Shown here in pieces: positions 1 through 64,000 of a stretch of 64,000 nt of DNA (positions within the stretch are counted from its first letter, which is position 1; every line of letters starts with the position of its first letter). Under the pieces are notes generated by a model that worked only from the letters and a program-made list of their open reading frames with translations, made no database searches and was not told where the DNA came from. Source of the stretch: Bacteroidaceae bacterium (lineage in GTDB: Bacteria > Bacteroidota > Bacteroidia > Bacteroidales > Bacteroidaceae); assembly GCA_017465905.1 (NCBI GenBank), contig JAFTVE010000016.1:1-64000 (forward strand). The letters are read 5' to 3'. Position numbers and translations under genes: made by a program.

Positions 1-21
1 CAGATAATCAACCTTTTGCCT

Positions 22-50
22 CACGCAGACTCCGCAGACTTACGCAGAAT
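22..50. repeat. Three short imperfect direct repeats (CGCAGA core)
   Basis: Three consecutive 9-10 nt units (22-31, 32-40, 41-50) share the core CGCAGA followed by CT or AT. They lie in the non-coding lead-in to the peptide cluster. Units of this style look like dispersed intergenic repeats; no function is visible. Confidence 0.5.
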
Positions 51-94
51 TTGCGAGTCGCTTCGCCCTCGCTGCCATCCGGACGGTACACGCG

Positions 95-117
95 CCGACG
101 CGGTATAAAAGCGTCGG
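95..117. other. Small hairpin upstream of the peptide gene
   Basis: A perfect 7-bp inverted repeat (95-101 with 111-117, arm CCGACGC) encloses a 9-nt A/T-rich loop. It lies about 100 nt before the peptide start. It lacks the T-run of a classic terminator, so it may be a leader structure or the end of an upstream transcript outside the window. Confidence 0.35.
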
Positions 118-213
118 TTGCGACGACGGAGCCTTTAGGGTATCTATATTGTAAATGGAAAGAAAGTTGTGATTAAGTAAGTATGATTAATAATAACCTA
201 AAAAATAGAATAT

Positions 214-318
214 ATGGAAAAGAATTATATTGCTCCCGAAGTGGAAATTATTGAAGTTGCTGTAGAAAAAGGTTTTACTATTTCAATTGACTCGCAAAAC
301 ACCGGTGAATGGGATTAA
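214..318 (+). CDS. Putative 34-residue precursor peptide
   Basis: A 34-residue ORF that begins MEKNYIAPEVEII, has an acidic middle (VEKGF at residues 17-21) and ends SQNTGEWD. It contains no Cys and has 2 Ser (24, 27) and 2 Thr (22, 30) in the C-terminal part. I infer a leader (about residues 1-20) and a core (about 21-34). The inference rests on size and position: it sits directly before PqqD-like, kinase, ABC exporter and peptidase genes, separated from them by a perfect hairpin, an arrangement typical of ribosomally made, modified peptides in which the precursor is expressed above the enzymes. I recognise no named precursor family, and the modification is unknown. It could instead be an unrelated small protein. 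Confidence 0.6.
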   Translation: MEKNYIAPEVEIIEVAVEKGFTISIDSQNTGEWD

Positions 319-341
319 TTAAGTAAAACACCTTTATAATT

Positions 342-377
342 ATAGTGAATCCCCCTCTCGTGAGGGGGATTCACTAT
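342..377 (+). terminator. Perfect 16-bp hairpin after the peptide gene
   Basis: Arms 342-357 and 362-377 are exactly complementary (16 bp, 4-nt loop TCGT) and are followed by TTTA. The hairpin lies 24 nt after the peptide stop codon. It could end or attenuate the peptide transcript and protect its 3' end, giving far more peptide mRNA than enzyme mRNA. Because the arms are symmetrical it may act on both strands. Confidence 0.7.
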
Positions 378-463
378 TTAGGGGGTGAGATGTGTCTTTT
401 TGTTCTTTTGCCTAAGGAGCAAATGCAGGGCTTTACACGAAACTATATTTCTGCCGACATATC

Positions 464-494
464 TTTGCCATTTGGAATAAAAATGATAACTTTG
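464..494 (+). promoter_or_regulatory. Bacteroidota sigma promoter for the modification operon
   Basis: TTTG at 464-467, a 19-nt spacer, then TAACTTTG at 487-494 fits the Bacteroidota -33/-7 consensus exactly. Transcription should start near 501, about 30 nt before the PqqD-like start codon. A further TATCTTTG at 460-467 overlaps the -33 box. The five genes that follow have gaps of 3-10 nt and no other promoter is evident. Confidence 0.7.
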
Positions 495-532
495 AAGCAT
501 TAATATGCACTAACTATAGATAACAGAAGATT

Positions 533-802
533 ATGAGAATCAATACCCACTATAAGCTCCGCGAGATAGCTGGAGAGACCATCGTGGTGAACCAAGGTGC
601 TGGTGGCATGGATATGACGCGTATCATATCGCTCAACGCATCGGCCAAGCGGCTCTATGAGGCGCTGGCAGGCACCGACTTCGCGCTCGACGATGCTGCC
701 CGCGTGCTCACCGAGACGTACGGCATCGACAACAATCAGGCACGCACAGATGCTGCTCGCTGGGCCGAGAGCCTGAAGGGGTGTGGTGTAATAGAGGAAT
801 GA
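533..802 (+). CDS. PqqD-like peptide-binding protein (RRE-type)
   Basis: An 89-residue protein with the winged-helix pattern of the PqqD family: an N-terminal beta region (YKLREIAGETIVV), the segment RIISLNASAKRLYEAL, and a C-terminal helical half ending in a hydrophobic strand. PqqD-like proteins bind leader peptides and present them to modifying enzymes in the PQQ, lasso-peptide and related pathways. Here the likely partner is the 34-residue peptide encoded at 214. It is the first gene of the operon, 3 nt before the kinase-like gene. Family assignment is fairly secure; the ligand is inferred. Confidence 0.8.
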   Translation: MRINTHYKLREIAGETIVVNQGAGGMDMTRIISLNASAKRLYEALAGTDFALDDAARVLTETYGIDNNQARTDAARWAESLKGCGVIEE

Positions 803-805
803 TGC

Positions 806-1681
806 ATGGAAAAAAGGCATTATAGAATAGGTGGGCACTTGATGGAGGTGCAGGGCGATGAACTTTGCACTGCCGTGGAGGTTCTTCAAGGCTTTGCTCC
901 CTTTGCCGTGGAGGCCAATGGCGAGGAGCCGCAGCTGTGCTTTGCTGCAGCCGACCGTGTGAAGACCTTCACCAAGGTGCTCTACGAGCTGGAGCACGAG
1001 GGCGTGGTCACCCGCTTCGGGCATACCGCCGAGGGACTTCGCCTATGCATGCAACCCACCGATGATGCTGCCCTTGACCTCCTGTATAGCCCGGCTGACA
1101 GGGTGGCTTACGTGGCGGGCAACCTTGCTGCACGCCTGTTGCGCTTTGCCCTATGGATAGGCTATGGCCTGATGACACTGTCTCACCGCACGGTGGCCAT
1201 ACACAGCAGCTGCATCGTATATGACGGACGGGCAGTGCTGTTCCTTGGGGAGAGCGGCACGGGGAAGAGTACCCACACGAGGCTGTGGCGCGAACATATC
1301 GAGGGTGCCATGCTGCTCAACGATGACAGTCCTGTGATACGCTTCGAAGAGGGGCGCGTATATGCCTACGGCAGTCCGTGGAGCGGCAAGACCCCCTGCT
1401 ACTGTGCCGAACGCTATGAACTGAAGGCCTGTGTGCGCCTGTCGCAAGCACCGCACAACCGCATATCGAAGCTCTCCCTGCTGCAGGCCTATGGAGCCAT
1501 ACATCCGTCGTGCCCGCCGGAGTTTGCCTACGATGAGAGTTTGTACGATCCCATGAGCCAGACTATCGGCGACATCCTGCAGCGAGTGCCCTGCTACCAC
1601 ATGGCTTGCCTGCCCGATGGTGAGGCGGCACGTATGACTTGGGAGACGGTGTTTGGGGTAGTTATGAGTTGTGAGTTATGA
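806..1681 (+). CDS. HprK-like serine kinase domain protein
   Basis: A 291-residue protein with a P-loop GESGTGKST at residues 148-156, a preceding AIHSS motif (131-135), NDDS at 172-175 and YGSPWSGK at 188-195. These match the C-terminal kinase domain of HPr kinase/phosphorylase and the HprK-related kinases found in peptide clusters. The N-terminal half is not the usual HprK regulatory domain, and I see no HPr gene nearby, so carbon-catabolite control is unlikely. In paeninodin-type lasso clusters an HprK-like enzyme phosphorylates the precursor's C-terminal Ser; here Ser24 or Ser27 of the peptide are candidate targets (inference). The stop codon falls in a 7-nt tandem repeat shared with the next gene's start. 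Confidence 0.78.
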   Translation: MEKRHYRIGGHLMEVQGDELCTAVEVLQGFAPFAVEANGEEPQLCFAAADRVKTFTKVLYELEHEGVVTRFGHTAEGLRLCMQPTDDAALDLLYSPADRVAYVAGNLAARLLRFALWIGYGLMTLSHRTVAIHSSCIVYDGRAVLFLGESGTGKSTHTRLWREHIEGAMLLNDDSPVIRFEEGRVYAYGSPWSGKTPCYCAERYELKACVRLSQAPHNRISKLSLLQAYGAIHPSCPPEFAYDESLYDPMSQTIGDILQRVPCYHMACLPDGEAARMTWETVFGVVMSCEL

Positions 1682-1695
1682 GTTATGAGTTATGA
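1661..1695 (+). repeat. Five tandem copies of GTTATGA at a gene junction
   Basis: Five 7-nt units at 1661-1695 (the second reads GTTGTGA). The stop codon of the kinase-like gene (1679-1681) and the ATG of the nucleotidyltransferase-like gene (1692-1694) both lie inside the array. Each full unit carries ATGA. Copy-number change would alter only the last residues of the kinase and the spacing to the next start. Confidence 0.85.
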
Positions 1696-2801
1696 AGATA
1701 CATACTAATATAGAGGCAATGTTGTTTGCACTGCTGCGTTCGGCCCTGCATGAGGAGCCTGCAGTGTGTGACCCCTTCCGTGAGGCGACAGCCGAGGAGT
1801 GGGGTGCCTGCTACCGCTTGGCAGCGGCACAGGGAGTGATGGCGGTAGCCTGGGAGGGTGCCATGACACTCCCCGAAGAGTTGCGCCCACCTCGCACCCT
1901 GCGCTTGACGTGGGGCCTCGCCGTGGAGAAGTATGAGCAGCAGTATGCCCGCTATTGCCGTACGGCTGCTGAACTCTCGGCACTGTATGCCGAAAACGGC
2001 ATCGTGATGGTGCAGATGAAGGGAGTGGGCTTCTCGGCACACTACCCCGTACCGGCTCATCGTGAGGGTGGCGACATTGATATCTTCACCTACTCGGCCG
2101 ATACGGCGGTGATGAGCCACCGCGAGGCCAACGAACTGGCCAACGAGCTGATGCGCCGGCAGGGTATCGAGGTCGACATGCACTCGCCCAAGCACAGTAA
2201 CTTCTATTATAAAGGTGTACCCGTGGAGAACCACCGCAGCTTCCTCAATGTGACGGAGTATGTGGTGGCAGCACGCATGGAGCGGGTGTTGCGGGAGCAT
2301 CTGTTGCCGAGACCCACCTCGCTGCTCGATGGCGAATGCAACATCATGACCCCTTCGCCCTCGTTCAATGCGCTCTTCATCGCCTTCCATGCCTTGCAGC
2401 ACTATGGCAGTGGCTTGGCGCTGCACCACCTTTACGACTGGGCATGCTTGTTGCAACGCTATGGCTGGTGTCTGCCAGAGGGTGCTGATGATGTTGGCAT
2501 GTTGCGATTCATCGATGCCTTCACCGACCTTGCTCATCACTTGCTGGGGACAGAGCCAGTGCGAGGGGCCGACAGTGGATTGATGGAACGCATCTATGGA
2601 GAGATGCTGCACCCGCGATACCACTTGCGTGAACTGCCTGCAAAAGGGCGGTGGGGGATACTCGTGGAGAAGACACGCCGTCTGCTCTATATCCATCGCC
2701 TCAAAGGGGAGGTCATACAAGGCTCGCTGGCACGCCGCTTGTGGGACTCGGTAGTCTTCCACCTGCGACACCCTGAGACCATATTCAGTACCGGCAAATG
2801 A
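1692..2801 (+). CDS. Nucleotidyltransferase-like protein (NTP_transf_5 type)
   Basis: A 369-residue protein. Residues 108-132 contain MKG...HREGGDIDIF, the two-Asp motif (D128, D130) of the polymerase-beta-like nucleotidyltransferase family often annotated as a putative nucleotidyltransferase. The C-terminal half is helical and His-rich (HALQHYG, LHHLYDW). Such proteins recur beside PqqD and HprK-like genes, but their substrate is not known; transfer of a nucleotide to the peptide or to a small molecule is possible. It starts 10 nt after the kinase stop, within the GTTATGA array, and is followed 10 nt later by the exporter gene. Confidence 0.75.
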   Translation: MKIHTNIEAMLFALLRSALHEEPAVCDPFREATAEEWGACYRLAAAQGVMAVAWEGAMTLPEELRPPRTLRLTWGLAVEKYEQQYARYCRTAAELSALYAENGIVMVQMKGVGFSAHYPVPAHREGGDIDIFTYSADTAVMSHREANELANELMRRQGIEVDMHSPKHSNFYYKGVPVENHRSFLNVTEYVVAARMERVLREHLLPRPTSLLDGECNIMTPSPSFNALFIAFHALQHYGSGLALHHLYDWACLLQRYGWCLPEGADDVGMLRFIDAFTDLAHHLLGTEPVRGADSGLMERIYGEMLHPRYHLRELPAKGRWGILVEKTRRLLYIHRLKGEVIQGSLARRLWDSVVFHLRHPETIFSTGK

Positions 2802-2811
2802 TACGAGAACG

Positions 2812-4455
2812 ATGAATCTGCTGAAGCGCATATACAACCTGCTGCTTCCCGAAGAGCGGAAGCAAGGACAGCGAGTGGTGGGAGCCGCCTTCCTCGCAGC
2901 CTTGCTCAACTTCGTGGGGCTGGCATCGTTGCTGCCTGTGCTCTACTACCTGCTCGACGATAGTGCCAGCCGCCAGTCGGCACTGTGGTTCTGCCTGTTG
3001 GCAGGAGGGGTGATGGCAGGCAAGAACGTGGCCATAGCACTTCTCTCGCGTTATCAGCAGCGCTACCTGTTGTCGCTGTATAAGCGCATGAGCTTTTCAC
3101 TTTTCACGGCCTATTACCGCCGTGGCCTGCTCTTCATCCGTGAGCAAGGCACCAACAGGCTGGGCTACGAGGTGAATGCCGTGTGCTATGCCTTCAGCCT
3201 CAATATGCTGGCTCCTCTGCTACGTATATGTAGCGATGGACTATTGATAGCTATGGTCGTAGTGGCCCTGCTTGTGTATGACTGGCTTATTGCTCTCATC
3301 CTACTCGGTGCCTTCGTGCCCTTTGCCGTGTTCTATGTGGTAGCCATACGAAAGCAAGTGCGCGAATATGGAAAGCAGGAATTGGAGGCTCGCCGTCGCC
3401 AATCGAGAATCGTGAACGAGGCCTTCGGAGGATATGCCGAGTTGGAGGTCAACGGAGCCTTTGGAACCGTCAAGGATGCCTTCCGGCAAGGATTGGAACA
3501 GATTACAGGCAGCCGCCTGCAGATGGATACGCTGATGCGCTTGCCTGGATTTTTGTCGGAGATGTCGGTCATCGTGGGACTCACACTGATGGCCTTGTGT
3601 GCTACGGGCGATGTGAAAGCCCTGATAGGGGTATTTGCGGTGGCTGCCTTCCGGCTCTTGCCGGCCTTGAAGGGTATACTCTCGGGGTGGACGCTGATAC
3701 AGAATATGGTGAGCAACCTGCAAATCATAGAGGAGGGGATGAAGGAGTCGTCAGTCGAAACGGCCGTGACAGCTACACTCCCCTTCGAGAAGGAGATAGC
3801 CATAGAGAAGGTGTCATACACGTATAATGATGATGGACAGGTGCTGACGGACTTCAGCTGTCGCATACGCAAAGGTGAGTATGTGGGTATCAAGGGATAT
3901 AGTGGTGTGGGCAAGTCGACCCTCTTTAACCTCCTGCTCGGATTCCTGAAGCCACAGCAGGGAACCATCAGTATTGACGGTGTGCCTCTCACCCCAGAGG
4001 TGCAGAGCGCTTGGCTGCAACAGACTGGCTATGTTCAACAGGATGTGTTTATCTTCCAAGGCACATTGGCCGAGAATGTAGCTTTGGGGTGTAGGGGTAT
4101 CAATAGGGAGAGACTTGACCGTGTGTTGCAGCAGGTGTCTCTCTACGATTGGGTACAGACATTGCCGCAGGGTGTTGACACTCTGATGGGAGAATATGGA
4201 GGCCGACTGTCGGGAGGCCAGCGCCAACGTATAGGTATAGCGCGGGCACTCTACAAGGAGGCTCAGGTGATTTTGCTCGATGAGGCAACCTCGGCACTCG
4301 ATAATGCCACGGAGCGGGAGGTAAACAGGACCTTGCATAATCTCAAGCTGCAATGTCCAGGACTTACCATTCTCTCTATAGCCCATCGGGAGAGTTCGCT
4401 GGAGTACTGTGACCGGGTGATTGTGATGGACGAACAGAATAATGAGGAGGACTGA
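2812..4455 (+). CDS. ABC exporter, fused membrane and ATPase domains
   Basis: A 547-residue half-transporter. Hydrophobic segments in about residues 20-310 form the type IV exporter membrane domain, followed by a nucleotide-binding domain with Walker A GYSGVGKST (362-370), signature LSGGQ (466-470) and Walker B VILLDE (486-491). It works as a dimer. It lacks the N-terminal C39 peptidase domain of bacteriocin exporters, so leader removal would need another protease, plausibly the S26-like protein encoded 3 nt downstream. The context suggests export of the modified peptide to the periplasm. Confidence 0.85.
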   Translation: MNLLKRIYNLLLPEERKQGQRVVGAAFLAALLNFVGLASLLPVLYYLLDDSASRQSALWFCLLAGGVMAGKNVAIALLSRYQQRYLLSLYKRMSFSLFTAYYRRGLLFIREQGTNRLGYEVNAVCYAFSLNMLAPLLRICSDGLLIAMVVVALLVYDWLIALILLGAFVPFAVFYVVAIRKQVREYGKQELEARRRQSRIVNEAFGGYAELEVNGAFGTVKDAFRQGLEQITGSRLQMDTLMRLPGFLSEMSVIVGLTLMALCATGDVKALIGVFAVAAFRLLPALKGILSGWTLIQNMVSNLQIIEEGMKESSVETAVTATLPFEKEIAIEKVSYTYNDDGQVLTDFSCRIRKGEYVGIKGYSGVGKSTLFNLLLGFLKPQQGTISIDGVPLTPEVQSAWLQQTGYVQQDVFIFQGTLAENVALGCRGINRERLDRVLQQVSLYDWVQTLPQGVDTLMGEYGGRLSGGQRQRIGIARALYKEAQVILLDEATSALDNATEREVNRTLHNLKLQCPGLTILSIAHRESSLEYCDRVIVMDEQNNEED

Positions 4456-4458
4456 CAG

Positions 4459-4914
4459 ATGGTGAGGAGAGTGGTCGTGCAGAACCAGTTCTTGGCCGAG
4501 GTGGCTCGTGTGCTCTCAGAAGGATGCAGCGTGAAGGTGCGCATCGATGGTGAGAGCATGTATCCCTTCATTCGTGGTGGTAACGATGAGGTGGAGCTTC
4601 AGCCTTATGATGCCAGTCGCCCTCTGCAGCGTTGGGAATGTGCACTCTTCAAATGGAAAGGACGCTACATGGTGCATCGCTGTATAGAAATCCAAAACGG
4701 TATGTACCGTATGATGGGCGATGGCAACTTAAGCCAGATAGAGGAGGTCCCTGAAGAAGCTATCGTTGGCATCCTCAGTACAATTTATCACCCCGATGGC
4801 ACTACACAGGATTGTCGGGATACGCAATGGCTTCTTCGTGGCAGTCGATGGTACAGATGGCGTGCATTGCGCCGTTTCCTGATACCGATCCTTCGTCATT
4901 TTGGACGAAGGTGA
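4459..4914 (+). CDS. S26-type peptidase-like protein (SipW/ER-type catalytic residues)
   Basis: A 151-residue protein. GESMYPF at residues 31-37 matches the signal peptidase/LexA-fold serine motif (Ser33). MVHR at 72-75 and GDGN at 87-90 follow the pattern of archaeal/ER-type signal peptidases and SipW, where His (here His73) replaces the bacterial catalytic Lys and an Asp (Asp88) assists. No clear membrane anchor is present; the C-terminus is Arg- and Trp-rich. As the last gene of the peptide operon it is the best candidate for cleaving the leader. S24/S26 annotation is likely; the peptide as substrate is inferred. Confidence 0.72.
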   Translation: MVRRVVVQNQFLAEVARVLSEGCSVKVRIDGESMYPFIRGGNDEVELQPYDASRPLQRWECALFKWKGRYMVHRCIEIQNGMYRMMGDGNLSQIEEVPEEAIVGILSTIYHPDGTTQDCRDTQWLLRGSRWYRWRALRRFLIPILRHFGRR

Positions 4915-5001
4915 ATACTGAAAAGTTCCTTTTTATGATTATTAAAATGGTTATGCTTGCTCATAGCAAGTAGGGTTATTCAATCTTGTAGGATAGATAA
5001 A

Positions 5002-5036
5002 AATGAGCGGCAAACCGATGTGGCTTGCCGCTCATT
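5002..5036 (-). terminator. Terminator between convergent operons
   Basis: A perfect 12-bp stem (5002-5013 with 5025-5036, arm containing GAGCGGC) with an 11-nt loop. On the minus strand it is followed by TTTATC, and it lies 19 nt after the rpiB stop. It probably ends rpiB transcription and may also block read-through from the peptide operon. Confidence 0.75.
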
Positions 5037-5054
5037 GTAGTAAGGTGAATTGTG

Positions 5055-5489
5055 TTACTTCACGGGAATCTTGTCGATACGTGCCTGGTGGCGTCCACCC
5101 TCGAAGGGAGTAGTGAAGAACTCCTCCATGATGGCTGCTGCCGTGGCAGTGTCGATGAAGCGTCCGGGCATCACGAGCACGTTGGCATCGTTGTGCTGGC
5201 GTATGAGATGAGCTATTTCGGGTATCCAGCAGAGTCCGGCACGTATGCCCTGATGCTTGTTGAGCGTCATGTTGATGCCCTCACCGCTGCCGCAGATAGC
5301 AATGCCGGGGTAGCACTCTCCACTCTCTACGGCTGCTGCAAGCGGGTGTCCATAGTCGGCATAGTCGCAGCTATCAGTGCTGTAGGTGCCGAAGTCCTTG
5401 TACTCCCAGCCCTTGGCCTCGAGCCATTGCTTCACATATTCTTTCAATTCGTAGCCAGCGTGGTCACTGGCCAATCCGATTGTCTTCAT
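5055..5489 (-). CDS. rpiB: Ribose-5-phosphate isomerase B
   Basis: A 144-residue RpiB/LacA/LacB-family isomerase interconverting ribose 5-phosphate and ribulose 5-phosphate in the cytoplasmic pentose phosphate pathway. The sequence starts MKTIGLASDHAG (Asp-His phosphate-binding motif) and contains ICGSGEGI with the catalytic Cys, the NKHQGIRAG motif and a C-terminal GGRHQARIDKI. Length is typical. It follows tkt by 11 nt on the same strand, and the two form a pentose phosphate operon. Confidence 0.95.
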   Translation of the reverse strand: MKTIGLASDHAGYELKEYVKQWLEAKGWEYKDFGTYSTDSCDYADYGHPLAAAVESGECYPGIAICGSGEGINMTLNKHQGIRAGLCWIPEIAHLIRQHNDANVLVMPGRFIDTATAAAIMEEFFTTPFEGGRHQARIDKIPVK

Positions 5490-5500
5490 TGAATTGTTTT

Positions 5501-7516
5501 TTACTTCAACAGGCTCTTCACTTGATTATACACATTCTCAGCGGTGAAGCCCAGCTTCTCGTCGAGCACCTTGTAGGGAGCTGAGAATCCGAAGCTTTCG
5601 AGACCCCATACCTTGCCTTCGTGAGCAGGTACGAGACCTTGGAGGTTGACGGGCAATCCGGCTGTGAGGCCAAACTTCTTCACACCTGCGGGCAATACCT
5701 GAGCCTGATACTCGGGGCACTGGCTGCGGAAGAGTCCCTCAGAGGGTACGCTCACGATAGAGCACTTCACACCATCCTTGCGCAGCAGCTCGGCACCAGC
5801 TACGAGGGTCGATACTTCAGAGCCTGAAGCTACAAGTACCACGTCGGCATCGGCATCAGAGCCAGCTACCACGTAGGCACCCTTGGCAGCCTGGGCATAG
5901 TCGTTGCCTGCGGGCAGGTCGGCGATGTTCTGGCGAGAGAGGATGAGGGCAGTAGGTGTAGTGGTATTCTCCATAGCCAGGCGCCAGCACTCGGTAGTTT
6001 CCTGAGCGTCGGCAGGGCGGAGCACGAGCATTGAGTTGTGCCCCTTATGGTTTTTCAGCTTCTCCATCAGGCGAATCTGTGCCTCCTGCTCTACGGGCTC
6101 GTGGGTAGGACCATCCTCGCCTACACGGAAGGCGTCGTGTGTCCAGATGAACTTCACGGGCAGCTCCATGAGGGCAGCCATACGTACGGCGGGCTTCATG
6201 TAGTCAGAGAATACGAAGAAGGTACCGCAAGCGGCAATCACACCACCGTGCAGTGCCATACCTATGCAGCAGCAAGCCATGGTGAGCTCGGCTACACCAG
6301 CCTGGAAGAAGGCACCGCTGAAGTCGCCCTTCACGAGTGCGTGGGTCTTCTTAAGGAAGCCGTCGGTCTTGTCAGAGTTTGAGAGGTCGGCCGATGCGCA
6401 GATCATGTTCTCCACCTGTGTGGCGAGGGCGCCCAGTACGGTAGCCGAAGCTGAGCGTGTAGCGTCGTTGGCCTTCTGCTGGATGGCAGCCCAGTCAACC
6501 TGCGGAGCCTTGCCGGCAAACCACTCGGCCATCTTCACGGCGAGGTCGGGGTTCTCGGCAGCCCAAGCAGCCTTGGCGGCATACTTCTCGGCTACGATCT
6601 TCTCCAGCTCGGCAGCACGCTTAGCATAGAGCTCCTGCACCTCGGGGAATATCTGGAATGGGTTCTCGGGGTCGCCACCGAGGTTCTTGATGGTGTTGAT
6701 ATAAGCATCGCCACCGAGGGGAGCACCGTGTGTTGCGCAGTTGTTCTCGTAGCTGCTGCAGTCTGCCTTGAGGGCACCCTTACCCATGATGGTCTTACCG
6801 ATGATGAGTGTGGGGCGCTCCTTCTCGGCCTTGGCCTCGATGATGGCAGCGCGTATCTCGTCGGCGTCGTTACCGTTGATGGTGATTACCTTCCAGTTCC
6901 ATGCCTCGTACTTCTTGGCCACATCCTCACATGTCACCTCGTGACAGGTGGTAGAGAGCTGTATGTCGTTAGAGTCGTAGAACATGATGAGGTTGTCAAG
7001 TCCCAGGTGACCGGCGATACGTCCGGCGCCCTGTGAGATTTCCTCCTGCACGCCACCGTCAGAGATGTATGCATAGATGGTCTGTCCCATCACGTCGCCC
7101 AGGCGAGCCTTGAGGAACTTGGCAGCGATGGCAGCACCCACAGCGAAGGTGTGGCCTTGGCCGAGGGGACCAGAAGTGTTTTCGATACCGCGCACGAGGT
7201 CTACCTCAGGGTGTCCGGGTGTGGGGCTGCCCCACTGGCGCAGCTGAGCCAGCTCGTCGAGGGTAAACTTACCTGCCAATGCCAGCTGGGCATAGAGCAT
7301 GGGAGCCATGTGGCCGGGGTCGAGGAAGAAGCGGTCGCGACCCTCCCAGTAGGGGTTCTTGGGGTCGTACTCGAGGAACTCGCTATACAGTACGTTGATG
7401 AAGTCGGCACCACCCATTGCGCCACCGGGGTGGCCAGACTTAGCTTTTTCTACCATTGATGCAGCCAAGATACGGATGTTGTCGGCCGCTTTGTTCATAA
7501 GTTTCTTGTCGTTCAT
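5501..7516 (-). CDS. tkt: Transketolase
   Basis: A 671-residue thiamine-diphosphate enzyme that moves two-carbon ketol units between sugar phosphates. It has the N-terminal TPP-binding region (GGAMGGADFINVLY, FLDPGHMAPMLYA, GPLGQG, then YISDGGVQEE to DSNDIQL), a central pyrimidine-binding domain (THDAFRVGEDGPTHEPVEQ) and a C-terminal domain. Length is normal for the family. It is the promoter-proximal gene of tkt-rpiB. The likely promoter is TACCTTTA, read on the minus strand at 7608-7615, about 85 nt upstream. Confidence 0.95.
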   Translation of the reverse strand: MNDKKLMNKAADNIRILAASMVEKAKSGHPGGAMGGADFINVLYSEFLEYDPKNPYWEGRDRFFLDPGHMAPMLYAQLALAGKFTLDELAQLRQWGSPTPGHPEVDLVRGIENTSGPLGQGHTFAVGAAIAAKFLKARLGDVMGQTIYAYISDGGVQEEISQGAGRIAGHLGLDNLIMFYDSNDIQLSTTCHEVTCEDVAKKYEAWNWKVITINGNDADEIRAAIIEAKAEKERPTLIIGKTIMGKGALKADCSSYENNCATHGAPLGGDAYINTIKNLGGDPENPFQIFPEVQELYAKRAAELEKIVAEKYAAKAAWAAENPDLAVKMAEWFAGKAPQVDWAAIQQKANDATRSASATVLGALATQVENMICASADLSNSDKTDGFLKKTHALVKGDFSGAFFQAGVAELTMACCCIGMALHGGVIAACGTFFVFSDYMKPAVRMAALMELPVKFIWTHDAFRVGEDGPTHEPVEQEAQIRLMEKLKNHKGHNSMLVLRPADAQETTECWRLAMENTTTPTALILSRQNIADLPAGNDYAQAAKGAYVVAGSDADADVVLVASGSEVSTLVAGAELLRKDGVKCSIVSVPSEGLFRSQCPEYQAQVLPAGVKKFGLTAGLPVNLQGLVPAHEGKVWGLESFGFSAPYKVLDEKLGFTAENVYNQVKSLLK

Positions 7517-7818
7517 AACTATTGATTTTTATGAATTGATAAAATAAATATTGTAATTCATTCCATTCGTTATAGGTGCAAAATGTATATGCACACTATA
7601 TTCCGTGTAAAGGTACAACTAATTTTTGAAATTTTGGCTACTGACCGTCTTTTTTATTTGTTATTTGAGGTTGCCAAGTATACACGCTATTATAATATAT
7701 ATATGTAGAAAGCTATTTCTTCTCTTAAAAAAACTTGTTTTTTTTGATTCTCCCCGCCAATAAAGTAGGCTTTATTCGGCTGTTTTTACTAACTTTGCAA
7801 CTTAAAATAGTCAATGCT
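7517..7818. other. Divergent intergenic region, tkt and PBP gene
   Basis: About 300 nt, A/T-rich, between two divergent genes. It holds a near-consensus minus-strand -7 box for tkt (TACCTTTA, 7608-7615) and a plus-strand TAACTTTG at 7790-7797 for the PBP gene. I see no ORF or strong inverted repeat. Confidence 0.6.
7790..7797 (+). promoter_or_regulatory. -7 promoter element of the class A PBP gene
   Basis: TAACTTTG matches the Bacteroidota -7 consensus and predicts a transcript start near 7803. It decides the PBP start codon, because the in-frame upstream ATG at 7735 would lie outside the transcript. Confidence 0.6.
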
Positions 7819-10143
7819 ATGATGAAGAAGCTTATATATGTGCTTTGGGCGTTACTGGCAGCAGGACTTGTTGCTGTATTTGTGGTATTCTACTCCATTA
7901 CGAAAGGATGGATAGGTTTTGTACCCCCCGTGGAAGAATTGGAGAATCCTAACTATAAGTTTGCAACACAGATTATTTCGTCGGACGGCAAGTTGCTCAG
8001 CACCTACTCGTATAGCCGCGAAAATCGCGTGTGGACAAACTATGAAGACCTCTCTCCGAAATTGATTGAGGCACTGATAAGTACTGAGGATGTGCGCTTT
8101 TCAGAGCATTCAGGAATAGATCTCCGTGCACTTATGCGTGCCATTGTCAAAACCGGACTGTTGCGGCAATCAGGGTCGGGTGGTGGAAGTACACTTACAC
8201 AGCAGTTGGCCAAGCAATTGTATACGGAAGTGGCTGGCAGTAAACTGGAACGTCTGTTCCAAAAGCCTATAGAATGGGTTATAGCTGTAAAACTGGAGAA
8301 GTATTACACCAAAGAGGAGATTCTGACGATGTATCTCAACAAGTATGACTTTGGTAATAATGCCATCGGTATTAAGACTGCTGCTAACACCTATTTCTCC
8401 AAGGAACCTAAGGACCTCTCAGTAGAGGAGGCTGCCACGTTGGTGGGAATGTGTAAGAACTCGTCGCTTTATAATCCAGTGCGCCGTAACGAGACTACTC
8501 GCAAACGCCGCAATGTGGTGTTGTCACAGATGGAGAAGAACAATTGTCTTACTGCTGCAGAGGTGGATTCGCTACAGCAAACACCTCTGGTGCTCAATTA
8601 TCGTAGGGTAGACCATAAGCTAGGTCCTGCTCCCTATTTCCGTGAATATCTGCGTGGTGTGCTCACAGCTAAGAAACCGGAGAAAAAGAACTACCGTGGA
8701 TGGCAAATGCAGAAGTTTTATGAAGATTCGCTCGACTGGGCAAACAATCCGCTCTTTGGCTGGTGTAATAAGAATCAGAAGAAGGATGGCAGTAACTACA
8801 ATCTCTACACAGATGGTTTGAAAATTCATGTCACCATTGACTCGCGTATGCAACAATATGCTGAAGAGGCCGTTGATGAACATATTAAAGGATATCTACA
8901 GCCGCGTTTCTTCAAAACCAAGAAGGGGCATCGCAATGCTCCGTATGATAATCTCAAGCCAGCGGAGATTGAGAACCTGCTTGTGAGGGCAATGAGGCAG
9001 ACCGACCGTTATCGCGGTATGAAAAAGGCAGGTTTCTCGGATGCGGCCATCCGTGATACATTTGATGTGAAGTATCCTATGCGAGTGTTTGCCTATGGCG
9101 GTGATAGAGATACTATCATGTCGCCCATGGATTCCATACGTTATTATAAACATTTCCTTCGTGTAGGATTTATGTCAATGGACCCCGTTACAGGATATGT
9201 GAAGGCTTATGTGGGAGGACCAGACTATACTCATTTCCAGTATGATATGGCTATGACTGGTCGTCGTCAAGTAGGATCTACCATTAAACCCTATCTTTAT
9301 ACGCTGGCTATGGAAAATGGTTTCTCTCCATGTGATCAAACACGTAACGTGGAGCAGACGATACTTACCGAGGACGGACAAATATGGATTCCGCGTAATA
9401 CTGGAAGCAAGGATATGTATGGACATATCGTCACTTTGCGTTGGGGACTTTCACAGTCGAACAACTGGATATCGGCTTATCTTATGAGTAAGCTTAATCC
9501 CTACGCTTTCAAAAATCTGATACATCAGTTTGGTATACGCAATCAGGACATACAGCCGACGCCGTCGCTTTGCCTTGGCCCGTGTGATATTTCGGTAGGC
9601 GAGATGGTAGGTGCATATACAGCTTTTCCGAATAATGGTATACGTACCGAACCTCTCTTTGTGACGCGTATAGAGGATAATGAGGGTAATATTGTGGCGA
9701 CCTTCTCCCCGAAAACCTATGAGGTAATCAGTAAGGAGAGTTCCTATAAGATGATTGATATGATGAAAGCTGTCATTGACGAGGGTACAGGCCGTCGTTT
9801 GCGTTTCCGTTATAACTTCACTGCTGAAATAGCAGGCAAGACGGGTACGACCAATGACAATGCCGATGGTTGGTTTATGGGATATACTCCTTCACTTGTG
9901 AGCGGATGTTGGGTTGGTGGTGATGACCGTGACATTCACTTTACAAGTATGAGCGACGGGCAAGGTGCATCGATGGCACTCCCTGTATGGGCACTATATA
10001 TGCAGAAGGTGTATGCTGACGAGTCGCTCGGATATTCACAAGAGGAAAAGTTTAATATTCCGGAAGACTTCAATCCTTGCGCACAGCAGACTATCGTGAC
10101 TAATTATAACAAAGAACAGCAGTTGGACGATTTCTTTGAATGA
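7819..10143 (+). CDS. Class A penicillin-binding protein (PBP1A-like)
   Basis: A 774-residue bifunctional peptidoglycan synthase. It has a short cytoplasmic start (MMKKLIYVLW), one membrane segment, and a GT51 glycosyltransferase domain with STEDVRF (catalytic Glu90) and GGSTLTQQLAKQ. The transpeptidase domain has GSTIKP (catalytic Ser487), SQSNNW and KTGTT (Lys674). It polymerises and cross-links peptidoglycan in the periplasm. I chose the ATG at 7819 over the in-frame ATG at 7735 because a -7 promoter box at 7790-7797 lies between them and because 7819 gives a normal N-terminus. The next gene begins directly at its stop codon. Confidence 0.92.
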   Translation: MMKKLIYVLWALLAAGLVAVFVVFYSITKGWIGFVPPVEELENPNYKFATQIISSDGKLLSTYSYSRENRVWTNYEDLSPKLIEALISTEDVRFSEHSGIDLRALMRAIVKTGLLRQSGSGGGSTLTQQLAKQLYTEVAGSKLERLFQKPIEWVIAVKLEKYYTKEEILTMYLNKYDFGNNAIGIKTAANTYFSKEPKDLSVEEAATLVGMCKNSSLYNPVRRNETTRKRRNVVLSQMEKNNCLTAAEVDSLQQTPLVLNYRRVDHKLGPAPYFREYLRGVLTAKKPEKKNYRGWQMQKFYEDSLDWANNPLFGWCNKNQKKDGSNYNLYTDGLKIHVTIDSRMQQYAEEAVDEHIKGYLQPRFFKTKKGHRNAPYDNLKPAEIENLLVRAMRQTDRYRGMKKAGFSDAAIRDTFDVKYPMRVFAYGGDRDTIMSPMDSIRYYKHFLRVGFMSMDPVTGYVKAYVGGPDYTHFQYDMAMTGRRQVGSTIKPYLYTLAMENGFSPCDQTRNVEQTILTEDGQIWIPRNTGSKDMYGHIVTLRWGLSQSNNWISAYLMSKLNPYAFKNLIHQFGIRNQDIQPTPSLCLGPCDISVGEMVGAYTAFPNNGIRTEPLFVTRIEDNEGNIVATFSPKTYEVISKESSYKMIDMMKAVIDEGTGRRLRFRYNFTAEIAGKTGTTNDNADGWFMGYTPSLVSGCWVGGDDRDIHFTSMSDGQGASMALPVWALYMQKVYADESLGYSQEEKFNIPEDFNPCAQQTIVTNYNKEQQLDDFFE

Positions 10144-10144
10144 T

Positions 10145-11419
10145 ATGCTCGATCGTACTGTTCCGCCAACCGTGCAAGGCATGTCGTTTGCCTTTCGCAA
10201 ACCAAAGAGCCTGAAATTTGTCAATGGAGTACCTCTGCATGTTATTGAAGCGGTAGGACAGGAGGTCGTGCGTGTAGATTTCGTATTCTCTGCAGGACAG
10301 TGGCATCAAACACAACGTCTGCAGGCGCTCTTTACATGTCGTATGTTGCGTGAGGGATGCGGAGAATACTCTTCGGCAATCCTTGCTGAGCGACTCGACT
10401 ATTATGGGGCATGGCTTGAGCTCAGTGTAGCCATGAATCGTACGTTCGTTACATTGTATACGCTGAAGAAGTTTTTCTCTGAGACTCTATCTTTGGTGCA
10501 ATGTATGCTTCTCGATCCTGTATTTCCAGAAGAGCAGTTCCGTACAATATGTGCCAATAACAAGGCGCAGTATATGATCAATATCCAGAAGGGCGATGTG
10601 CTTGCTATGCGCAAATTGCGTCGCTGTCTGTATGGCGATTGTCATCCATGTGGCTCTCAGACTGAGGCCGATGATTATGATAGGCTTCATACCGGTCATT
10701 TGAGGGAGTTCTATGACAAGCATTTCGGCTCTCGTTCGTGCTCCATTTATTTGTCGGGGAGTGTTGATGATACTGTTGTTGCTCAGGTGGAGTCGCTCTT
10801 TGGTAAAACAGAGTGGGGGAGCGGTGTGCCTGGAAAGCATAGAGATTACGAGATTGTTCCTGATTGCGAAAAGAAGCATACCATTCTGCAAGCGGGTGCA
10901 GTCCAAAGCAGTATCCGTATGGGGGCTCTGCTTATGGATATTAAGGATGAGGATTATCTTCATATGCGCGTGCTCAATACACTCCTTGGAGGCTACTTTG
11001 GTAGTCGTCTGATGAGGAATATCCGTGAAGAGAAAGGGTATACCTATCACATCGCATCGGACCTGATTACTAATACATCCCAGGTTATGTTCATGGTAAG
11101 TAGCGAAGCGCTCTCCGACAAAACCAATGAGGTGGTTGAAGAAGTGTGTCGTGAGATGCATCGTTTGCAAGATGAGGAGGTCTCCGAAGAGGAACTGTGC
11201 CTGGTGCGAAACTATATGGTTGGTGAGATATGCCGCAATTATGAGGGTGCCTTCTCGCTAACAGATGCCTATATATTCATGGAACACTTAGGCTTGTCGC
11301 AAACTCATGTGGAAGATATGGTAGAGGCGGTACGTGGAACCAATGCAGCCCGTTTACAACAGTTGGCTCAGCGTTATTTGAACCCCGACTCTTTGCATAC
11401 GGTTGTTGTGTGCCCGTAA
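10145..11419 (+). CDS. M16-family peptidase-like protein lacking the HxxEH motif
   Basis: About 424 residues with the two-lobe M16 (insulinase/PqqL) fold: an N-terminal lobe with FSAGQWHQTQ and ERLDYYGAWLEL, and a C-terminal lobe with NIREEKGYTYHIAS, the conserved Arg/Tyr substrate motif. Where active members carry zinc-binding HxxEH, this protein reads FTCRMLREGCGEY, so it is probably inactive or the non-catalytic partner of an M16 pair. The start is the ATG 1 nt after the PBP stop; an in-frame TTG at 10136 would overlap the PBP gene by 8 nt. Confidence 0.82.
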   Translation: MLDRTVPPTVQGMSFAFRKPKSLKFVNGVPLHVIEAVGQEVVRVDFVFSAGQWHQTQRLQALFTCRMLREGCGEYSSAILAERLDYYGAWLELSVAMNRTFVTLYTLKKFFSETLSLVQCMLLDPVFPEEQFRTICANNKAQYMINIQKGDVLAMRKLRRCLYGDCHPCGSQTEADDYDRLHTGHLREFYDKHFGSRSCSIYLSGSVDDTVVAQVESLFGKTEWGSGVPGKHRDYEIVPDCEKKHTILQAGAVQSSIRMGALLMDIKDEDYLHMRVLNTLLGGYFGSRLMRNIREEKGYTYHIASDLITNTSQVMFMVSSEALSDKTNEVVEEVCREMHRLQDEEVSEEELCLVRNYMVGEICRNYEGAFSLTDAYIFMEHLGLSQTHVEDMVEAVRGTNAARLQQLAQRYLNPDSLHTVVVCP

Positions 11420-11558
11420 GAAATAATCTTGTTATGTTTTATGTCTGCCTCTCTCGGTTGATCCCCTTTTGAATGCAGTTCATGCTAGAGCAAAAAAGTG
11501 TTAGTTTCAATATTCAAAACAGATTCATGTTGCTGAGGTGTGAAAAAAGCCTATCTGC

Positions 11559-11589
11559 TTTGCTATGTGCAATAAAAATTGTAACTTTG
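11559..11589 (+). promoter_or_regulatory. Consensus Bacteroidota promoter for the M23 peptidase gene
   Basis: TTTG (11559-11562), a 19-nt spacer and TAACTTTG (11582-11589). The predicted transcript starts near 11596, about 34 nt before the ATG at 11630. Confidence 0.7.
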
Positions 11590-11629
11590 CAATTTAATAG
11601 AATAATGTATAAAACCGATTATAACAATA

Positions 11630-12484
11630 ATGAATATCAGTGTGTTTAGAAACGCGTTTTTAGCAATGATGCTCGTTTTTTCGGCTCAATCATTCGGACA
11701 GGATTTGTTAGCTGAACAACCACCATTGGATACGCAAATGGCTAAAATAGACTCGGTTGTGCTCGATCGCCTTATCAGGGCGGAGGCTTACGAGTACCCA
11801 GCTCAGGACCTCTATCCTGAGTGGAGCAATGAATATGCCCATAAGTATACGAATGTGGTGATGCCTGATTCGTTAGTGATCGATCTGACCGGTTTTTGTA
11901 TGCCTACGGAAAATACGAAGGTGAACGATATTTTTGGTTATCGCCCTCGTCGGCGCCGTATGCACTATGGCTTGGATGTCAAGGTGGAGCGTGGCGATAC
12001 CATTCGTTCGGCTTTTGATGGCAAGGTGCGCTATGTCAGCTATCAACGTCGTGGATATGGACACTATGTTGTGATTCGCCATCCGAATGGATTGGAAACA
12101 TTGTATGCCCATCTGACCAAGAGCCTGGTTGCAGAAAATGAGGTGGTAAAGGCTGGCGATCCTATCGGATTGGGGGGTAATACAGGACGCAGTACTGGTA
12201 CGCATCTTCACTTTGAAACTCGTCTTTTGGGCAAAGCACTTAACCCCGCGCTGATGTTCGACTTCCCCAATCAAGACGTGACGGGAGATACCTATGTGTA
12301 CCTAAAGCCAAAGAAGAAGGTGTATGATCCGAGTGATCCTGATACCTATTATAAAGTGCGCAAAGGCGACTCATTGGGACGTATCGCTTCACGTCAAGGA
12401 ACCACGGTGAAGAATTTATGTAAGCTCAACGGTATCACAACAAAGACTGTCCTTCGTCCAGGACAGATACTGAGGCTTTATTAA
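11630..12484 (+). CDS. Secreted M23 metallopeptidase with C-terminal LysM
   Basis: A 284-residue protein with a signal peptide (MNISVFRNAFLAMMLVFSAQSFGQ). The peptidase core has MHYGLDVKV (zinc His and Asp), VIRHPNGLETLYAHL and HLHFET, all the canonical M23/LytM zinc and catalytic motifs, so it is predicted active. The C-terminal 45 residues (YYKVRKGDSLGRIA to PGQILRLY) form a LysM peptidoglycan-binding module. It should cut peptidoglycan cross-links in the periplasm during growth or division. It has its own consensus promoter. Confidence 0.92.
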   Translation: MNISVFRNAFLAMMLVFSAQSFGQDLLAEQPPLDTQMAKIDSVVLDRLIRAEAYEYPAQDLYPEWSNEYAHKYTNVVMPDSLVIDLTGFCMPTENTKVNDIFGYRPRRRRMHYGLDVKVERGDTIRSAFDGKVRYVSYQRRGYGHYVVIRHPNGLETLYAHLTKSLVAENEVVKAGDPIGLGGNTGRSTGTHLHFETRLLGKALNPALMFDFPNQDVTGDTYVYLKPKKKVYDPSDPDTYYKVRKGDSLGRIASRQGTTVKNLCKLNGITTKTVLRPGQILRLY

Positions 12485-12565
12485 TTGATGATGGATAATT
12501 GATGTAATAGGCAGTTAAACCTCAATTGTAAGCTCTAAATACTAAACCCTCACCTCTCAATCAAT

Positions 12566-13105
12566 ATGGATACTAACCAACAATTCGAACAAGTGATAGC
12601 GACTTGTCGCGATCTCTTTGCAAAGAAACTCAAAGACTACGGTGCAGCATGGCGAATCATGCGCCCCTCTTCGGTGACTGACCAAATTTATATTAAGGCT
12701 AACCGAATACGCAGTATTGAAACCAAAGGTACCACAATGGTGGATGAGGGTGTTCGTTCTGAATTTATCGGTATTGTCAACTATGGTATCATTGCTCTCA
12801 TTCAGCTTGAACTTGGCTATGCTGAGACCGACGATATGACTCCCGAGGCTGCTCTGGCCAAGTATGATGAATATGCTGCGAAAGCGCTCAATCTGATGAA
12901 GGCCAAGAATCACGATTATGATGAGGCATGGCGCGGCATGCGCATCAGTTCGTATACGGATCTCATATTGATGAAGATTTATCGCACCAAGCAAATCGAG
13001 AGCAACGAGGGACAGACCATAGTGTCGGAGGGTATTGATGCCAACTATATGGATATGATCAACTACTCGGTGTTTGGACTGATAAAGATTGATTTCGGAG
13101 AATAA
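12566..13105 (+). CDS. Tandem DUF1599 protein
   Basis: A 179-residue protein made of two related halves. Residues 16-51 (DLFAKKLKDYGAAWRIMRP...IRSIE) and about 107-145 (MKAKNHDYDEAWRGMRISS...KQIES) repeat the same DYxxAWRxMR and NYxxxxLIxxxxG patterns, so the DUF1599 domain is duplicated. DUF1599 has been placed among nucleotide-modification-associated domains by comparative genomics, but I know of no proven function. It lies just upstream of a DoxX-like membrane protein gene (2-nt gap), which suggests co-transcription. Confidence 0.85.
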   Translation: MDTNQQFEQVIATCRDLFAKKLKDYGAAWRIMRPSSVTDQIYIKANRIRSIETKGTTMVDEGVRSEFIGIVNYGIIALIQLELGYAETDDMTPEAALAKYDEYAAKALNLMKAKNHDYDEAWRGMRISSYTDLILMKIYRTKQIESNEGQTIVSEGIDANYMDMINYSVFGLIKIDFGE

Positions 13106-13107
13106 AG

Positions 13108-14382
13108 ATGAAGTCTACTCCTGCCCACATATCATTGAATATATGCATCAACAGCCTGCGTTTTGCTTTGGCTTTGGTGTTTGTCTTCTCGGGATTCGTG
13201 AAGGCGATAGATCCTATGGGCACGGTATACAAGATGGCCGACTATGCCGATGCTTTTGGCATTGGAGTATCTCCTTTCTGGTTGCTGACTGGTGCTGGCA
13301 TACTTATCGTGGTGGAGTACGTGATGGGCGTATCCCTTTTCTTCGGGTTGTATCGCCGGTTTTATCTATGGTCCATGATTGCTTTCCTGGCAGTGATGAC
13401 TCCACTTACCCTTTTCTTGGCATTGACCAATCCTATCAGTGACTGCGGATGCTTTGGTGATGCAATAGCGTTGAGCAATTGGCAAACCTTCGGGAAAAAT
13501 GTCGTGTTGCTGATAATGGCTATTGTCGTGCTAATATTCAATAAGCGTATACAGCGCGTCATCTCTGAAGACTCGCAATGGCTTGTGTTCGTGTTTGCTT
13601 TGACCTCCGTTGTGGTTTTCATGCACTATAATATACGTCATTTGCCAGTTATAGACTTCCGTCCGTATACGATTGGAACTAATATAGTAGAGGCTATGAC
13701 TGTACCTGAGGATGCTCCTCAAGATGAGTATGAAACCTTTTTTGTGATGGAAAAGGATGGCGAGCAGCGTACATTCTCCTTTGAAGAATACCCTGATTCT
13801 ACTTGGATATTCGTGTCGCGTGAGAACCGACTGGTGAGTCGTGGCTACGAACCGCCCATTACAGACTTCCACCTGACCGATCTCGAAGGTGAAGAGGTCA
13901 CATGGGAAGTGCTTGAGCAACCAGGGTACACCTTCTTGATGGTAGCACACGACCTTGAAAGAACCGACGAAGGTTTGCTTGATGTTATCAATGATTTATA
14001 TGACTACACAAAGGTCAATGGTTATGCTTTCTATATGGTGACATCGTCGAGCAAGCACATGATTGACCGGTGGAATGACCATACAGGAGCTACATATCCC
14101 TATTTGCAGGCTGATGAAATATTGCTCAAGACCATGATACGCTCTAATCCTGGGCTAATAGTTCTGAAAGATGGCACTATAATAGGTAAATTTAGCGCAA
14201 CAGATATGCCTCGCGATGAATACCTTAATGTATCTATGGAACGCAACAAGTCAATGGTGGTTACTATGCGTGAATTGGAAGTTAGGCGATTATCAATGGC
14301 ATTGTGGATGTTTTTCCCACTGCTGTTGCTTGGAATAATAGATAAGAACCTAAAGAATAAGAATACTAGTATTAATAACTAA
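13108..14382 (+). CDS. DoxX/MauE-like membrane protein with C-terminal periplasmic domain
   Basis: A 424-residue protein. The first 160 residues hold about four membrane segments of the DoxX/MauE type ([26 protein letters not shown]; later [12 protein letters not shown], with the paired Cys typical of MauE-like redox membrane proteins). A further membrane segment lies near 165-180. Residues 185-395 form a soluble domain that resembles a thioredoxin-like fold ([29 protein letters not shown]) but lacks a CxxC. The C-terminus has a last hydrophobic segment. This is the common Bacteroidota BT_3928-type protein, with a role in envelope redox chemistry suspected only. Confidence 0.8.
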
Positions 14383-14396
14383 AAACAAAAAAAGAC

Positions 14397-15155
14397 ATGA
14401 GAAAGAACATTGTAGCAGGAAACTGGAAAATGAACAAGACTCTCCAGGAGGGTATTGCATTGGCAACTGAGTTGAACGCAGTATTGGCTGCTGATAAGCC
14501 TAACTGCGAGGTTATCATCTGCACTCCGTTTATCCATTTGGCATCTGTAACTCCTATCGTTGACAAGGGTGTTATCGCTGTAGGTGCTGAGAATTGCGCC
14601 GACAAGGCTTCTGGTGCATACACAGGTGAGGTTTCTGCCGCTATGGTAGCTTCAACAGGTGCACAGTATGTTATCCTTGGTCACTCAGAGCGCCGTGCTT
14701 ATTACGGTGAGACTCCCGAAATCTTGAAGGAGAAGGTTCTCCTTGCTTTGGCTAATGGCCTGACTCCTATCTTCTGTATTGGTGAGGTGCTTGAGGAGCG
14801 TGAGGCAGGCAAGCAGAATGAGGTAGTATACAGCCAGCTCGAAGGTTCACTCTTCGGACTCTCTGCTGAGGACTTCTCTAAGATTGTGCTCGCTTACGAA
14901 CCCGTTTGGGCTATTGGTACCGGCAAGACCGCTACCGCAGAGCAGGCTCAGGAGATCCATGCTTACATCCGCTCGGTAATTGCCAAGCAGTTTGGTAAGG
15001 AAGTAGCTGACAACACCTCTATTCTCTATGGTGGTAGCTGCAAGCCTTCTAATGCAAAGGAACTCTTCGCTAATCCTGACGTTGACGGCGGCCTTATTGG
15101 TGGTGCTGCTCTGAAGGTAGAAGACTTCAAGGGCATCATCGATGCTTTTAAGTAA
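14397..15155 (+). CDS. tpiA: Triosephosphate isomerase
   Basis: A 252-residue TIM barrel interconverting dihydroxyacetone phosphate and glyceraldehyde 3-phosphate. GNWKMNK holds catalytic Lys11, LGHSERR the catalytic His, and [11 protein letters not shown] the catalytic Glu. [10 protein letters not shown] and GGLIGGAAL complete the phosphate-binding loops. Length is standard. It starts 14 nt after the DoxX-like gene and shows strong codon bias, as expected for a highly expressed glycolytic gene. Confidence 0.97.
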
Positions 15156-15175
15156 GAAGCAAATTCTTATTATCT

Positions 15176-15214
15176 CGGAGGGCTCCGAAGCTACGGAGCT
15201 ATTGGAGTCCTCCG
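15176..15214 (+). other. G/C-rich hairpin between tpiA and the SPOR gene
   Basis: An 11-bp stem (15176-15186 with 15204-15214, one G-T pair) and a 17-nt loop that itself has an AGCT repeat. No T-run follows. It may stabilise the tpiA mRNA end or weaken read-through. Confidence 0.45.
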
Positions 15215-15256
15215 GTTCAAAAAACATATTTGCGATATCTTTTAGCAAATTCTAAT

Positions 15257-15709
15257 ATGAAGAGAATTCGTGTGTTGTTATTGACTCTGGCCACATTGCC
15301 CCTTATGGCGCAAGACAATATCGTTGGCCGGCTCACTCAGCCTGTTCCCGGACAGGGAGTCATCACTATTCATCAAGATGCTCGTCTCAACTATTTGTTG
15401 GGGCAGGTGTATAACCCCATGCAGAGCAAGGGAAAGAAAATACAGACCGTAGGGTATCGTATACAAATATATGCCGGTGGCAACACACGATATGCAAAGG
15501 AAGAGGCACAGAAGGCTGCCAATTTTATAAAGGAAAATTATCCAGAGATACCTATATATACCGAGTTTGTAGCTCCTCGATGGGTATGTCGTGTAGGCGA
15601 CTACAAGACTATTGAAGAGGCTGATCAGGTGATGCGTATGCTTAAGAAATCGGGCAACTTCAAGGAAATAGCCATTCTTCCCAATCAATTGATAAATATT
15701 ACGCTGTAA
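15257..15709 (+). CDS. SPOR-domain protein
   Basis: A 150-residue exported protein. The ATG at 15257 gives a clean signal peptide ([19 protein letters not shown]); an upstream in-frame TTG does not. Residues from about 60 on ([37 protein letters not shown]) form a SPOR domain, which binds glycan strands lacking stem peptides at division sites. It likely acts in the periplasm or outer-membrane side during division or peptidoglycan turnover. folE starts 10 nt after its stop. Confidence 0.85.
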
Positions 15710-15719
15710 ACTAGATAAT

Positions 15720-16313
15720 ATGAACTTGACGGACAATCCGAGCAACTATCCCGTTGATGAACGCAATCCTGAGTTAGAAGAGCACTATCGCCAGATTCTT
15801 GGGCTATTGGGTGAGGATGCTGAGCGAGAGGGTTTGGAGAAAACTCCGCAACGCGTAGCTCGTGCCATGCAGACACTTACCCGTGGCTATCGTATGGATC
15901 CTAAAGCTGTGCTCAACTCGGCAAAATTCAAGGAGGATTATAGCCAAATGGTTATTGTCAAGAATATTGATTTCTATTCCCTATGTGAACATCACATGCT
16001 CCCATTCTTTGGTAAGGTACATGTGGCCTATATCCCCAATGGTTACATTACAGGGTTGAGCAAGATAGCTCGTGTGGTAGATATCTTCTCACATCGCCTG
16101 CAGGTGCAGGAACGTATGACCCTGCAAATCAAGGAGTGTATACAGGAGACCCTAAATCCATTAGGCGTTATGGTAGTAGTCGAGGCCCAACACATGTGTA
16201 TGCAGATGCGCGGTGTCGAGAAACAGAATTCTATTACTACCACTTCGGACTTCACCGGGGCCTTTAATCAGGCAAAGACTCGTGAAGAGTTCATGAACCT
16301 TATTCGTGGGTAG
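15720..16313 (+). CDS. folE: GTP cyclohydrolase I
   Basis: A 197-residue enzyme converting GTP to dihydroneopterin triphosphate, the first step of folate synthesis. [19 protein letters not shown] contains the zinc Cys and His residues and the substrate site, and QERMTLQI and [14 protein letters not shown] contain further conserved positions including the third zinc ligand. Length and motif order match the type IA family. Confidence 0.96.
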
Positions 16314-16375
16314 TTTCACCTAAGCATGCAGATAATTCCTTTGTCGTTCCATTCGTAACTATTTCGAAGCAAACA

Positions 16376-16924
16376 ATGAAACAAGCATCACAATTGATTT
16401 TTGAGCGTAATTCAGTGGAGTTTGTCACTGTGGCAGCTGAGTATTGTGCTTTTATCGAACGTAGTGAAGGGCAGAATAGAAAAGAGCTTGTAGACACCCT
16501 GCTCAAGATTCTTCCTTTATTATATATAAAGGCCTCTATGTTGCCCGAGTGTGAAGTGCTTGGCGAGGACAATTTGGAGACCTTTGTCTCCGAAGACGAG
16601 TACGAGGTGATACGCATCAATTTGCAGGAGCTGCTTGCCGACCGTGATGATTATCTCGATGTGTTTGTAGAGGATATGAAATATAGCGACACTCCCATCC
16701 GCAAGAGTATTGCCGAGGACCTCTCTGACATATATCAGGTAGTGAAGGATTTTATATGCCAGTTCCGCAGCGGACTCAATGAAACGATGCACGATGCCCT
16801 GGCTCAATGCCGTGAGCATTTTATATCCTATTGGGGCCAGACGTTGGTCAATACTATGCGTGCCTTGCACGAAGTTAAGTATAGCCATACGGATAATGAT
16901 GAGGAGGAGGAATTTGATGATTGA
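16376..16924 (+). CDS. DUF5063 family protein
   Basis: A 182-residue acidic, helical protein (SVEFVTVAAEYCAFIE, KILPLLYIKASML, ending DNDEEEEFDD) matching the Bacteroidota DUF5063 family. No function is known to me. Its stop overlaps the start of a 3'-5' exonuclease gene by 8 nt, so the two are probably translated together. Confidence 0.78.
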   Translation: MKQASQLIFERNSVEFVTVAAEYCAFIERSEGQNRKELVDTLLKILPLLYIKASMLPECEVLGEDNLETFVSEDEYEVIRINLQELLADRDDYLDVFVEDMKYSDTPIRKSIAEDLSDIYQVVKDFICQFRSGLNETMHDALAQCREHFISYWGQTLVNTMRALHEVKYSHTDNDEEEEFDD

Positions 16925-17531
16925 GATTGCTGGCAACATATCGAAGGCTGAAATCTCTCAACTTCCGCCTGTCTTATTTGAAGGACGTGTGATAGTGATT
17001 CATTCCCTGTCAGATGTGGAGAAAGCAGTAAACTACCTTAAAGGTTTCCCAATACTAGGTTTTGATACCGAGACTCGCCCCAGCTTCTCACGGGGAAGGA
17101 TGTATGACGTATCGCTCATGCAAGTGTCCACCGATGATACCTGCTTCCTTTTTAGGCTCAATTACATTGGTATGCCTGATTCGCTTATCAACCTTTTGCA
17201 GAGCCGTCAATTGAAAGTTGGCCTTTCATTAAAGGACGATATCCATAGTCTTCATCGTAAGTATAGCTTCGAGCCACAAGGCTTTCTTGATCTGCAAGCC
17301 TATGTCAAGAACATGGGCATCGAGGCGCAGAGTCTACAGAAAATCTATGCGCTGCTTTTCGGCCAGAAGATTTCAAAGTCGCAACGTCTGACCAATTGGG
17401 AAGCCGATGTGCTGACCGATCGTCAGAAAGCATACGCTGCCACAGATGCTTGGGCATGCATACGTATATATAAGTACCTTGAAGAACTGAAATGCAAAGA
17501 TAACTATCGTATTATAGAATTGAATAAATAA
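16917..17531 (+). CDS. 3'-5' exonuclease (DnaQ/RNase D-like)
   Basis: A 204-residue DEDD exonuclease. ILGFDTETRP carries the first Asp-Glu pair, GLSLKDDIHSL the second Asp, and AYAATDAWACIRIY the third region with Asp. This is the single-domain form related to the exonuclease domain of RNase D and WRN. The substrate (DNA or RNA) cannot be told. The ATG at 16917 overlaps the DUF5063 gene by 8 nt and gives the normal family N-terminus; a longer in-frame ORF upstream is a shadow. Confidence 0.88.
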   Translation: MIEIAGNISKAEISQLPPVLFEGRVIVIHSLSDVEKAVNYLKGFPILGFDTETRPSFSRGRMYDVSLMQVSTDDTCFLFRLNYIGMPDSLINLLQSRQLKVGLSLKDDIHSLHRKYSFEPQGFLDLQAYVKNMGIEAQSLQKIYALLFGQKISKSQRLTNWEADVLTDRQKAYAATDAWACIRIYKYLEELKCKDNYRIIELNK

Positions 17532-17591
17532 TTTTGTCCGGAGTATGGCGGTTGCTGCCATTCGGATTCTATTGGTATAAGAAATCTAATT

Positions 17592-18806
17592 ATGTCTAAG
17601 ACTGTATATCTAAAGAAGGGAAAAGAAGAATCTCTCGGCCGTTTTCATCCATGGATTTTCTCAGGCGCTATTAATCATATTGATGGTCGTCCCGAAGAGG
17701 GTGATGTTGTGCGTGTACTCAGTGCTGACGGACGTTTCCTTGCTGTTGGTCACATACAGATAGGCAGTATTGCCGTTCGTGTGCTTTCGTTTCAGGATGT
17801 AGCCATTGACCGTGGTTTCTGGTATGATCGACTCCGTGTGGCCTACGATGTGCGCAAAAGCATCGGAGTAGTACGCCCCGATGCTGATTCTACTGAACAC
17901 TCTTCATCGCTCAACAATACATATCGTCTTGTTCATGGTGAAGGTGATGGCTTGTCAGGCCTTGTGATTGATGTTTATAATCGTACTGCGGTGATGCAGG
18001 CCCATTCAGTAGGTATGCATGTGAGCCGCAAGGAGATTGCAGATGCACTCTCCGAAGTGCTCGATGGCGTAATAGATAACATCTACTACAAGTCAGAGAC
18101 TACGCTAGCCTATAAGGCCTCAGAAGATGGTGGCAATGGCTTCCTCAAAGGTTCTTTGGCTACAGCTGATGATATCGCTGTGGAAAACGGACTGCGTTTT
18201 CATGTCGATTGGCTTGGTGGGCAGAAAACCGGATTCTTCGTCGACCAGCGTGAGAACCGAGCATTGCTTGAGCGCTACTCGCAAGGCCGTAAGGTGCTCA
18301 ACATGTTCTGTTACACAGGAGGCTTCTCCTTCTATGCCATGCGTGGCGGTGCCGAACTGGTTCATTCTGTTGATTCCTCTTCACGCGCCATAGATATCAC
18401 TCGTGCCAATGTTGAGCTTAATTTCCCTGATGATCCTCGTCACGAGGCATTTGCTGAAGATGCTTTCAAGTATCTCGACCGTATGGGCGACCAGTACGAC
18501 CTTATCATCCTTGATCCCCCAGCCTTTGCTAAGCACAAAGATGCCCTTCGCAATGCACTTATGGGCTACCGCAAGCTCAATGCGAAGGCATTTGAGAAGA
18601 TTCGTCCAGGAGGAGTCCTTTTTACCTTTTCCTGTTCTCAAGTGGTGACTAAGGATAACTTCCGTACAGCGGTATTTACTGCAGCTGCCATGTCGGGACG
18701 TCGCGTACGTATCCTTCATCAGTTGACTCAGCCAGCCGACCACCCTGTAAACATCTACCATCCCGAGGGTGAATACCTTAAAGGGTTAGTGCTTTATGTG
18801 GAATAG
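17592..18806 (+). CDS. rlmI: Class I SAM-dependent rRNA methyltransferase (RlmI-like)
   Basis: A 404-residue protein with an N-terminal PUA domain (VYLKKGKEESLGRFHPWIFSGAI), a middle domain, and a Rossmann methyltransferase domain with FFVDQRENR, VLNMFCYTGGFSFYAM and LDPPAFAKHKDAL. RlmI makes 5-methylcytosine in 23S rRNA (E. coli C1962). The closely related RlmK-type fold cannot be excluded by eye. A perfect 13-bp terminator follows the gene at 18863-18895. Confidence 0.87.
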   Translation: MSKTVYLKKGKEESLGRFHPWIFSGAINHIDGRPEEGDVVRVLSADGRFLAVGHIQIGSIAVRVLSFQDVAIDRGFWYDRLRVAYDVRKSIGVVRPDADSTEHSSSLNNTYRLVHGEGDGLSGLVIDVYNRTAVMQAHSVGMHVSRKEIADALSEVLDGVIDNIYYKSETTLAYKASEDGGNGFLKGSLATADDIAVENGLRFHVDWLGGQKTGFFVDQRENRALLERYSQGRKVLNMFCYTGGFSFYAMRGGAELVHSVDSSSRAIDITRANVELNFPDDPRHEAFAEDAFKYLDRMGDQYDLIILDPPAFAKHKDALRNALMGYRKLNAKAFEKIRPGGVLFTFSCSQVVTKDNFRTAVFTAAAMSGRRVRILHQLTQPADHPVNIYHPEGEYLKGLVLYVE

Positions 18807-18862
18807 TACGGAATTGTCACTCCTGCATAACAAATCATAAGCTAAATCTAAAGAAATATACT

Positions 18863-18895
18863 AAAAGTGTAAAAAGGTGTATTTTTTACACTTTT
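18863..18895 (+). terminator. Terminator of the RlmI-like gene
   Basis: A perfect 13-bp A/T-rich stem (18863-18875 with 18883-18895, core AGTGTA) with a 7-nt loop and T-rich downstream sequence, 56 nt after the stop codon. Confidence 0.7.
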
Positions 18896-18909
18896 ATTTT
18901 GCTTGCATG

Positions 18910-18940
18910 TTTGCAGGTTCAGAAATAAAGCGTACCTTTG
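18910..18940 (+). promoter_or_regulatory. Consensus promoter with no protein gene downstream
   Basis: TTTG (18910-18913), 19 nt, TACCTTTG (18933-18940): a full match to the Bacteroidota consensus. It predicts a start near 18947 on the plus strand, where no ORF follows before the convergent apbE gene. See the adjacent candidate small RNA. Confidence 0.65.
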
Positions 18941-18946
18941 CATTGT

Positions 18947-19012
18947 GTTTTTCATGGTATTAGATTTTTAAAGTTGGAAGATTGGTCGTCGAGATGACGA
19001 CCTTCTTTTTTA
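18947..19012 (+). ncRNA. Candidate small RNA of about 65 nt
   Basis: The transcript predicted from the promoter at 18910-18940 would run through an A/T-rich stretch and end at a hairpin: stem 18984-18990 with 18996-19002 (GGTCGTC/GACGACC), extendable by GAA/TTC, followed by TTTTTT (19006-19011). Promoter, short body without an ORF, and intrinsic-type terminator together suggest a stand-alone small RNA. It could equally be a leftover leader. No family is recognised. Confidence 0.5.
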
Positions 19013-19128
19013 CTTACGAAAGCATGAAGTGGTCAAATACAGATTTAGCCACAGACTTGGCTTCAATTCCTCGCTTTTTCCTTTGAGCAGCAACCTAAGC
19101 TAACTATTACCGTATCATAAGTTTTATC

Positions 19129-20127
19129 TTATTGGTATTTCTCGGCAGGGAAAGACTGTCTCACTTCGTGGCGTCCACTATCGGCTGCCACGATGAAGTA
19201 ACCGTCAATCTCGGGGTGGCGTTCACAGTAGGCCATGGCTGAATCTACTCCCATCACCATGAAGGCTGTGGCAAGCGCATCGGCACGCATGCAGTTGTCG
19301 GCAATCACGGTAGCCGAGAGCAATGAGTGCTGCACAGGATATCCTGTGCGTGGGTCGATGGTGTGGGCATACTTTACACCATCTTTATAATAGAAATTGC
19401 GGTAGTTGCCCGACGTGGCGATGGCGCAGTCTTGGAGACGTAGAACGGTCTGTAGTTCTTGATTGGCCGATAGAGAGTCGTCGATGGGCTTGTTGATGCC
19501 GATGCCCCAGGGGTTGCCGTGGCGGTTGTGCCCCTTGACTACCACTTCGCCTCCAATCTCTACCATATAGTTCTTTACCCCACAGCTGTCGAGTACACGG
19601 GCCACGCGGTCACTGCCGTATCCTTTGGCTATGGCACTGAAGTCGAGCATGATGCGAGGGTCTTCTTTCACTATGTGGCCATTGGTGAGGCTGATGCAGC
19701 TCATGCCTATGAGGCTGCGCAGGCTGTCGATGGTCGATGTGTTCACCTCAATACCATTCTTGAAGCCGAAACCCCAGGCATTGACGAGTGGTGCTACTGT
19801 AGGGTCGAATGCTCCGTGGCTCTCCTCATATACGATTTGGGCATTGCGGAATACCTCGGTGAAGAGTGAGTCTACGATGATGGAGTCATTGTTGTTGATG
19901 TGGGTGATGATAGAACGCTTGTTGAATGGTGACAGTGAATTGTCGACCGCCTGCATGGCTCCTACGATATGGGATTGCAGGTCGGCATTATGCTCGTAGG
20001 TCACGGTGTAGAGTGTGCCGAAGATCTTACCTTGTTGTGTACGATAGGTCGGTTTGCTCTTGCTCAGTATGATGACGGTTCCTATGATGAGGAACAGGAG
20101 GAAAAGCAGATTTCCGCGTTTTTTCAT
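19129..20127 (-). CDS. apbE: FAD:protein FMN transferase
   Basis: A 332-residue ApbE-family protein that covalently attaches FMN to Thr/Ser of partner flavoproteins (for example Na+-translocating NADH dehydrogenase or Rnf subunits) outside the cytoplasmic membrane. It has an N-terminal membrane anchor (LLFLLFLIIGTVIILS), GKIFGTLYTVTYE, LDFSAIAKGYGSDRVA, NYMVEIGGEVVVKGHN, YAHTIDPRTGYPV and a C-terminal ADALATAFMVMG. The motif set and length match the family. It lies downstream of rlmD on the same strand with an 87-nt gap. Confidence 0.93.
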   Translation of the reverse strand: MKKRGNLLFLLFLIIGTVIILSKSKPTYRTQQGKIFGTLYTVTYEHNADLQSHIVGAMQAVDNSLSPFNKRSIITHINNNDSIIVDSLFTEVFRNAQIVYEESHGAFDPTVAPLVNAWGFGFKNGIEVNTSTIDSLRSLIGMSCISLTNGHIVKEDPRIMLDFSAIAKGYGSDRVARVLDSCGVKNYMVEIGGEVVVKGHNRHGNPWGIGINKPIDDSLSANQELQTVLRLQDCAIATSGNYRNFYYKDGVKYAHTIDPRTGYPVQHSLLSATVIADNCMRADALATAFMVMGVDSAMAYCERHPEIDGYFIVAADSGRHEVRQSFPAEKYQ

Positions 20128-20214
20128 AATCTTTTATAGGGGTTCTTCGTAGTTGCTTGTGGACGGTTTAGAATATAGAAAAACATATCTTGAGTTTAGT
20201 AGAGAGGGATTATT

Positions 20215-21636
20215 TTACTTCAATTCCAAGAGTACCACGTTTTCTACATGATGTGTGTGGGGGAACATGTCGACGGGCTGCACTCGGGTGACTCTGTACT
20301 TCACGTCGAGCAGGCTGAGGTCGCGAGCTTGTGTGGCTGGATTGCAGCTTACGTATACGATGCGCTTAGGCTCGGCAAAGAGGATGGTGTCGATGACATC
20401 ATTGTGCATACCGGCTCTTGGGGGGTCGGTGATGATGACGTCAGGTCGGCCATACTCGTTGATAAACTCCTGATTGAGGATGTCCTTCATGTCGCCCGCA
20501 AAGAAGAGTGTGTTGTCGATGCCGTTGAGCGCCGAGTTCACCTTGGCATCCTCGATAGCCTCGGGTACATACTCTATACCGATAACCTTGTTTGCCTGGC
20601 GTGATACGAAGTTGGCGATGGTACCTGTGCCGGTGTAGAGGTCATAGACGAGTTCGTTGCCTGTGAGTCCAGCAAAGTCGCGTGCTACCTTGTATAGATT
20701 GTAGGCTTGACGAGTGTTGGTCTGATAGAACGACTTGGGGCCTACCTTGAACTTCAGTCCTTCCATCTCTTCAATGATATGGTCGTTGCCCTTGAAGGTG
20801 TGTACGGGCAGGTCACCGATGGTGTCGTTGCATTTGTTGTTGATGACATACATGAGCGATGTGATCTCGGGCCACGTGTCGGCCATGTATTGTAGCAGTT
20901 GCTTCATCTGTGCCTCCTCGGCAGGGTCTACAATCTTGAACTGCATTACGACCATAAGCCCGGGGCCCTGGTCCACTCTCCTTATCATCATGTTCCTGAG
21001 CATACCCTCCTGAGTGCGCAGGTCGAAGAAGGTGTAGTTGTGCTTGTAGGCATAGTCGCGCACTCCGTTGCGTATGCGGTTGCAGATGTCGTCCATCAGG
21101 TGGCATTCATCTATGGCAAGCACCTTGTCGAAGGCTCCTGGGATATGGAATCCCACGGCGTTCATTTGGTCGTACTTGACATCCTGATCTACCTCCTCTT
21201 GTGTGAGCCAGCGCTTGTTGCTGAAGGTGAATTCCAGCTTGTTGCGGTACTCGCGTGTCTGCTCCGAGCCTAAGATAGGAGATATCTCTGGCAATTCTAT
21301 CTTGCCTATGCGAGTGAGGTTGTCGGTCACTTGCTTCTGCTTGTATCGCAGCTGCTCCTCGTACTTGAGGCACTGCCACTTGCATCCTCCACATACTCCG
21401 AAGTGCTTGCAGAATGGCTCGCTTCGCAGCGGTGAGTATTCATGAAACTTCACGGCTACAGCTTCGGCATAGCTATGCTTCTTGCGCTTCACTTGAAGGT
21501 CCACCACATCGCCCGGTACTACATAGGGTACAAACACTACCATATCATTCACGCGTGCCAAGGCCTTGCCTTCAGCTGCAACGTCTGTTATCGTCACTTG
21601 CTCCAGGAGTGGGAGCTCTTTTTTCTTTCTAGCCAC
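20215..21636 (-). CDS. rlmD: 23S rRNA (uracil-5-)-methyltransferase RlmD-like
   Basis: A 473-residue TrmA/RlmD-family enzyme. It has an N-terminal TRAM domain (KKELPLLEQVTITDVAAEGKALAR), a cluster of cysteines for an iron-sulfur centre (CKHFGVCGGCKWQC), a methyltransferase core (VYDLYTGTGTIANFVS, IITDPPRAGMH) and the catalytic SCNPATQARDL. It makes 5-methyluridine in 23S rRNA (U1939 in E. coli). A -7 box (TAATTTTG on the minus strand at 21662-21669) lies about 25 nt upstream of the start. Confidence 0.92.
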   Translation of the reverse strand: MARKKKELPLLEQVTITDVAAEGKALARVNDMVVFVPYVVPGDVVDLQVKRKKHSYAEAVAVKFHEYSPLRSEPFCKHFGVCGGCKWQCLKYEEQLRYKQKQVTDNLTRIGKIELPEISPILGSEQTREYRNKLEFTFSNKRWLTQEEVDQDVKYDQMNAVGFHIPGAFDKVLAIDECHLMDDICNRIRNGVRDYAYKHNYTFFDLRTQEGMLRNMMIRRVDQGPGLMVVMQFKIVDPAEEAQMKQLLQYMADTWPEITSLMYVINNKCNDTIGDLPVHTFKGNDHIIEEMEGLKFKVGPKSFYQTNTRQAYNLYKVARDFAGLTGNELVYDLYTGTGTIANFVSRQANKVIGIEYVPEAIEDAKVNSALNGIDNTLFFAGDMKDILNQEFINEYGRPDVIITDPPRAGMHNDVIDTILFAEPKRIVYVSCNPATQARDLSLLDVKYRVTRVQPVDMFPHTHHVENVVLLELK

Positions 21637-21739
21637 AATCTGTTGTATTTTTTTGAGTCGACAAAATTACATAAAATATTGGGATTATGATAGAGATATG
21701 TGGAGAAAAAGCGTTGTAGGATTGGTTTGATAAAATAAA

Positions 21740-21771
21740 AGAGGGTGTGCCATACTCATGACACACCCTCT
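21740..21771 (-). terminator. Terminator of uxaB
   Basis: A perfect 10-bp stem (21740-21749 with 21762-21771, arm AGAGGGTGTG) with a 12-nt loop. On the minus strand it is followed by a T-rich tail (TTTATTTTA). It lies 23 nt after the uxaB stop. Confidence 0.8.
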
Positions 21772-21794
21772 CATGTTACTTATTATATATACTA

Positions 21795-23234
21795 TTAGAG
21801 AATAGTCTTTACGGTTTCGAGCATACCAACAGCTTGGATGCTGTCGAGATACTTCACTACGAGGTCGGTAAGTCCTTGAATCTCGTTGAGGTTGCTCTTC
21901 CAGATGCTCTCCTCGGCAAGTACACCTTCGGCCACCTTACGGGTGTCACCTGTAGCCCATAGTTCCTTGAGCAGTGCCATGATTTCAGGAGCGTCGTTGG
22001 GAACAATCTCTGCACCGTCTTCGCGCACACCTCCCTTGTAATAGGTGATGATGGCTGCGAGGCCCAATACGAGGCCCTTGGGAAGCTCACCCTTACGCTG
22101 CAAGTAGGTCTTGAGGCCTGGGAGGTCGCGTGTCTCGTACTTGGGGAACGAGTTGAGCATGATGCTGGTCACCTGATGATCGACGAATGGGTTCACGAAA
22201 CGCTCGAGTACATCGCCGGCAAACTTCTGCAGCTCCTCCTTAGGCAAGTTGAGGGTCTCCATGAGCTCTTCGTACATTACCTTATTAATATACTTGCCAA
22301 TAACAGGGTGCTGGCATGCATCGCGTACGATATTCACGCCTGACAGGTAGGCTACGGGTGAGAGTACTGTGTGAGGACCGTTGAGCAGTGTCACTTTGCG
22401 CTCGTGGTAAGGCTCCTCAGAGGGAACGAAGAGCACGTTGAGACCGGCCTTGTCGGCAGGGAACTCATTGGCAATCTCTGCAGGTGCCTCGATGACCCAA
22501 AGGTGGAAGAACTCACCCTGAACCACCATGTTATCATCGTAGCCAAGCTTAGCCTTGATGTCGTCGATTTCCTTGCGGGGGAAGCCCGGTACGATACGGT
22601 CAACCAATGTTGCATACACACCGCAGGCATTGAGGAACCAGTTCTTGAAGTCCTCACCGAGGTTCCACAACTCGATGTACTGAAGGATGCACTCCTTGAG
22701 CTTGTGTCCATTGAGGAAGATGAGCTCACAGGGGAATACGATGAGTCCCTTGCTCATGTCGCCCTTGAAATATTCATAGCGATGATAGAGCAACTGTGTC
22801 AGCTTGCCGGGGTATGATGATGCAGGCTTGTCGGTCAGTTTGCATGAGGGGTCAAAGGCAATACCGGCCTCTGTTGTGTTGGAGATTACAAAGCGAATCT
22901 CAGGTTGCTCGGCCAAGTGCATGAATTCTTCGTTCTGGGTATAAGCATTCAGAGCGCGGCTGATGACATCAATCTTGGTCAGGCTGTTCACGGGCTCCCC
23001 GTTGTCAAGACCCTGCAGGTTGACGTGGTAGAGACAGTCCTGTCCGTTAAGCATATCTATCATACCTCTCTCGATCGGTTGTACCACGACTACGCTACCG
23101 TTGAAGTCGGTCTTTTCATTCATATTAAAGATAATCCAATCAACAAAAGCACGGAGGAAGTTACCCTCACCAAACTGAATCACCTTTTCTGGACGGATGT
23201 TTTTCTGTGCCGTCTCCTTGTTCAAAGCTTTCAT
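21795..23234 (-). CDS. uxaB: Tagaturonate reductase (altronate oxidoreductase)
   Basis: A 479-residue member of the mannitol dehydrogenase family. VIQFGEGNFLRAFVDWII is the NAD-binding start, and the central KVTLLNGPHTVLSPVAYL with Lys and His is typical of UxaB-type proteins. UxaB reduces tagaturonate to altronate in galacturonate catabolism, consistent with a pectin-using gut or oral bacterium. The gene stands alone here; uxaA, uxaC and kdg genes are not in the window. Other polyol dehydrogenases of this family are possible but less likely at this length. Confidence 0.9.
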   Translation of the reverse strand: MKALNKETAQKNIRPEKVIQFGEGNFLRAFVDWIIFNMNEKTDFNGSVVVVQPIERGMIDMLNGQDCLYHVNLQGLDNGEPVNSLTKIDVISRALNAYTQNEEFMHLAEQPEIRFVISNTTEAGIAFDPSCKLTDKPASSYPGKLTQLLYHRYEYFKGDMSKGLIVFPCELIFLNGHKLKECILQYIELWNLGEDFKNWFLNACGVYATLVDRIVPGFPRKEIDDIKAKLGYDDNMVVQGEFFHLWVIEAPAEIANEFPADKAGLNVLFVPSEEPYHERKVTLLNGPHTVLSPVAYLSGVNIVRDACQHPVIGKYINKVMYEELMETLNLPKEELQKFAGDVLERFVNPFVDHQVTSIMLNSFPKYETRDLPGLKTYLQRKGELPKGLVLGLAAIITYYKGGVREDGAEIVPNDAPEIMALLKELWATGDTRKVAEGVLAEESIWKSNLNEIQGLTDLVVKYLDSIQAVGMLETVKTIL

Positions 23235-23309
23235 GTAATTACAATTTTAGAGTTTATAAGATTAAGTTGCTGCGAAATTACAATAACGTTATGAAAAATG
23301 CAAGCTATT

Positions 23310-24734
23310 TTACAATTTCTTATGATGTGTGATGCATGAGGGTAACTCGTCAGGATAGTGTGTTACCATGACGAGTGTTCTTTTTGGGGTGGCGCAATAG
23401 GTGTTGATAATCCTTCTGACCAGTTCGCGTCGTTGCGTGTCGAGTCCGTGTAACGGCTCGTCCAGAATGAGCAATTCAGGACTTTTCACGAAGGCACGTG
23501 CCAGCAATACCAAGCGTTGTTCGCCACTGGATAGGGTGAGGAACGTACGTTTCGCTAATTCCTCTATGCCAAACACACGCATCCACTCCAGGCATACCCC
23601 CATCTGCTCGGGTCGTGGACGCTTGTACAAGCCTATGCTGTCGTGTAGTCCCGAAACCACGATTTCGATTGCCGGCAGGTCCTTCAGATAGGCGCGATGC
23701 ATCTCGGGCGACACGTAGCCTATACGTTTCTTGATATCCCAGATGCTCTCTCCCGTGCCTCTGCGACGTCCGAAGAGACTGATGTCGCAGGCATAGGATT
23801 GTGGGTTGTCGGCACATACAAGCGCCAGCAGGGCCGATTTGCCACTGCCGTTCCTGCCATGCAGTGCCCAGCGTTCGCCCCGGCATACGGTCCAGTTTAG
23901 TTTCTCGAAAATAATGCGTTCTCCATAGCGTAACGTCACGTCGCGGAAGTCGATGATGCACTCTTCGGTAACCTTGCTTTCACTCTCTTGGTCCACGGCA
24001 GGAAGGGTAGGGGCGAGGTCGCTATCCAGCCCGTATGTAGGGGAAAAGTCAACCCGTTCTACCTTCTCTCCCACAACCTTGTCTTTTATAGGTAGCACGT
24101 GGGTGATGAAGTCTGGTATCTCATCCTCTCTCGACAACACGAGTATCAGCTGCAAGTTCCGTTCGTCGATAAGCCGTTGCAGCAGGCCTTGCAACTGGCC
24201 GTGCATCTCTGCATCCAATCCAATGAAAGGGTTGTCCATAATCAGCACCTTGGGTGCAGTCATCAGTGCTTTCACTATCTGAAGGCGTCTCAGCTCACCG
24301 CTCGACAGCATCACCATCAGCTTGTCCATCAGTCCGTCGATGGCGAAGTCTCTGAACAGTTCCTCCGCCAACTTCCCCTCAGCACCGTCAAATAGATCCT
24401 TTACCGTGGGCGACATCTCTACATCCTGTGAGTGCCAACGTTGTTGGTAATAATAGTTGGGATCATGCTCTCCATAGCTGTCGCGAAAGGCGATATAATG
24501 GATGTTCTCGAACACCATACGTCCGTTGCTTTTGCCAAAGTCATACCGCACCTCATTCATCAGCAGTGGGTACCGCCCAATGATGGTGTTCACGAGCATC
24601 GTCTTGCCACTGCCGTTGGGGCCTACGATAGCCAGTTGCTCACCCTCGCCGAGGGCAAAGTCAATCGGCTTGTTCATCCTGTATGCCGGATGCCGGGTTA
24701 CCCCACCGACAATCTCTATAATATTCCTATTCAT
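23310..24734 (-). CDS. ABC-type ATPase with two nucleotide-binding domains (ModF/PhrA-like)
   Basis: A 474-residue protein with two ABC ATPase domains and no membrane segments. Domain 1 has VGPNGSGKTML, LSSGELRRLQ and VLIMDNPFIGLD; domain 2 has HGRNGSGKSALL, LSSGEQRLVLL and LLILDEPLHGLD. In E. coli ModF (PhrA) has this layout and sits by molybdate transport genes, but no transport gene is near here, so its role is open. It is followed upstream on the strand by the HEAT gene (4-nt gap), with which it probably shares a transcript. Confidence 0.85.
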   Translation of the reverse strand: MNRNIIEIVGGVTRHPAYRMNKPIDFALGEGEQLAIVGPNGSGKTMLVNTIIGRYPLLMNEVRYDFGKSNGRMVFENIHYIAFRDSYGEHDPNYYYQQRWHSQDVEMSPTVKDLFDGAEGKLAEELFRDFAIDGLMDKLMVMLSSGELRRLQIVKALMTAPKVLIMDNPFIGLDAEMHGQLQGLLQRLIDERNLQLILVLSREDEIPDFITHVLPIKDKVVGEKVERVDFSPTYGLDSDLAPTLPAVDQESESKVTEECIIDFRDVTLRYGERIIFEKLNWTVCRGERWALHGRNGSGKSALLALVCADNPQSYACDISLFGRRRGTGESIWDIKKRIGYVSPEMHRAYLKDLPAIEIVVSGLHDSIGLYKRPRPEQMGVCLEWMRVFGIEELAKRTFLTLSSGEQRLVLLARAFVKSPELLILDEPLHGLDTQRRELVRRIINTYCATPKRTLVMVTHYPDELPSCITHHKKL

Positions 24735-24738
24735 ATAT

Positions 24739-25260
24739 CTATTTTTTCTTTTTCAAACATTGCTTCACTGCCGAACGCACTCCAGGCGAATAGTACTCAA
24801 GTTCCATATTCCGCACCATGTAGCAAAACTCCTCATGCAACTCCTCGTGTCGGCTACTTATGCGTGCAGCCAGCTTCATTGCCAGTGCCTGCACTCCAGG
24901 TGTTGCCTTCAGGTCGAGCATTGTTGCAAGCAGATAATTGAGCAGTTCCACATCAATATCCCTGTCATCTGGCAGATTGTGCAGAATGCTCATCAGCAGC
25001 CTACGCAGTCCATCGGGGCTATTCCCATTAGTAACCATCGCTACTATGCTGTTGCGTTCTTTGGCCAGCAACGAAGGTTTTCGTTCGCTCACCTTCTCCA
25101 GCACCCAAGCAGCACGCCAACGCATAGGGTCATCACCTTCGTACAGCAGATTTAGTAATTCTTTTAGCACTTCAGTATCAGCCAAAGCCTCTCTAGCCAC
25201 AGTCAATGTCAGCTCTTTGCTCGGACGTCCCGTTAGTCGTTTACGCAAGTCAATCTGCAT
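24739..25260 (-). CDS. HEAT-repeat-like protein
   Basis: A 173-residue, all-helical protein with repeated helix pairs (LKELLNLLYEGDDPMRWRAAWVLEKVSE, LLNYLLATMLDLKATPGVQALAMKLAARISS) typical of HEAT/Armadillo-like scaffolds. No catalytic motif is visible. It is first in a two-gene unit with the double ABC ATPase 4 nt downstream, which suggests a joint function. A -7 box TAATTTTG (minus strand, 25301-25308) lies about 40 nt upstream. Confidence 0.65.
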   Translation of the reverse strand: MQIDLRKRLTGRPSKELTLTVAREALADTEVLKELLNLLYEGDDPMRWRAAWVLEKVSERKPSLLAKERNSIVAMVTNGNSPDGLRRLLMSILHNLPDDRDIDVELLNYLLATMLDLKATPGVQALAMKLAARISSRHEELHEEFCYMVRNMELEYYSPGVRSAVKQCLKKKK

Positions 25261-25688
25261 GTCTTTTGCTCCGTTCTTCGTGTTGGAATGTTGCGTTTTG
25301 CAAAATTAATTATAAAAAACGATTTACCCACTTATAGGGCTGATTTTTATGTATAATGATTTCTTGGTAATTATTTCTTGGTGATTGCAATCTTTAAATC
25401 TTTAATAATGTGTATGGCTGAATGATTAAAGCGCTCCATCGAAATTGCGATGAAGTCCCATTTATCCTCTCACTGTGTTATGAAGAAGGAAAGAACGTTG
25501 TGTTGAAAATTTTGAAATTGTTGAAATAAACTTAAAAAGACTTTCTTTATTCCTGCGTTTCAATTGACAATTGTTGATAAATTACTATCTTTGCAATTAA
25601 TTTGTTCGGATTGGCTATACGTGTCAGAATAGGACTTCTGTTCTATTTGCCCGTTTGCACAATCTTTGCTGTATAAATCAAATGGTAA
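25261..25688. other. Divergent intergenic region, HEAT gene and batC
   Basis: About 430 nt, A/T-rich. It contains a minus-strand -7 box for the HEAT gene (25301-25308) and a plus-strand promoter for batC (TTG 25564-25566, 19 nt, TATCTTTG 25586-25593), leaving a leader of about 90 nt. The middle part 25320-25560 has no clear ORF or repeat. Confidence 0.6.
25564..25593 (+). promoter_or_regulatory. Promoter of the bat-like operon
   Basis: TTG at 25564-25566, 19-nt spacer, TATCTTTG at 25586-25593. The predicted transcript starts near 25600 and carries batC, batD, batE and the PAP2 gene. Confidence 0.6.
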
Positions 25689-26423
25689 ATGATGAGAAAG
25701 ATAATATACCTATTAAGCACCACATTCTGCTGTACACTTTGTGTTGAGGCACAGACAATGACCGAGAGCGACTATATACGCAATGGGAATAAGCTATATG
25801 CTGACAGCCTTTTTGAGAAGGCTGAGATTGAATACCGTAAGGCATTGGATTTGAATCCTACATCTGCCGATGCAATGTATAATTTGGGGAATGCTCTATT
25901 TGGTCAGGCTGTAAGTTCTCAAGAAAAAGGCGATGAAGCTTATAAACAATACTCTACAGCAGCCAAATATGAAGCAGACAAGGGAAAATTAGCTCAGATA
26001 TATCATAATCTTGGAACGTTACTCTATAGTTCACAACAATATCCACAAAGTGTGGAAGCATATAAAGAATCGCTGAGAAACAATCCCTATGACCATGAGA
26101 CTCGTTACAACCTTGCTAAAGCTATGCACATGAATAAACAACAGCAGCAGGAGCAGCAAGAGCAACAACAGGAAAATCAAGAAGAACAGAAACAGGAACA
26201 GCAACAAAATCAGGAAGAACAACAACAAGAACAGCAGCAACAGGAACAACAACAAGAGCAGCAGAATCAAGAACAACAACAGGAACAAGAGCAGCAGGAA
26301 CAAATATCCAAAGAGAATGCTGAGCAGATACTTAATGCCCTGATGCAGGACGAAAAAGATGTACAAGAGAAGCAAAAGAAAATGATGCAGCACCAAGGCA
26401 AAACATTTGATAAAGATTGGTAA
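25689..26423 (+). CDS. batC: BatC-like TPR protein with Gln/Glu-rich tract
   Basis: A 244-residue exported protein: signal peptide (MMRKIIYLLSTTFCCTLCVEAQ), TPR repeats at about 27-145 (NKLYADSLFEKAEIEYRKALDLNP, YHNLGTLLYSSQQYPQSVEAYKESL), then a tract of almost only Gln and Glu with a few Asn and Lys (residues 151-205) and a short charged tail. BatC proteins bind other Bat proteins in the periplasm of Bacteroides, where the operon supports aerotolerance. The Q/E tract is encoded by CAA, CAG and GAA repeats and may vary in length. BatA and BatB, usually just upstream, are absent. Confidence 0.82.
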   Translation: MMRKIIYLLSTTFCCTLCVEAQTMTESDYIRNGNKLYADSLFEKAEIEYRKALDLNPTSADAMYNLGNALFGQAVSSQEKGDEAYKQYSTAAKYEADKGKLAQIYHNLGTLLYSSQQYPQSVEAYKESLRNNPYDHETRYNLAKAMHMNKQQQQEQQEQQQENQEEQKQEQQQNQEEQQQEQQQQEQQQEQQNQEQQQEQEQQEQISKENAEQILNALMQDEKDVQEKQKKMMQHQGKTFDKDW

Positions 26424-26506
26424 ACTGTGTTTGCGATTAGTTCTATTTGCTATTAGGCATAATAATTAAGCGTATATTATCAATAAGTAAATTGAAAATT
26501 ATAATA

Positions 26507-28351
26507 ATGAAGAAGTTACTTTTAACATTCACCCTCCTTGTCGCAGTTTTAGTACAGGTAAGGGCTGATGAACTCTCTTTTACGGCTGATGCTCCCAATG
26601 CGGTAGTAATGGGTGAGACATTCCGCTTGAGTTATACCATTAATACGCATAAAGCTAAGAACTTCAGAGTAGGCGACATCACCGACTTTGATATACTGAT
26701 GGGACCTTCACAGTCAAGTTCATCGAGTACATCGATTATTAATGGTGTACGTACATCTTCCCGCACACTAACATTTACCTGTATCCTTCGTCCAAAGAAG
26801 GAGGGAACGTATAAGATTCCAGCGGCTACAATCAATGTTGACGGTAAACAGATGACCTCTGAAGAACTCACCGTGAAAGTGTTGCCGCCAGACCAGCGTG
26901 GCTCAGCAGCACAGCAGTCCGGCTCTCAGCCATCGGGTAGGGGAACTGTGACCTCGTCACAGAATGGAAGTATTAATGATGATGACCTTTTTATAGTAGC
27001 AACTGTAAATAAGAAGAAGGTGTATGAGCAGGAAGCAATTCTATTGACTTATAAAATATATACTACGGTAAACCTTACAAATGTGAGCGGTAAGATGCCC
27101 GACCTCAAGGGGTTCCATACTCAAGAGGTAGAGATGCCCAAAGGTAACCGTGAATTCCAGCTTGAGCACTACAAGGGACGCAACTATCGTACCATTGTAT
27201 GGAGTCAATATGTACTTTTCCCCCAGCAAAGCGGACAGCTGGAGATACCTTCTATCACCTTTGAGGGTACTGTGGCACAACGTGTACAGAACTACGACCC
27301 GTTTGAAGCTTTTTTCAATGGTGGTAGCAGCTATGTTAACGTACAGAAACCTATCCGTACACCCAAGCTTACGATTGATGTTAGTCCGTTGCCAACAGGC
27401 AAGCCCGCATCATATAGCGGTGGGGTAGGTGACTTCTCTATCTCTTCATCCATTAGTACTACAGAGCTTAAGGAAAATGAGGCGGTTACCCTTAAGCTTA
27501 TAATTTCGGGTACTGGTAACATGAAACTCATCAAGACTCCTGAAGTGAACTTCCCTGCGGACTTTGAGGTATATGACCCCAAGATTGACAACAAATTTAC
27601 TCTCAAAACAGGTGGACAGTCTGGAAACAAGGTTATTGAGTATCTTGCTATACCGCGCTTTGGTGGAACCTATTCCATCCCCCCGGTAGAATTCTCCTAC
27701 TTTGATGTAAAGAGTGGAACTTATAAAACACTCACAACTCCTGAATATACACTTAATGTAGTAAAGGGAAGCGGATCTACAAGTACGTCGGCTCCTGTTG
27801 GCTATGTTAGTAAAGAAGAATTGCGTCTATTAGGACAGGATATTCGCTACATAAACCTAAAAGAGGCTAGTTATCATCCTCGTGGTTACTTTTTCTTCGG
27901 AACTTTAAGTTATTGGATGTGGTATATTGTGCCTTTTGTCACATTTGCAGTTCTGATGATTATCTATCGTAAACAAGCTATTGAAAACGCCAATATCGCC
28001 AAGACACGTACCAAGAAAGCAGGTAAAGTGGCTACTCGTCGTCTGAAAAAGGCTAAAAAGATGATGACTGAGAAGGACAAGGCTGGATTTTACGATGAGA
28101 CACTCAAAGCTATTTGGGGATATTTGAGTGATAAGCTTAATATGCCGTTGTCGGAACTCTCAAAGGATAATATTACAACAGAACTCACAGCTTGTCAAGT
28201 ACCCAGCTCACTGATTGAAGAGTGTGAAAGGTTGCTCAGCGAGTGTGAGTTTGCCCGCTATGCACCGACATTGTCAGGTAGTTCTATGGAGACGATCTAT
28301 GAAAAAGTAGCGGCATTGATGAATAAGTTAGAAAATACAATTAAAAGATAA
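26507..28351 (+). CDS. batD: BatD-like oxygen-tolerance protein
   Basis: A 614-residue protein with signal peptide (MKKLLLTFTLLVAVLVQVRA), repeated beta-sandwich domains (ELSFTADAPNAVVMGETFRLSYTI; FIVATVNKKKVYEQEAILLTYKIYT; SISSSISTTELKENEAVTLKLIISG) and a membrane segment near 480-500 followed by a basic cytoplasmic tail. This is the BatD (oxygen tolerance) layout. I chose the ATG at 26507 because the longer ORF begins with TTG and lacks a signal peptide at its start. It lies 83 nt after batC and 6 nt before batE. Confidence 0.88.
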   Translation: MKKLLLTFTLLVAVLVQVRADELSFTADAPNAVVMGETFRLSYTINTHKAKNFRVGDITDFDILMGPSQSSSSSTSIINGVRTSSRTLTFTCILRPKKEGTYKIPAATINVDGKQMTSEELTVKVLPPDQRGSAAQQSGSQPSGRGTVTSSQNGSINDDDLFIVATVNKKKVYEQEAILLTYKIYTTVNLTNVSGKMPDLKGFHTQEVEMPKGNREFQLEHYKGRNYRTIVWSQYVLFPQQSGQLEIPSITFEGTVAQRVQNYDPFEAFFNGGSSYVNVQKPIRTPKLTIDVSPLPTGKPASYSGGVGDFSISSSISTTELKENEAVTLKLIISGTGNMKLIKTPEVNFPADFEVYDPKIDNKFTLKTGGQSGNKVIEYLAIPRFGGTYSIPPVEFSYFDVKSGTYKTLTTPEYTLNVVKGSGSTSTSAPVGYVSKEELRLLGQDIRYINLKEASYHPRGYFFFGTLSYWMWYIVPFVTFAVLMIIYRKQAIENANIAKTRTKKAGKVATRRLKKAKKMMTEKDKAGFYDETLKAIWGYLSDKLNMPLSELSKDNITTELTACQVPSSLIEECERLLSECEFARYAPTLSGSSMETIYEKVAALMNKLENTIKR

Positions 28352-28357
28352 GATCCT

Positions 28358-29140
28358 ATGAAGCGAATCTTTATATGCTTGTGTGTGTGCTTGGGTGCCA
28401 CCATGAGCGTGTGTGCACAAAATACTACATTCTCTGATAGTACCGTAGTGTATACCAAGGCTATGGCCGACAGTGCCTATGCCACTTCAGACTATGCAGC
28501 TGCCATACACATTTATGAGCAGTTGCTCGCAACTGAAGGTGAGGCGGCCTCCGTGTATTACAATCTTGGCAATGCTTATTTTAAAGCGAATGACATAGCT
28601 CACTCCATTCTTAATTATGAACGTGCCCTATTGCTTGATCCTTCGAATGGGGATATTGAGTTTAATCTCGAACTGGCACGTAGCAAAGCTGTAGATAAAA
28701 ACACTGTCATAAGTGAACTCTTTTTCGTACGTTGGTTTCGCGAATTCTCCTCCATATTGTCTGTTGATGCCTGGGCAAAATGTGGAATTTTATGTTTTAT
28801 AATACTAATTCTATGTTTGACATTATTTATTTTTAATAAAAAGCGTAAAACTAAAAAAATTATCTTTATATTTGCATTACTCTCTTTGGTGTGCACTGTG
28901 TTTGCCAATATAATTGCATCAAACCAAAAGGCAAAAGTGCTGCATAGGGAGAGTGCAATTGTCATGGAACCGAGCGTTACGGTACGCAGTACACCCAGTA
29001 CATCAGGAACCGAACTCTTCATCCTCCATGAAGGTAAAAAAGTAACTATAAAGGACAATAGTATGAAAGAATGGAAGGAGATTGAAATCGAAGATGGTAA
29101 CATCGGCTGGCTTCCTGCTTCTGCTATTGAAAAAATTTGA
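28358..29140 (+). CDS. batE: BatE-like TPR and SH3 protein
   Basis: A 260-residue protein: signal peptide (MKRIFICLCVCLGATMSVCAQ), TPR region (YATSDYAAAIHIYEQLL, VYYNLGNAYFKANDIAHSILNYERALLLDP), two membrane segments near 140-190 and a C-terminal SH3-like domain (VTVRSTPSTSGTELFILHEGKKVTI...WLPASAI). This matches BatE, the last gene of the Bacteroides bat operon. The PAP2 gene starts 11 nt after its stop, so both are probably on one transcript. Confidence 0.85.
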   Translation: MKRIFICLCVCLGATMSVCAQNTTFSDSTVVYTKAMADSAYATSDYAAAIHIYEQLLATEGEAASVYYNLGNAYFKANDIAHSILNYERALLLDPSNGDIEFNLELARSKAVDKNTVISELFFVRWFREFSSILSVDAWAKCGILCFIILILCLTLFIFNKKRKTKKIIFIFALLSLVCTVFANIIASNQKAKVLHRESAIVMEPSVTVRSTPSTSGTELFILHEGKKVTIKDNSMKEWKEIEIEDGNIGWLPASAIEKI

Positions 29141-29151
29141 TAATAGAAGCG

Positions 29152-29859
29152 ATGGATATACAGCGGTTAATCGACATAGATAAACAGGTGATGCTTGCCC
29201 TTAACGGCAGCGAATCGCTGTATATGGATGGCGTAATGAAGATTTATACAACCACATCTGTATGGATTCCTGTAGCTGTCGTACTTCTTTTCATTGTTAT
29301 CAAGAACAATACACCACGTAATACTCTTCTCATTATATTAGGTGTTGCTCTCACTATATTTCTTACCGATAAAGTTTCGTCAGATATCATAAAGCCCTTA
29401 GTCGGTCGTTTGCGCCCAAGTCACGATCCAGAAATGATGCACCTTATTGATACCTTTAATGGTTATCGCAGTGGTAGCTATAGCTTTACTTCAAGCCATG
29501 CGTGCAACTCTTTTGGTATCTTTGTCTTTATCTCTTTGCTGATAAAGAACCGTACACTTTCACTAACCCTTTTGCTCTGGGCTTTAATCAATAGTTTTTC
29601 ACGTATTTACTTGGGCGTTCATTATCCTGGTGATATTCTATGCGGATCTATTGTTGGAAGTTTGTTGGGATTTATTGTATATATGCTATATTTATTCATA
29701 CACAAGAAGATTGAATATCATCCTAGACATATTTCTGTTAATTATACACGTTCTGGTTTTCTAGTTGAGGATGTTAATATTATGATTTCGGCAATATACA
29801 TTACATTCGCGTTCATTTCCATTTATGCACTAATATATATTAATAATAATATACTATAA
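29152..29859 (+). CDS. PAP2-family membrane phosphatase
   Basis: A 235-residue membrane protein with about five membrane segments. The three PAP2 catalytic blocks are present: KPLVGRLRP, SFTSSHACN (Ser-His block) and SRIYLGVHYPGD. Members remove phosphate from undecaprenyl pyrophosphate, phosphatidic acid or lipid A; which of these applies cannot be told. The ATG at 29152 is preferred to an in-frame TTG at 29137 that overlaps batE. Confidence 0.85.
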   Translation: MDIQRLIDIDKQVMLALNGSESLYMDGVMKIYTTTSVWIPVAVVLLFIVIKNNTPRNTLLIILGVALTIFLTDKVSSDIIKPLVGRLRPSHDPEMMHLIDTFNGYRSGSYSFTSSHACNSFGIFVFISLLIKNRTLSLTLLLWALINSFSRIYLGVHYPGDILCGSIVGSLLGFIVYMLYLFIHKKIEYHPRHISVNYTRSGFLVEDVNIMISAIYITFAFISIYALIYINNNIL

Positions 29860-29900
29860 ACACAATCAACACTATTAGTAATAAATAAAATTTTACGACT

Positions 29901-30200
29901 ATGAGCAAGTTAATGACATTCAACGAGTTACGTAATCTTAAAGATTCTTTACCCGATGGTAGCATGCACCGTATCGCCGACGAACTGGGCGTAACTGTAG
30001 AAACCGTAAGAAACTTCTTTGGCGGCCAAAACTTCCAGTTGGGACAGAGTGTAGGCATTCACCTCGAACCAGGTCCTGATGGTGGTCTTGTACGTATCGA
30101 TGATACAACTGTTCTTGATAAGGCATTAGCCATCCTTGAAGAAGTGAAAGCAGCAGAAGAACCTGAAACGACAGAAGAAGAAACTCCTGCAGCTGAATAA
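29901..30200 (+). CDS. Small HTH DNA-binding protein
   Basis: A 99-residue protein. Residues 21-40 (MHRIADELGVTVETVRNFFG) read as a helix-turn-helix; the following region (GIHLEPGPDGGLVRIDD) is compact and beta-rich; the last 20 residues are acidic (EEPETTEEETPAAE). It resembles a small DNA-binding protein family common in Bacteroidota; the target sites are not known. It is a single-gene unit ended by a clear terminator at 30223-30259. Confidence 0.75.
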   Translation: MSKLMTFNELRNLKDSLPDGSMHRIADELGVTVETVRNFFGGQNFQLGQSVGIHLEPGPDGGLVRIDDTTVLDKALAILEEVKAAEEPETTEEETPAAE

Positions 30201-30222
30201 ATAATGATCAATTAAGAATACT

Positions 30223-30259
30223 GTCCGTTAAATAATAGTTTTGTTTAACGGACTTTTTT
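30223..30259 (+). terminator. Terminator of the small HTH gene
   Basis: A perfect 10-bp stem (30223-30232 with 30244-30253, arm GTCCGTTAAA), an 11-nt loop and six T residues directly after. Confidence 0.85.
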
Positions 30260-30464
30260 AATCTATCTAATTGTTCTAACTCTATTAAAATGACATATTA
30301 CCTTTTTTATAATTTGCATTATGTTTAATTCATATAGGGTGAGATAAATATTATAAATACGATAAAACAGACTTCTACTACTCTACTGATTAGTGTAATT
30401 CAGAAGAACAAGAATCGAGACATCTGCAATATAATTGAAAATTATAAAAGATGATAATACAATA

Positions 30465-31595
30465 ATGGAAACTGCTAAAGTATATTTTACAGACTTTCGA
30501 ACGAAAGCAAACGGTGACAGTCTTCCTACGAAGCTGAAGAAATTAATCAAACGTGCAGGAATTGCAGAACTTGAGCTGGATGGTAAATTTGTGGCTATCA
30601 AGATGCACTTTGGAGAGCTTGGTAATCTGTCATACTTACGACCAAACTATGCAAGAGCTGTTGTTGACGTAGTCAAGGAATTAGGCGGGAAACCATTCTT
30701 AACAGATTGTAATACACTGTATCCCGGTAGTAGAAAGAATGCGCTTGAGCATTTATACTGTGCTTGGGAAAATGGATTTACACCATTAACTGTGGGTTGT
30801 CCGATTCTTATTGCCGATGGTCTCAAAGGTACAGACGAGGTAGAAGTTCCTGTCGTTGGTGGCGAGTATGTTGAGAAAGCAAAGATTGGTCGTGCTGTAA
30901 TGGATGCTGACGTGTTTATCAGCTTAAATCACTTTAAAGGTCACGAAATGACTGGTTTTGGTGGAGCCATAAAGAATATCGGTATGGGATGTGGCTCACG
31001 AGCAGGCAAATGCGAGCAACATATTAGTGGAAAGACAGAGATAGATGCTGAACTGTGCCGTGGATGTAAACGGTGTCTGCAGCAATGTGCAAATAATGCA
31101 CTCGTGTTTGATGAAAACACAAAGAAGATGAGTGTAAATGTAGACCATTGTGTTGGTTGCGGACGTTGTATCGCTGCATGTAATTTTGATGCAATAGCAT
31201 CTTCTGACTATCATGCGCCACAGTTGCTCAATCGCAAAATGGCAGAATATGCTAAGGCTGTTATAGATGGCCGTCCACACTTCCATATATCACTTGTGCA
31301 AGACATATCCCCTAACTGTGACTGCCATGCAGAAAATGACGCTCCTATCCTACCCAACATCGGCATGTTTGCTTCCAAGGATCCTTTAGCACTTGACCAA
31401 GCTTGTGTAGATGCATGTCTTGCTGCTACCCCATTGCCTGGTAGCCAGCTATATGATCATATGCATAGCCCAGGTTTTTGTGACCATCATGATCATTTCA
31501 CCAACTCTACTCCTGAATCGGAATGGCGTTCCTGCCTTGAGCATGCGGCCAAAATTGGAATTGGTACTCGTGAGTATAGCTTATGTACTATATAA
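30465..31595 (+). CDS. DUF362 protein with two 4Fe-4S ferredoxin motifs
   Basis: A 376-residue cytoplasmic protein. The first 190 residues form the DUF362 domain (VAIKMHFGELGNLSYLRP, LNHFKGHEMTGFGGAIKN, GMGCGSRAGK). Residues around 200-240 carry CRGCKRCLQQC and CVGCGRCIAAC, two 4Fe-4S sites. Related proteins are electron-transfer or metal-cofactor handling proteins of unknown partner. The ATG at 30465 gives METAKVYF, the family start; a slightly longer in-frame ATG at 30435 is less likely. Confidence 0.88.
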   Translation: METAKVYFTDFRTKANGDSLPTKLKKLIKRAGIAELELDGKFVAIKMHFGELGNLSYLRPNYARAVVDVVKELGGKPFLTDCNTLYPGSRKNALEHLYCAWENGFTPLTVGCPILIADGLKGTDEVEVPVVGGEYVEKAKIGRAVMDADVFISLNHFKGHEMTGFGGAIKNIGMGCGSRAGKCEQHISGKTEIDAELCRGCKRCLQQCANNALVFDENTKKMSVNVDHCVGCGRCIAACNFDAIASSDYHAPQLLNRKMAEYAKAVIDGRPHFHISLVQDISPNCDCHAENDAPILPNIGMFASKDPLALDQACVDACLAATPLPGSQLYDHMHSPGFCDHHDHFTNSTPESEWRSCLEHAAKIGIGTREYSLCTI

Positions 31596-31639
31596 AAGAT
31601 GTAATATGCTGTATTTAATGGTTTAATCACAGATGTAAG

Positions 31640-32728
31640 ATGTGTAAGCGGAAGATTATCCATATAGATATGGATGCATTCTATGCTTCGGTAGAACAGC
31701 GCGATAATCCAGAACTGCGTGGACGCCCTATAGCTGTTGGACATGCAGGCGATCGAGGCGTAGTATCGGCAGCTAGCTATGAAGCCAGGAAATATGGGGT
31801 GCATTCGGCCATGGCTTCGATCAAAGCCATGCGATTATGTCCTGATCTGGTATTCGTACCGGGAAGAATGGAGATCTACAAAGAGGTCTCCGACACGATA
31901 CACGGCATCTTCCGTGAATATACAGACATTATAGAACCATTAGCTCTTGACGAGGCCTTCCTTGATGTTACAGACAACAAGCTCAACATTCCTCTGGCCA
32001 TAGATATTGCTCGTGAGATTAAATTACGTATACGTGAGGAGGTTGGCCTAATTGCCTCTGCCGGAGTATCGTATAATAAGTTTTTGGCAAAGATAGCTTC
32101 GGATTATCGTAAGCCCAATGGGCTCTGTACAATTCATCCCGATCAGGCTCTCAACTTCATAGCTCGCCTACCCATTGAGAGTTTCTGGGGTGTAGGAAAA
32201 GTGACTGCTCGTAGGATGCATGCATTGGGTATACACACTGGGCATGACTTACGTCAATGGTCGCTTGACGGGCTTATTCGTGAGTTCGGAAAAATCGGTC
32301 AGTTATATCATGACTTTTCACGTGGCATTGACTTGCGGCCCGTAGAGGCAGTGAGGATGCGTAAGTCAATAGGTTGCGAACGTACACTTGATCACGATGT
32401 AAGTACACGAGCTGCTGTCATCGTTGAACTATATCACACTACCGAAGAGCTTATCCGTCGCTTGTCTGCCAAGAACTTCTGTGGCAATACATTGACTTTG
32501 AAAATAAAGTTCTCCGACTTTTCACAAATTACCCGTAGCCTCACACAGGAAGAGGATTTATTGACAATGAAAGTAATACTTCCTTTGGCCAAGCGTTTGC
32601 TTGCCGAGGTAAATTACGAAGACCATCCCATACGTCTCATAGGATTATCCGTGTCAAACCCTCATGACGAAGAGGCTGATGGTATCACTCAGCGTACATG
32701 GGAACAATTATCGTTTGAGTTTGAATAG
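31640..32728 (+). CDS. dinB: DNA polymerase IV (Y-family)
   Basis: A 362-residue translesion DNA polymerase. HIDMDAFYASVEQ (Asp10), LALDEAFLDVT (catalytic Asp-Glu), GVSYNKFLAKIASDYRKPNG and the helix-hairpin-helix segment FWGVGKVTARRMHALGI are all present, followed by the little-finger domain (SIGCERTLDHDV). It is complete. No beta-clamp motif is obvious at the C-terminus, although the last residues (EQLSFEF) fit the usual clamp-binding pattern loosely. No LexA-type site was recognised. Confidence 0.95.
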   Translation: MCKRKIIHIDMDAFYASVEQRDNPELRGRPIAVGHAGDRGVVSAASYEARKYGVHSAMASIKAMRLCPDLVFVPGRMEIYKEVSDTIHGIFREYTDIIEPLALDEAFLDVTDNKLNIPLAIDIAREIKLRIREEVGLIASAGVSYNKFLAKIASDYRKPNGLCTIHPDQALNFIARLPIESFWGVGKVTARRMHALGIHTGHDLRQWSLDGLIREFGKIGQLYHDFSRGIDLRPVEAVRMRKSIGCERTLDHDVSTRAAVIVELYHTTEELIRRLSAKNFCGNTLTLKIKFSDFSQITRSLTQEEDLLTMKVILPLAKRLLAEVNYEDHPIRLIGLSVSNPHDEEADGITQRTWEQLSFEFE

Positions 32729-32874
32729 ATTTCTTTTCCATTCGATTAATTAACAAAGCAGAAAACTCTATTTCAGCTGTAATATTCACAATTATTTTGT
32801 ACCTTTACAGCCACAATTTATAATATGTCAATATTAAGGTAAAGAATTCTTTATTAACTGTAAACCACAAAATA

Positions 32875-34383
32875 ATGATTATGGATAAACATCTTTCTCT
32901 CAACCCTAATAAGCTTGTAGCTTATTTACATAAGCCTTGTAACGAATTTACCAAGGCTGATATTATAGGATACATACGTGACAATGGCATACGCATGGTA
33001 AACTTCATGTACCCTGCTGGTGATGGGAGACTCAAGACCCTCAACTTTGTTATAAACAGCGAAGCTTACCTTGATGCCATCCTCACATGCGGTGAACGTG
33101 TTGATGGCAGTAGTCTCTTTCCCTTTATTGAGGCAGGAAGCAGTGACCTCTATGTGTTGCCACGTTTCAGTACTGCTTTTGTGGATCCCTTTGCAGAAAT
33201 CCCTACCTTATCAATGTTGTGCTCATACTTCAACAAAGATGGAGAACTACTTGAAAGTTCACCCGAAAACACGCTGCGTAAAGCTTGTCGTGCATTTCAT
33301 GAGGTGACAGGAATGGAATTCCAGGCAATGGGAGAGCTTGAGTATTACGTTATAGCACCGGATTCAGGTATGTTTGCTGCTACTGACCAAAAGGGTTATC
33401 ATGAGTCGGCTCCCTATGCAAAGTTCAACGAATTCCGCACCCAGTGTATGGCTTACATAGCTCAAGCAGGTGGACAGATTAAATATGGGCACTCTGAAGT
33501 TGGTAACTTCACCATTGACGGACGTGTGTATGAACAAAACGAGATTGAATTCCTCCCCGTTCCTGCAGAAGAAGCTGCCGATCAACTTATGATAGCTAAA
33601 TGGATTATACGCAACTTGGCTTATCGTCATGGCTATGATATTACCTTCGCACCGAAGATTACTGCTGGGAAGGCTGGATCAGGTCTTCATATACATATGC
33701 GTATCGTTAAAGACGGACAAAACCAGATGCTCCATGAGGGGATACTCTCCCCTACTGCACGCAAAGCAATTGCGGGCATGATGCAGTTGGCACCCGCTAT
33801 AACCGCTTTTGGTAATACTAATCCTACTTCATACTTCCGTCTTGTACCTCATCAAGAGGCACCGACCAATATTTGCTGGGGCGACCGCAATCGATCAGTT
33901 CTTGTACGTGTACCCCTCGGCTGGGCTGCAAAAGCGGATATGTGCTGTACTGCCAATCCTTTAGAGGCTCCCACAAACTATGATACCAGCCAGAAGCAAA
34001 CTGTGGAGATGCGTTCACCAGATGGGTCTGCCGATATTTACCAGCTCATTGCAGGTCTAGCTGTCGCCTGTCGTTACGGGTTTGAACTTGAGAACGCGTT
34101 AGAGATAGCTGAGAAGACTTACGTGAACGTAAATATTCACCAAAAAGAGAATGCCGAAAAGCTAAATTCACTGGCTTCACTCCCCGACAGCTGTGAAGCA
34201 TCGGCTGATTGTCTTGAGAGTCAACGAACCGTTTTTGAGAAGCATAATGTGTTTAGTCCAGCTATGATTGATGGTATCATCAAACGCCTTCGCTCATATG
34301 GCGACCGTACTCTACGTGCCGATATTGATGGGAATCAAGAAGAAATGCTAAAACTCGTAAACCGTTATTTCCACTGCGGATAA
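32875..34383 (+). CDS. glnA: Glutamine synthetase (type I-like)
   Basis: A 502-residue glutamine synthetase that makes glutamine from glutamate, ammonia and ATP. FQAMGELEYYVIA and EQNEIEFLP carry the metal-binding Glu, GSGLHIHM the metal-binding His, and NTNPTSYFRLVPHQEAPTNICWGDRNRS the glutamate and ATP sites. It is the Bacteroidota GSI-like form of about 500 residues, distinct from the 700-residue GSIII. I see no adenylylation Tyr motif with certainty. A near-consensus TACCTTTA at 32800-32807 may be its -7 box, and a strong bidirectional terminator follows. Confidence 0.92.
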   Translation: MIMDKHLSLNPNKLVAYLHKPCNEFTKADIIGYIRDNGIRMVNFMYPAGDGRLKTLNFVINSEAYLDAILTCGERVDGSSLFPFIEAGSSDLYVLPRFSTAFVDPFAEIPTLSMLCSYFNKDGELLESSPENTLRKACRAFHEVTGMEFQAMGELEYYVIAPDSGMFAATDQKGYHESAPYAKFNEFRTQCMAYIAQAGGQIKYGHSEVGNFTIDGRVYEQNEIEFLPVPAEEAADQLMIAKWIIRNLAYRHGYDITFAPKITAGKAGSGLHIHMRIVKDGQNQMLHEGILSPTARKAIAGMMQLAPAITAFGNTNPTSYFRLVPHQEAPTNICWGDRNRSVLVRVPLGWAAKADMCCTANPLEAPTNYDTSQKQTVEMRSPDGSADIYQLIAGLAVACRYGFELENALEIAEKTYVNVNIHQKENAEKLNSLASLPDSCEASADCLESQRTVFEKHNVFSPAMIDGIIKRLRSYGDRTLRADIDGNQEEMLKLVNRYFHCG

Positions 34384-34408
34384 TAATCGGAAGGTGTTTT
34401 CAAATCAT

Positions 34409-34450
34409 ATTAAAAGGGCTGCCCATCTTTCTGTGGGCAGCCCTTTTAAT
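34409..34450. terminator. Bidirectional terminator between glnA and the C1-like gene
   Basis: A perfect 17-bp stem (34409-34425 with 34434-34450, core AAAGGGCTGCCCA) with an 8-nt loop. T-rich ends on both strands make it work for both convergent genes. Confidence 0.9.
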
Positions 34451-34462
34451 AATAGGTATAAT

Positions 34463-37400
34463 CTACTTTACCACTGTTTTCGTGCCATTGATGATGTATA
34501 TGCCACGTTGAAGCCCTTTCGTTGAGTTGGTCTTCAAGCGAACAGGACGTCCAGTGATGTCATAGACATCTATGGTTGCACCATCCAATGTAGTTTGTTC
34601 TATGCCATCTGCAGCAACAACAGTTACAACACAAGTAGCTCTGATATCACCATTGCGGGCAGTAATGGTAGCAGTGCCAGGAGCATGTCCTTCAATGACA
34701 CCTCGGCGTACGGTAGCTATGCTTCTGTCTGAAGTACTCCACATGATTGATTGCTCAGAAGCATCTTCGGGTTGTAAGGTAGCTGTAAGGGTAAGCGTAG
34801 CACCAACCTCGAGGGTTATTTCTGTATGACTAAGGATAATAGCCTCGAGAGGTATGTAACGCTCTTCGACAGTAATAACGCAAGTTGCAGTGCGGTTACC
34901 AGCACGAGCAGTTATAGTTACCGTTCCTGGGATAAGGGTAGTAACCAAACCGTCATCAGTAACAGTAGCGATGGATTCATCAGAACTGGTCCATTCGATA
35001 CTCTTGTCGGTGGCCTCGGCAGGTGCCACAGTTGCAGTCAGCTGTATAGTCTCTCCCTCAATCACAGTAGCTTTGGTCTGATCAAGATAGATGCCACTTA
35101 CAGGAACCGTACGTTTCTCCACTGTGACAACACATGTAGCTTCCTTGTCGCCAGCACGTGCGGTAATGGTAGCTGTTCCATGGGTAAGAGCTGTCACTAC
35201 ACCTTTGACAACGATAGCGATATCAGCATCCGAAGTTGTCCATATCACGGTTTTATCTGTTGCATAGTCAGGAGTTACTTTTGCAGCAAGAGTCAATGTT
35301 GTTCCCTCCTCCATGCTCACTTCACTATGGCTAAGAGTGATTTCACTGACTGCTACAGCAGGGAACTTGGCAAGTGCTTCACGAGGATTGAACTTACCTG
35401 CAGGATATATAGCACACGAGTTGTTGGCATCAGCCGTTCCTTGAGTACTAATGATAAGCTGGTGCTCAGTATCCATAGCAACGTAATGGCTGTCGTCAAA
35501 GTATGCAACGAAAGTCGTGTCATAGGCACCATCCTTAAAATAGATAGCATCAGCAGGCGTTTCACTGAGTGAACCATCCTTGTTGACAAACTTCTTTTTT
35601 GCAGCATGATAGAGATAGCGGGTAATGCCACCATCGTTGCTTATGAAAGCAAACTGCTGCGTAGCATCCTCCTTATTTATGCTTGTTCCCAGTATGTTAG
35701 CTGATGTCAACTTGTCACCATCATTAGCGACTGCCCAAGCTGCTTGCCCTGCAGTATGGTAAGGCAGTGATATATGGTAAAGACGCTCGTTGATGAGTTT
35801 GTCAGCACCCGTGATGATATCAGATGTGCGAGGAAGTATCTCTACTTCGCTACATGTAAGTCTGAAGCGCTGCAGCGTCATACAGCTCATTCCATTCATA
35901 TTTACTACCAAGCCAAGGCTAACAGTAGTCTCCTCAGTTAGCACAAACCCGACCTTATTGCTTGAAGTCTGTCCCTTAGGTTTCATGGCTGTATAACCAA
36001 GTGCCTGTTCAAGTTCCTCTGTGATAGGCAAGGTCGTACCTGCTGCAGCTACAATATATGAATTTCCGCACTGTCCTTCAAAGCGGTCGTCGTATATAGC
36101 CTCGAAAGTATAGCTTCCGGCAGGTAATGTCATGGTCTGGAATACCTTGTGGTCGGTAAGCGAACCAAAGCCATCCCATCCTGTTGTAATAGTAAAGCAG
36201 CCAGACTTGCCTTGGTCGAGATGAGCACCCGTAAAAATAGTGCTGTTCACATGGATGTTTTCCAACATCCAATCCTTGAGAGCGAAGGTGCGTGAAGAGA
36301 GATTGGGATTGACGCATTTGCCTATACTAGCGAAAGGCTTGGCATAGTTGGTCAGAAAGGTGGAAGTGACGTCTTTGTTCACACTCTCATCAAAGATGAG
36401 ACAGAACACGCCCTTAGACAATCCCCATGCATCACCATCAGGACCAAATCCTGCACGTACACCATGATTTGCATTAGATGTAGCATCCTGTACATCACCT
36501 CCACTTTGGTTAAAGTTGTAGTAGAGAGCCAGTTTGTCGGCTGTTTCAGCCTCGGCAACATTCTCTATAGGTGTATTTATATAGCTGTGTAGCTGACTTT
36601 CTGTAAGTGCTTTGCCCCATACGCGCAATTCATCAACACTACCCTTGACGGGAGCCTCAGAACCTCCAAGCCGGAAAGTTGAAAGTGTAGGAAGTTTGGT
36701 CGTAGCCACAGAACCGGAAGCCTGTTGGCGACCATCACGGTAGAATTTGACTGCGCCCTTACTATAAGTTACAGCATAGTGGTGCCATTCGCCATGAACC
36801 AGGAAGTCATCAGGTGTAGCCACACTCTTACCGCCAACGAAGAGAAGCATCTGACCATTGGCTGTGCTCTTAATCATCAAGGTCTGCTCTGTGTCACCTA
36901 TTCCATTACAGAATGTTACAGGCCATCCACTGTTCATCCACCACTCAATGGTAAAGTCGGTCTGGTCAGCCTGGAGAGGTACAGTAGTGGTGGTAACGGT
37001 AGCAGCATCGCTTGAGAAGAGGAGCCCGTTCTTGCTGTCTGCATTGACAACGATTATGGCCCGTTCGCGGCTAGCCTTGTCAGTACCGGCATTGTTGGCG
37101 ACGCTGAGCGCTACATTATATACACCTGGCTTATCGATGACGAGGTTTCTATCTTGGTCGTATGCAATGTAGTTGGCGTTATCACTGCTTATCTGCCACT
37201 CCCACTGAGTGGGGGCATATTGTGATTCGTCGGTGAGAGTCACCTCTTCACCCCTAACGACAACAGCCGGCGTAATGCTAAAGGCTGCTTTAGGAGCGAC
37301 CTCCTGAACAGTAATATCCTCAGTATGACTCTTCTGACTTCCATCGGGTGCTGTCACTGTGAGAGTAACGGTATAGGTGCCCTTGCTTTGGTAGCTGGCA

Positions 37401-40213
37401 GCAGCATTTACCGAAGCAGCACTCTCGATATCAGCTCCAGGCATGCTCCATTCGTAGAGGTATCCTTCTAGAGGAGTATTGGCAAGGAAGGTGATGCGCT
37501 CACCAGCAGGTACGTTGTCAGCAGTCTTGGTAAATGTAGCATCAACTTCAGGCGCTGCCTCTACTGTGATCTCACAGGTGTCAGCCGCCGTGGTGCCATT
37601 GGCGCTTGTAGCTGTAAGTATCACGCTATGTGTTCCAGGTGTAGCGAATGTCATCGTCGGACTTGTCACAGCAAGTTTTTCAATGCCGGCACCTGTAGCT
37701 GTCCACTCCATACGGTTTGTCGCAGCATTACATGTCGCACCAAAAGTAACAGGAATGCCTGCGTATATGGTTCCTTGAGGAGCATCGATGCTTACCGTGG
37801 GTGCTTCATTCGATGTGCCCAGCTGAGGCATGTTCTCTGCCACAGCAGTATAGGTTCCGCTTAGTGTGGCATGGTGTCCGCCTACACAGTCATACATCAT
37901 CAGAGTCCCATCGCTATTCGTCATGAGGTCACCTTTAAGATAAGCGATGAGTCCACGAGGAGTGACACTGCCAGTAAATTCTACATCTTTGTATGCCTTT
38001 ACCTCAGCGGCCGTACGTGCGATGTTCCATATACGTATTTCATCGTATTGTGCATTCTGAGCGTTGCGCTCTCCATTAGATGAGAATACGAGATCGATGA
38101 ATCCACCCAATCCGCTGTAGCTTGATGATGTGACACTTCCACGGCTCACTCCATCGAGATATACGGTCATCTTATTATTGTTGACTACGATAGCCACATG
38201 GTTCCACTTGCCTATTCTGAGCGAAGTGCCGGTATTTAGACGGTTCGAGGTATCCCATCCTGCAGTGAACGCACCATTTGAATTGGCATGGAACATGAAG
38301 TTGCCCCAACCTGGGCCACCGCTCTGGTTCCAGTCCACAAGCGTGGTAGGCTTAATCCAGTACTCAATAGTAGCCTGAGAATACTTTGAAGTGAATACCC
38401 TCGGGATTGTGAAGCCAGCTTGGCTGAAGCTGACACCCATATTGGGCGCCGATAAGCTCATGGGTACCTTGGCCGTGGTTATGGCAGACTCATTGTCACC
38501 GGTATATAGTGCACTCACACCATATTCACCCGATGAAGCAGCTGTCTTCGGAGTATAAGAATGTGTGGTTGCAGGCAGATGAGCTATGAGCATTCCATTA
38601 CGGTATACATTGTAGGCCATCAACTCCATAGCTGAGCGCTGTGGCGCTTGCCAACTGAGTGTGTTACCGTCGAACGAAGCGTTCTGAGGAGCATGGTAAC
38701 TGTTGCCGTATACAACAACAGAAATGATAGTCTTGTCGCCAGCATTCTTAATCTCTACACCTTCGCCAGTGAAGAAGGGAGTTTCCAAACCCTGCAAATC
38801 GTACTGATAATCCATGATAGAGGCATGGTGGATTGTACCCTTGCCCTGTGCCCACGATTTGGTGTCAACGATGAAGAAGTACTTGAGCGGGCGATTCATG
38901 TCGTAACCATCGGTAAGGTCCGTGAGGTCGTAGCCAAATTCCATAGGCTCGGTATGCAACTTGCCATCAGCCCATCGACCCAGCATTGGAACCTCGGGAG
39001 CAGGATTGGTGTCACCGTAGCTACCGTCGCCAGCGTATGTGAAGTGTACGAATGAGATTGTCTTCTCAGGCTCTGTAGCATTGATGTCGGCACTGATACC
39101 TGCGCTCAGGGCTATCTCGCTACGACGGCTATAGTCCATCTCAAGCTTGATGGTGCGCAGTGGACGATAGTCCTTACGTACCTTATATATCTCGGGTGAC
39201 CAGAAGTCGCCGTTAAAGGTACGGTTTCCTGGGATACCGTCGTTTCTGAATGCAGTGCCCGCAAAAGCGTAGGGACAGTAGATGAAACCACCGTTACACC
39301 ACCCGCCCCAAGAGTTGACGATAATCCATGCACCCACCTCATCAGCTTCGGGCTCACCATAGACACCATCCTTGTCGAGGTCAAACTCAATACGGTCGTC
39401 ATAGCCCACGATAGTAAGAGCGTGGTCAACTTGGGTTCCCCACTCATGCACGTAGTACATACCCGTAACACCGATTTTATCATTAATGTCGGTCTTTGGG
39501 ATGTTCTTCCATACACCGCCTGAGGCTACGCCCACACCGCAGATACCACCGGCAGCAAATGAGTCGTCACCGTTATGGTTCCACAGCCAGTTCTTCACAG
39601 CTTCGCGTCCCTCCTCAGTAGCGATGCTTTGTGGGAAGTGCGAAGGCTTGAGCATACGGTTGTGCATGGCCTCGAACCATTTGTCGTAGCCTTGCATCCA
39701 ACCGAAATCATTGTTCGATGCATCCTGGTTGCCAAAAACTGACGAGTAGGTCTGTCCGCCATAAGTAGCAGCTGAGGGCACGCCTACATGAGTCACAAAA
39801 GCATCCTTGCCCTGGTCTATGATTCCAGTGGGCGAATAGGTATGCAACCATACGAAGTGCGAGGGATAATAATTCTCAGGCTTCGATCCGTCGAGGTCGC
39901 GATAGGCTGCCAGCTCATAGCTAAACATATAGCTGATGCGCGATGCAGAGCCACACGAACCTCCATCCTGATTGAATACAGGTGGAAAGTGACGTGTATC
40001 AGCATTGTTCACATGGTCAGGGCGCCCACTGACCGCACGAATACGGTTCTTTGCTGCTCCCTTTTGTACAGGAGCCGCAAGTGTGGGGTCTGGATTCATC
40101 TTCTCCGAATAGTCGGGATACTTGGTCCGGTCAACATCGACCGCTGTCTGGGCAGTCAGCGAACCGCCGAGCAGAAGAGTGGCAAGCAATGTTGCCAAAC
40201 GTGTCTTTTTCAT
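34463..40213 (-). CDS. Giant secreted papain-like protease with LamG, PKD and Big_2 domains
   Basis: A 1916-residue protein. Signal peptide at 1-21. Papain-fold (C1-like) domain at about 75-320 with Gln82, Cys87 (GGSCGSA), His264 (DHALTIVG) and Asn300 (IVNSWG), the full catalytic set. Then a fibronectin-like stretch, a LamG/concanavalin-like domain (about 595-760), three PKD-like domains (about 805-1058), a second LamG domain (1064-1211), an unassigned region (1215-1620), three Big_2 Ig-like repeats (1621-1867) and a C-terminal T9SS-type sorting tail (1868-1916: DVYDITGRPV...GIYIINGTKTVVK). It is probably exported by type IX secretion and held on the surface to degrade host or dietary protein. 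Cell-surface adhesion by LamG and PKD modules is inferred. Confidence 0.88.
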   Translation of the reverse strand: MKKTRLATLLATLLLGGSLTAQTAVDVDRTKYPDYSEKMNPDPTLAAPVQKGAAKNRIRAVSGRPDHVNNADTRHFPPVFNQDGGSCGSASRISYMFSYELAAYRDLDGSKPENYYPSHFVWLHTYSPTGIIDQGKDAFVTHVGVPSAATYGGQTYSSVFGNQDASNNDFGWMQGYDKWFEAMHNRMLKPSHFPQSIATEEGREAVKNWLWNHNGDDSFAAGGICGVGVASGGVWKNIPKTDINDKIGVTGMYYVHEWGTQVDHALTIVGYDDRIEFDLDKDGVYGEPEADEVGAWIIVNSWGGWCNGGFIYCPYAFAGTAFRNDGIPGNRTFNGDFWSPEIYKVRKDYRPLRTIKLEMDYSRRSEIALSAGISADINATEPEKTISFVHFTYAGDGSYGDTNPAPEVPMLGRWADGKLHTEPMEFGYDLTDLTDGYDMNRPLKYFFIVDTKSWAQGKGTIHHASIMDYQYDLQGLETPFFTGEGVEIKNAGDKTIISVVVYGNSYHAPQNASFDGNTLSWQAPQRSAMELMAYNVYRNGMLIAHLPATTHSYTPKTAASSGEYGVSALYTGDNESAITTAKVPMSLSAPNMGVSFSQAGFTIPRVFTSKYSQATIEYWIKPTTLVDWNQSGGPGWGNFMFHANSNGAFTAGWDTSNRLNTGTSLRIGKWNHVAIVVNNNKMTVYLDGVSRGSVTSSSYSGLGGFIDLVFSSNGERNAQNAQYDEIRIWNIARTAAEVKAYKDVEFTGSVTPRGLIAYLKGDLMTNSDGTLMMYDCVGGHHATLSGTYTAVAENMPQLGTSNEAPTVSIDAPQGTIYAGIPVTFGATCNAATNRMEWTATGAGIEKLAVTSPTMTFATPGTHSVILTATSANGTTAADTCEITVEAAPEVDATFTKTADNVPAGERITFLANTPLEGYLYEWSMPGADIESAASVNAAASYQSKGTYTVTLTVTAPDGSQKSHTEDITVQEVAPKAAFSITPAVVVRGEEVTLTDESQYAPTQWEWQISSDNANYIAYDQDRNLVIDKPGVYNVALSVANNAGTDKASRERAIIVVNADSKNGLLFSSDAATVTTTTVPLQADQTDFTIEWWMNSGWPVTFCNGIGDTEQTLMIKSTANGQMLLFVGGKSVATPDDFLVHGEWHHYAVTYSKGAVKFYRDGRQQASGSVATTKLPTLSTFRLGGSEAPVKGSVDELRVWGKALTESQLHSYINTPIENVAEAETADKLALYYNFNQSGGDVQDATSNANHGVRAGFGPDGDAWGLSKGVFCLIFDESVNKDVTSTFLTNYAKPFASIGKCVNPNLSSRTFALKDWMLENIHVNSTIFTGAHLDQGKSGCFTITTGWDGFGSLTDHKVFQTMTLPAGSYTFEAIYDDRFEGQCGNSYIVAAAGTTLPITEELEQALGYTAMKPKGQTSSNKVGFVLTEETTVSLGLVVNMNGMSCMTLQRFRLTCSEVEILPRTSDIITGADKLINERLYHISLPYHTAGQAAWAVANDGDKLTSANILGTSINKEDATQQFAFISNDGGITRYLYHAAKKKFVNKDGSLSETPADAIYFKDGAYDTTFVAYFDDSHYVAMDTEHQLIISTQGTADANNSCAIYPAGKFNPREALAKFPAVAVSEITLSHSEVSMEEGTTLTLAAKVTPDYATDKTVIWTTSDADIAIVVKGVVTALTHGTATITARAGDKEATCVVTVEKRTVPVSGIYLDQTKATVIEGETIQLTATVAPAEATDKSIEWTSSDESIATVTDDGLVTTLIPGTVTITARAGNRTATCVITVEERYIPLEAIILSHTEITLEVGATLTLTATLQPEDASEQSIMWSTSDRSIATVRRGVIEGHAPGTATITARNGDIRATCVVTVVAADGIEQTTLDGATIDVYDITGRPVRLKTNSTKGLQRGIYIINGTKTVVK

Positions 40214-40680
40214 TGTTCTTTCTTTACGGTTACATTATTGTTTTTACATGGTTAAATCAGCAAATATAGCTGGGAACCAAGTACCCATAAGGTCTACTTG
40301 GTCGGTTGCAAATATAATAAAGATTTTGAAAAAGCCGTTAACGAGCTATCTTTTTTGCTTTGCCTCTATCCAATTATTCCCTTTAAAAAAACTTAACGCA
40401 ACATGATACCTTGTAAAAAGTAATCTTAGGTAGTCATTTGAATGCTTATTACCATATATGAGTAACAGATATACACTTTATCGAACAGTAAAATGTATTA
40501 GATGGATTTTTGTAATAGTTATTGTGTTATAATAACAATATACATAGAGAATTACAATTCCGACAAAGTCGTGGCTTTGTACAAAAATCCACGACTTTCT
40601 GTACTGAACAATCTATATTGAACCATTGTTAATAGGATGTGAAATATACCTAAACTCTAAACATTATTTCAATATCTACA
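40214..40680. other. Divergent intergenic region, C1-like gene and katA
   Basis: 467 nt, A/T-rich. On the minus strand, TATATTTG boxes at 40261-40268 and 40309-40316 are -7 candidates for the C1-like gene. A 10-bp inverted repeat (40565-40574 with 40589-40598, AAAGTCGTGG) lies about 80-115 nt before katA and could be an operator or leader hairpin. No clear promoter box for katA was found. Confidence 0.5.
40261..40316 (-). promoter_or_regulatory. Candidate -7 boxes of the C1-like protease gene
   Basis: Two copies of TATATTTG on the minus strand (40261-40268 and 40309-40316) match TAnnTTTG, 48 and 96 nt before the start codon. Neither has a clear -33 partner at the ideal spacing. Confidence 0.45.
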
Positions 40681-42150
40681 ATGGAAAGGAAACGACTGAC
40701 CTCGGCCAACGGACGTCCTGTGGCCGATAACCAAAATTCACAGACAGCAGGGCAGCGTGGTCCCATACTGATGCAGGACCCATGGCTGATAGAGAAGCTG
40801 GCACACTTTGACCGCGAGGTGATTCCCGAACGACGCATGCACGCCAAAGGCTCAGGTGCCTATGGCACTTTCACCGTGACGCACGATATCACACAGTATA
40901 CACGAGCTGCCATCTTTAGTGAGATAGGCAAGCAGACGGAGTGTTTTGTACGATTTTCCACGGTGGCAGGAGAGCGCGGAGCCGCTGATGCTGAGCGCGA
41001 TATACGCGGATTTGCCATGAAGTTCTACACTGAGGAGGGCAACTGGGATCTCGTTGGGAACAATACTCCGGTATTCTTCTTACGCGATCCGTTGAAGTTT
41101 CCCGACCTCAATCACGCCATCAAACGTGATCCACGCACCAATATGCGCAGCGCATCGAACAATTGGGACTTCTGGACATTGCTTCCCGAGGCATTGCATC
41201 AGGTGACCATCACGATGAGTCCGCGTGGCATTCCATTGTCGTATCGTCACATGCACGGATTTGGCAGCCACACCTACAGCTTCTATAATAAGGATAACAA
41301 GCGCACTTGGGTAAAATTCCATCTACGCACACTGCAGGGAATCAAGTGCCTTACCGATGAGGAGGCCGAAGCCATCATTGCCAAGGACCGTGAGTCGCAT
41401 CAGCGCGACCTATATGAAAGTATTGAGCGTGGTGACTTTCCACGTTGGCTCTTCCAGGTGCAATTGATGACCGAGGAGGAGGCGATGAACTACCGCATCA
41501 ATCCGTTTGACTTGACGAAGGTGTGGCCACACGGTGACTTTCCGCTACATGATGTAGGCATATTAGAGCTGAACCGCAACCCAGAGAATTACTTTGCCGA
41601 GGTGGAGCAGGCTGCCTTTAATCCTATCAATGTTGTGGAAGGCATAGGTTTCTCGCCCGACAAGATGTTGCAAGGCCGACTCTTCTCTTATGGCGATGCA
41701 CAGCGCTATCGCTTGGGAGTAAACTTGGAACAGATACCCGTGAATCGTCCTCGCTGTCCCTTCCATGCTTACCATCGCGACGGTGCTATGCGTGTGGATG
41801 GCAATTACGGTTCTACCAAAGGTTATGAACCCAACAGCTGGGGCGAATGGAAAGATTCTCCCCATACCAAAGAGCCTCCGCTTCCGCTGCACGGTGATGC
41901 CTACAATTATAATGAGCGGGAATACGATGATGACTACTATAGCCAGCCTGGCGACCTCTTCCGGCTGATGCCTCCTGAGGAACAAGAGTTGCTCTTTGCC
42001 AATACGGCACGCGCTATGGGCGATGCCGAACTGTTCATCAAGCATCGCCACATCCGTAACTGCTATCGTGCCGATCCGCAATATGGCGAGGGAGTGGCGA
42101 GAGCCATGAACATCAAAGTGGAGGAGGCGCTGAACGAAGAAAAGATGTAA
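40681..42150 (+). CDS. katA: Catalase (monofunctional, heme)
   Basis: A 489-residue clade 3-type catalase that breaks down hydrogen peroxide. [16 protein letters not shown] holds catalytic His54, [18 protein letters not shown] the catalytic Asn, and [15 protein letters not shown] the proximal heme Tyr. Length and motifs are standard. Single gene, probably induced by oxidative stress; the inverted repeat at 40565-40598 upstream may be part of its control, although no OxyR site was recognised with confidence. Confidence 0.97.
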
Positions 42151-42164
42151 CGTATTACCTTTTA

Positions 42165-42779
42165 TTAATGACGGAATGTCTCGTAAGTACCGTCATCGTA
42201 AAATATTTTTATTTCGACGATTTTTCGTTGCAAAGATTTTTGCCCCATTGCTTGCTGTATATCAGTGCGATGGGGGATGTTTTGGGGTGTCTGAAGCGGC
42301 ATTTCCTTGCGATTTTTTGAAACGCCCGTACTCTCGGGCTGAAATACGGCATTCTCAGCGAACAATTCGCCCTGATAAAAACGAGCGCGAGGCTGATAGT
42401 CTGCTTCGCCGGGCAAAGTACCTAAAGAAGATGCTGTCCTCTCTGTATATGCAGGAGCAGTAGCAGGCGAAGAGGCCGATGAGTGGGTCGGAACTATAGG
42501 ACTGTCGCTGTCGGGTGAATCAGCATACCTATCTTCGAGCAGCGAGCCGGCAGGGTAGTCTGCTACGGCGTCCCCTTCGTAGGACCCTATACCATCAAGC
42601 AGCCAAAGAATATTAATCTTTGGAAAATGCTGATGAATCTTCATCACCACATCCATACTAGGATTGTTGCGTCCAGCAATGACATGCGATAAGGTAGGAC
42701 GGTTTATACCTATATAGTCTGCAAACTGTCCTTGCGACATGCCTTCGCGTTCAATGATTTCTTTAATACGCTCTCTCAT
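42165..42779 (-). CDS. XRE-family transcriptional regulator
   Basis: A 204-residue protein. Residues 1-60 form a helix-turn-helix of the XRE/Cro type (RIKEIIEREGMSQGQFADYIGINRPTLSHVIAGRNNPSMDVVMKI). The C-terminal part (about 70-180) is low in structure, rich in Ser, Pro and Gln, and ends in a short basic segment (KSLQRKIVEIKIFYDDGTYETF). Its promoter region overlaps a palindrome, GATTACAAAAGTAA(C), that recurs twice further upstream, so it may regulate itself. It is convergent with katA, 14 nt away. The regulated genes are unknown. Confidence 0.8.
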   Translation of the reverse strand: MRERIKEIIEREGMSQGQFADYIGINRPTLSHVIAGRNNPSMDVVMKIHQHFPKINILWLLDGIGSYEGDAVADYPAGSLLEDRYADSPDSDSPIVPTHSSASSPATAPAYTERTASSLGTLPGEADYQPRARFYQGELFAENAVFQPESTGVSKNRKEMPLQTPQNIPHRTDIQQAMGQKSLQRKIVEIKIFYDDGTYETFRH

Positions 42780-42815
42780 AGGTCCTATTTTGTAGTTAAA
42801 ATGGTATTTCTATTC

Positions 42816-42851
42816 GATTACAAAAGTAACTCAATAAATTCACATTTGCAA
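42816..42851 (-). promoter_or_regulatory. Promoter and overlapping palindrome of the XRE gene
   Basis: On the minus strand TACTTTTG (42821-42828) is a consensus -7 box and TTG (42849-42851) lies 20 nt upstream. The box sits inside GATTACAAAAGTAACT (42816-42831), a near-perfect inverted repeat of GATTAC/GTAATC with an AAAA centre. A repressor bound here would block the promoter. Confidence 0.6.
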
Positions 42852-42894
42852 TTTATATTTGTAATCGGAATTGTCTTAATTGTAAATATGGTGT

Positions 42895-42910
42895 GATTAC
42901 AAAAGTAATC
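42895..42910. promoter_or_regulatory. Second copy of the palindrome, perfect
   Basis: GATTACAAAAGTAATC: a perfect inverted repeat of 6-bp arms around AAAA, 79 nt from the first copy. Read on the minus strand it also contains TACTTTTG. Confidence 0.6.
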
Positions 42911-43227
42911 ATCAAACAAACATGATGTACGGTTTTTTAGCAAGTGTAGTTGGAATATACTTTATAAAACCATTGTAAAATGCTTATATATAATATTATA
43001 TATTGTATATATTAGTATTTCTTCTTCAAATTTAGCCTGTAAATACAAATATTCAATTTTATCTATAAATAACTTCATAAAAATAGACATAATACTACTG
43101 ATAATCTACCAAATAAGTGTTACAAATAATATATGTTTGCAATCTGCATACGTCTCAATCGTGCATATACAACTGTATACTTCACAATTGTAATTACCCT
43201 ACTTCCCCGAAATGCAATTCCTTTAAT

Positions 43228-43243
43228 AATTACAAAAGTAATC
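43228..43243. promoter_or_regulatory. Third copy of the palindrome
   Basis: AATTACAAAAGTAATC, 15 of 16 positions identical to the perfect copy. It lies in the gene-poor interval, 333 nt from the second copy. Confidence 0.55.
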
Positions 43244-43511
43244 TATGGAAGATCTACATTTGCATATATTTGGAAATACAATGCAATCTCCAATGTTTAT
43301 TTATGTAAACATAGGAGGACACAAAAGGGGAGCATTACCTCAAAATGCACGAGAATTGAATATTTCTGCCCTAGGGGACAGAAAAGTGAAAAAATCGCAA
43401 GGAAATGGCACTTAAAATGCCTAAAACTGGAGATATAGAGTTATTTCACAAATACTTAGGAGCATTTTTACTTGTACAGAAAAATACACCGTTTCGTCAG
43501 AGCCTCGCTAT

Positions 43512-43895
43512 CTACTGTTTGGTTGTCTCTACCCAACCTTTATATCCAGTAGCCAATTCTATCACCTTGTAGCCATTGGCGGCAAGTATCGATGCAGCAC
43601 GCTTGCTGCGATTTCCGCTGCGGCAATACAGGGCCACTGTACTCCCCTTCTTTATTTGGGCCAACGCCTGTTCTTCAAAGTCCTCTTTCAGCACATCTAT
43701 ATGCAGCGAGGTTCCATCTATATGTCCGGCAGCATGCTCGTCGGCAGTGCGTACATCAAGGAGTACAACATCCTTTTCAGCTATCACTTGGGTAAACTCC
43801 GTAACATCCACACTACGGAATTCAGCCTTGTCATTACAAGAGTAGCAAAGTGCGCCAAGTAGCAGCGCACATACAGAGCGGAAGATACGTTTCAT
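43512..43895 (-). CDS. Rhodanese-like domain lipoprotein
   Basis: A 127-residue protein with an N-terminal lipoprotein-type signal ending in CYSC (Cys20), and one rhodanese domain with VVLLDVRTADEHAAGHIDG and the active-site loop CRSGNRS. It probably handles sulfane sulfur or a thiol switch in the periplasm. It follows holA on the same strand with a 14-nt gap. Confidence 0.87.
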   Translation of the reverse strand: MKRIFRSVCALLLGALCYSCNDKAEFRSVDVTEFTQVIAEKDVVLLDVRTADEHAAGHIDGTSLHIDVLKEDFEEQALAQIKKGSTVALYCRSGNRSKRAASILAANGYKVIELATGYKGWVETTKQ

Positions 43896-43909
43896 ACGTG
43901 GTTGGTATT

Positions 43910-44926
43910 TTAATGTAGTATATGATATATTAGTTCACGCAGCAGCCCCTTGTCAGTGGCGTTGGCTCCGCAACCTTTCGACAGTGCGTCATACTTTCTG
44001 ATATCGCTGATGATATACATCACCTTCCATGCCGTGTAGTAGCGCATGGCTGTCTGGTACTCCTTGGCTTGCCATGGAGTACGGAGGTCCAGGTAGGCGG
44101 CGATGCCATTGTCCGATTTGTCGGGAGCATAGTATGCCATCATCAGGTTGGCATAGAAGTTGAAGAGCATGGCCAGCACCATAGGCATGGCGAATGTCTT
44201 CTTGTTATCCTCCATATATTTGGCAATGGTGTTAGCTTTCACCACATCCTTCACCATGAGTGCATTCTTCAGTTCAAACACGTTATAGTCCTTGCTTATG
44301 CCCACGCACTCCTCCACCAGTTCAGGTGTGATGGGTTCATCGGTCTTCGGCTTGGCAATTATCAGCTTGTCCAGTTCGCTGGCCATTCGGCTAAGGTCGG
44401 CCCCTATGCTTTCGACCATCATGCCCGCCGCCTTCACATCGATTGCAGTTCCCTTGGAGCGCACGTAGCTACTGATAAAGCTGGGTAGCATGTTGTCCTT
44501 CAATTTCTTCGACTCAAACAGCCGTCCATTCTTCTCTATCTCCACAGCCACCTTCTTGCGTCGGTCAATGGTTCCGTATTTATGGCAGAATACGAGCACC
44601 GTCGTAGGCTGTGGCTTCTGCAGATAATACACCAGTTCCTCCATGTTGCGCAGTGTCTGTGCCTCCTTCACGATGATTACCTGGTGCTCTGCCATCATCG
44701 GATAGCGCTTGGCAGCCGCAATGATGCTACCTATATCCGTATCCTGGCCATAGATGACCATTTGGTTAAATCCGCGTTCCTCTTCCGTGAGTACATTCTC
44801 AGCAATATAGTCCGATAGGCGGTCTATATAGTAGGGTTCTTCCCCCATCAAATAATACACCGGAGCAAACTGCCGCGAGTTAATCTCCTTGATGATGCTG
44901 TCGTATGTTATCTCTTGCTTAGCCAT
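43910..44926 (-). CDS. holA: DNA polymerase III delta subunit
   Basis: A 338-residue clamp-loader subunit (APVYYLMGEEPYYIDRLSDYI, GFNQMVIYGQDTD, FVLVF-type second strand, C-terminal helical collar). It opens the beta clamp during replication. Length and N-terminal motif match. A minus-strand TACCTTTA at 45000-45007 about 75 nt upstream is a possible promoter box. Confidence 0.92.
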   Translation of the reverse strand: MAKQEITYDSIIKEINSRQFAPVYYLMGEEPYYIDRLSDYIAENVLTEEERGFNQMVIYGQDTDIGSIIAAAKRYPMMAEHQVIIVKEAQTLRNMEELVYYLQKPQPTTVLVFCHKYGTIDRRKKVAVEIEKNGRLFESKKLKDNMLPSFISSYVRSKGTAIDVKAAGMMVESIGADLSRMASELDKLIIAKPKTDEPITPELVEECVGISKDYNVFELKNALMVKDVVKANTIAKYMEDNKKTFAMPMVLAMLFNFYANLMMAYYAPDKSDNGIAAYLDLRTPWQAKEYQTAMRYYTAWKVMYIISDIRKYDALSKGCGANATDKGLLRELIYHILH

Positions 44927-45102
44927 AAAAAATACCGTTTGTGACTGAATGATTACGCATTCTCAAATGGCAGTCTTCCATGCCATTTGTTTCACGATGT
45001 AAAGGTACACTTTTTTTGCAGTAAATACAACTTCTATTCATATTCTTACGCCGACAGCTATCGACGATTCTAATCTTTCCGTTGACCATAGCGCTCGTGC
45101 CT

Positions 45103-45243
45103 TCATACCTTATACTTCGCCCAGATGGTTTCGCCCATCCTCTCCACACTCATCAGCTGCAGCTTGGTAGGAGCGATGTCAGCATCCAGGCTCCATAGGA
45201 TATGCTCCAGCTCCTTGATGTCGGCGTTTGTCAATTGCTCCAT
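45103..45243 (-). CDS. Possible 46-residue small protein
   Basis: ORF beginning MEQLTNADIKELEHILWSLDAD and ending VERMGETIWAKYKV. It shows amphipathic-helix spacing and no obvious membrane segment. A minus-strand TAACTTTG box (45248-45255) lies directly before the ATG, so the mRNA would be leaderless or the real start is downstream. It is not recognised as a family, and could be chance. Confidence 0.4.
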   Translation of the reverse strand: MEQLTNADIKELEHILWSLDADIAPTKLQLMSVERMGETIWAKYKV

Positions 45244-45455
45244 GCCGCAAAGTTAGGAAATATTACGAACAAAGAGAAGAAAGACGGGGAAAACTTTGGC
45301 TCAGGACAGCCTTTGGCTGTAAGATGACGAAAACGAGAACTGGGTAGCAAGGCTGAATGTTGTGGATGAGTGGGTAGTATATAAACAAGTGTTGCGGAAT
45401 GCGTTTCCCGGCTTTCCTTGCGCGGCATAAAATATTGTATACCAATCGTCAAACA

Positions 45456-45486
45456 AGGACAACCGGGGTTGTCCTCGGGTTGTCCT
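45456..45486. repeat. GGACAACC motifs, inverted and direct (5' group)
   Basis: AGGACAACC (45456-45464) is followed by its exact inverted copy GGTTGTCCT (45467-45475) and a second inverted copy (45478-45486). The first two can form a hairpin. Confidence 0.7.
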
Positions 45487-45645
45487 TGATGGCTGAAGAA
45501 GAATATAACATAATGCACAATAATCCACGCCAGTTTGTACAATAATCCATGCGAAGATGTAAATAATCACTTACCTTTCCCTATCATCCATAAAACGTTT
45601 TTCTGAAAAATATGGTTCCAAAACTCACTACCCTGCAGAGAGCAT

Positions 45646-45733
45646 GTTTTCTACTTGCGAGTAGAATGTTTTCTGACTGCAAGTAGAATACTTTCTGACT
45701 GCGAATAGAATATTTTCTGCCTGCAAGCAGAAT
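45646..45733. repeat. Four tandem 22-nt repeats, each with an internal dyad
   Basis: Units 45646-45667, 45668-45689, 45690-45711 and 45712-45733. Each holds TTCT(A/G) near its left end and the paired (T/C)AGAA at its right end. The fifth base pair of the dyad is A-T, G-T, G-T and G-C in the four units, so pairing is kept. No spacer, so this is not a CRISPR array. Confidence 0.85.
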
Positions 45734-45809
45734 AGTAACTACTTGTGTCTTTTAGGGCAGAAGCCTCATCAATCAGATTTAATGAAATTATGAGTGCTGT
45801 TGTTCAGGA

Positions 45810-45894
45810 AGGACAACTCGGGGATAGCCAGGGTTGTCCCCGTTAAAAAGTTGAGGCACAGCAGTTTGCAGTGTACAAGGACAACCGGACAACC
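45810..45894. repeat. GGACAACC motifs (3' group)
   Basis: AGGACAACT at 45810-45818, GGGTTGTCCC at 45831-45840, and two directly adjacent GGACAACC copies at 45879-45886 and 45887-45894. With the 5' group this makes seven copies in 440 nt, on both strands. Confidence 0.65.
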
Positions 45895-46019
45895 TATTTC
45901 GGCAAAGTGCTTTAATGCTCTGTTAATTAATGTGTAAAAAGCACTAAACACAAATCATTATATGGATGGAATAGATGCTTGCTGCACCTCTGAAGAATAT
46001 TTGGAGCAGGTGCGAAAAA

Positions 46020-46055
46020 AACGCACGTTCCATTTAGAAAAATGGAACGTGCGTT
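46020..46055 (-). terminator. Terminator of the HU-LysM operon
   Basis: A perfect 16-bp stem (46020-46035 with 46040-46055, core CGCACGTTCC), 4-nt loop; on the minus strand it runs into TTTTTT. It lies 68-103 nt after the stop of the HU-LysM gene. Confidence 0.85.
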
Positions 46056-46066
46056 CTCTATAAATG

Positions 46067-46104
46067 GCATAGCCCTTTTCGACAAAAGGGCTATGCGTTT
46101 TTTT
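46067..46104 (+). terminator. Plus-strand terminator with no plus-strand gene before it
   Basis: A perfect 13-bp stem (46067-46079 with 46084-46096, core ATAGCCC), loop CGAC, followed on the plus strand by GTTTTTTT. A terminator in this sense would end a plus-strand transcript from the repeat-rich region, where no protein gene is called. It may also help terminate the minus-strand operon. Confidence 0.7.
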
Positions 46105-46122
46105 ACTGTTTTCTTATAACAC

Positions 46123-47670
46123 TTATTTATCCTTCAGCACGGGAATGTTTATCATCTGCCCTATGGCTACGTGATTGTAATCCTTCATCCAGTTGTACTT
46201 CACGATGTAGGGCCACAGACGCTTGTCGCCATAGTATTTCTTGGCAAGCTGTATGATGGTTTCGCCGCTTCTCAATTGGTGAGTGACGAGGGTGCCATCG
46301 ATGACATAGTCTGTGGTATCGGCAGGAGTGATATCCTTGACGTCTTTTGCTGCGAGAGTTTCCGTCAGGGTCACGATACATATCTTGGCATCTGTTGCAG
46401 GAGCTGTAGCAACGTGTTTGTCGGCTGAGTCTGCTGTCTTCTGTGCTTCCTGCTTATTTACGTCTGCTGCAATCTTACCCCTACCCGACTCTTCTTGCTT
46501 CGCAACCACAACTTCCTCTTTCTTCTGGGTAGGAAGCTGAGTTTGGACTTGGGGCTCATCGGCCCACTCCTCACCAAGCTCTTCTCTCAGGTTAGGATTT
46601 ACCATAATGTCGTTGGGGTCGTCGAACTTTTCATAGTACTCATCGGATTGTGTGTACAAGTCTTTAGTCTTATAATAGTACAAGCCAAAGGCTATGGCTA
46701 TCAGCAGGATGACAACAATCCATCCAAGGATTCCGCGCTTGGCGGGTTTCTTAGGGGCTGTATCAGCACTCTCGGATGTAGCGTCCAATGCCGGCTCTTC
46801 CTCTTGCTGGAGTGCAACAGCAGGCTCCTCTTCTTGCTCTGAGGCTTCTTCGGCAGGCGATGGCTCGGGAACTATAACTTCATGTTCTGGTTCTTCAACA
46901 ACCTCAGTCTCGGCCGATGTTATTTCCTCTGCAGTATCTTCTTCAACTGGTTGCAAGTCCTCTCCCTCATTGTCTTCGGAATCCACTTCCGATGAAACGG
47001 GGGATTCTTGTTTCTCGACAATGGATGTCTCTTGTTCTGTCATTGTAGCCTCTACGGTGTCTTCAGCACTACTATTCTCGATATCCTCTTCATCAGCATT
47101 CATATCGGAGGGAATGGGCTCTTCTCCGACAGGGGGCTCTACAACAGGTATTTCTGCAACAGGGTCTTCTATTACAGACTCTTTCTCAACAGGTTCTTCC
47201 GTAACAGGCGCTTCCACAATGGGGACCTCAACTGCAGGCTCCTCCACAATGGGGGCTTCTGCAATCGGTTCAGGAAGCAGTTGGGAGTCTTCTGACTCCT
47301 CGACCTTTGTCTCCTCTGCCACTGGAAGCTCTTCCTCTTCACTTGGATATCCATCATTGAGTTCGGTGGGCTCAAAGTGAGCAAAAGGACGATTGACGAA
47401 CTCCTTCATGGCGCTGTCGGGAGTGAACGTGACTTTGCGATATCCCTTGATGGTGATGCGCTCTCCAGTGTTGATGTCTACACTACCACGATCGCTCATC
47501 TCCATCAGCTTAAAGGTTCCCAATCCCTTAATCTTAACGAGATTATCTTCATGTAACCCTTTCTGAATGGTATCAACTATGGCGTGAACAAAATTATCGG
47601 CAGCATCCTTGCTCATTCCTGTCCTCGCAGCCAACTCCTCTATGATATTTGTCAGTGTTATCTTTGCCAT
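46123..47670 (-). CDS. HU-domain, transmembrane and LysM fusion protein
   Basis: A 515-residue protein. Residues 1-95 form an HU/IHF-like DNA-binding domain (MAKITLTNIIEELAARTGMSKDAADNFV...FKLMEM...GYRKVTFTPDSAMKEFVN). Residues 100-300 are an acidic Glu/Pro/Val-rich linker with EEPV-type repeats. A membrane segment follows near 311-330 (GILGWIVVILLIAIAFGLYYY) with positive residues before it, so the HU part should be inside. The C-terminal 60 residues are a LysM domain (THQLRSGETIIQLAKKYYGD to INIPVL) predicted in the periplasm. It could link the chromosome to peptidoglycan. I chose the ATG at 47670; an ATG at 47691 would overlap the HU gene by 11 nt. Confidence 0.85.
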   Translation of the reverse strand: MAKITLTNIIEELAARTGMSKDAADNFVHAIVDTIQKGLHEDNLVKIKGLGTFKLMEMSDRGSVDINTGERITIKGYRKVTFTPDSAMKEFVNRPFAHFEPTELNDGYPSEEEELPVAEETKVEESEDSQLLPEPIAEAPIVEEPAVEVPIVEAPVTEEPVEKESVIEDPVAEIPVVEPPVGEEPIPSDMNADEEDIENSSAEDTVEATMTEQETSIVEKQESPVSSEVDSEDNEGEDLQPVEEDTAEEITSAETEVVEEPEHEVIVPEPSPAEEASEQEEEPAVALQQEEEPALDATSESADTAPKKPAKRGILGWIVVILLIAIAFGLYYYKTKDLYTQSDEYYEKFDDPNDIMVNPNLREELGEEWADEPQVQTQLPTQKKEEVVVAKQEESGRGKIAADVNKQEAQKTADSADKHVATAPATDAKICIVTLTETLAAKDVKDITPADTTDYVIDGTLVTHQLRSGETIIQLAKKYYGDKRLWPYIVKYNWMKDYNHVAIGQMINIPVLKDK

Positions 47671-47680
47671 ATCGGGTTGC

Positions 47681-47959
47681 TTATTCTGCATTAAACTTAT
47701 CTTTCAACACATTGCTTTGCTTGAAGCTCAGCACTAACTTGGGCGGTATAAGATAGCGCTTGCCGGTGGTCGGGTTCACCGATATGCGCTCCATCTTCTT
47801 CTTCACCTCAAAGGTGCCGAAGCTGGAGAGTACCACGGTGTCGTTCTGTTGGAAGTGCTCTTCCAGTGTCTTGATTACGTCATTTACCAACTTGGTCGTT
47901 ACACCAGCCGATTGGTTAGTCTGCTTAGACAACTCATTGATAAATTCTTTGTTGTTCAT
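47681..47959 (-). CDS. HU-family DNA-binding protein
   Basis: A 92-residue HU/IHF-like protein (NKEFINELSKQTNQSAGVTTKLVNDVIKTLEEHF, VVLSSFGTFEVKKK, RYLIPPKLVLSFKQS). It binds and bends DNA and compacts the nucleoid. It sits directly before the HU-LysM gene and after rimO on the minus strand. It is more divergent than the major HU. Confidence 0.9.
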   Translation of the reverse strand: MNNKEFINELSKQTNQSAGVTTKLVNDVIKTLEEHFQQNDTVVLSSFGTFEVKKKMERISVNPTTGKRYLIPPKLVLSFKQSNVLKDKFNAE

Positions 47960-47968
47960 TGCTTATTC

Positions 47969-48001
47969 TTTAGGAGTTCAGGAGTCAGGAGTTCAGACAA
48001 T
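47969..48001. repeat. 33-bp repeat, copy 1 of an inverted pair flanking rimO
   Basis: A G/A-rich element of the form AGGAGTTCAGGAGTCAGGAG(TTCAGACAAT) that is exactly complementary, in inverted orientation, to 49460-49492. It lies between the HU gene and rimO. Confidence 0.85.
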
Positions 48002-48039
48002 AGCCTGTTCGCTGATGTTCTGTTCGTGGTTTATTATTG

Positions 48040-49398
48040 TTATTCATTGGAGATTACCTTTCCATACAAGTCAAACTCATCGGCTCCCGTAATCTCCACC
48101 ATATAATAGTGTCCGATCTCGACTTCGTTGTCGGTTTTCAAGAGCAATACTTCGGGGTCTACCTCGGGTGAGTCGTATTGGGTGCGGCCAACAAAGTATT
48201 CGCCCTCTTCACGATCGACAACCACTTGGAAGGTCTTACCTATGCTTGCGGCACTCACCTCCTCGGCAATACGCTGCTGCACACGCATCAAGCGACTAAG
48301 ACGTGCCTGCTTGGTATCGTCATCAATATTGTCTTCGAAATGTTCGGCTGCATACGTGCCCTCCTCCTCGGAATAGGCAAAGGCGCCCATGCGCTCGAAG
48401 CGCATATCTTTGGTAAACTGCACCAGCTCTTCGAACTCTTCCTCCGTTTCACCAGGGAAACCGACCATCAGTGTCGTACGCAGATAGATGCCGGGTACCT
48501 CACGGCGAATCGTCTGGAGCAGTTCAATCGTCTCCTCCTTCGTGATGTTGCGTCGCATATTCCTGAGCACGTTGGTACTCACGTGCTGTAATGCTATATC
48601 AAGGTACTTGCATACGTTGTCGCGCTCGCGCATCACACGCAACAAATCCATCGGGAAATGGGTGGGATAGCCATAGTGCAAGCGTACCCACTTCACGCCC
48701 TCCACATCGGCAATGCGCTCCACAAGCTCGGCTATGCACTGCTTCTTATAGAGGTCTACACCATAGTATGTGAGGTCTTGGGCAATGAGCTGTATCTCTG
48801 ATACTCCTCGGCTCACGAGCAGACGTACCTCATCGACAATCTCCTCCATGGGGCGACTCACGTGGCGACCCGTAATAATAGGTATCGCGCAATAGGCACA
48901 GGTGCGGTCGCACCCCTCGGAAATCTTCACATAGGCATAGTGCTGTGGGGTGGTTTGCACTCTATCTATGAAAGAGGCCTCCCCTAACTCCTCCCGAAGA
49001 GAGGAACTTGGCTCCGCAATGCCAGAATCATTCTTAGAGGAATGAGCCAAGTCATCGACTAATTGCGCCCAGTCAAACTTACCGTAATACTTGTCCACTT
49101 GGGGAATCTCGTCGCCCAGCTCGGCCATGTAGCGCTCTGAGAGGCATCCCATCACGAATACTTTACGCACTTTCTTCTTGGCTTTCAGTTCGCACACCTC
49201 GAGAATCATGTTGATGGATTCCTCCTTGGCATCGCCGATGAATCCGCAGGTATTGATAACGACAATCTCGCCATTTACCTTGTCGGGATTGTGGCGGAGC
49301 GTATACCCATTCTCTTCGAGCAACTTCATCAGCTTCTCGGAATCTACCAGATTCTTCGAGCAACCGAGCGTGATAACGTCTATTCTGTTTTTGAGCAT
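48040..49398 (-). CDS. rimO: Ribosomal protein S12 methylthiotransferase
   Basis: A 452-residue radical-SAM enzyme that methylthiolates Asp88 of ribosomal protein S12. The N-terminal UPF0004 domain has Cys13, Cys51 and Cys85 for one 4Fe-4S cluster; the radical SAM motif CDRTCAYC (Cys163, 167, 170) binds the second; a TRAM domain closes the protein. Residues about 125-145 (GIAEPSSSLREELGEASFIDR) look like a translated repeat element inserted in frame in the linker before the radical SAM domain. The gene is flanked by a 33-bp inverted repeat. Confidence 0.93.
   Translation of the reverse strand: MLKNRIDVITLGCSKNLVDSEKLMKLLEENGYTLRHNPDKVNGEIVVINTCGFIGDAKEESINMILEVCELKAKKKVRKVFVMGCLSERYMAELGDEIPQVDKYYGKFDWAQLVDDLAHSSKNDSGIAEPSSSLREELGEASFIDRVQTTPQHYAYVKISEGCDRTCAYCAIPIITGRHVSRPMEEIVDEVRLLVSRGVSEIQLIAQDLTYYGVDLYKKQCIAELVERIADVEGVKWVRLHYGYPTHFPMDLLRVMRERDNVCKYLDIALQHVSTNVLRNMRRNITKEETIELLQTIRREVPGIYLRTTLMVGFPGETEEEFEELVQFTKDMRFERMGAFAYSEEEGTYAAEHFEDNIDDDTKQARLSRLMRVQQRIAEEVSAASIGKTFQVVVDREEGEYFVGRTQYDSPEVDPEVLLLKTDNEVEIGHYYMVEITGADEFDLYGKVISNE
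48976..49008. repeat. Dispersed repeat inside rimO
   Basis: GGCCTCCCCTAACTCCTCCC and the following G/A-rich half closely match an element at 58107-58140 in another gene. Both are read in frame and give a Gly/Ser/Glu-rich peptide insert. Confidence 0.65.
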
Positions 49399-49406
49399 AT
49401 AATCTT

Positions 49407-49492
49407 AAGGAGTTCAGGAGTACAGGAGTCAGAAGTTCTCGGATTTGCTGAGCGCAAGCATTGTCTGAACTCCTGACTCCTGAACTCCTAAA
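49407..49492. repeat. Imperfect inverted repeat of GGAGTTC units, containing copy 2
   Basis: Left part 49407-49440 holds GGAGTTCAGGAGTACAGGAGTC; right part 49460-49492 is the complementary form and is the exact inverted copy of 47969-48001. Together they can form a long hairpin between rimO and ftsY. Confidence 0.75.
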
Positions 49493-49494
49493 TA

Positions 49495-50445
49495 CTAAAA
49501 CAACGAATCTACAAATTCTTTTTTGTTGAAGGGCTGGAGGTCGTCGATTCCCTCACCCAATCCGACGTAGCGAACAGGAATCTTGAACTGGTCAGACACG
49601 CCGATAACGACGCCACCCTTGGCTGTACCATCAAGTTTGGTGATGGCCAATGCGGTAACCTCGGTAGCGAGAGTAAACTGACGGGCCTGCTCAAAAGCGT
49701 TCTGTCCGGTAGAGCCGTCGAGCACCAGGAGTACTTCGTTGGGAGCATAGTCGACCACTTTTTTCATGACGTTCTTGATCTTGGTAAGCTCGTTCATAAG
49801 GCCAACCTTGTTGTGCAGACGGCCAGCGGTATCGATAATTACTACGTCGGCATCATTGGCAACGGCCGATTTCACCGTATCAAAAGCCACTGAGGCAGGG
49901 TCGGCACCCATCTTCTGCTTGATAACGGGCACATCGGCACGATGCCCCCACTCCACCAACTGCTCCACTGCAGCAGCACGGAAAGTGTCGGCAGCACCAA
50001 GGTAGACCTTGAGGCCTGCCTTCTTGAACTGATGGGCCAGCTTACCGATGGTAGTGGTTTTGCCCACGCCATTGACACCCACCACCATAATCACATAGGG
50101 GCGCTTAGCATCATCAGGTATAGAGAATCCTTCGGTATTTGTCGCTTCATTTTCGGTGAGCAGAGATGCTATTTCATCCTTGAGTATGCCGCTCAATTCA
50201 TTGGTGGTCACATATTTGTCGCGTGCCACACGCTCCTCAATGCGCTTGATAATCTTCAGTGTGGTATCAATGCCCACATCCGATGTTATCAGAGCCTCCT
50301 CCAGATTGTCGAGTACTTCATCATCGACCTTTGACTTGCCCGCAATAGCACGGGTTATCTTCCCCAGCACACTCTCTTTCGACTTTGACAGGCCCTTATC
50401 GAGCACCTCTTTCTTGTCCTTTGAGAAAAACGAAAAAAATCCCAT
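49495..50445 (-). CDS. ftsY: Signal recognition particle receptor FtsY
   Basis: A 316-residue SRP-family GTPase. The N domain is followed by the G domain with GVNGVGKTTTIGKLA, DTFRAAAVEQL, DTAGRLHN and TKLDGTAKGG. It docks signal recognition particle-ribosome complexes at the inner membrane. It has only a short N-terminal extension before the N domain, as in other Bacteroidota. Upstream of rimO on the same strand, with the repeat-rich 96-nt gap between them. Confidence 0.96.
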   Translation of the reverse strand: MGFFSFFSKDKKEVLDKGLSKSKESVLGKITRAIAGKSKVDDEVLDNLEEALITSDVGIDTTLKIIKRIEERVARDKYVTTNELSGILKDEIASLLTENEATNTEGFSIPDDAKRPYVIMVVGVNGVGKTTTIGKLAHQFKKAGLKVYLGAADTFRAAAVEQLVEWGHRADVPVIKQKMGADPASVAFDTVKSAVANDADVVIIDTAGRLHNKVGLMNELTKIKNVMKKVVDYAPNEVLLVLDGSTGQNAFEQARQFTLATEVTALAITKLDGTAKGGVVIGVSDQFKIPVRYVGLGEGIDDLQPFNKKEFVDSLF

Positions 50446-50604
50446 AAATTATAAGTATATAGTATTTCAAATATGTTGCGAAGTTACTTATAAAAAACGA
50501 GATAGACAAAAAAAAGCCCATTTATCCGTAATTTGTCGTAACTGTCGTGGCTGCAGCCATATACGAAAAAAGTCCCTTCTTCAACGGAAAAAGAGTCATC
50601 AAGC

Positions 50605-50632
50605 AATAGAGGAGTCTGACGACTCCTCTATT
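50605..50632 (-). terminator. Hairpin after dapA
   Basis: A perfect 12-bp stem (50605-50616 with 50621-50632, arm AATAGAGGAGTC), loop TGAC, 12 nt after the dapA stop on the minus strand. No immediate T-run follows, so the terminator is probable rather than certain. Confidence 0.6.
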
Positions 50633-50643
50633 ATCAATTGGTA

Positions 50644-51528
50644 TTAAATGATTGTTTGCAGTGCTGCTGAGATTTTCTCCACTGTGGCGTCCGTTGCCGG
50701 GACAAGAGGAAGGCGGAGCACATTCTCGGCCATGCCGCGCAAATTAAGCAAAGCCTTGATGCCTGCGGGATTGCCATCCAGAAACAGAAGGTCATACATG
50801 GGACGCAAGCGGTTGTCGATGGTTTCGGCCTGGCTGTAATCTCCCTTAAGTGCACAGGCAACCATTTGAGTAAACTCTGCAGCGAAAGCATTGCCAATAA
50901 CCGAAATGATGCCATCGGCTCCACTATGCATAAGAGGAAGTGCGATACCGTCATCGCCAGAGAACACTTTGAACCCTGCGGGGCGCTGATGGATGATTTG
51001 CTCAATCTGCTCAATATTTCCCGAAGCCTCCTTGATGCCTACTATATTACTATGGTTGCGAGCAAGGCGGAGCGTAGTCTCGGGTAGCATATTGACACCC
51101 GTGCGTCCAGGCACGTTGTAAAGTATGATAGGTAGTTCCGTAGCCTCTGCAATTGCGCTAAAGTGTGCATAGATACCACGCTGAGTGGGCTTGTTATAAT
51201 AAGGGACTACCGAAAGGATGGCATCAACGCCCTCCATGGAATCAGTCTTTAGCGTATCGATAATGGCTTGCGTGCAATTGCCACCTAAACCAAGCAAAAT
51301 GGGTAGACGCCCTGCATTGTGCTGAATGATAGTCTGACGCACCCGGCGCTGCTCCTCAACACTGAGTGTGGGCGTCTCGGCTGTGGTTCCGAGTACACAA
51401 AGGAAATGGGTCTTGCTTGCTATCTGATAGTCAACGAGCTTTATAAGTGTATCATAGTCGACGCTTCCATCAGGATGAAAGGGGGTGACGAGTGCCACGC
51501 CCATGCCATATAGTTCTTTCTTATTCAT
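50644..51528 (-). CDS. dapA: 4-hydroxy-tetrahydrodipicolinate synthase
   Basis: A 294-residue TIM-barrel enzyme condensing aspartate semialdehyde and pyruvate for lysine and peptidoglycan synthesis. It shows GVALVTPFHPDGSVD, LGTTAETPTLS, YNVPGRTGVNM (catalytic Tyr) and VGIKEASGN with the Schiff-base Lys. Length is standard. A minus-strand TAATTTTG box (51552-51559) lies about 25 nt upstream. Confidence 0.96.
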   Translation of the reverse strand: MNKKELYGMGVALVTPFHPDGSVDYDTLIKLVDYQIASKTHFLCVLGTTAETPTLSVEEQRRVRQTIIQHNAGRLPILLGLGGNCTQAIIDTLKTDSMEGVDAILSVVPYYNKPTQRGIYAHFSAIAEATELPIILYNVPGRTGVNMLPETTLRLARNHSNIVGIKEASGNIEQIEQIIHQRPAGFKVFSGDDGIALPLMHSGADGIISVIGNAFAAEFTQMVACALKGDYSQAETIDNRLRPMYDLLFLDGNPAGIKALLNLRGMAENVLRLPLVPATDATVEKISAALQTII

Positions 51529-51633
51529 TGTATGTTTCTACATTTTGGCTGCAAAATTACAGCTTTTCCGCCAATTATGATAGCAAATCGACACTTTTTC
51601 GTTGTTCCCTACTGCAACATGGCACGACAAGTA

Positions 51634-52596
51634 TCATACGAACACTTCCAAGATACTTGTCTTAGGATTGGGCAATATACTTACAGTGCCAGTCGATGCA
51701 GGAATGAGAACTGTCTCTCCTACTTGTATTGTAACCATTTCGGTGCCGTCGGCTACAAGATGAGCGGCGCCTTGGGTACATATATATATGACAAACGAGT
51801 CCAACTCTGTATAGTCACATTCCATCGGTTCTGTAAGTTCATAAAGCGAAGTGGTAAAATAGGGACTGCTTACCAGTTGCACCGGACAATCCTTTTTGCG
51901 GCGATAGTGTGTCTTTGCATCCTTTGTCGGGCGATAATCAATAGCCGCTTCGGCCTCTTCCACATGTAATTGACGCAGATTACCTTGATTGTCACGGCGA
52001 TTGTAGTCGAAAATACGGTAAGTAACATCGCTGGTCTGCTGTATCTCGGCAATGAAGCATCCAGCACCAATACTGTGTACACGCCCGGCAGGAAGATAAA
52101 ACACATCGCCAGCAGACACAGCTTCGTAGTGTAATGCCTGTTCGAGACTTCCGTCAACGACCATCTTACGATATTCGGCAGGAGTAATACGGTGCGAAAA
52201 GCCGGCACAGAGCTTGGTGTCGGGAGTAGCATCAATTACATACCACATCTCTGTCTTTCCCGACGTGCCGTGACGCTGCATGGCAAGTGTATCATCGGGA
52301 TGCACCTGTACAGAAAGGTCTGCCTCGGCATCAATAAACTTGACAAGCAGGGGAAACTGATTGCCGTAGCGACAATAATTGTCATGTCCGAGCAGACGGT
52401 CACGATATTTGTCAATCAGTTCAACAATAGTGAGTCCTTTATCGGCACCTTGACTAACAACGGAGAGTTCGCCAGGCACAGCTGACAGTTCCCAACTTTC
52501 CCCAATGGGTTGACCAGCAGAAGCCATCTGCTTAAATGCGGTAATGCGGTTTCCACCCCAGATAGTGGACTTTAATATGGGTTCAAACTTGTACAT
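51634..52596 (-). CDS. manA: Mannose-6-phosphate isomerase (class I)
   Basis: A 320-residue cupin enzyme interconverting mannose 6-phosphate and fructose 6-phosphate. VQVHPDDTLAM, TEMWYVIDATP (zinc Glu) and YLPAGRVHSIGAG (zinc His) are present. It supplies or drains GDP-mannose and fucose precursors for surface glycans. Divergent from fbp, with which it shares a 125-nt promoter region. Confidence 0.92.
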   Translation of the reverse strand: MYKFEPILKSTIWGGNRITAFKQMASAGQPIGESWELSAVPGELSVVSQGADKGLTIVELIDKYRDRLLGHDNYCRYGNQFPLLVKFIDAEADLSVQVHPDDTLAMQRHGTSGKTEMWYVIDATPDTKLCAGFSHRITPAEYRKMVVDGSLEQALHYEAVSAGDVFYLPAGRVHSIGAGCFIAEIQQTSDVTYRIFDYNRRDNQGNLRQLHVEEAEAAIDYRPTKDAKTHYRRKKDCPVQLVSSPYFTTSLYELTEPMECDYTELDSFVIYICTQGAAHLVADGTEMVTIQVGETVLIPASTGTVSILPNPKTSILEVFV

Positions 52597-52688
52597 TTAC
52601 CTTTATCGATGAGTTACAACGCTGCAAAGTAACAACTTTTTTGACAAAAAAGAGGCATTGGCTTAGGTTTATTTATGGTAAAAAGTGT

Positions 52689-52696
52689 TACCTTTG
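52689..52696 (+). promoter_or_regulatory. -7 promoter element of fbp
   Basis: TACCTTTG on the plus strand predicts a transcript start near 52703, 20 nt before the ATG at 52722. It lies downstream of the first in-frame ATG (52641) and so decides the start. Confidence 0.65.
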
Positions 52697-52721
52697 TATA
52701 TTTACAAGCAAACGTACGTCT

Positions 52722-54719
52722 ATGACTGAGCAGAGATATACCCCCGAAGAGATTCAGCAAGAGCTGAATTACTTGCAGTTACTATCACGCAGCTTCCGCA
52801 ACATGGCGGAGGTTAGTACCGAAATCATCAATCTGGAGGCCATACTGGGCTTACCAAAAGGTACAGAGCATTTTTTGGCCGACATCCACGGTGAGCACGA
52901 AGCTTTCCAGCATGTATTGAAGAATGCGTCGGGTGACATCAAGCGAAAAGTGCGCGAGGTCCTGGGCGACGAACTTAACGACAAAGAGATACGCACCCTC
53001 TGCACCCTTATCTACTACCCTGCCGAGAAGTTACAACTGATAAAGGCTGAGATGGAAGGCCAAGACATGCACGACTGGTATGCATTGACACTACGTCGCC
53101 TCATCTCCGTTTGTCAGAACATCTCATCCAAGTATACTCGTTCAAAGGTGCGCAAGGCACTTCCCAAGGAGTTCTCTTACATCATCCAAGAACTACTCCA
53201 CGAGTCTACAGGCATGACCAACAAGAACCGTTATGTAAAGGGTATTATCGAAGCCATCATAAGCACTGACCAAACAGACCACTTCATTGTTGCCCTCAGC
53301 GAACTGATACAACGCTTAGCGGTAGACCGCTTGCATATCGTGGGCGACCTTTTTGACCGCGGAACCGGCTCACATCTCGTCATGGATGCCTTGTGCCAGT
53401 ACCAGAATTTCGACGTACAGTTTGGCAACCACGACGTGTTGTGGATAGGTGCTGCAGCGGGCAACCGAGCATGTATGGCCAATGTGTTACGTCTGTGCAT
53501 GCGCTACGGTAATCTTTCTGTTCTTGAGGATGGCTATGGCATCAACCTCCTCAACTTGGCCATCTTCGCCATGGAGATATACAAGGATGACCCTTGCGAG
53601 GAGTTCGGGCCCAAGCTGGAGGACAACGTCACATGTAGCGAGAAGACCCGCCGTCTCATAGCACAGATGCACAAGGCTGTCAGCGTGTTGCAGTTCAAAC
53701 TCGAGGCAGAAATCATACGCCGCCATCCCGAATATGAGATGGACGACCGTCTTCTGCTCGATAAGATAGACTATGAGAAGGGCATCTGCATCATAGGAGG
53801 TAAGCGCTATAGCATGCGTGAATGCTATTTCCCGACCATTGATCCTTCCGATCCCTACCGTCTGAGCGTTGAAGAGAGCGAGGTAATAGAGCGCCTTGCC
53901 CACTCCTTCACCACCAGCGAGAAGCTGCAGCGCCATATCCGTTGCCTACTCGACCACGGCAGCATGTATCTTGTATATAATGGCAACCTTCTCTTCCATG
54001 CCTCCGTGCCAATGAACGCCGATGGCACTCTCAAAGAGGTACATCTTTACGATGGCTTCTATAAGGGACGCGCCCTGCTCGACAAAGTAGACCTACTCAT
54101 TCGCGCAGCCCATTCGAGCGACACCAATGAGCAGCTCCACCAATTCGCCGTTGACTATCTCTGGTATCTCTGGTGCGGCAAGGATGCCCCCACATTCGAT
54201 AAGGACCGTATGGCAACCTTCGAGCGCTACTTCCTCAAGGACAAAACTGTAATGAAGGAGACCAAAGGGCACTATTACACCTTGCGCAATGAGGATGCCA
54301 CAGTTGACCTCCTGCTCGAGGAATTCGGCGTCGAGGGCGACCACCGCCACATCATTAACGGCCACATCCCAGTGAAGACTCTCAAGGGAGAGAATCCAAT
54401 GAAGGCCAGCGGACGTCTGCTTGTCATCGACGGTGGGTTCTCCAAACCCTACCAATCCACTACCGGCATTGCCGGCTACACACTCGTATACCACTCACGC
54501 GGCATGTCGCTCGTAGAGCACCAACCTTTCACCTCCACAGAGGAGGCCATACAGAGCGGTGCCGACATCAAGAGCACACGCCACCTTGTAGAGAAACTTA
54601 CCGAACGCATTCACGTGAGCGATACCGACAAGGGACGCGACATACGCCGCCGCATAGAATCACTGCGCAAGCTACTCTATGCCTATCAGCAAGGAATCAT
54701 CAAGGAGATGGGGAAATAG
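52722..54719 (+). CDS. fbp: Fructose-1,6-bisphosphatase (class III)
   Basis: A 665-residue Firmicutes/Bacteroidota-type FBPase of the metallophosphoesterase superfamily. HFLADIHGEHEAFQHVL, LHIVGDLFDRG, FGNHDVLWIG and INGHIPVKTLKGENP are the metal-binding blocks. It makes fructose 6-phosphate in gluconeogenesis. The ATG at 52722 (MTEQRYTPEEIQQEL) is preferred to the in-frame ATG at 52641 because the promoter box at 52689 lies between them. Confidence 0.95.
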   Translation: MTEQRYTPEEIQQELNYLQLLSRSFRNMAEVSTEIINLEAILGLPKGTEHFLADIHGEHEAFQHVLKNASGDIKRKVREVLGDELNDKEIRTLCTLIYYPAEKLQLIKAEMEGQDMHDWYALTLRRLISVCQNISSKYTRSKVRKALPKEFSYIIQELLHESTGMTNKNRYVKGIIEAIISTDQTDHFIVALSELIQRLAVDRLHIVGDLFDRGTGSHLVMDALCQYQNFDVQFGNHDVLWIGAAAGNRACMANVLRLCMRYGNLSVLEDGYGINLLNLAIFAMEIYKDDPCEEFGPKLEDNVTCSEKTRRLIAQMHKAVSVLQFKLEAEIIRRHPEYEMDDRLLLDKIDYEKGICIIGGKRYSMRECYFPTIDPSDPYRLSVEESEVIERLAHSFTTSEKLQRHIRCLLDHGSMYLVYNGNLLFHASVPMNADGTLKEVHLYDGFYKGRALLDKVDLLIRAAHSSDTNEQLHQFAVDYLWYLWCGKDAPTFDKDRMATFERYFLKDKTVMKETKGHYYTLRNEDATVDLLLEEFGVEGDHRHIINGHIPVKTLKGENPMKASGRLLVIDGGFSKPYQSTTGIAGYTLVYHSRGMSLVEHQPFTSTEEAIQSGADIKSTRHLVEKLTERIHVSDTDKGRDIRRRIESLRKLLYAYQQGIIKEMGK

Positions 54720-54762
54720 CATAGACTCTCACTACAACAAAAGTCTATACACCTATCTAATA

Positions 54763-54791
54763 AATAAAGGGACCCTTGAGGTCCCTTTATT
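54763..54791. terminator. Terminator between fbp and ferritin genes
   Basis: A 12-bp stem (54763-54774 with 54780-54791, arm AATAAAGGGACC) with a 5-nt loop, between convergent genes. The A/T-rich base of the stem supplies T-runs on either strand. Confidence 0.75.
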
Positions 54792-54812
54792 CTTATCGTT
54801 TATGAATATGAG

Positions 54813-55337
54813 TTAGTCTGCTGAAGAAGCTAACGGTGAAGCCTGTGTATAGGCACGTGATGCCAGCTCCTTATCGAGCATATACATGCCATACTTATTG
54901 CCTTCTACTGCCTCTACTGCAGCAATCATTTCGCGGGCACTCTCCTCTTCCTCCACCTGCTCGTCGATGAACCATACCATACGGTTGATAGAAGCGAAGT
55001 CGCGGTCCTCATTGGCAATAGCAGCGAGATTATTGATGAGTGAGGTCACCTTCTTCTCGTGCTCGAGAGTTTGGGTAAACATTGCCAGTACACTGTCCCA
55101 CGTTGAGGGAACCTCCTCAATAGGAAGCAATGTCACCTTTGCATCGCGAGAGTTCAGATAGTTCATGAAGATACGTGCATGATCATTCTCCTCCTGGAAC
55201 TGTACGTAGAACCAATTGGCAACACCTTTGAGTCCCTTGGCCTCAGCGTCCATTGACATGGCGAGGTATAGATATGCCGACCATAGTTCAGCATTGATCT
55301 GAGCATTGATAGCTTCGTGTAGTTTCTTGCTTAACAT
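54813..55337 (-). CDS. ftnA: Ferritin
   Basis: A 174-residue iron-storage protein with a four-helix bundle: ELWSAYLYLAMSMDAEAKG, GVANWFYVQFQEENDHARIFMNYL (ferroxidase Glu and ExxH), and a C-terminal helix with WFIDEQVEEEESAREMI. It oxidises and stores iron, limiting Fenton chemistry. Located next to superoxide reductase, which supports an oxidative-stress role. Confidence 0.94.
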   Translation of the reverse strand: MLSKKLHEAINAQINAELWSAYLYLAMSMDAEAKGLKGVANWFYVQFQEENDHARIFMNYLNSRDAKVTLLPIEEVPSTWDSVLAMFTQTLEHEKKVTSLINNLAAIANEDRDFASINRMVWFIDEQVEEEESAREMIAAVEAVEGNKYGMYMLDKELASRAYTQASPLASSAD

Positions 55338-55398
55338 ATTCTTAAATGTTTAGAGTTATTATTTAGAGTTTAGTGCTTAGTATAGTATAAAGCGAGAC

Positions 55399-55779
55399 TT
55401 ACAGTTCGGTCTTCCATACTCCATGCAGGTTGCAATACTCATACACTGCGATGGGTTTGTCGTTGCATACGCAGAACACAGCTTCGGGTTTACCCTCGTG
55501 AGGAAGATCGATACGGATGCCACCATTCTCTGTCTCCACATAGATGAAAGCGATATGGTGATCCTCGGTCATAGGATGAGCCACGCTGCCAACTTCCACC
55601 TTAATATGACAATCATCGATACGTGTCACTACAGGGAGGTGTTTCTCCACACTTGCGTCAACGGTGTTTACAGTGAGCTCCTTCATCTTCTCGCCGCAGC
55701 ATACTACGGGAACCTTAGAGTCTACAACTTTCTGGATTACATTACCACAATGCTCGCATTTGAAAAATTTTACTGCCAT
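55399..55779 (-). CDS. Superoxide reductase (2Fe desulfoferrodoxin)
   Basis: A 126-residue protein with both iron centres. The rubredoxin-like centre I uses Cys8, Cys11, Cys27 and Cys28; the catalytic centre II uses His47, His68, His74, Cys116 and His119, with Glu45 and Lys46 of the EKHLPV motif. It reduces superoxide to peroxide without making oxygen, typical of anaerobes. It has its own full consensus promoter on the minus strand (55825-55856). Confidence 0.95.
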   Translation of the reverse strand: MAVKFFKCEHCGNVIQKVVDSKVPVVCCGEKMKELTVNTVDASVEKHLPVVTRIDDCHIKVEVGSVAHPMTEDHHIAFIYVETENGGIRIDLPHEGKPEAVFCVCNDKPIAVYEYCNLHGVWKTEL

Positions 55780-55824
55780 AATTCTTATTGATTTAATAGG
55801 TTTATACTTCGTTTTTTTCTACGA

Positions 55825-55856
55825 CAAAGGTAGAGCAAAGTTTTCAGTCTTGCAAA
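55825..55856 (-). promoter_or_regulatory. Consensus promoter of the superoxide reductase gene
   Basis: On the minus strand TTTG (55853-55856), a 20-nt spacer and TACCTTTG (55825-55832). The predicted start is near 55818, about 38 nt before the ATG. Confidence 0.65.
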
Positions 55857-56021
55857 TACTTTCCATCTATTGCCCGATAGACAATGACAATACTTTGCAT
55901 CATAAAGAGAGAACAACAGGGAAAGCTGCATTGTTCGAGGACATTAATAGTTGAAGTATGAAGATTGAGGGTTGTTGGATAGTATTACTAGACCATCAAC
56001 CCTCAACCATACTCTCCCATC

Positions 56022-57410
56022 TCAGAGTGTCTCTTGCTTGAGCGACTCTACATATTTGTCGATACGTTGCATCTCGCGTGGTATGCGTATGCGTTGAGGG
56101 CAGTGCCCCACGCATTCATTGCAGCCTACGCAGTGGTCGGCTTGGCGCAGCTTGGGCACTGAGCGGTCGTAGCCCACGAGGAAGGCGCGGCGCATCTCGG
56201 CATAGCCCTCATCTTGACGGCTCTTGGGTATGTTGCCTTCGTTGACACACTTGTTGTAGTGGAGCAGGATGGCAGGTATATCAAGTCCGTAGGGACAGGG
56301 CATACAGTACTTGCAGTCGTTGCAGGGGATGGTAGGATACTTGGCTATGAGTTCGGCGGTATCGTAGAGGAACTCGTTCTCCTCCTCGGTGAGAGGCTGC
56401 AGGGGCGAGTAGCTGGCAAGGTTGTCCTGCAGGTGCTCCATGTATGTCATGCCGCTGAGTACGCTGAGCACGCCCTTCGGGGTGCCGGCAAAGCGGAAGG
56501 CCCAGGAGGCTACGCTGCGCTCGGGCTCACGGGTCTTGAGACGGCGTACGATATGGTCGGGCACACGCGACAGACGGCCTCCAAGCAAGGGCTCCATGAT
56601 GACTACGGGTATGCCACGCTTCTCGAGCTGTACATAAAGGTATTCGGCATCGGAGTTCTTCCAATCGAGGTAGTTCATCTGTATTTGGATGAAGTCCCAG
56701 TGGATGGTGCCCTCATCGTGCAACTTCAGGTAGCGGTCGAAGGCTTCGTTGTTTCCATGGAACGAGAATCCCAGGTGACGTATACGACCAGCACGGCGCT
56801 CCTCCTGCAGGTAGTCGAGCATGCCGTTGACAACGTAGCGCTGCTCGAAGTTGCCGTAGTCGTTACCGAGCGAGTGGAGCAGGTAGTAGTCGATGTAGTC
56901 GACCTGCAGCTCACGCATCGAGTCGTGGTACATCTTTATCGAGGCCTCGCGGCTCCAGGTGCTGCGTGAGAAGTTTGACAGCTTGGTAGCCACGTAGTAG
57001 CTTTCGCGGGGATAGCGCTTGAGGGCGATGCCCGTGCTCTGTTCCGACTTGCCGCGGAGGTACGCGGGCGACGTGTCGTAGTAATTGACACCATGAGCCA
57101 TGGCATAGTCGACAAGCTCGTTGACCATGTCCTGATCGATGATCTCCTGTTCCTTGCCATTCTCGTCCTTGACCTTTTTCTGTGGCCAGCGCATGCAGCC
57201 GTAGCCGAGGATAGAGACCTTGTCGCCCGATGTGGGGTGAGTGCGGTAGGTCATCTCGCCCAGTATCTCAGTGGAGCCGCCGTAGGTGATGGCGCCCTGC
57301 TCTTTCTTGCCTGAGCAACCCGTCATTACGGCTGCTGTAGCCAGTACGCCGCTTCCCAAGGTCTTGATGAAGCCGCGGCGGGTGAGGTTGTTATTGTTGT
57401 TCTTATCCAT
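56022..57410 (-). CDS. Tat-exported aldo/keto reductase with C-terminal ferredoxin
   Basis: A 462-residue protein. The N-terminus carries a twin-arginine signal (TRRGFIKTLG, residues 10-19) and a Cys32 in MTGC that could be a lipidation site. The middle is an aldo/keto reductase barrel (NYYDTSPAYLRGKSE, ATKLSNF, LLHSLGND) with the catalytic Tyr, Lys and His. The last 110 residues have two Cys-rich 4Fe-4S motifs (CNDCKYCMPC and CVGCNECVGHC). It probably acts as a redox enzyme at or beyond the inner membrane. It is followed upstream by a membrane ferredoxin gene, the likely electron donor. Confidence 0.87.
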   Translation of the reverse strand: MDKNNNNNLTRRGFIKTLGSGVLATAAVMTGCSGKKEQGAITYGGSTEILGEMTYRTHPTSGDKVSILGYGCMRWPQKKVKDENGKEQEIIDQDMVNELVDYAMAHGVNYYDTSPAYLRGKSEQSTGIALKRYPRESYYVATKLSNFSRSTWSREASIKMYHDSMRELQVDYIDYYLLHSLGNDYGNFEQRYVVNGMLDYLQEERRAGRIRHLGFSFHGNNEAFDRYLKLHDEGTIHWDFIQIQMNYLDWKNSDAEYLYVQLEKRGIPVVIMEPLLGGRLSRVPDHIVRRLKTREPERSVASWAFRFAGTPKGVLSVLSGMTYMEHLQDNLASYSPLQPLTEEENEFLYDTAELIAKYPTIPCNDCKYCMPCPYGLDIPAILLHYNKCVNEGNIPKSRQDEGYAEMRRAFLVGYDRSVPKLRQADHCVGCNECVGHCPQRIRIPREMQRIDKYVESLKQETL

Positions 57411-57465
57411 TCTTGTTCATGATTATAAAAGTAAGTCTTAATCCTTAACTTTTAACTTTTAATTG

Positions 57466-58956
57466 TTAGATTGTTTTCGTCGCCAGATGTCCCTCTACAT
57501 AGATGGCACTGTAGGGACGTGCCGGACACAGGTTCTCACAGGCACCGCAGCCGATGCAGCGCTCCACATCGATGACAGGGATGTGGCGCGAGCGGGGATT
57601 GCTCTCGTCGGAGGGTACCATCTGGATAGCTCCCGTGGGGCAATGACGCTGGCAGTTGCCGCAGTTGACATCATCGGTGAGTACGATACAGTTCTTACGA
57701 ATCCATACGGCATGCCCCACCTGAGTAGATGACTTCTCCTCACGGGTGATGGGTTGAATGGCTCCTGCGGGGCACACCTCAGAGCAGCGGGTGCACTCGG
57801 GGCGGCAGTAGCCACGTTCATAGGAGAGTTCGGGCTGCATGAAGCGGTCGAGACTGGCGGCAGGACGAAGCACGCCATTGGGGCAAGCCGACACACACAG
57901 TTGGCAGGCCGTGCAGTGCTGGGCAAAGTGCTTGGCGGTGAGTGCACCGGGAGGCAAGATGGGTGTCTGGCGCTCGGGCACCTTCTTGTCAAGAATCTCG
58001 GCCAATCCGCCATCGACCTTCTTCTCCTCGGCCTTGAGGGCAGCAGTAGCAGTCACGGCAGCTGCGGTGGCGAGGAAGGCTCGGCGTGAGTTGTCAGGAG
58101 AAGGGTGGCCTCCCCTAACCCCTCCCAAGGAGGGGGATCCAACTCTCGCTACATACTTGATGGCACCACGTTTGCACTTGTCGATGCAGTTCATACAAGC
58201 CACGCAGCGGCTATAGTCGATGGCGTGTTCCCTGCTGTTGATGCACGAAGCCTTGCAGTTGCGTTCGCAGAGTCCACAGCCGTTGCACTTGTCGGTGTCG
58301 ATGACAGGCTTGAGCCATGAGAAGCGTGAAAGGAATCCCAGTACGGTGCCAACTGGGCAGATGGTGTTACACCAGGTGCGTCCGCCACGCCAAGCAAGCA
58401 CGGCTACCACGATGAAGGTCGCGATAGCCACGATGAGCACGGGCAAGCTCTTCATCCACACATCGAAGGTGTAGAAGGCGTAGCTGTCCATGCGTTCGGC
58501 CAGCTGGGCCAACAGATTGTTTATACCTATATATATAGGCTGCAGTAGCGCCGATACCATACGGCCATAGGCGCTATAGGGGGCGAAGAGCACCACGAAA
58601 CTATTGATACCAGCCACGATGGCCACGACAAACAATGCCAACATGCCATAACGGAGCCAGTTGATAGCCTTGGAGTGGCGGAAACGATTCTTCTTTCTCT
58701 TACCAGCCAACCACGACACAAGGTCTTGGAATATGCCCAGCGGGCATATCACCGAACAGTATACGCGTCCGAAGATGAGGGTTAGCAAAACGAGAAAGAC
58801 GATGACACGCACATTGAGTGCCAGTACGGCGGGCAGAAACTGCACCTTAGCCATCCAGCCCAACCAAGCGTGAAGCGTGCCCGTGAAGTCGAGCAGCATC
58901 AACGTGAGCAGGCCGGCAAAGAGAATGGCGAGCGTGCGACGAATGTTTTTTAGCAT
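57466..58956 (-). CDS. Membrane-bound NapH/NosR-like ferredoxin with Tat-type second half
   Basis: A 496-residue protein. The first 230 residues hold about five membrane segments with VYCSVICPLG and the second CPVG loop, as in NapH and NosR. A first ferredoxin domain (CNGCGLCERNC, CVACMNCIDKC) follows. At about residues 288-308 a twin-arginine-like segment (NSRRAFLATAAA) precedes a second half with three more 4Fe-4S motifs (CTACQLCVSAC, CTRCSEVC, CGNCQRHC, CIGCGACENLC). Just before it lies an in-frame repeat insert (GSPSLGGVRGG). The layout suggests a fusion of an inner-membrane electron carrier and a periplasmic ferredoxin. Confidence 0.82.
   Translation of the reverse strand: MLKNIRRTLAILFAGLLTLMLLDFTGTLHAWLGWMAKVQFLPAVLALNVRVIVFLVLLTLIFGRVYCSVICPLGIFQDLVSWLAGKRKKNRFRHSKAINWLRYGMLALFVVAIVAGINSFVVLFAPYSAYGRMVSALLQPIYIGINNLLAQLAERMDSYAFYTFDVWMKSLPVLIVAIATFIVVAVLAWRGGRTWCNTICPVGTVLGFLSRFSWLKPVIDTDKCNGCGLCERNCKASCINSREHAIDYSRCVACMNCIDKCKRGAIKYVARVGSPSLGGVRGGHPSPDNSRRAFLATAAAVTATAALKAEEKKVDGGLAEILDKKVPERQTPILPPGALTAKHFAQHCTACQLCVSACPNGVLRPAASLDRFMQPELSYERGYCRPECTRCSEVCPAGAIQPITREEKSSTQVGHAVWIRKNCIVLTDDVNCGNCQRHCPTGAIQMVPSDESNPRSRHIPVIDVERCIGCGACENLCPARPYSAIYVEGHLATKTI
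58107..58140. repeat. Dispersed repeat inside the NapH-like gene
   Basis: GGCCTCCCCTAACCCCTCCC followed by AAGGAGGGGGA forms a near-palindromic element. Its first 20 nt differ at one base from the copy in rimO (48976 onward). It is translated here as SPSLGGVRGG. Confidence 0.75.
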
Positions 58957-59000
58957 AGTAATCTGTTATTCATTATTCATAATTAATAATTCTGATGGCA

Positions 59001-60794
59001 TCACTCTCCCACTTTCTTTCCCCAGAAGGTCTGGCGACCGTTGCTGCTATAGCCAGCATACACAATGGTTGCCTTGCGGGGTGAAGCTTCCCAATCGAGT
59101 TCACGGGCTACACACATTTTGTAGGAGCCAAGTCGGAGAATATTGGTCTCGGGGTCGAAACTCCACTTTCCGCTCAGTGCTCCTGACATGGTACCGTCAG
59201 TGTTGAGCGTGAGCTTACTTGATGTGCGTTGCTTTTGATAGCTGTAGGTGAGGTTGATATGCTCCCACTCGCCCACAAACTCCTCAGCCATGAGCGAAGC
59301 CTGAGGCACGGCAGCATAGCGCTCGGGGAGCACTACAGGCCATCCGTTGTCGGTCCACAGGATACGTCGCACATGACCATGCATGATGGCATTGGAGTAG
59401 GCATTGCCGCGAGCCCCTTCGGGCAGGCGTCCTTGCGAGGTGTAGTACCAGTTGCCTTCGCCATCGCTGAACACGCCACAGTGGGCTATACCTACCCAAC
59501 CACTGATGCTGTCGGCCACAACTTGAGGTTCAAATTTATAGGGGTGAGTCACTACGGGGTAGCAGTCGCCACCATTGGTCACATTCACACCATCCATGCC
59601 ATAGTATGGACCTGTGATGTTGCGGGCACGGCACACACGAGTGTTGTAGGCCACGGACAGTTCATCATAGGCTAAGAACATATAGTAGTATCTTGTATCG
59701 GGATTATAGATTATCTCGGGGCCTTCAGAAGCTTGCCATCGATTACCTGCCTGACGGGTATAGATGCGCTTTCCATAGCGTGTGGTGGCTCCTGCACCTG
59801 TAGAACCTATGTTCCACGGATTACCTGGATACTTCATCAACTTGCCTGTCTCGGGATCTATCTCTATGGCTGCAATGCCCGTGTGCCATGAACCATAGAT
59901 GAGCCAATGGCGGCCATCGGGAGTGACCTCATAGGTAGGGTCAATAGCGTTGAAGCAGAACCATCCACCCCACTGGCTTCCTGTGCCATAGGCCGAGGCA
60001 GCCTTATCAGAACTGCTGCTGATGACGTAACCCTTGTCCACCCACTTGTTTGATGCCGGGTTGGTAGTCTCCATCATACCGATGAAGGCCCATTGGTCGG
60101 GCACGAGGCAATAGTACATGCGGTACAAATTGTCATTTATCTTGCGTACTACGGGAGCCCAGTAGCCCATATTAGTCAGCTTGTCCACGGGAGTACGCCC
60201 CATACGAGTGAAGAAGGCGTTCACCGAGTCGAGTGCCCATTGAGGCTGATTCTCCATCAACGTACCACCCAGATACTCCCAATTGACAAGGTCTAACGAG
60301 CGGCGTCCATGGAAGTGACCGTGTCCATCATGTGCATTGCCATACGAAGCATCAGTCTGATACATGTAATAATATCCGTCGGCAGCTTTCATCACGGTGG
60401 GGTCATGTACATTGGCTAAGTTCCATTGGGTACGCTGGTTCCAACCTGAAATATGGGCATAGCTGTCGGCATACGTAGGGATGCGTTTGTTGCTTACCTT
60501 ATTATAATAGTTAAGTTCCTTGAGAAGCAATTCACGAGGTTCATCCACCGTGATACTATCAATACTGCGGATACGGAATCCGCGCATAGTACCATCGCTA
60601 ATATGAAAGCGCAGCGAATCTAGCAGCTTCACATTGCCCGGTTTCACGATAATACTATCAACATAGGCACCACTGACCACATCGACCCTCTTCTCTGAGC
60701 TATAGCGGTTTACATATATCTTCTCGGGGATATTCTGTGCTACGGCAAAGCACGTCATTGTACCACACAACACAGCTGTCATCATTCGTTTCAT
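59001..60794 (-). CDS. Glycoside hydrolase family 43-like enzyme
   Basis: A 597-residue secreted protein with signal peptide (MKRMMTAVLCGTMTCFAVAQ). A five-bladed propeller of the GH43 type carries the three acidic catalytic residues: Asp131 in VHDPTVMKAADGYYYMY, Asp285 in AIDPTYEVTPDG and Glu357 in ASEGPEIIYNP. A C-terminal beta domain follows. GH43 enzymes are mostly arabinanases, arabinofuranosidases or xylosidases, and the EGP loop fits the endo-arabinanase-like group. The ATG at 60794 overlaps the stop of the upstream gene as ATGA, implying translational coupling; an in-frame ATG at 60803 is possible. Confidence 0.87.
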   Translation of the reverse strand: MKRMMTAVLCGTMTCFAVAQNIPEKIYVNRYSSEKRVDVVSGAYVDSIIVKPGNVKLLDSLRFHISDGTMRGFRIRSIDSITVDEPRELLLKELNYYNKVSNKRIPTYADSYAHISGWNQRTQWNLANVHDPTVMKAADGYYYMYQTDASYGNAHDGHGHFHGRRSLDLVNWEYLGGTLMENQPQWALDSVNAFFTRMGRTPVDKLTNMGYWAPVVRKINDNLYRMYYCLVPDQWAFIGMMETTNPASNKWVDKGYVISSSSDKAASAYGTGSQWGGWFCFNAIDPTYEVTPDGRHWLIYGSWHTGIAAIEIDPETGKLMKYPGNPWNIGSTGAGATTRYGKRIYTRQAGNRWQASEGPEIIYNPDTRYYYMFLAYDELSVAYNTRVCRARNITGPYYGMDGVNVTNGGDCYPVVTHPYKFEPQVVADSISGWVGIAHCGVFSDGEGNWYYTSQGRLPEGARGNAYSNAIMHGHVRRILWTDNGWPVVLPERYAAVPQASLMAEEFVGEWEHINLTYSYQKQRTSSKLTLNTDGTMSGALSGKWSFDPETNILRLGSYKMCVARELDWEASPRKATIVYAGYSSNGRQTFWGKKVGE

Positions 60795-61264
60795 CGTACA
60801 CATAGCTTTGCTGTTTGATTATCTACACGCAATACATATATTCCAGGCTGCAATCCATGGAGCTGTACCACACTATCAGTAATAGTCATGACGGGGGTGC
60901 CATCAAGTCGGTATAGCACAGCGCTATTCACCTTCTCATTCAAGGTTAGCATAGTTCCATTCAATGCATAGAGCTGTTTGTCACTGGTTACTGCATCTAT
61001 TCCGCTTGCTGCAGCAAAGTACATCTTACTTATGCGGCTGTAGTCATGCGTACGGCTACTACCGTCACGGTAATTGGCAGTCATTGTACGCTCGCTATAC
61101 GAGAACTTCAAGCTACGCAAATTGGCCAAGTCGAGCGACACTTCGGCACTGTCGGTATACGACACGTACCAATCGAAGCCATCAGCCTGTGCCATTAGCG
61201 CCTGCCCTTGCCAAAGCATCAAGGCTATGGCCAACAACCGATGTAAAACAGAACACTTCTTCAT
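60791..61264 (-). CDS. Short secreted protein with T9SS-type C-terminal tail
   Basis: A 157-residue protein: signal peptide (MKKCSVLHRLLAIALMLWQGQALMAQ), a short beta-rich middle (DWYVSYTDSAEVSLDLANLRSLKFSYSERTMTANYRDGS) and a C-terminal sorting-like domain (LYRLDGTPVMTITDSVVQLHGLQPGIYVLRVD). It appears to be an independent T9SS-type cargo tail or surface anchor. Its stop overlaps the GH43 start by ATGA. The ATG at 61264 gives a better signal peptide than the longer ORF. Confidence 0.7.
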   Translation of the reverse strand: MKKCSVLHRLLAIALMLWQGQALMAQADGFDWYVSYTDSAEVSLDLANLRSLKFSYSERTMTANYRDGSSRTHDYSRISKMYFAAASGIDAVTSDKQLYALNGTMLTLNEKVNSAVLYRLDGTPVMTITDSVVQLHGLQPGIYVLRVDNQTAKLCVR

Positions 61265-61271
61265 ACCATCC

Positions 61272-61448
61272 TTATCCTGCCATGAAAGTACATACAATAT
61301 ACAGACCCACCACTACAGCAAGCAGAATAAGGAGAAATCCCATGGAGAAGCCATGAAACTTCTTCTTCTGTGGTTGCACTGGCATTGGTTCATCAGGTCG
61401 AACACCTTGTCCCTGTATCTGAACGGTTTTTTTTGGTTCCTTATTCAT
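61272..61448 (-). CDS. 58-residue single-pass membrane protein
   Basis: A 58-residue ORF: a polar start (MNKEPKKTVQIQGQGVRPDE), a basic patch (QKKKFHG, residues 28-33) and a membrane helix (FLLILLAVVVGLYIVCTFMAG, about 38-58). Its stop lies 7 nt before the start of the T9SS-tail protein gene, and a -7 box TATATTTG sits on the minus strand at 61492-61499, 44 nt upstream. Small size and the poly-lysine-then-helix form are typical of a regulatory or membrane-anchoring peptide; function unknown. Confidence 0.6.
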   Translation of the reverse strand: MNKEPKKTVQIQGQGVRPDEPMPVQPQKKKFHGFSMGFLLILLAVVVGLYIVCTFMAG

Positions 61449-61491
61449 AACTTTATGATTATTTTCGCGTTAATTATCAATTCATCTTGCG

Positions 61492-61499
61492 CAAATATA
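61492..61499 (-). promoter_or_regulatory. -7 promoter element of the secreted-carbohydrate operon
   Basis: TATATTTG on the minus strand predicts a transcript start near 61485, 37 nt before the 58-residue ORF. The transcript would carry the small membrane protein, the T9SS-tail protein and GH43. A clear -33 box was not found. Confidence 0.5.
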
Positions 61500-61556
61500 C
61501 AAAAAGTTTCTTAAAACATATGTACTTAGGCATATATTTCGATGTTTATCCCTATA

Positions 61557-64000
61557 TTACTTCTTGAACTTGATGCTACGTGACGTCTCTCCATAGGTCC
61601 AACTCACGATATATGTACCACTGGGGAGTTCAGCCACTGATTGCTCAGTGTCGGCACTGAAGGTGTACAGCAGACGTCCACCAACAGTATATACACAAAC
61701 ACTCACCTCGGCCAATACACGCATATCGTCTGATGCAAAACGTATACTCTCGCTCGCTTGGTCATAAATAATGGCATAGTCTATTGCAGACTTATAGTCG
61801 AGAGGATCCACAGCATCATCAATAGGCTGCTTGGCCTCCATCAATTTCCAACGCACATTGGAGCCTTTATTCTCCACATTGCCCAAACAGGGTTCGCCGG
61901 CCTTTGGAGATTGTCCTGCCGAACCCAGTAAACCTGCGACATTGGTTAGCGTGAAAGCATTGCTGAGTACCTGTTCAGCGACAAACTCACCCCACTCATC
62001 ACGTGGAGTTTCTGACAGAGCCAGCGTGCCACTCTCATCCATTACCGACACATACATTCCATTCGTATATATATTATAGGTATTCAAGGCATTCGGAACC
62101 GGTATCAGCCTGAAGCGTTGTGCAGGATCCAGCGTGTCGGCCTTTTCCAGCGTAAGTCCCTCATTACATGAGAGGTTCAGTCCTGCCAGATGACGCATAT
62201 AATAATCAGTATTTTCCTTCGGAGCGTTCAAGGTAGCAAACAAGTCCATAGCCTCTCTCAATCGAGCGATAATATCTTGATACTCCTTGGCTTCGGTATA
62301 CTTACCGGTTTCGGCCTCCTCGACCACTTCGTTCAGAGCATCCACATTGGCTTGGGCATGCTGCATTGGTTGTGTTCCTATCCACGTTCTTCTCAGCTTA
62401 GTCAAGTTTTCTTTTGCCTCTTCAATCAATGCTTTCAGTTCGGCCTTAGCTGCAGCATTTTCATCGACATATTCCTCGATAATCCACTCAGAACGCATCA
62501 CCTCATCGGGTCTGTCTTCGTGTTTGTTGGCATATACTGTAGAGTTCTCATCGATAGCATCGGTTCCCAACAAGCCGTTTATGGTATATATATGCTGATA
62601 GTCTCCCATGGTTGTGACATTGAATGTAGCCTTATCCTCTGAAGTTATCTCTGTCTGGCCTACCATGGTCCAGCTATTCACGTTGCCCAACATTACATAC
62701 AATCCACTAGCAGACTTCATGTATACTCCATTGCCCTCACCTGTGGGCTCAAACGTAAATTGCTGAGCTTCATTCTTCTTGTCGAATGCTGTCACACTCA
62801 GTTTATCGGGTACGATATCGAGGTAATATCCAGAGCTCTTGTGACGAATGACAAAGGACTTGTCTGTTCCGGGCAGATTCTGCTTCTGTGCCTTAAGCAA
62901 TTGCTCTGACAAGCGCACCTGTGTTAGGATATAATCGTCGGGCACAGTAGACTCAAAAGACTTGGCATCGGCAATCAATTGCTTCAGCTTGGCTATCTCT
63001 TCAGCTGAATAGCAGAATAGAGCATCACCAATCTGCTTGTCGAATAGTGTAGCCAAGAATGACTCGGCATCGGCAACCATAGTAGCAAGCGCCTCCTTCA
63101 CCTCCTCGGGTACATAGTCGGGAATGAGTTCCTCGGGAGTAATACGCCATTGGCGATTGGTACTTACAGAATTTCGGTCATCACTGGTATAACTGAGGAT
63201 GTTATTACCATCGGTAGCACCACCGCCTGAATTGTTGATTGCATGCTCAGTATATACATTGATGATATTGTAGTTTTCGTTCTCATTCACTGTCACGAAT
63301 TTCCACCATTGACGTGAGTCCGAAGCATCGGGAACTGCAACATTCAAGGCCGTTCCTACTGCAGATGTTGGTGATGGATCGTTGAATGCCATGCCAGTAG
63401 CCTTATTGATTAGTTGGTAGTAGTCGTCCACATGTACTATTTGCCACAACTGAGTGTCGCGTCCATATTCGGGCGACCATATCACGACATTGGCTCCAGG
63501 TTCTGATGACTGGCCAGCAATATCGAGTACCTTATTGGTACCTTTATTATAAATACGATAGTAGTACTCGTCCTTCAAGACAAAAGGCTTGAGCGTCACA
63601 GGACTATCATCCTCAGCATTGGCACGCTTGGCAAAGGTTTTTGTAAGGAATTCCATATGTTCGCCAATAAAAGTCTTGAGCTGGTTAATATATTCGGCAT
63701 AAGTCGAGTAAAGGTATATCTCATTATATACATGCGAGGAGATGGAATAGCGGTTATAGTTCTCTGTTTGAGACTGATCGAGGTAAGCAGCCATGCTGTC
63801 AATGTAATTGTAAAGATACTCTTCAAGGCCATCGGCTACCTTCTGCTTCCAGGCATTGTTGACGGCATTGTTAAACCATGGATCTTTTATCATCTGCTTT
63901 ACCCAAACCTTGGTCAAGTCACTGCCAAAGCCAGCATCTATCATGTCACGATTCGTTACATCTCCCACTCGGTTACAATTGTTATAGGCAATATCATAGT
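61557..64000 (-). CDS. CotH-like, ricin-type lectin protein with T9SS-type tail (partial)
   Basis: The reading frame is open to the window edge, so the start lies beyond 64000 (the GTG at 63968 is not a credible start). The visible 813 residues begin with the C-terminal part of a CotH-kinase-like domain (about residues 1-115: NRVGDVTNRDMIDAGFG, KQMIKDPWFNN, YNRYSIS). Next comes a ricin B-type beta-trefoil (KPFVLKDEYYYRIYNKGTNKVLDIAG; repeated Trp-containing QLWQI and RQWWKF), then helical linkers and a C-terminal T9SS-type tail (DMRVLAEVSVCVYTVGGRLLYTF...PSGTYIVSW). A surface-exposed carbohydrate-binding protein is likely. The kinase active site is outside the window. Confidence 0.82.
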   Translation of the reverse strand, partial: YDIAYNNCNRVGDVTNRDMIDAGFGSDLTKVWVKQMIKDPWFNNAVNNAWKQKVADGLEEYLYNYIDSMAAYLDQSQTENYNRYSISSHVYNEIYLYSTYAEYINQLKTFIGEHMEFLTKTFAKRANAEDDSPVTLKPFVLKDEYYYRIYNKGTNKVLDIAGQSSEPGANVVIWSPEYGRDTQLWQIVHVDDYYQLINKATGMAFNDPSPTSAVGTALNVAVPDASDSRQWWKFVTVNENENYNIINVYTEHAINNSGGGATDGNNILSYTSDDRNSVSTNRQWRITPEELIPDYVPEEVKEALATMVADAESFLATLFDKQIGDALFCYSAEEIAKLKQLIADAKSFESTVPDDYILTQVRLSEQLLKAQKQNLPGTDKSFVIRHKSSGYYLDIVPDKLSVTAFDKKNEAQQFTFEPTGEGNGVYMKSASGLYVMLGNVNSWTMVGQTEITSEDKATFNVTTMGDYQHIYTINGLLGTDAIDENSTVYANKHEDRPDEVMRSEWIIEEYVDENAAAKAELKALIEEAKENLTKLRRTWIGTQPMQHAQANVDALNEVVEEAETGKYTEAKEYQDIIARLREAMDLFATLNAPKENTDYYMRHLAGLNLSCNEGLTLEKADTLDPAQRFRLIPVPNALNTYNIYTNGMYVSVMDESGTLALSETPRDEWGEFVAEQVLSNAFTLTNVAGLLGSAGQSPKAGEPCLGNVENKGSNVRWKLMEAKQPIDDAVDPLDYKSAIDYAIIYDQASESIRFASDDMRVLAEVSVCVYTVGGRLLYTFSADTEQSVAELPSGTYIVSWTYGETSRSIKFKK

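Follow-up and report, generated by a model that had tools for sequence, protein, structure and literature searches.

Genetic organization of the locus

The window, that is, the whole 64,000-nucleotide stretch of DNA analysed here, comes from a gut-type Bacteroidota genome and carries near its start a short peptide gene followed by five enzyme genes on the + strand. The precursor peptide ORF (214-318, +; 34 codons), which was recognised by the peptide profiles, is followed by a stem-loop of 16 bp (342-377, +) lying between precursor and enzyme genes, and by a match to the Bacteroidota-type promoter pattern, TTTG-N19-TANNTTTG (464-494, +), upstream of the enzyme operon. The operon encodes a PqqD-like, LppB-like RRE (533-802, +), an HprK-like peptide kinase resembling LppK and PadeK (806-1681, +), a PF14907 nucleotidyltransferase resembling LppN and PsmN (1692-2801, +), an MsbA-like ABC exporter resembling LppD (2812-4455, +) and a SipW/archaeal-type S26 leader peptidase resembling LppS (4459-4914, +), and the called ORFs are separated by gaps of 3, 10, 10 and 3 bases. 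ORF calls, folding and a pattern scan confirmed the 34-residue ORF, the hairpin, the promoter and the five tightly spaced genes listed in an earlier note on this DNA.

The hairpin is a perfect 16-bp stem with arms at 342-357 and 362-377. The folding energy of positions 316-400 was -36.9 kcal/mol (z -6.7), a value matched by none of 200 shuffles, and a genome search located the 30-base core of the hairpin at a single site. The hairpin is probably a terminator or attenuator, which would separate the dosage of the precursor from that of the enzymes.

The sequence at 464-494 is an exact match, 38 bases 5' of the RRE gene, to TTTG-N19-TAACTTTG, which we take to be the Bacteroidota-type promoter consensus. 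Four matches to this pattern were found in 64 kb against 0.62 expected, and one of 100 shuffles reached four. The same pattern scan gave no match belonging to the peptide gene itself. A sigma-70-like site upstream of the peptide (167-194) was considered as its promoter and rejected as not above chance, and the sigma-70 scan of positions 1-900 showed no excess (2 found, this site among them; 1.5 expected). The contig begins 213 bases upstream of the peptide ORF, and no surface protein is encoded beside the peptide in the window.

Conserved features of the precursor peptide and enzymes

The window peptide consists of a leader, Y5..P8..E..E...EKGF21..S24, and the tail IDSQNTGEWD, and matched no Pfam or NCBIfam model at E up to 1. 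In a 20-row peptide alignment, Y5, P8, E14, E18, G20 and S24 were invariant, and across relatives the leader was conserved as Y..P...E..E...E.GFA.S, followed by a short acidic tail that was variable. A Ser at Y+19 was present in 32 of 33 motif-bearing peptides, as found with a search pattern that demands this Ser and permits two spacings only; all 31 profile matches (E<1e-4) fit the pattern, and the added L137 peptide does not. Among the 31 distinct peptides, 18 have no further Ser past the Y+19 Ser and 7 have no further Ser or Thr. For 69 distinct leader DNAs, a set chosen by protein profile and therefore giving a partly biased result, the median pS was 0.78 and the median pN 0.23, and since pS exceeds pN the window ORF is not a chance ORF.

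The RRE gene product matched PqqD (Pfam, PF05402) with an E of 1e-9. Its residues N35, Y63, D73 and W77 align with N33, Y60, D70 and F74 of LppB, which the crystal structure of that protein shows holding Tyr and Pro of the leader (PMC13381572). In the alignment, N35 and Y63 were invariant, D73 was present in at least 90% of rows and position 77 was aromatic in 14 of 16 rows, indicating that a YxxP pocket of the LPP type is predicted in the window RRE, into which the YxxP motif of the peptide would fit. By profile scores, the window RRE is not closer to LppB (E 0.64) than to the lasso RREs TfuB1 (1.7e-6) and TbiB1 (0.061), and PbaB1 scored 0.78.

The kinase showed a weak likeness to HprK-related models, the match to TIGR04352 (NCBIfam; presumably the HPr-rel-A system) having an E of 3e-5 and a score of 23 bits, below the cut-off of 200. 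In a 28-row alignment, H133, K154 and D174 were invariant and D173 was present in at least 90% of rows, and by our own residue assignment these form the His-Lys-Asp-Asp motif of the PadeK/ThcoK type. The nucleotidyltransferase matched NTP_transf_5 (PF14907) with an E of 2e-42, its K110-G111 and G127-D-I-D130 were invariant, and its AlphaFold2 model (pLDDT 93.7) gave Foldseek matches to nucleotidyltransferases. Sequence searches of the PDB with the kinase and the nucleotidyltransferase gave no match at 0.01 and 0.1. The exporter matched ABC_tran (E 1e-31), and no peptidase domain was matched in it in Pfam or NCBIfam. The S26 peptidase matched the archaeal-type signal peptidase I model TIGR02228 below cut-off (E 1e-4); S33 and H73 were invariant and D88 was present in 25 of 26 rows, and these are the counterparts of the catalytic S29, H68 and D93 of LppS.

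Distribution of the five-gene set and co-occurrence with the peptide

A survey recovered 80 loci via the nucleotidyltransferase, and the full five-gene set was present in 51 of them, in ten arrangements. With a peptide profile built from six seeds, a peptide was found within 10 kb of 23 of the 51 full loci, 2 of the 10 partial loci and 1 of the 19 loci with the nucleotidyltransferase only; at L082, L085, L087, L103 and L104, which are among the 23, the peptide found repeats a seed, and 18 of 46 remain when these five are removed. The reversed-DNA control for the peptide profile gave 0 matches at E<1e-4 (best 0.061). For the 28 full loci with no peptide in reach, 14 are cut by a contig end, and trans-encoded peptides were found for four peptide-less cases (G211, G172, G262 and G224).

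Of 301 genomes of the family, 20 gave a strong RRE match (E<1e-18, a cut-off chosen after inspection of the list); the peptide was present in 18 of these 20 compared to 8 of the 281 others (Fisher 7e-21). Six of the 18 (G000, G018, G119, G198, G316 and G250) supplied seeds, and excluding them the comparison was 12 of 14 versus 8 of 281; further rows of the 20-row peptide alignment may stem from the same genomes. Exceptions were observed in both directions: no peptide was found at 1e-4 in G010 or G173 despite their strong RRE, and G237 (six peptides), G031 and G265 (one each) have peptides and gave no RRE match at 1e-4. In 3 of 61 relatives (G029, G035 and G024; loci L028, L029 and L040), the kinase, S26 peptidase, RRE and a weaker ABC match were found and a strong peptide was absent. 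A second precursor class (VELEGGFC.S) was considered as the substrate of an orphan HprK-S26-PqqD trio; this is not supported because it was seen in just 7 of 61 genomes.

The comparison of relatives proposed in the earlier note thus gave a recurring five-gene set and a conserved short ORF with a constant leader and a variable core. Its reading of the region as a peptide modification and export cluster is well supported at the sequence level by the conserved leader, the five-gene set and the co-occurrence with the RRE.

Dispersed precursors and neighbouring large proteins

Genomes encode several precursors, up to 10, and many of these are distant from the enzyme genes. The window's own genome has three peptides, on contigs C52, C3 and C19, and in G183 nine peptides and the complete set of five enzyme genes are found together within 51 kb. 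Directly downstream of 43 of 77 precursors, a gene encoding a large lipoprotein was found (lipobox assigned by a simple pattern). A further 15 of 77 precursors lie directly downstream of a large protein with a common C-terminal end, recognised by a pattern composed after examples had been inspected, which makes its P value overstate the significance. These 15 ends are of two kinds: three T9SS tails (L114, L115 and L173, TIGR04183 above cut-off) and 12 GxIYIxxGKK-like ends, nine of which (L166, L168, L169, L170, L188, L189, L192, L196 and L199) were scanned and gave no TIGR04183 match. The leader is constant across neighbours of differing architecture (LRR, beta-rich, C10 peptidase). Among the Bacteroidota carriers is Phocaeicola vulgatus ATCC 8482, a strain with a sequenced genome, in which the peptide gene (about 5.116-5.124 Mb of NC_009614.1) immediately precedes the gene of a 943-residue lipoprotein. 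This partner lipoprotein had no Pfam or NCBIfam match at 0.01 and was predicted as an all-beta model of poor quality (mean pLDDT 54.6).

Comparison with linear polyphosphorylated peptides

Linear polyphosphorylated peptides (LPP) were published in May 2026 from the lpp cluster of Paenibacillus alginolyticus (Popov et al. 2026, PMC13381572), where leader cleavage and Ser polyphosphorylation were shown by experiment. LppN had no visible activity in that study, the LPP role is unknown according to its authors, and the family was described as restricted to Bacillota (PMC13381572). The LPP core set, comprising a SpI-like (SipW-type) peptidase, a discrete RRE, an HprK-like kinase, an NTP transferase and an MsbA-like exporter, is complete in the window; both systems have a YxxP leader and no cyclase, and the key RRE and peptidase residues are retained. 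The cluster had been called undescribed in the earlier note, a claim that cannot stand given that the same five core genes with a YxxP precursor are already known as LPP (PMC13381572). Likewise, the supposedly new combination of chemistries is preceded by pseudomycoidin, for which the available part of the source reports HprK-like PsmK and nucleotidyltransferase-like PsmN acting on one peptide (PMC9266682).

The two systems differ in phylum (Bacteroidota versus Bacillota) and in leader, which is Y..P.VE.IEV.VEKGFA.S in Bacteroidota and YxxPxVLxHQxIxFETxxS in LPP. The LPP motif was not matched, the common elements being only YxxPxV, a Phe and a later Ser, and this Ser follows the Phe by three residues in Bacteroidota and by five in LPP. 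Unlike in LPP, the Bacteroidota precursors are dispersed and often adjoin large surface-type proteins. No paper was recognised as describing a Bacteroidota version in the literature covered (main texts), and the available part of a Bacteroidales RiPP mining study (PMC10352776) contains no such cluster. New here are the phylum, the leader consensus with Ser at Y+19, the dispersed precursors and the large neighbours.

Proposed pathway and alternative explanations

The region probably encodes an LPP-type RiPP pathway of Bacteroidota. Judging from the pocket residues and the co-occurrence, the RRE would bind the YxxP leader of the 214-318 peptide and of sibling peptides encoded elsewhere, and the HprK-like kinase would phosphorylate the conserved Ser at Y+19. 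The nucleotidyltransferase may add a nucleotide to that Ser phosphate or permit a sugar there, which is the weakest step. By analogy with LppS, the SipW-type Ser-His-Asp peptidase would cut the leader off beside G-F-A-x-S, and the ABC protein would export a short acidic phosphopeptide; cyclisation would not be expected. Going by the gene pairing only, the product would probably have its role at the cell surface, where the large protein whose gene adjoins many of the precursors may be its partner. In this way the LPP family, stated to be restricted to Bacillota, would extend to Bacteroidota including P. vulgatus ATCC 8482, and the conserved Ser together with trans-encoded precursors opens the pathway to direct testing.

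Two readings that deny this pathway were weighed. In a degenerate lasso pathway, the enzymes would be lasso tailoring proteins and a cyclase encoded elsewhere would close the peptide, which agrees with the RRE profile matches to TfuB1 and TbiB1, with the occurrence of YxxP in lasso leaders (PMC13381572) and with the kinase and nucleotidyltransferase of lasso clusters, as in phosphorylated lasso peptides of the pseudomycoidin/paeninodin type (available part of PMC9266682). Unlike those clusters, as far as that part describes them, the window has no lasso cyclase or B2 peptidase and has an S26 peptidase, which would stand in for B2, as it does in LPP. The window's own genome (80% complete) gave 0 matches to the B2 transglutaminase-like peptidase (PF13471), and its Asn-synthase-like (PF00733) matches were on contigs C8 and C35 only, away from the three peptide contigs and with none on the window contig, making this reading very unlikely. 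It is likewise highly improbable that the small ORF serves the large-protein genes as a regulatory leader (uORF or attenuator) and is no substrate of the five enzymes. The 43 of 77 ORFs directly 5' of lipobox genes and the hairpin 3' of the window ORF would suit such a role, but the peptide tracks the strong RRE (18/20 versus 8/281), its YxxP motif suits the RRE pocket, 15 of 77 peptide genes lie downstream of the neighbour, and the leader is constrained at the protein level (in the partly biased set).

Within the LPP-type pathway, the purpose of the product was considered separately, and the occurrence of precursor genes next to those of large surface-type proteins gives an initial clue to it. 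We tentatively propose that one LPP-type kit serves dispersed precursors, each dedicated to the adjacent surface protein, with the exported peptide, carrying phosphate and perhaps activated by a nucleotide, being a part or ligand of that protein or of its glycan; if so, the surface-protein repertoire would bear a matching repertoire of modified peptides. The variable tails, several precursors per genome and patchy presence would also suit a secreted antimicrobial or signalling peptide made by the same pathway, the large neighbours being receptors, immunity proteins or mere frequent neighbours, but the shift in neighbour architecture with an unchanged leader argues against this, no dedicated immunity gene was noticed in passing, and we regard this reading as rather unlikely.

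A related arrangement was observed on Butyrivibrio fibrisolvens plasmid pNP243 (L158), where a kinase, a small ORF with YxxP, PqqD and an S24/S26 peptidase are consecutive. Identity to the window proteins was 23% for the kinase and 21% for the peptidase, in which Glu replaces the catalytic Asp, and the pNP243 peptide has a Cys-containing tail, unlike the window peptide. This LPP-type cluster adjoins polysaccharide genes.

Predicted Function of the Cluster

The five genes most likely phosphorylate, trim and export a linear peptide, with nucleotidylation as a possible further step. This is predicted because of the precedent of the linear polyphosphorylated peptides (LPP) of Bacillota, where, according to PMC13381572, the kinase LppK adds up to four phosphates to a single Ser and the leader is cut by the peptidase LppS together with LppB. 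By analogy, the peptide would be phosphorylated, the nucleotidyltransferase (NTase) may nucleotidylate it, the leader would be trimmed from the linear peptide at a putative cleavage site, and the trimmed peptide would be exported. The LPP counterpart of the NTase, LppN, showed no activity in the heterologous host (PMC13381572). Direct observation here covers the set of genes, the conservation of residues and leader, the co-occurrence of peptide and enzymes, and the neighbours. LPP are stated in PMC13381572 to be restricted to Bacillota, whereas the window cluster belongs to Bacteroidota, and no paper on a Bacteroidota version was found in listings of open-licence PMC papers.

Organization of the Window Locus

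The window opens contig C52, which belongs to a genome of 2.84 Mb that is 80% complete. The peptide modification and export cluster that the earlier note called undescribed, with its short ORF, hairpin, promoter and five tight genes, was checked against the window sequence and every feature was found in place: peptide (214-318), stem-loop (342-377), promoter (464-494), RRE (533-802), kinase (806-1681), NTase (1692-2801), ABC (2812-4455) and S26 peptidase (4459-4914), all on the forward strand. The stem-loop, 3' of the peptide ORF, has a 16-bp perfect stem; the segment 316-400 folds at -36.9 kcal/mol, a stability reached by none of 200 shuffles, and the 30-base core of the stem-loop occurs at a single place in the genome. 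It is followed, 38 bases 5' of the RRE gene, by an exact match to the Bacteroidota-type promoter consensus (4 matches in the 64-kb window vs 0.62 expected). Since the stem-loop and then the promoter match lie between them, the peptide gene and the enzyme genes look like two adjoining transcription units. A T9SS type A sorting domain was matched at 61566-61709 on the reverse strand, one of 16 such matches in this genome at E<=0.001. The genome also encodes a second PF14907-type nucleotidyltransferase (C42:8087-8944), and the other four cluster genes were unmatched within its 10.5-kb stretch (L074).

Conserved Residues of the Enzymes

The window RRE matches PF05402 (E 1e-9). When a profile of 16 aligned relatives was searched against PDB, lasso RREs came first (TfuB1, E 1.7e-6; TbiB1, 0.061), and LppB (0.64) and PbaB1 (0.78) came later, amid chance matches. 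In the LppB crystal structure, the leader Tyr and Pro are held by N33, Y60, D70 and F74 (PMC13381572), which correspond in the profile alignment to N35, Y63, D73 and W77 of the window RRE; all 16 rows keep N35 and Y63, at least 90% keep D73, and 14 have an aromatic residue at position 77. Against the reading, LppB is no nearer a match for the window RRE than a lasso RRE is, so common descent with LPP is no more than a possibility and the system is named LPP-like rather than LPP.

HprK models matched the window kinase weakly. H133, K154 and D174 are invariant in 28 rows and D173 nearly so, and by our own assignment these four are read as the His-Lys-Asp-Asp motif that PMC9266682 gives for lasso kinases. 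The S26 protein matches signal peptidases (SPase I, 8e-5; SEC11C, 1e-4; SEC11A, 1e-3), and S33 and H73 (invariant in 26 rows) and D88 (25/26) match S29, H68 and D93 of LppS (PMC13381572). In a sister-species locus (L064) compared with window 1692-4914, the peptidase is 84.6% identical, and the ABC and NTase part about 95%.

The NTase matches PF14907 (E 2e-42), and each of the 27 aligned rows keeps K110, G111, G127, D128, I129 and D130. Foldseek with its AlphaFold2 model (pLDDT 93.7) returned 256 matches, one at E<=0.001, the nucleotidyltransferase-like 5uvd (8e-4), followed by ANT(2'')-Ia (E 0.011, probability 1.00), with low whole-length TM-scores (0.35 and 0.33). These matches to the model favour nucleotidyl transfer, but PsmN, the nucleotidyltransferase-like protein of pseudomycoidin, gave hexoses in E. 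coli (PMC9266682).

The Five-Gene Set in Other Genomes

Relatives were collected with the NTase alignment as query against a single genome of each species. Among the best 80 of 103 loci, which include Phocaeicola vulgatus ATCC 8482 (L087), P. massiliensis, P. sartorii, P. faecalis, Dysgonomonas sp. 511 and Bacteroides cellulosilyticus, all five genes were present in 51, some in 10 and the NTase alone in 19. The order was RRE-NTase-ABC-kinase-S26 in 24 of these 51 full loci, kinase-S26-RRE-NTase-ABC in 12 and RRE-ABC-kinase-S26-NTase in five, and seven other orders, among them that of the window (L078), made up 10.

Many same-genus genomes carry a kinase-S26-RRE trio without NTase, ABC or the window peptide class within the stretch (e.g. 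L024:7779-10453, L041, L047, L050), an orphan core system. This counts against the reading, since enzymes of these kinds would then serve a different context as well. The trio frequently adjoins a gene group of 14 members, MurF by eye from one sequence. In Bacillota, Butyrivibrio pNP243 (L158) carries a kinase, a Cys-containing YxxP small ORF, PqqD and an S24/S26 peptidase beside pssD/pssE.

The Precursor Peptide

With a profile built from six peptides (match, E<1e-4 within 10 kb), the best 80 of 103 loci gave a local peptide for 23 of the 51 full ones, 2 of the 10 partial ones and 1 of the 19 that have the NTase alone, and the reversed DNA of the same 80 loci gave zero matches (best E 0.061). 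The 28 of 51 full loci without a local peptide, 14 of them cut by a contig end, count against the reading. The leader DNA gave pS 0.78 vs pN 0.23 over 2,346 pairs of a set picked by protein similarity, and the frame-shifted control 0.45 vs 0.41 (21 usable pairs).

A Ser stands at Tyr+19 in 32 of 33 motif-bearing peptides (31 distinct) and at Tyr+18 in the other; it is the likely kinase target, provided that the kinase is Ser-specific like LppK. The tail past it has a median of 11 residues, with 27% Asp/Glu, 3% Lys/Arg and no Cys, and 18 of 31 distinct peptides have a Trp among their five C-terminal residues. A further Ser is absent from 18 of 31 tails and any further Ser/Thr from seven, two of these seven peptides having no tail whatsoever.

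A second YxxP class (VELEGGFC.S; L182:1906-2091, L031:84-263, L030:9996-10166, L181:5600-5890) was seen in 7 of 61 relatives, those of L181 and L182 lying 20 and 22 bases 5' of a lipobox gene. Near clusters of kinase-S26-RRE-NTase-ABC order there is a third type (L070:14214-14435, L137:9520-9822, L142:2802-3131), whose long tail is rich in Ser/Thr and ends in LEDxxNxILTxE.

Precursors Away from the Enzymes

Among the 61 relatives, peptides at E<1e-6 were found only in G018 (6), the window's own genome G000 (3), G044 (2) and G055 (2), rising to 7, 3, 9 and 3 at E<=0.01; G008, G010, G013, G016, G029 and G031 had one weak match each (E 6e-5 to 0.0045). The kinase, S26 and RRE genes of the first four genomes are grouped with an ABC match of full length (window, L035, L036, L039), the NTase being present in the window and L039 only. 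L028, L029 and L040 have the trio plus an ABC match confined to the ATPase part.

In 301 family genomes, a peptide at E<=1e-4 was found in 18 of 20 with a strong RRE match (E<1e-18) vs 8 of 281 others. Strong RRE without peptide at 1e-4 (G010, G173), and peptide without RRE match at 1e-4 (G237, with six peptides and 72% complete, G031, G265), count against the reading. Four complete or nearly complete clusters that lack a peptide in their own stretch, L058 (G211), L066 (G172), L067 (G262) and L068 (G224, without ABC gene), have 4, 5, 4 and 1 peptides elsewhere in the genome. Of the three peptides of the window's genome, one adjoins the cluster and the other two are at C3:578-676 and C19:20333-20416. 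The sister genome G002, whose NTase part is 95% identical, gave no RRE and no peptide; its contig starts inside the NTase gene.

Large-Protein Neighbours of the Peptides

The surprising part is the pairing of the peptides with large surface-type proteins. Among 77 distinct peptide ORFs from the loci covered, 52 are followed on the same strand, within 200 bases, by a gene of at least 250 codons, with a lipobox-like start in 43 of 52 vs 77 of 455 ordinary gene pairs of the same loci; most of these lipoprotein partners matched no family at 0.01. A large same-strand gene ends within 120 bases upstream of 25 of 77, and 15 of these 25 proteins share a C-terminal pattern, devised after viewing examples, vs 4 of 913 other genes. 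Three of the 15 (L114, L115, L173) have a T9SS tail over the curated cut-off, as does the L172 upstream protein, although the pattern missed it. The other 12, candidate surface proteins, have a GxIYIxxGKK-like C-terminal end; TIGR04183, the T9SS tail model, was unmatched in the nine of them scanned, and five (L104, L166, L169, L192, L194) have a BspA-type LRR_5 match. At L172:1304-6198, a C10 peptidase with a Spi inhibitor domain and T9SS tail is followed directly by a YxxP peptide. No large-protein partner was seen for the window peptide, whose upstream side ends with the contig. The peptides that have such a partner may act together with the large protein encoded beside them.

The stretch C1:1797300-1848319 of G183 holds nine peptides, interspersed with lipobox proteins 756-1,104 residues long, the majority of which resemble each other; it also has RRE (54% identical), NTase (30%), ABC (46%), kinase (51%) and S26 (50%). 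The whole region (L183-L185, C1:1793000-1851900) forms an array of pairs of peptide and large lipobox protein surrounding the enzyme genes, and includes two 582-residue ORFs with identical first 60 residues, AAA-ATPase-like by eye.
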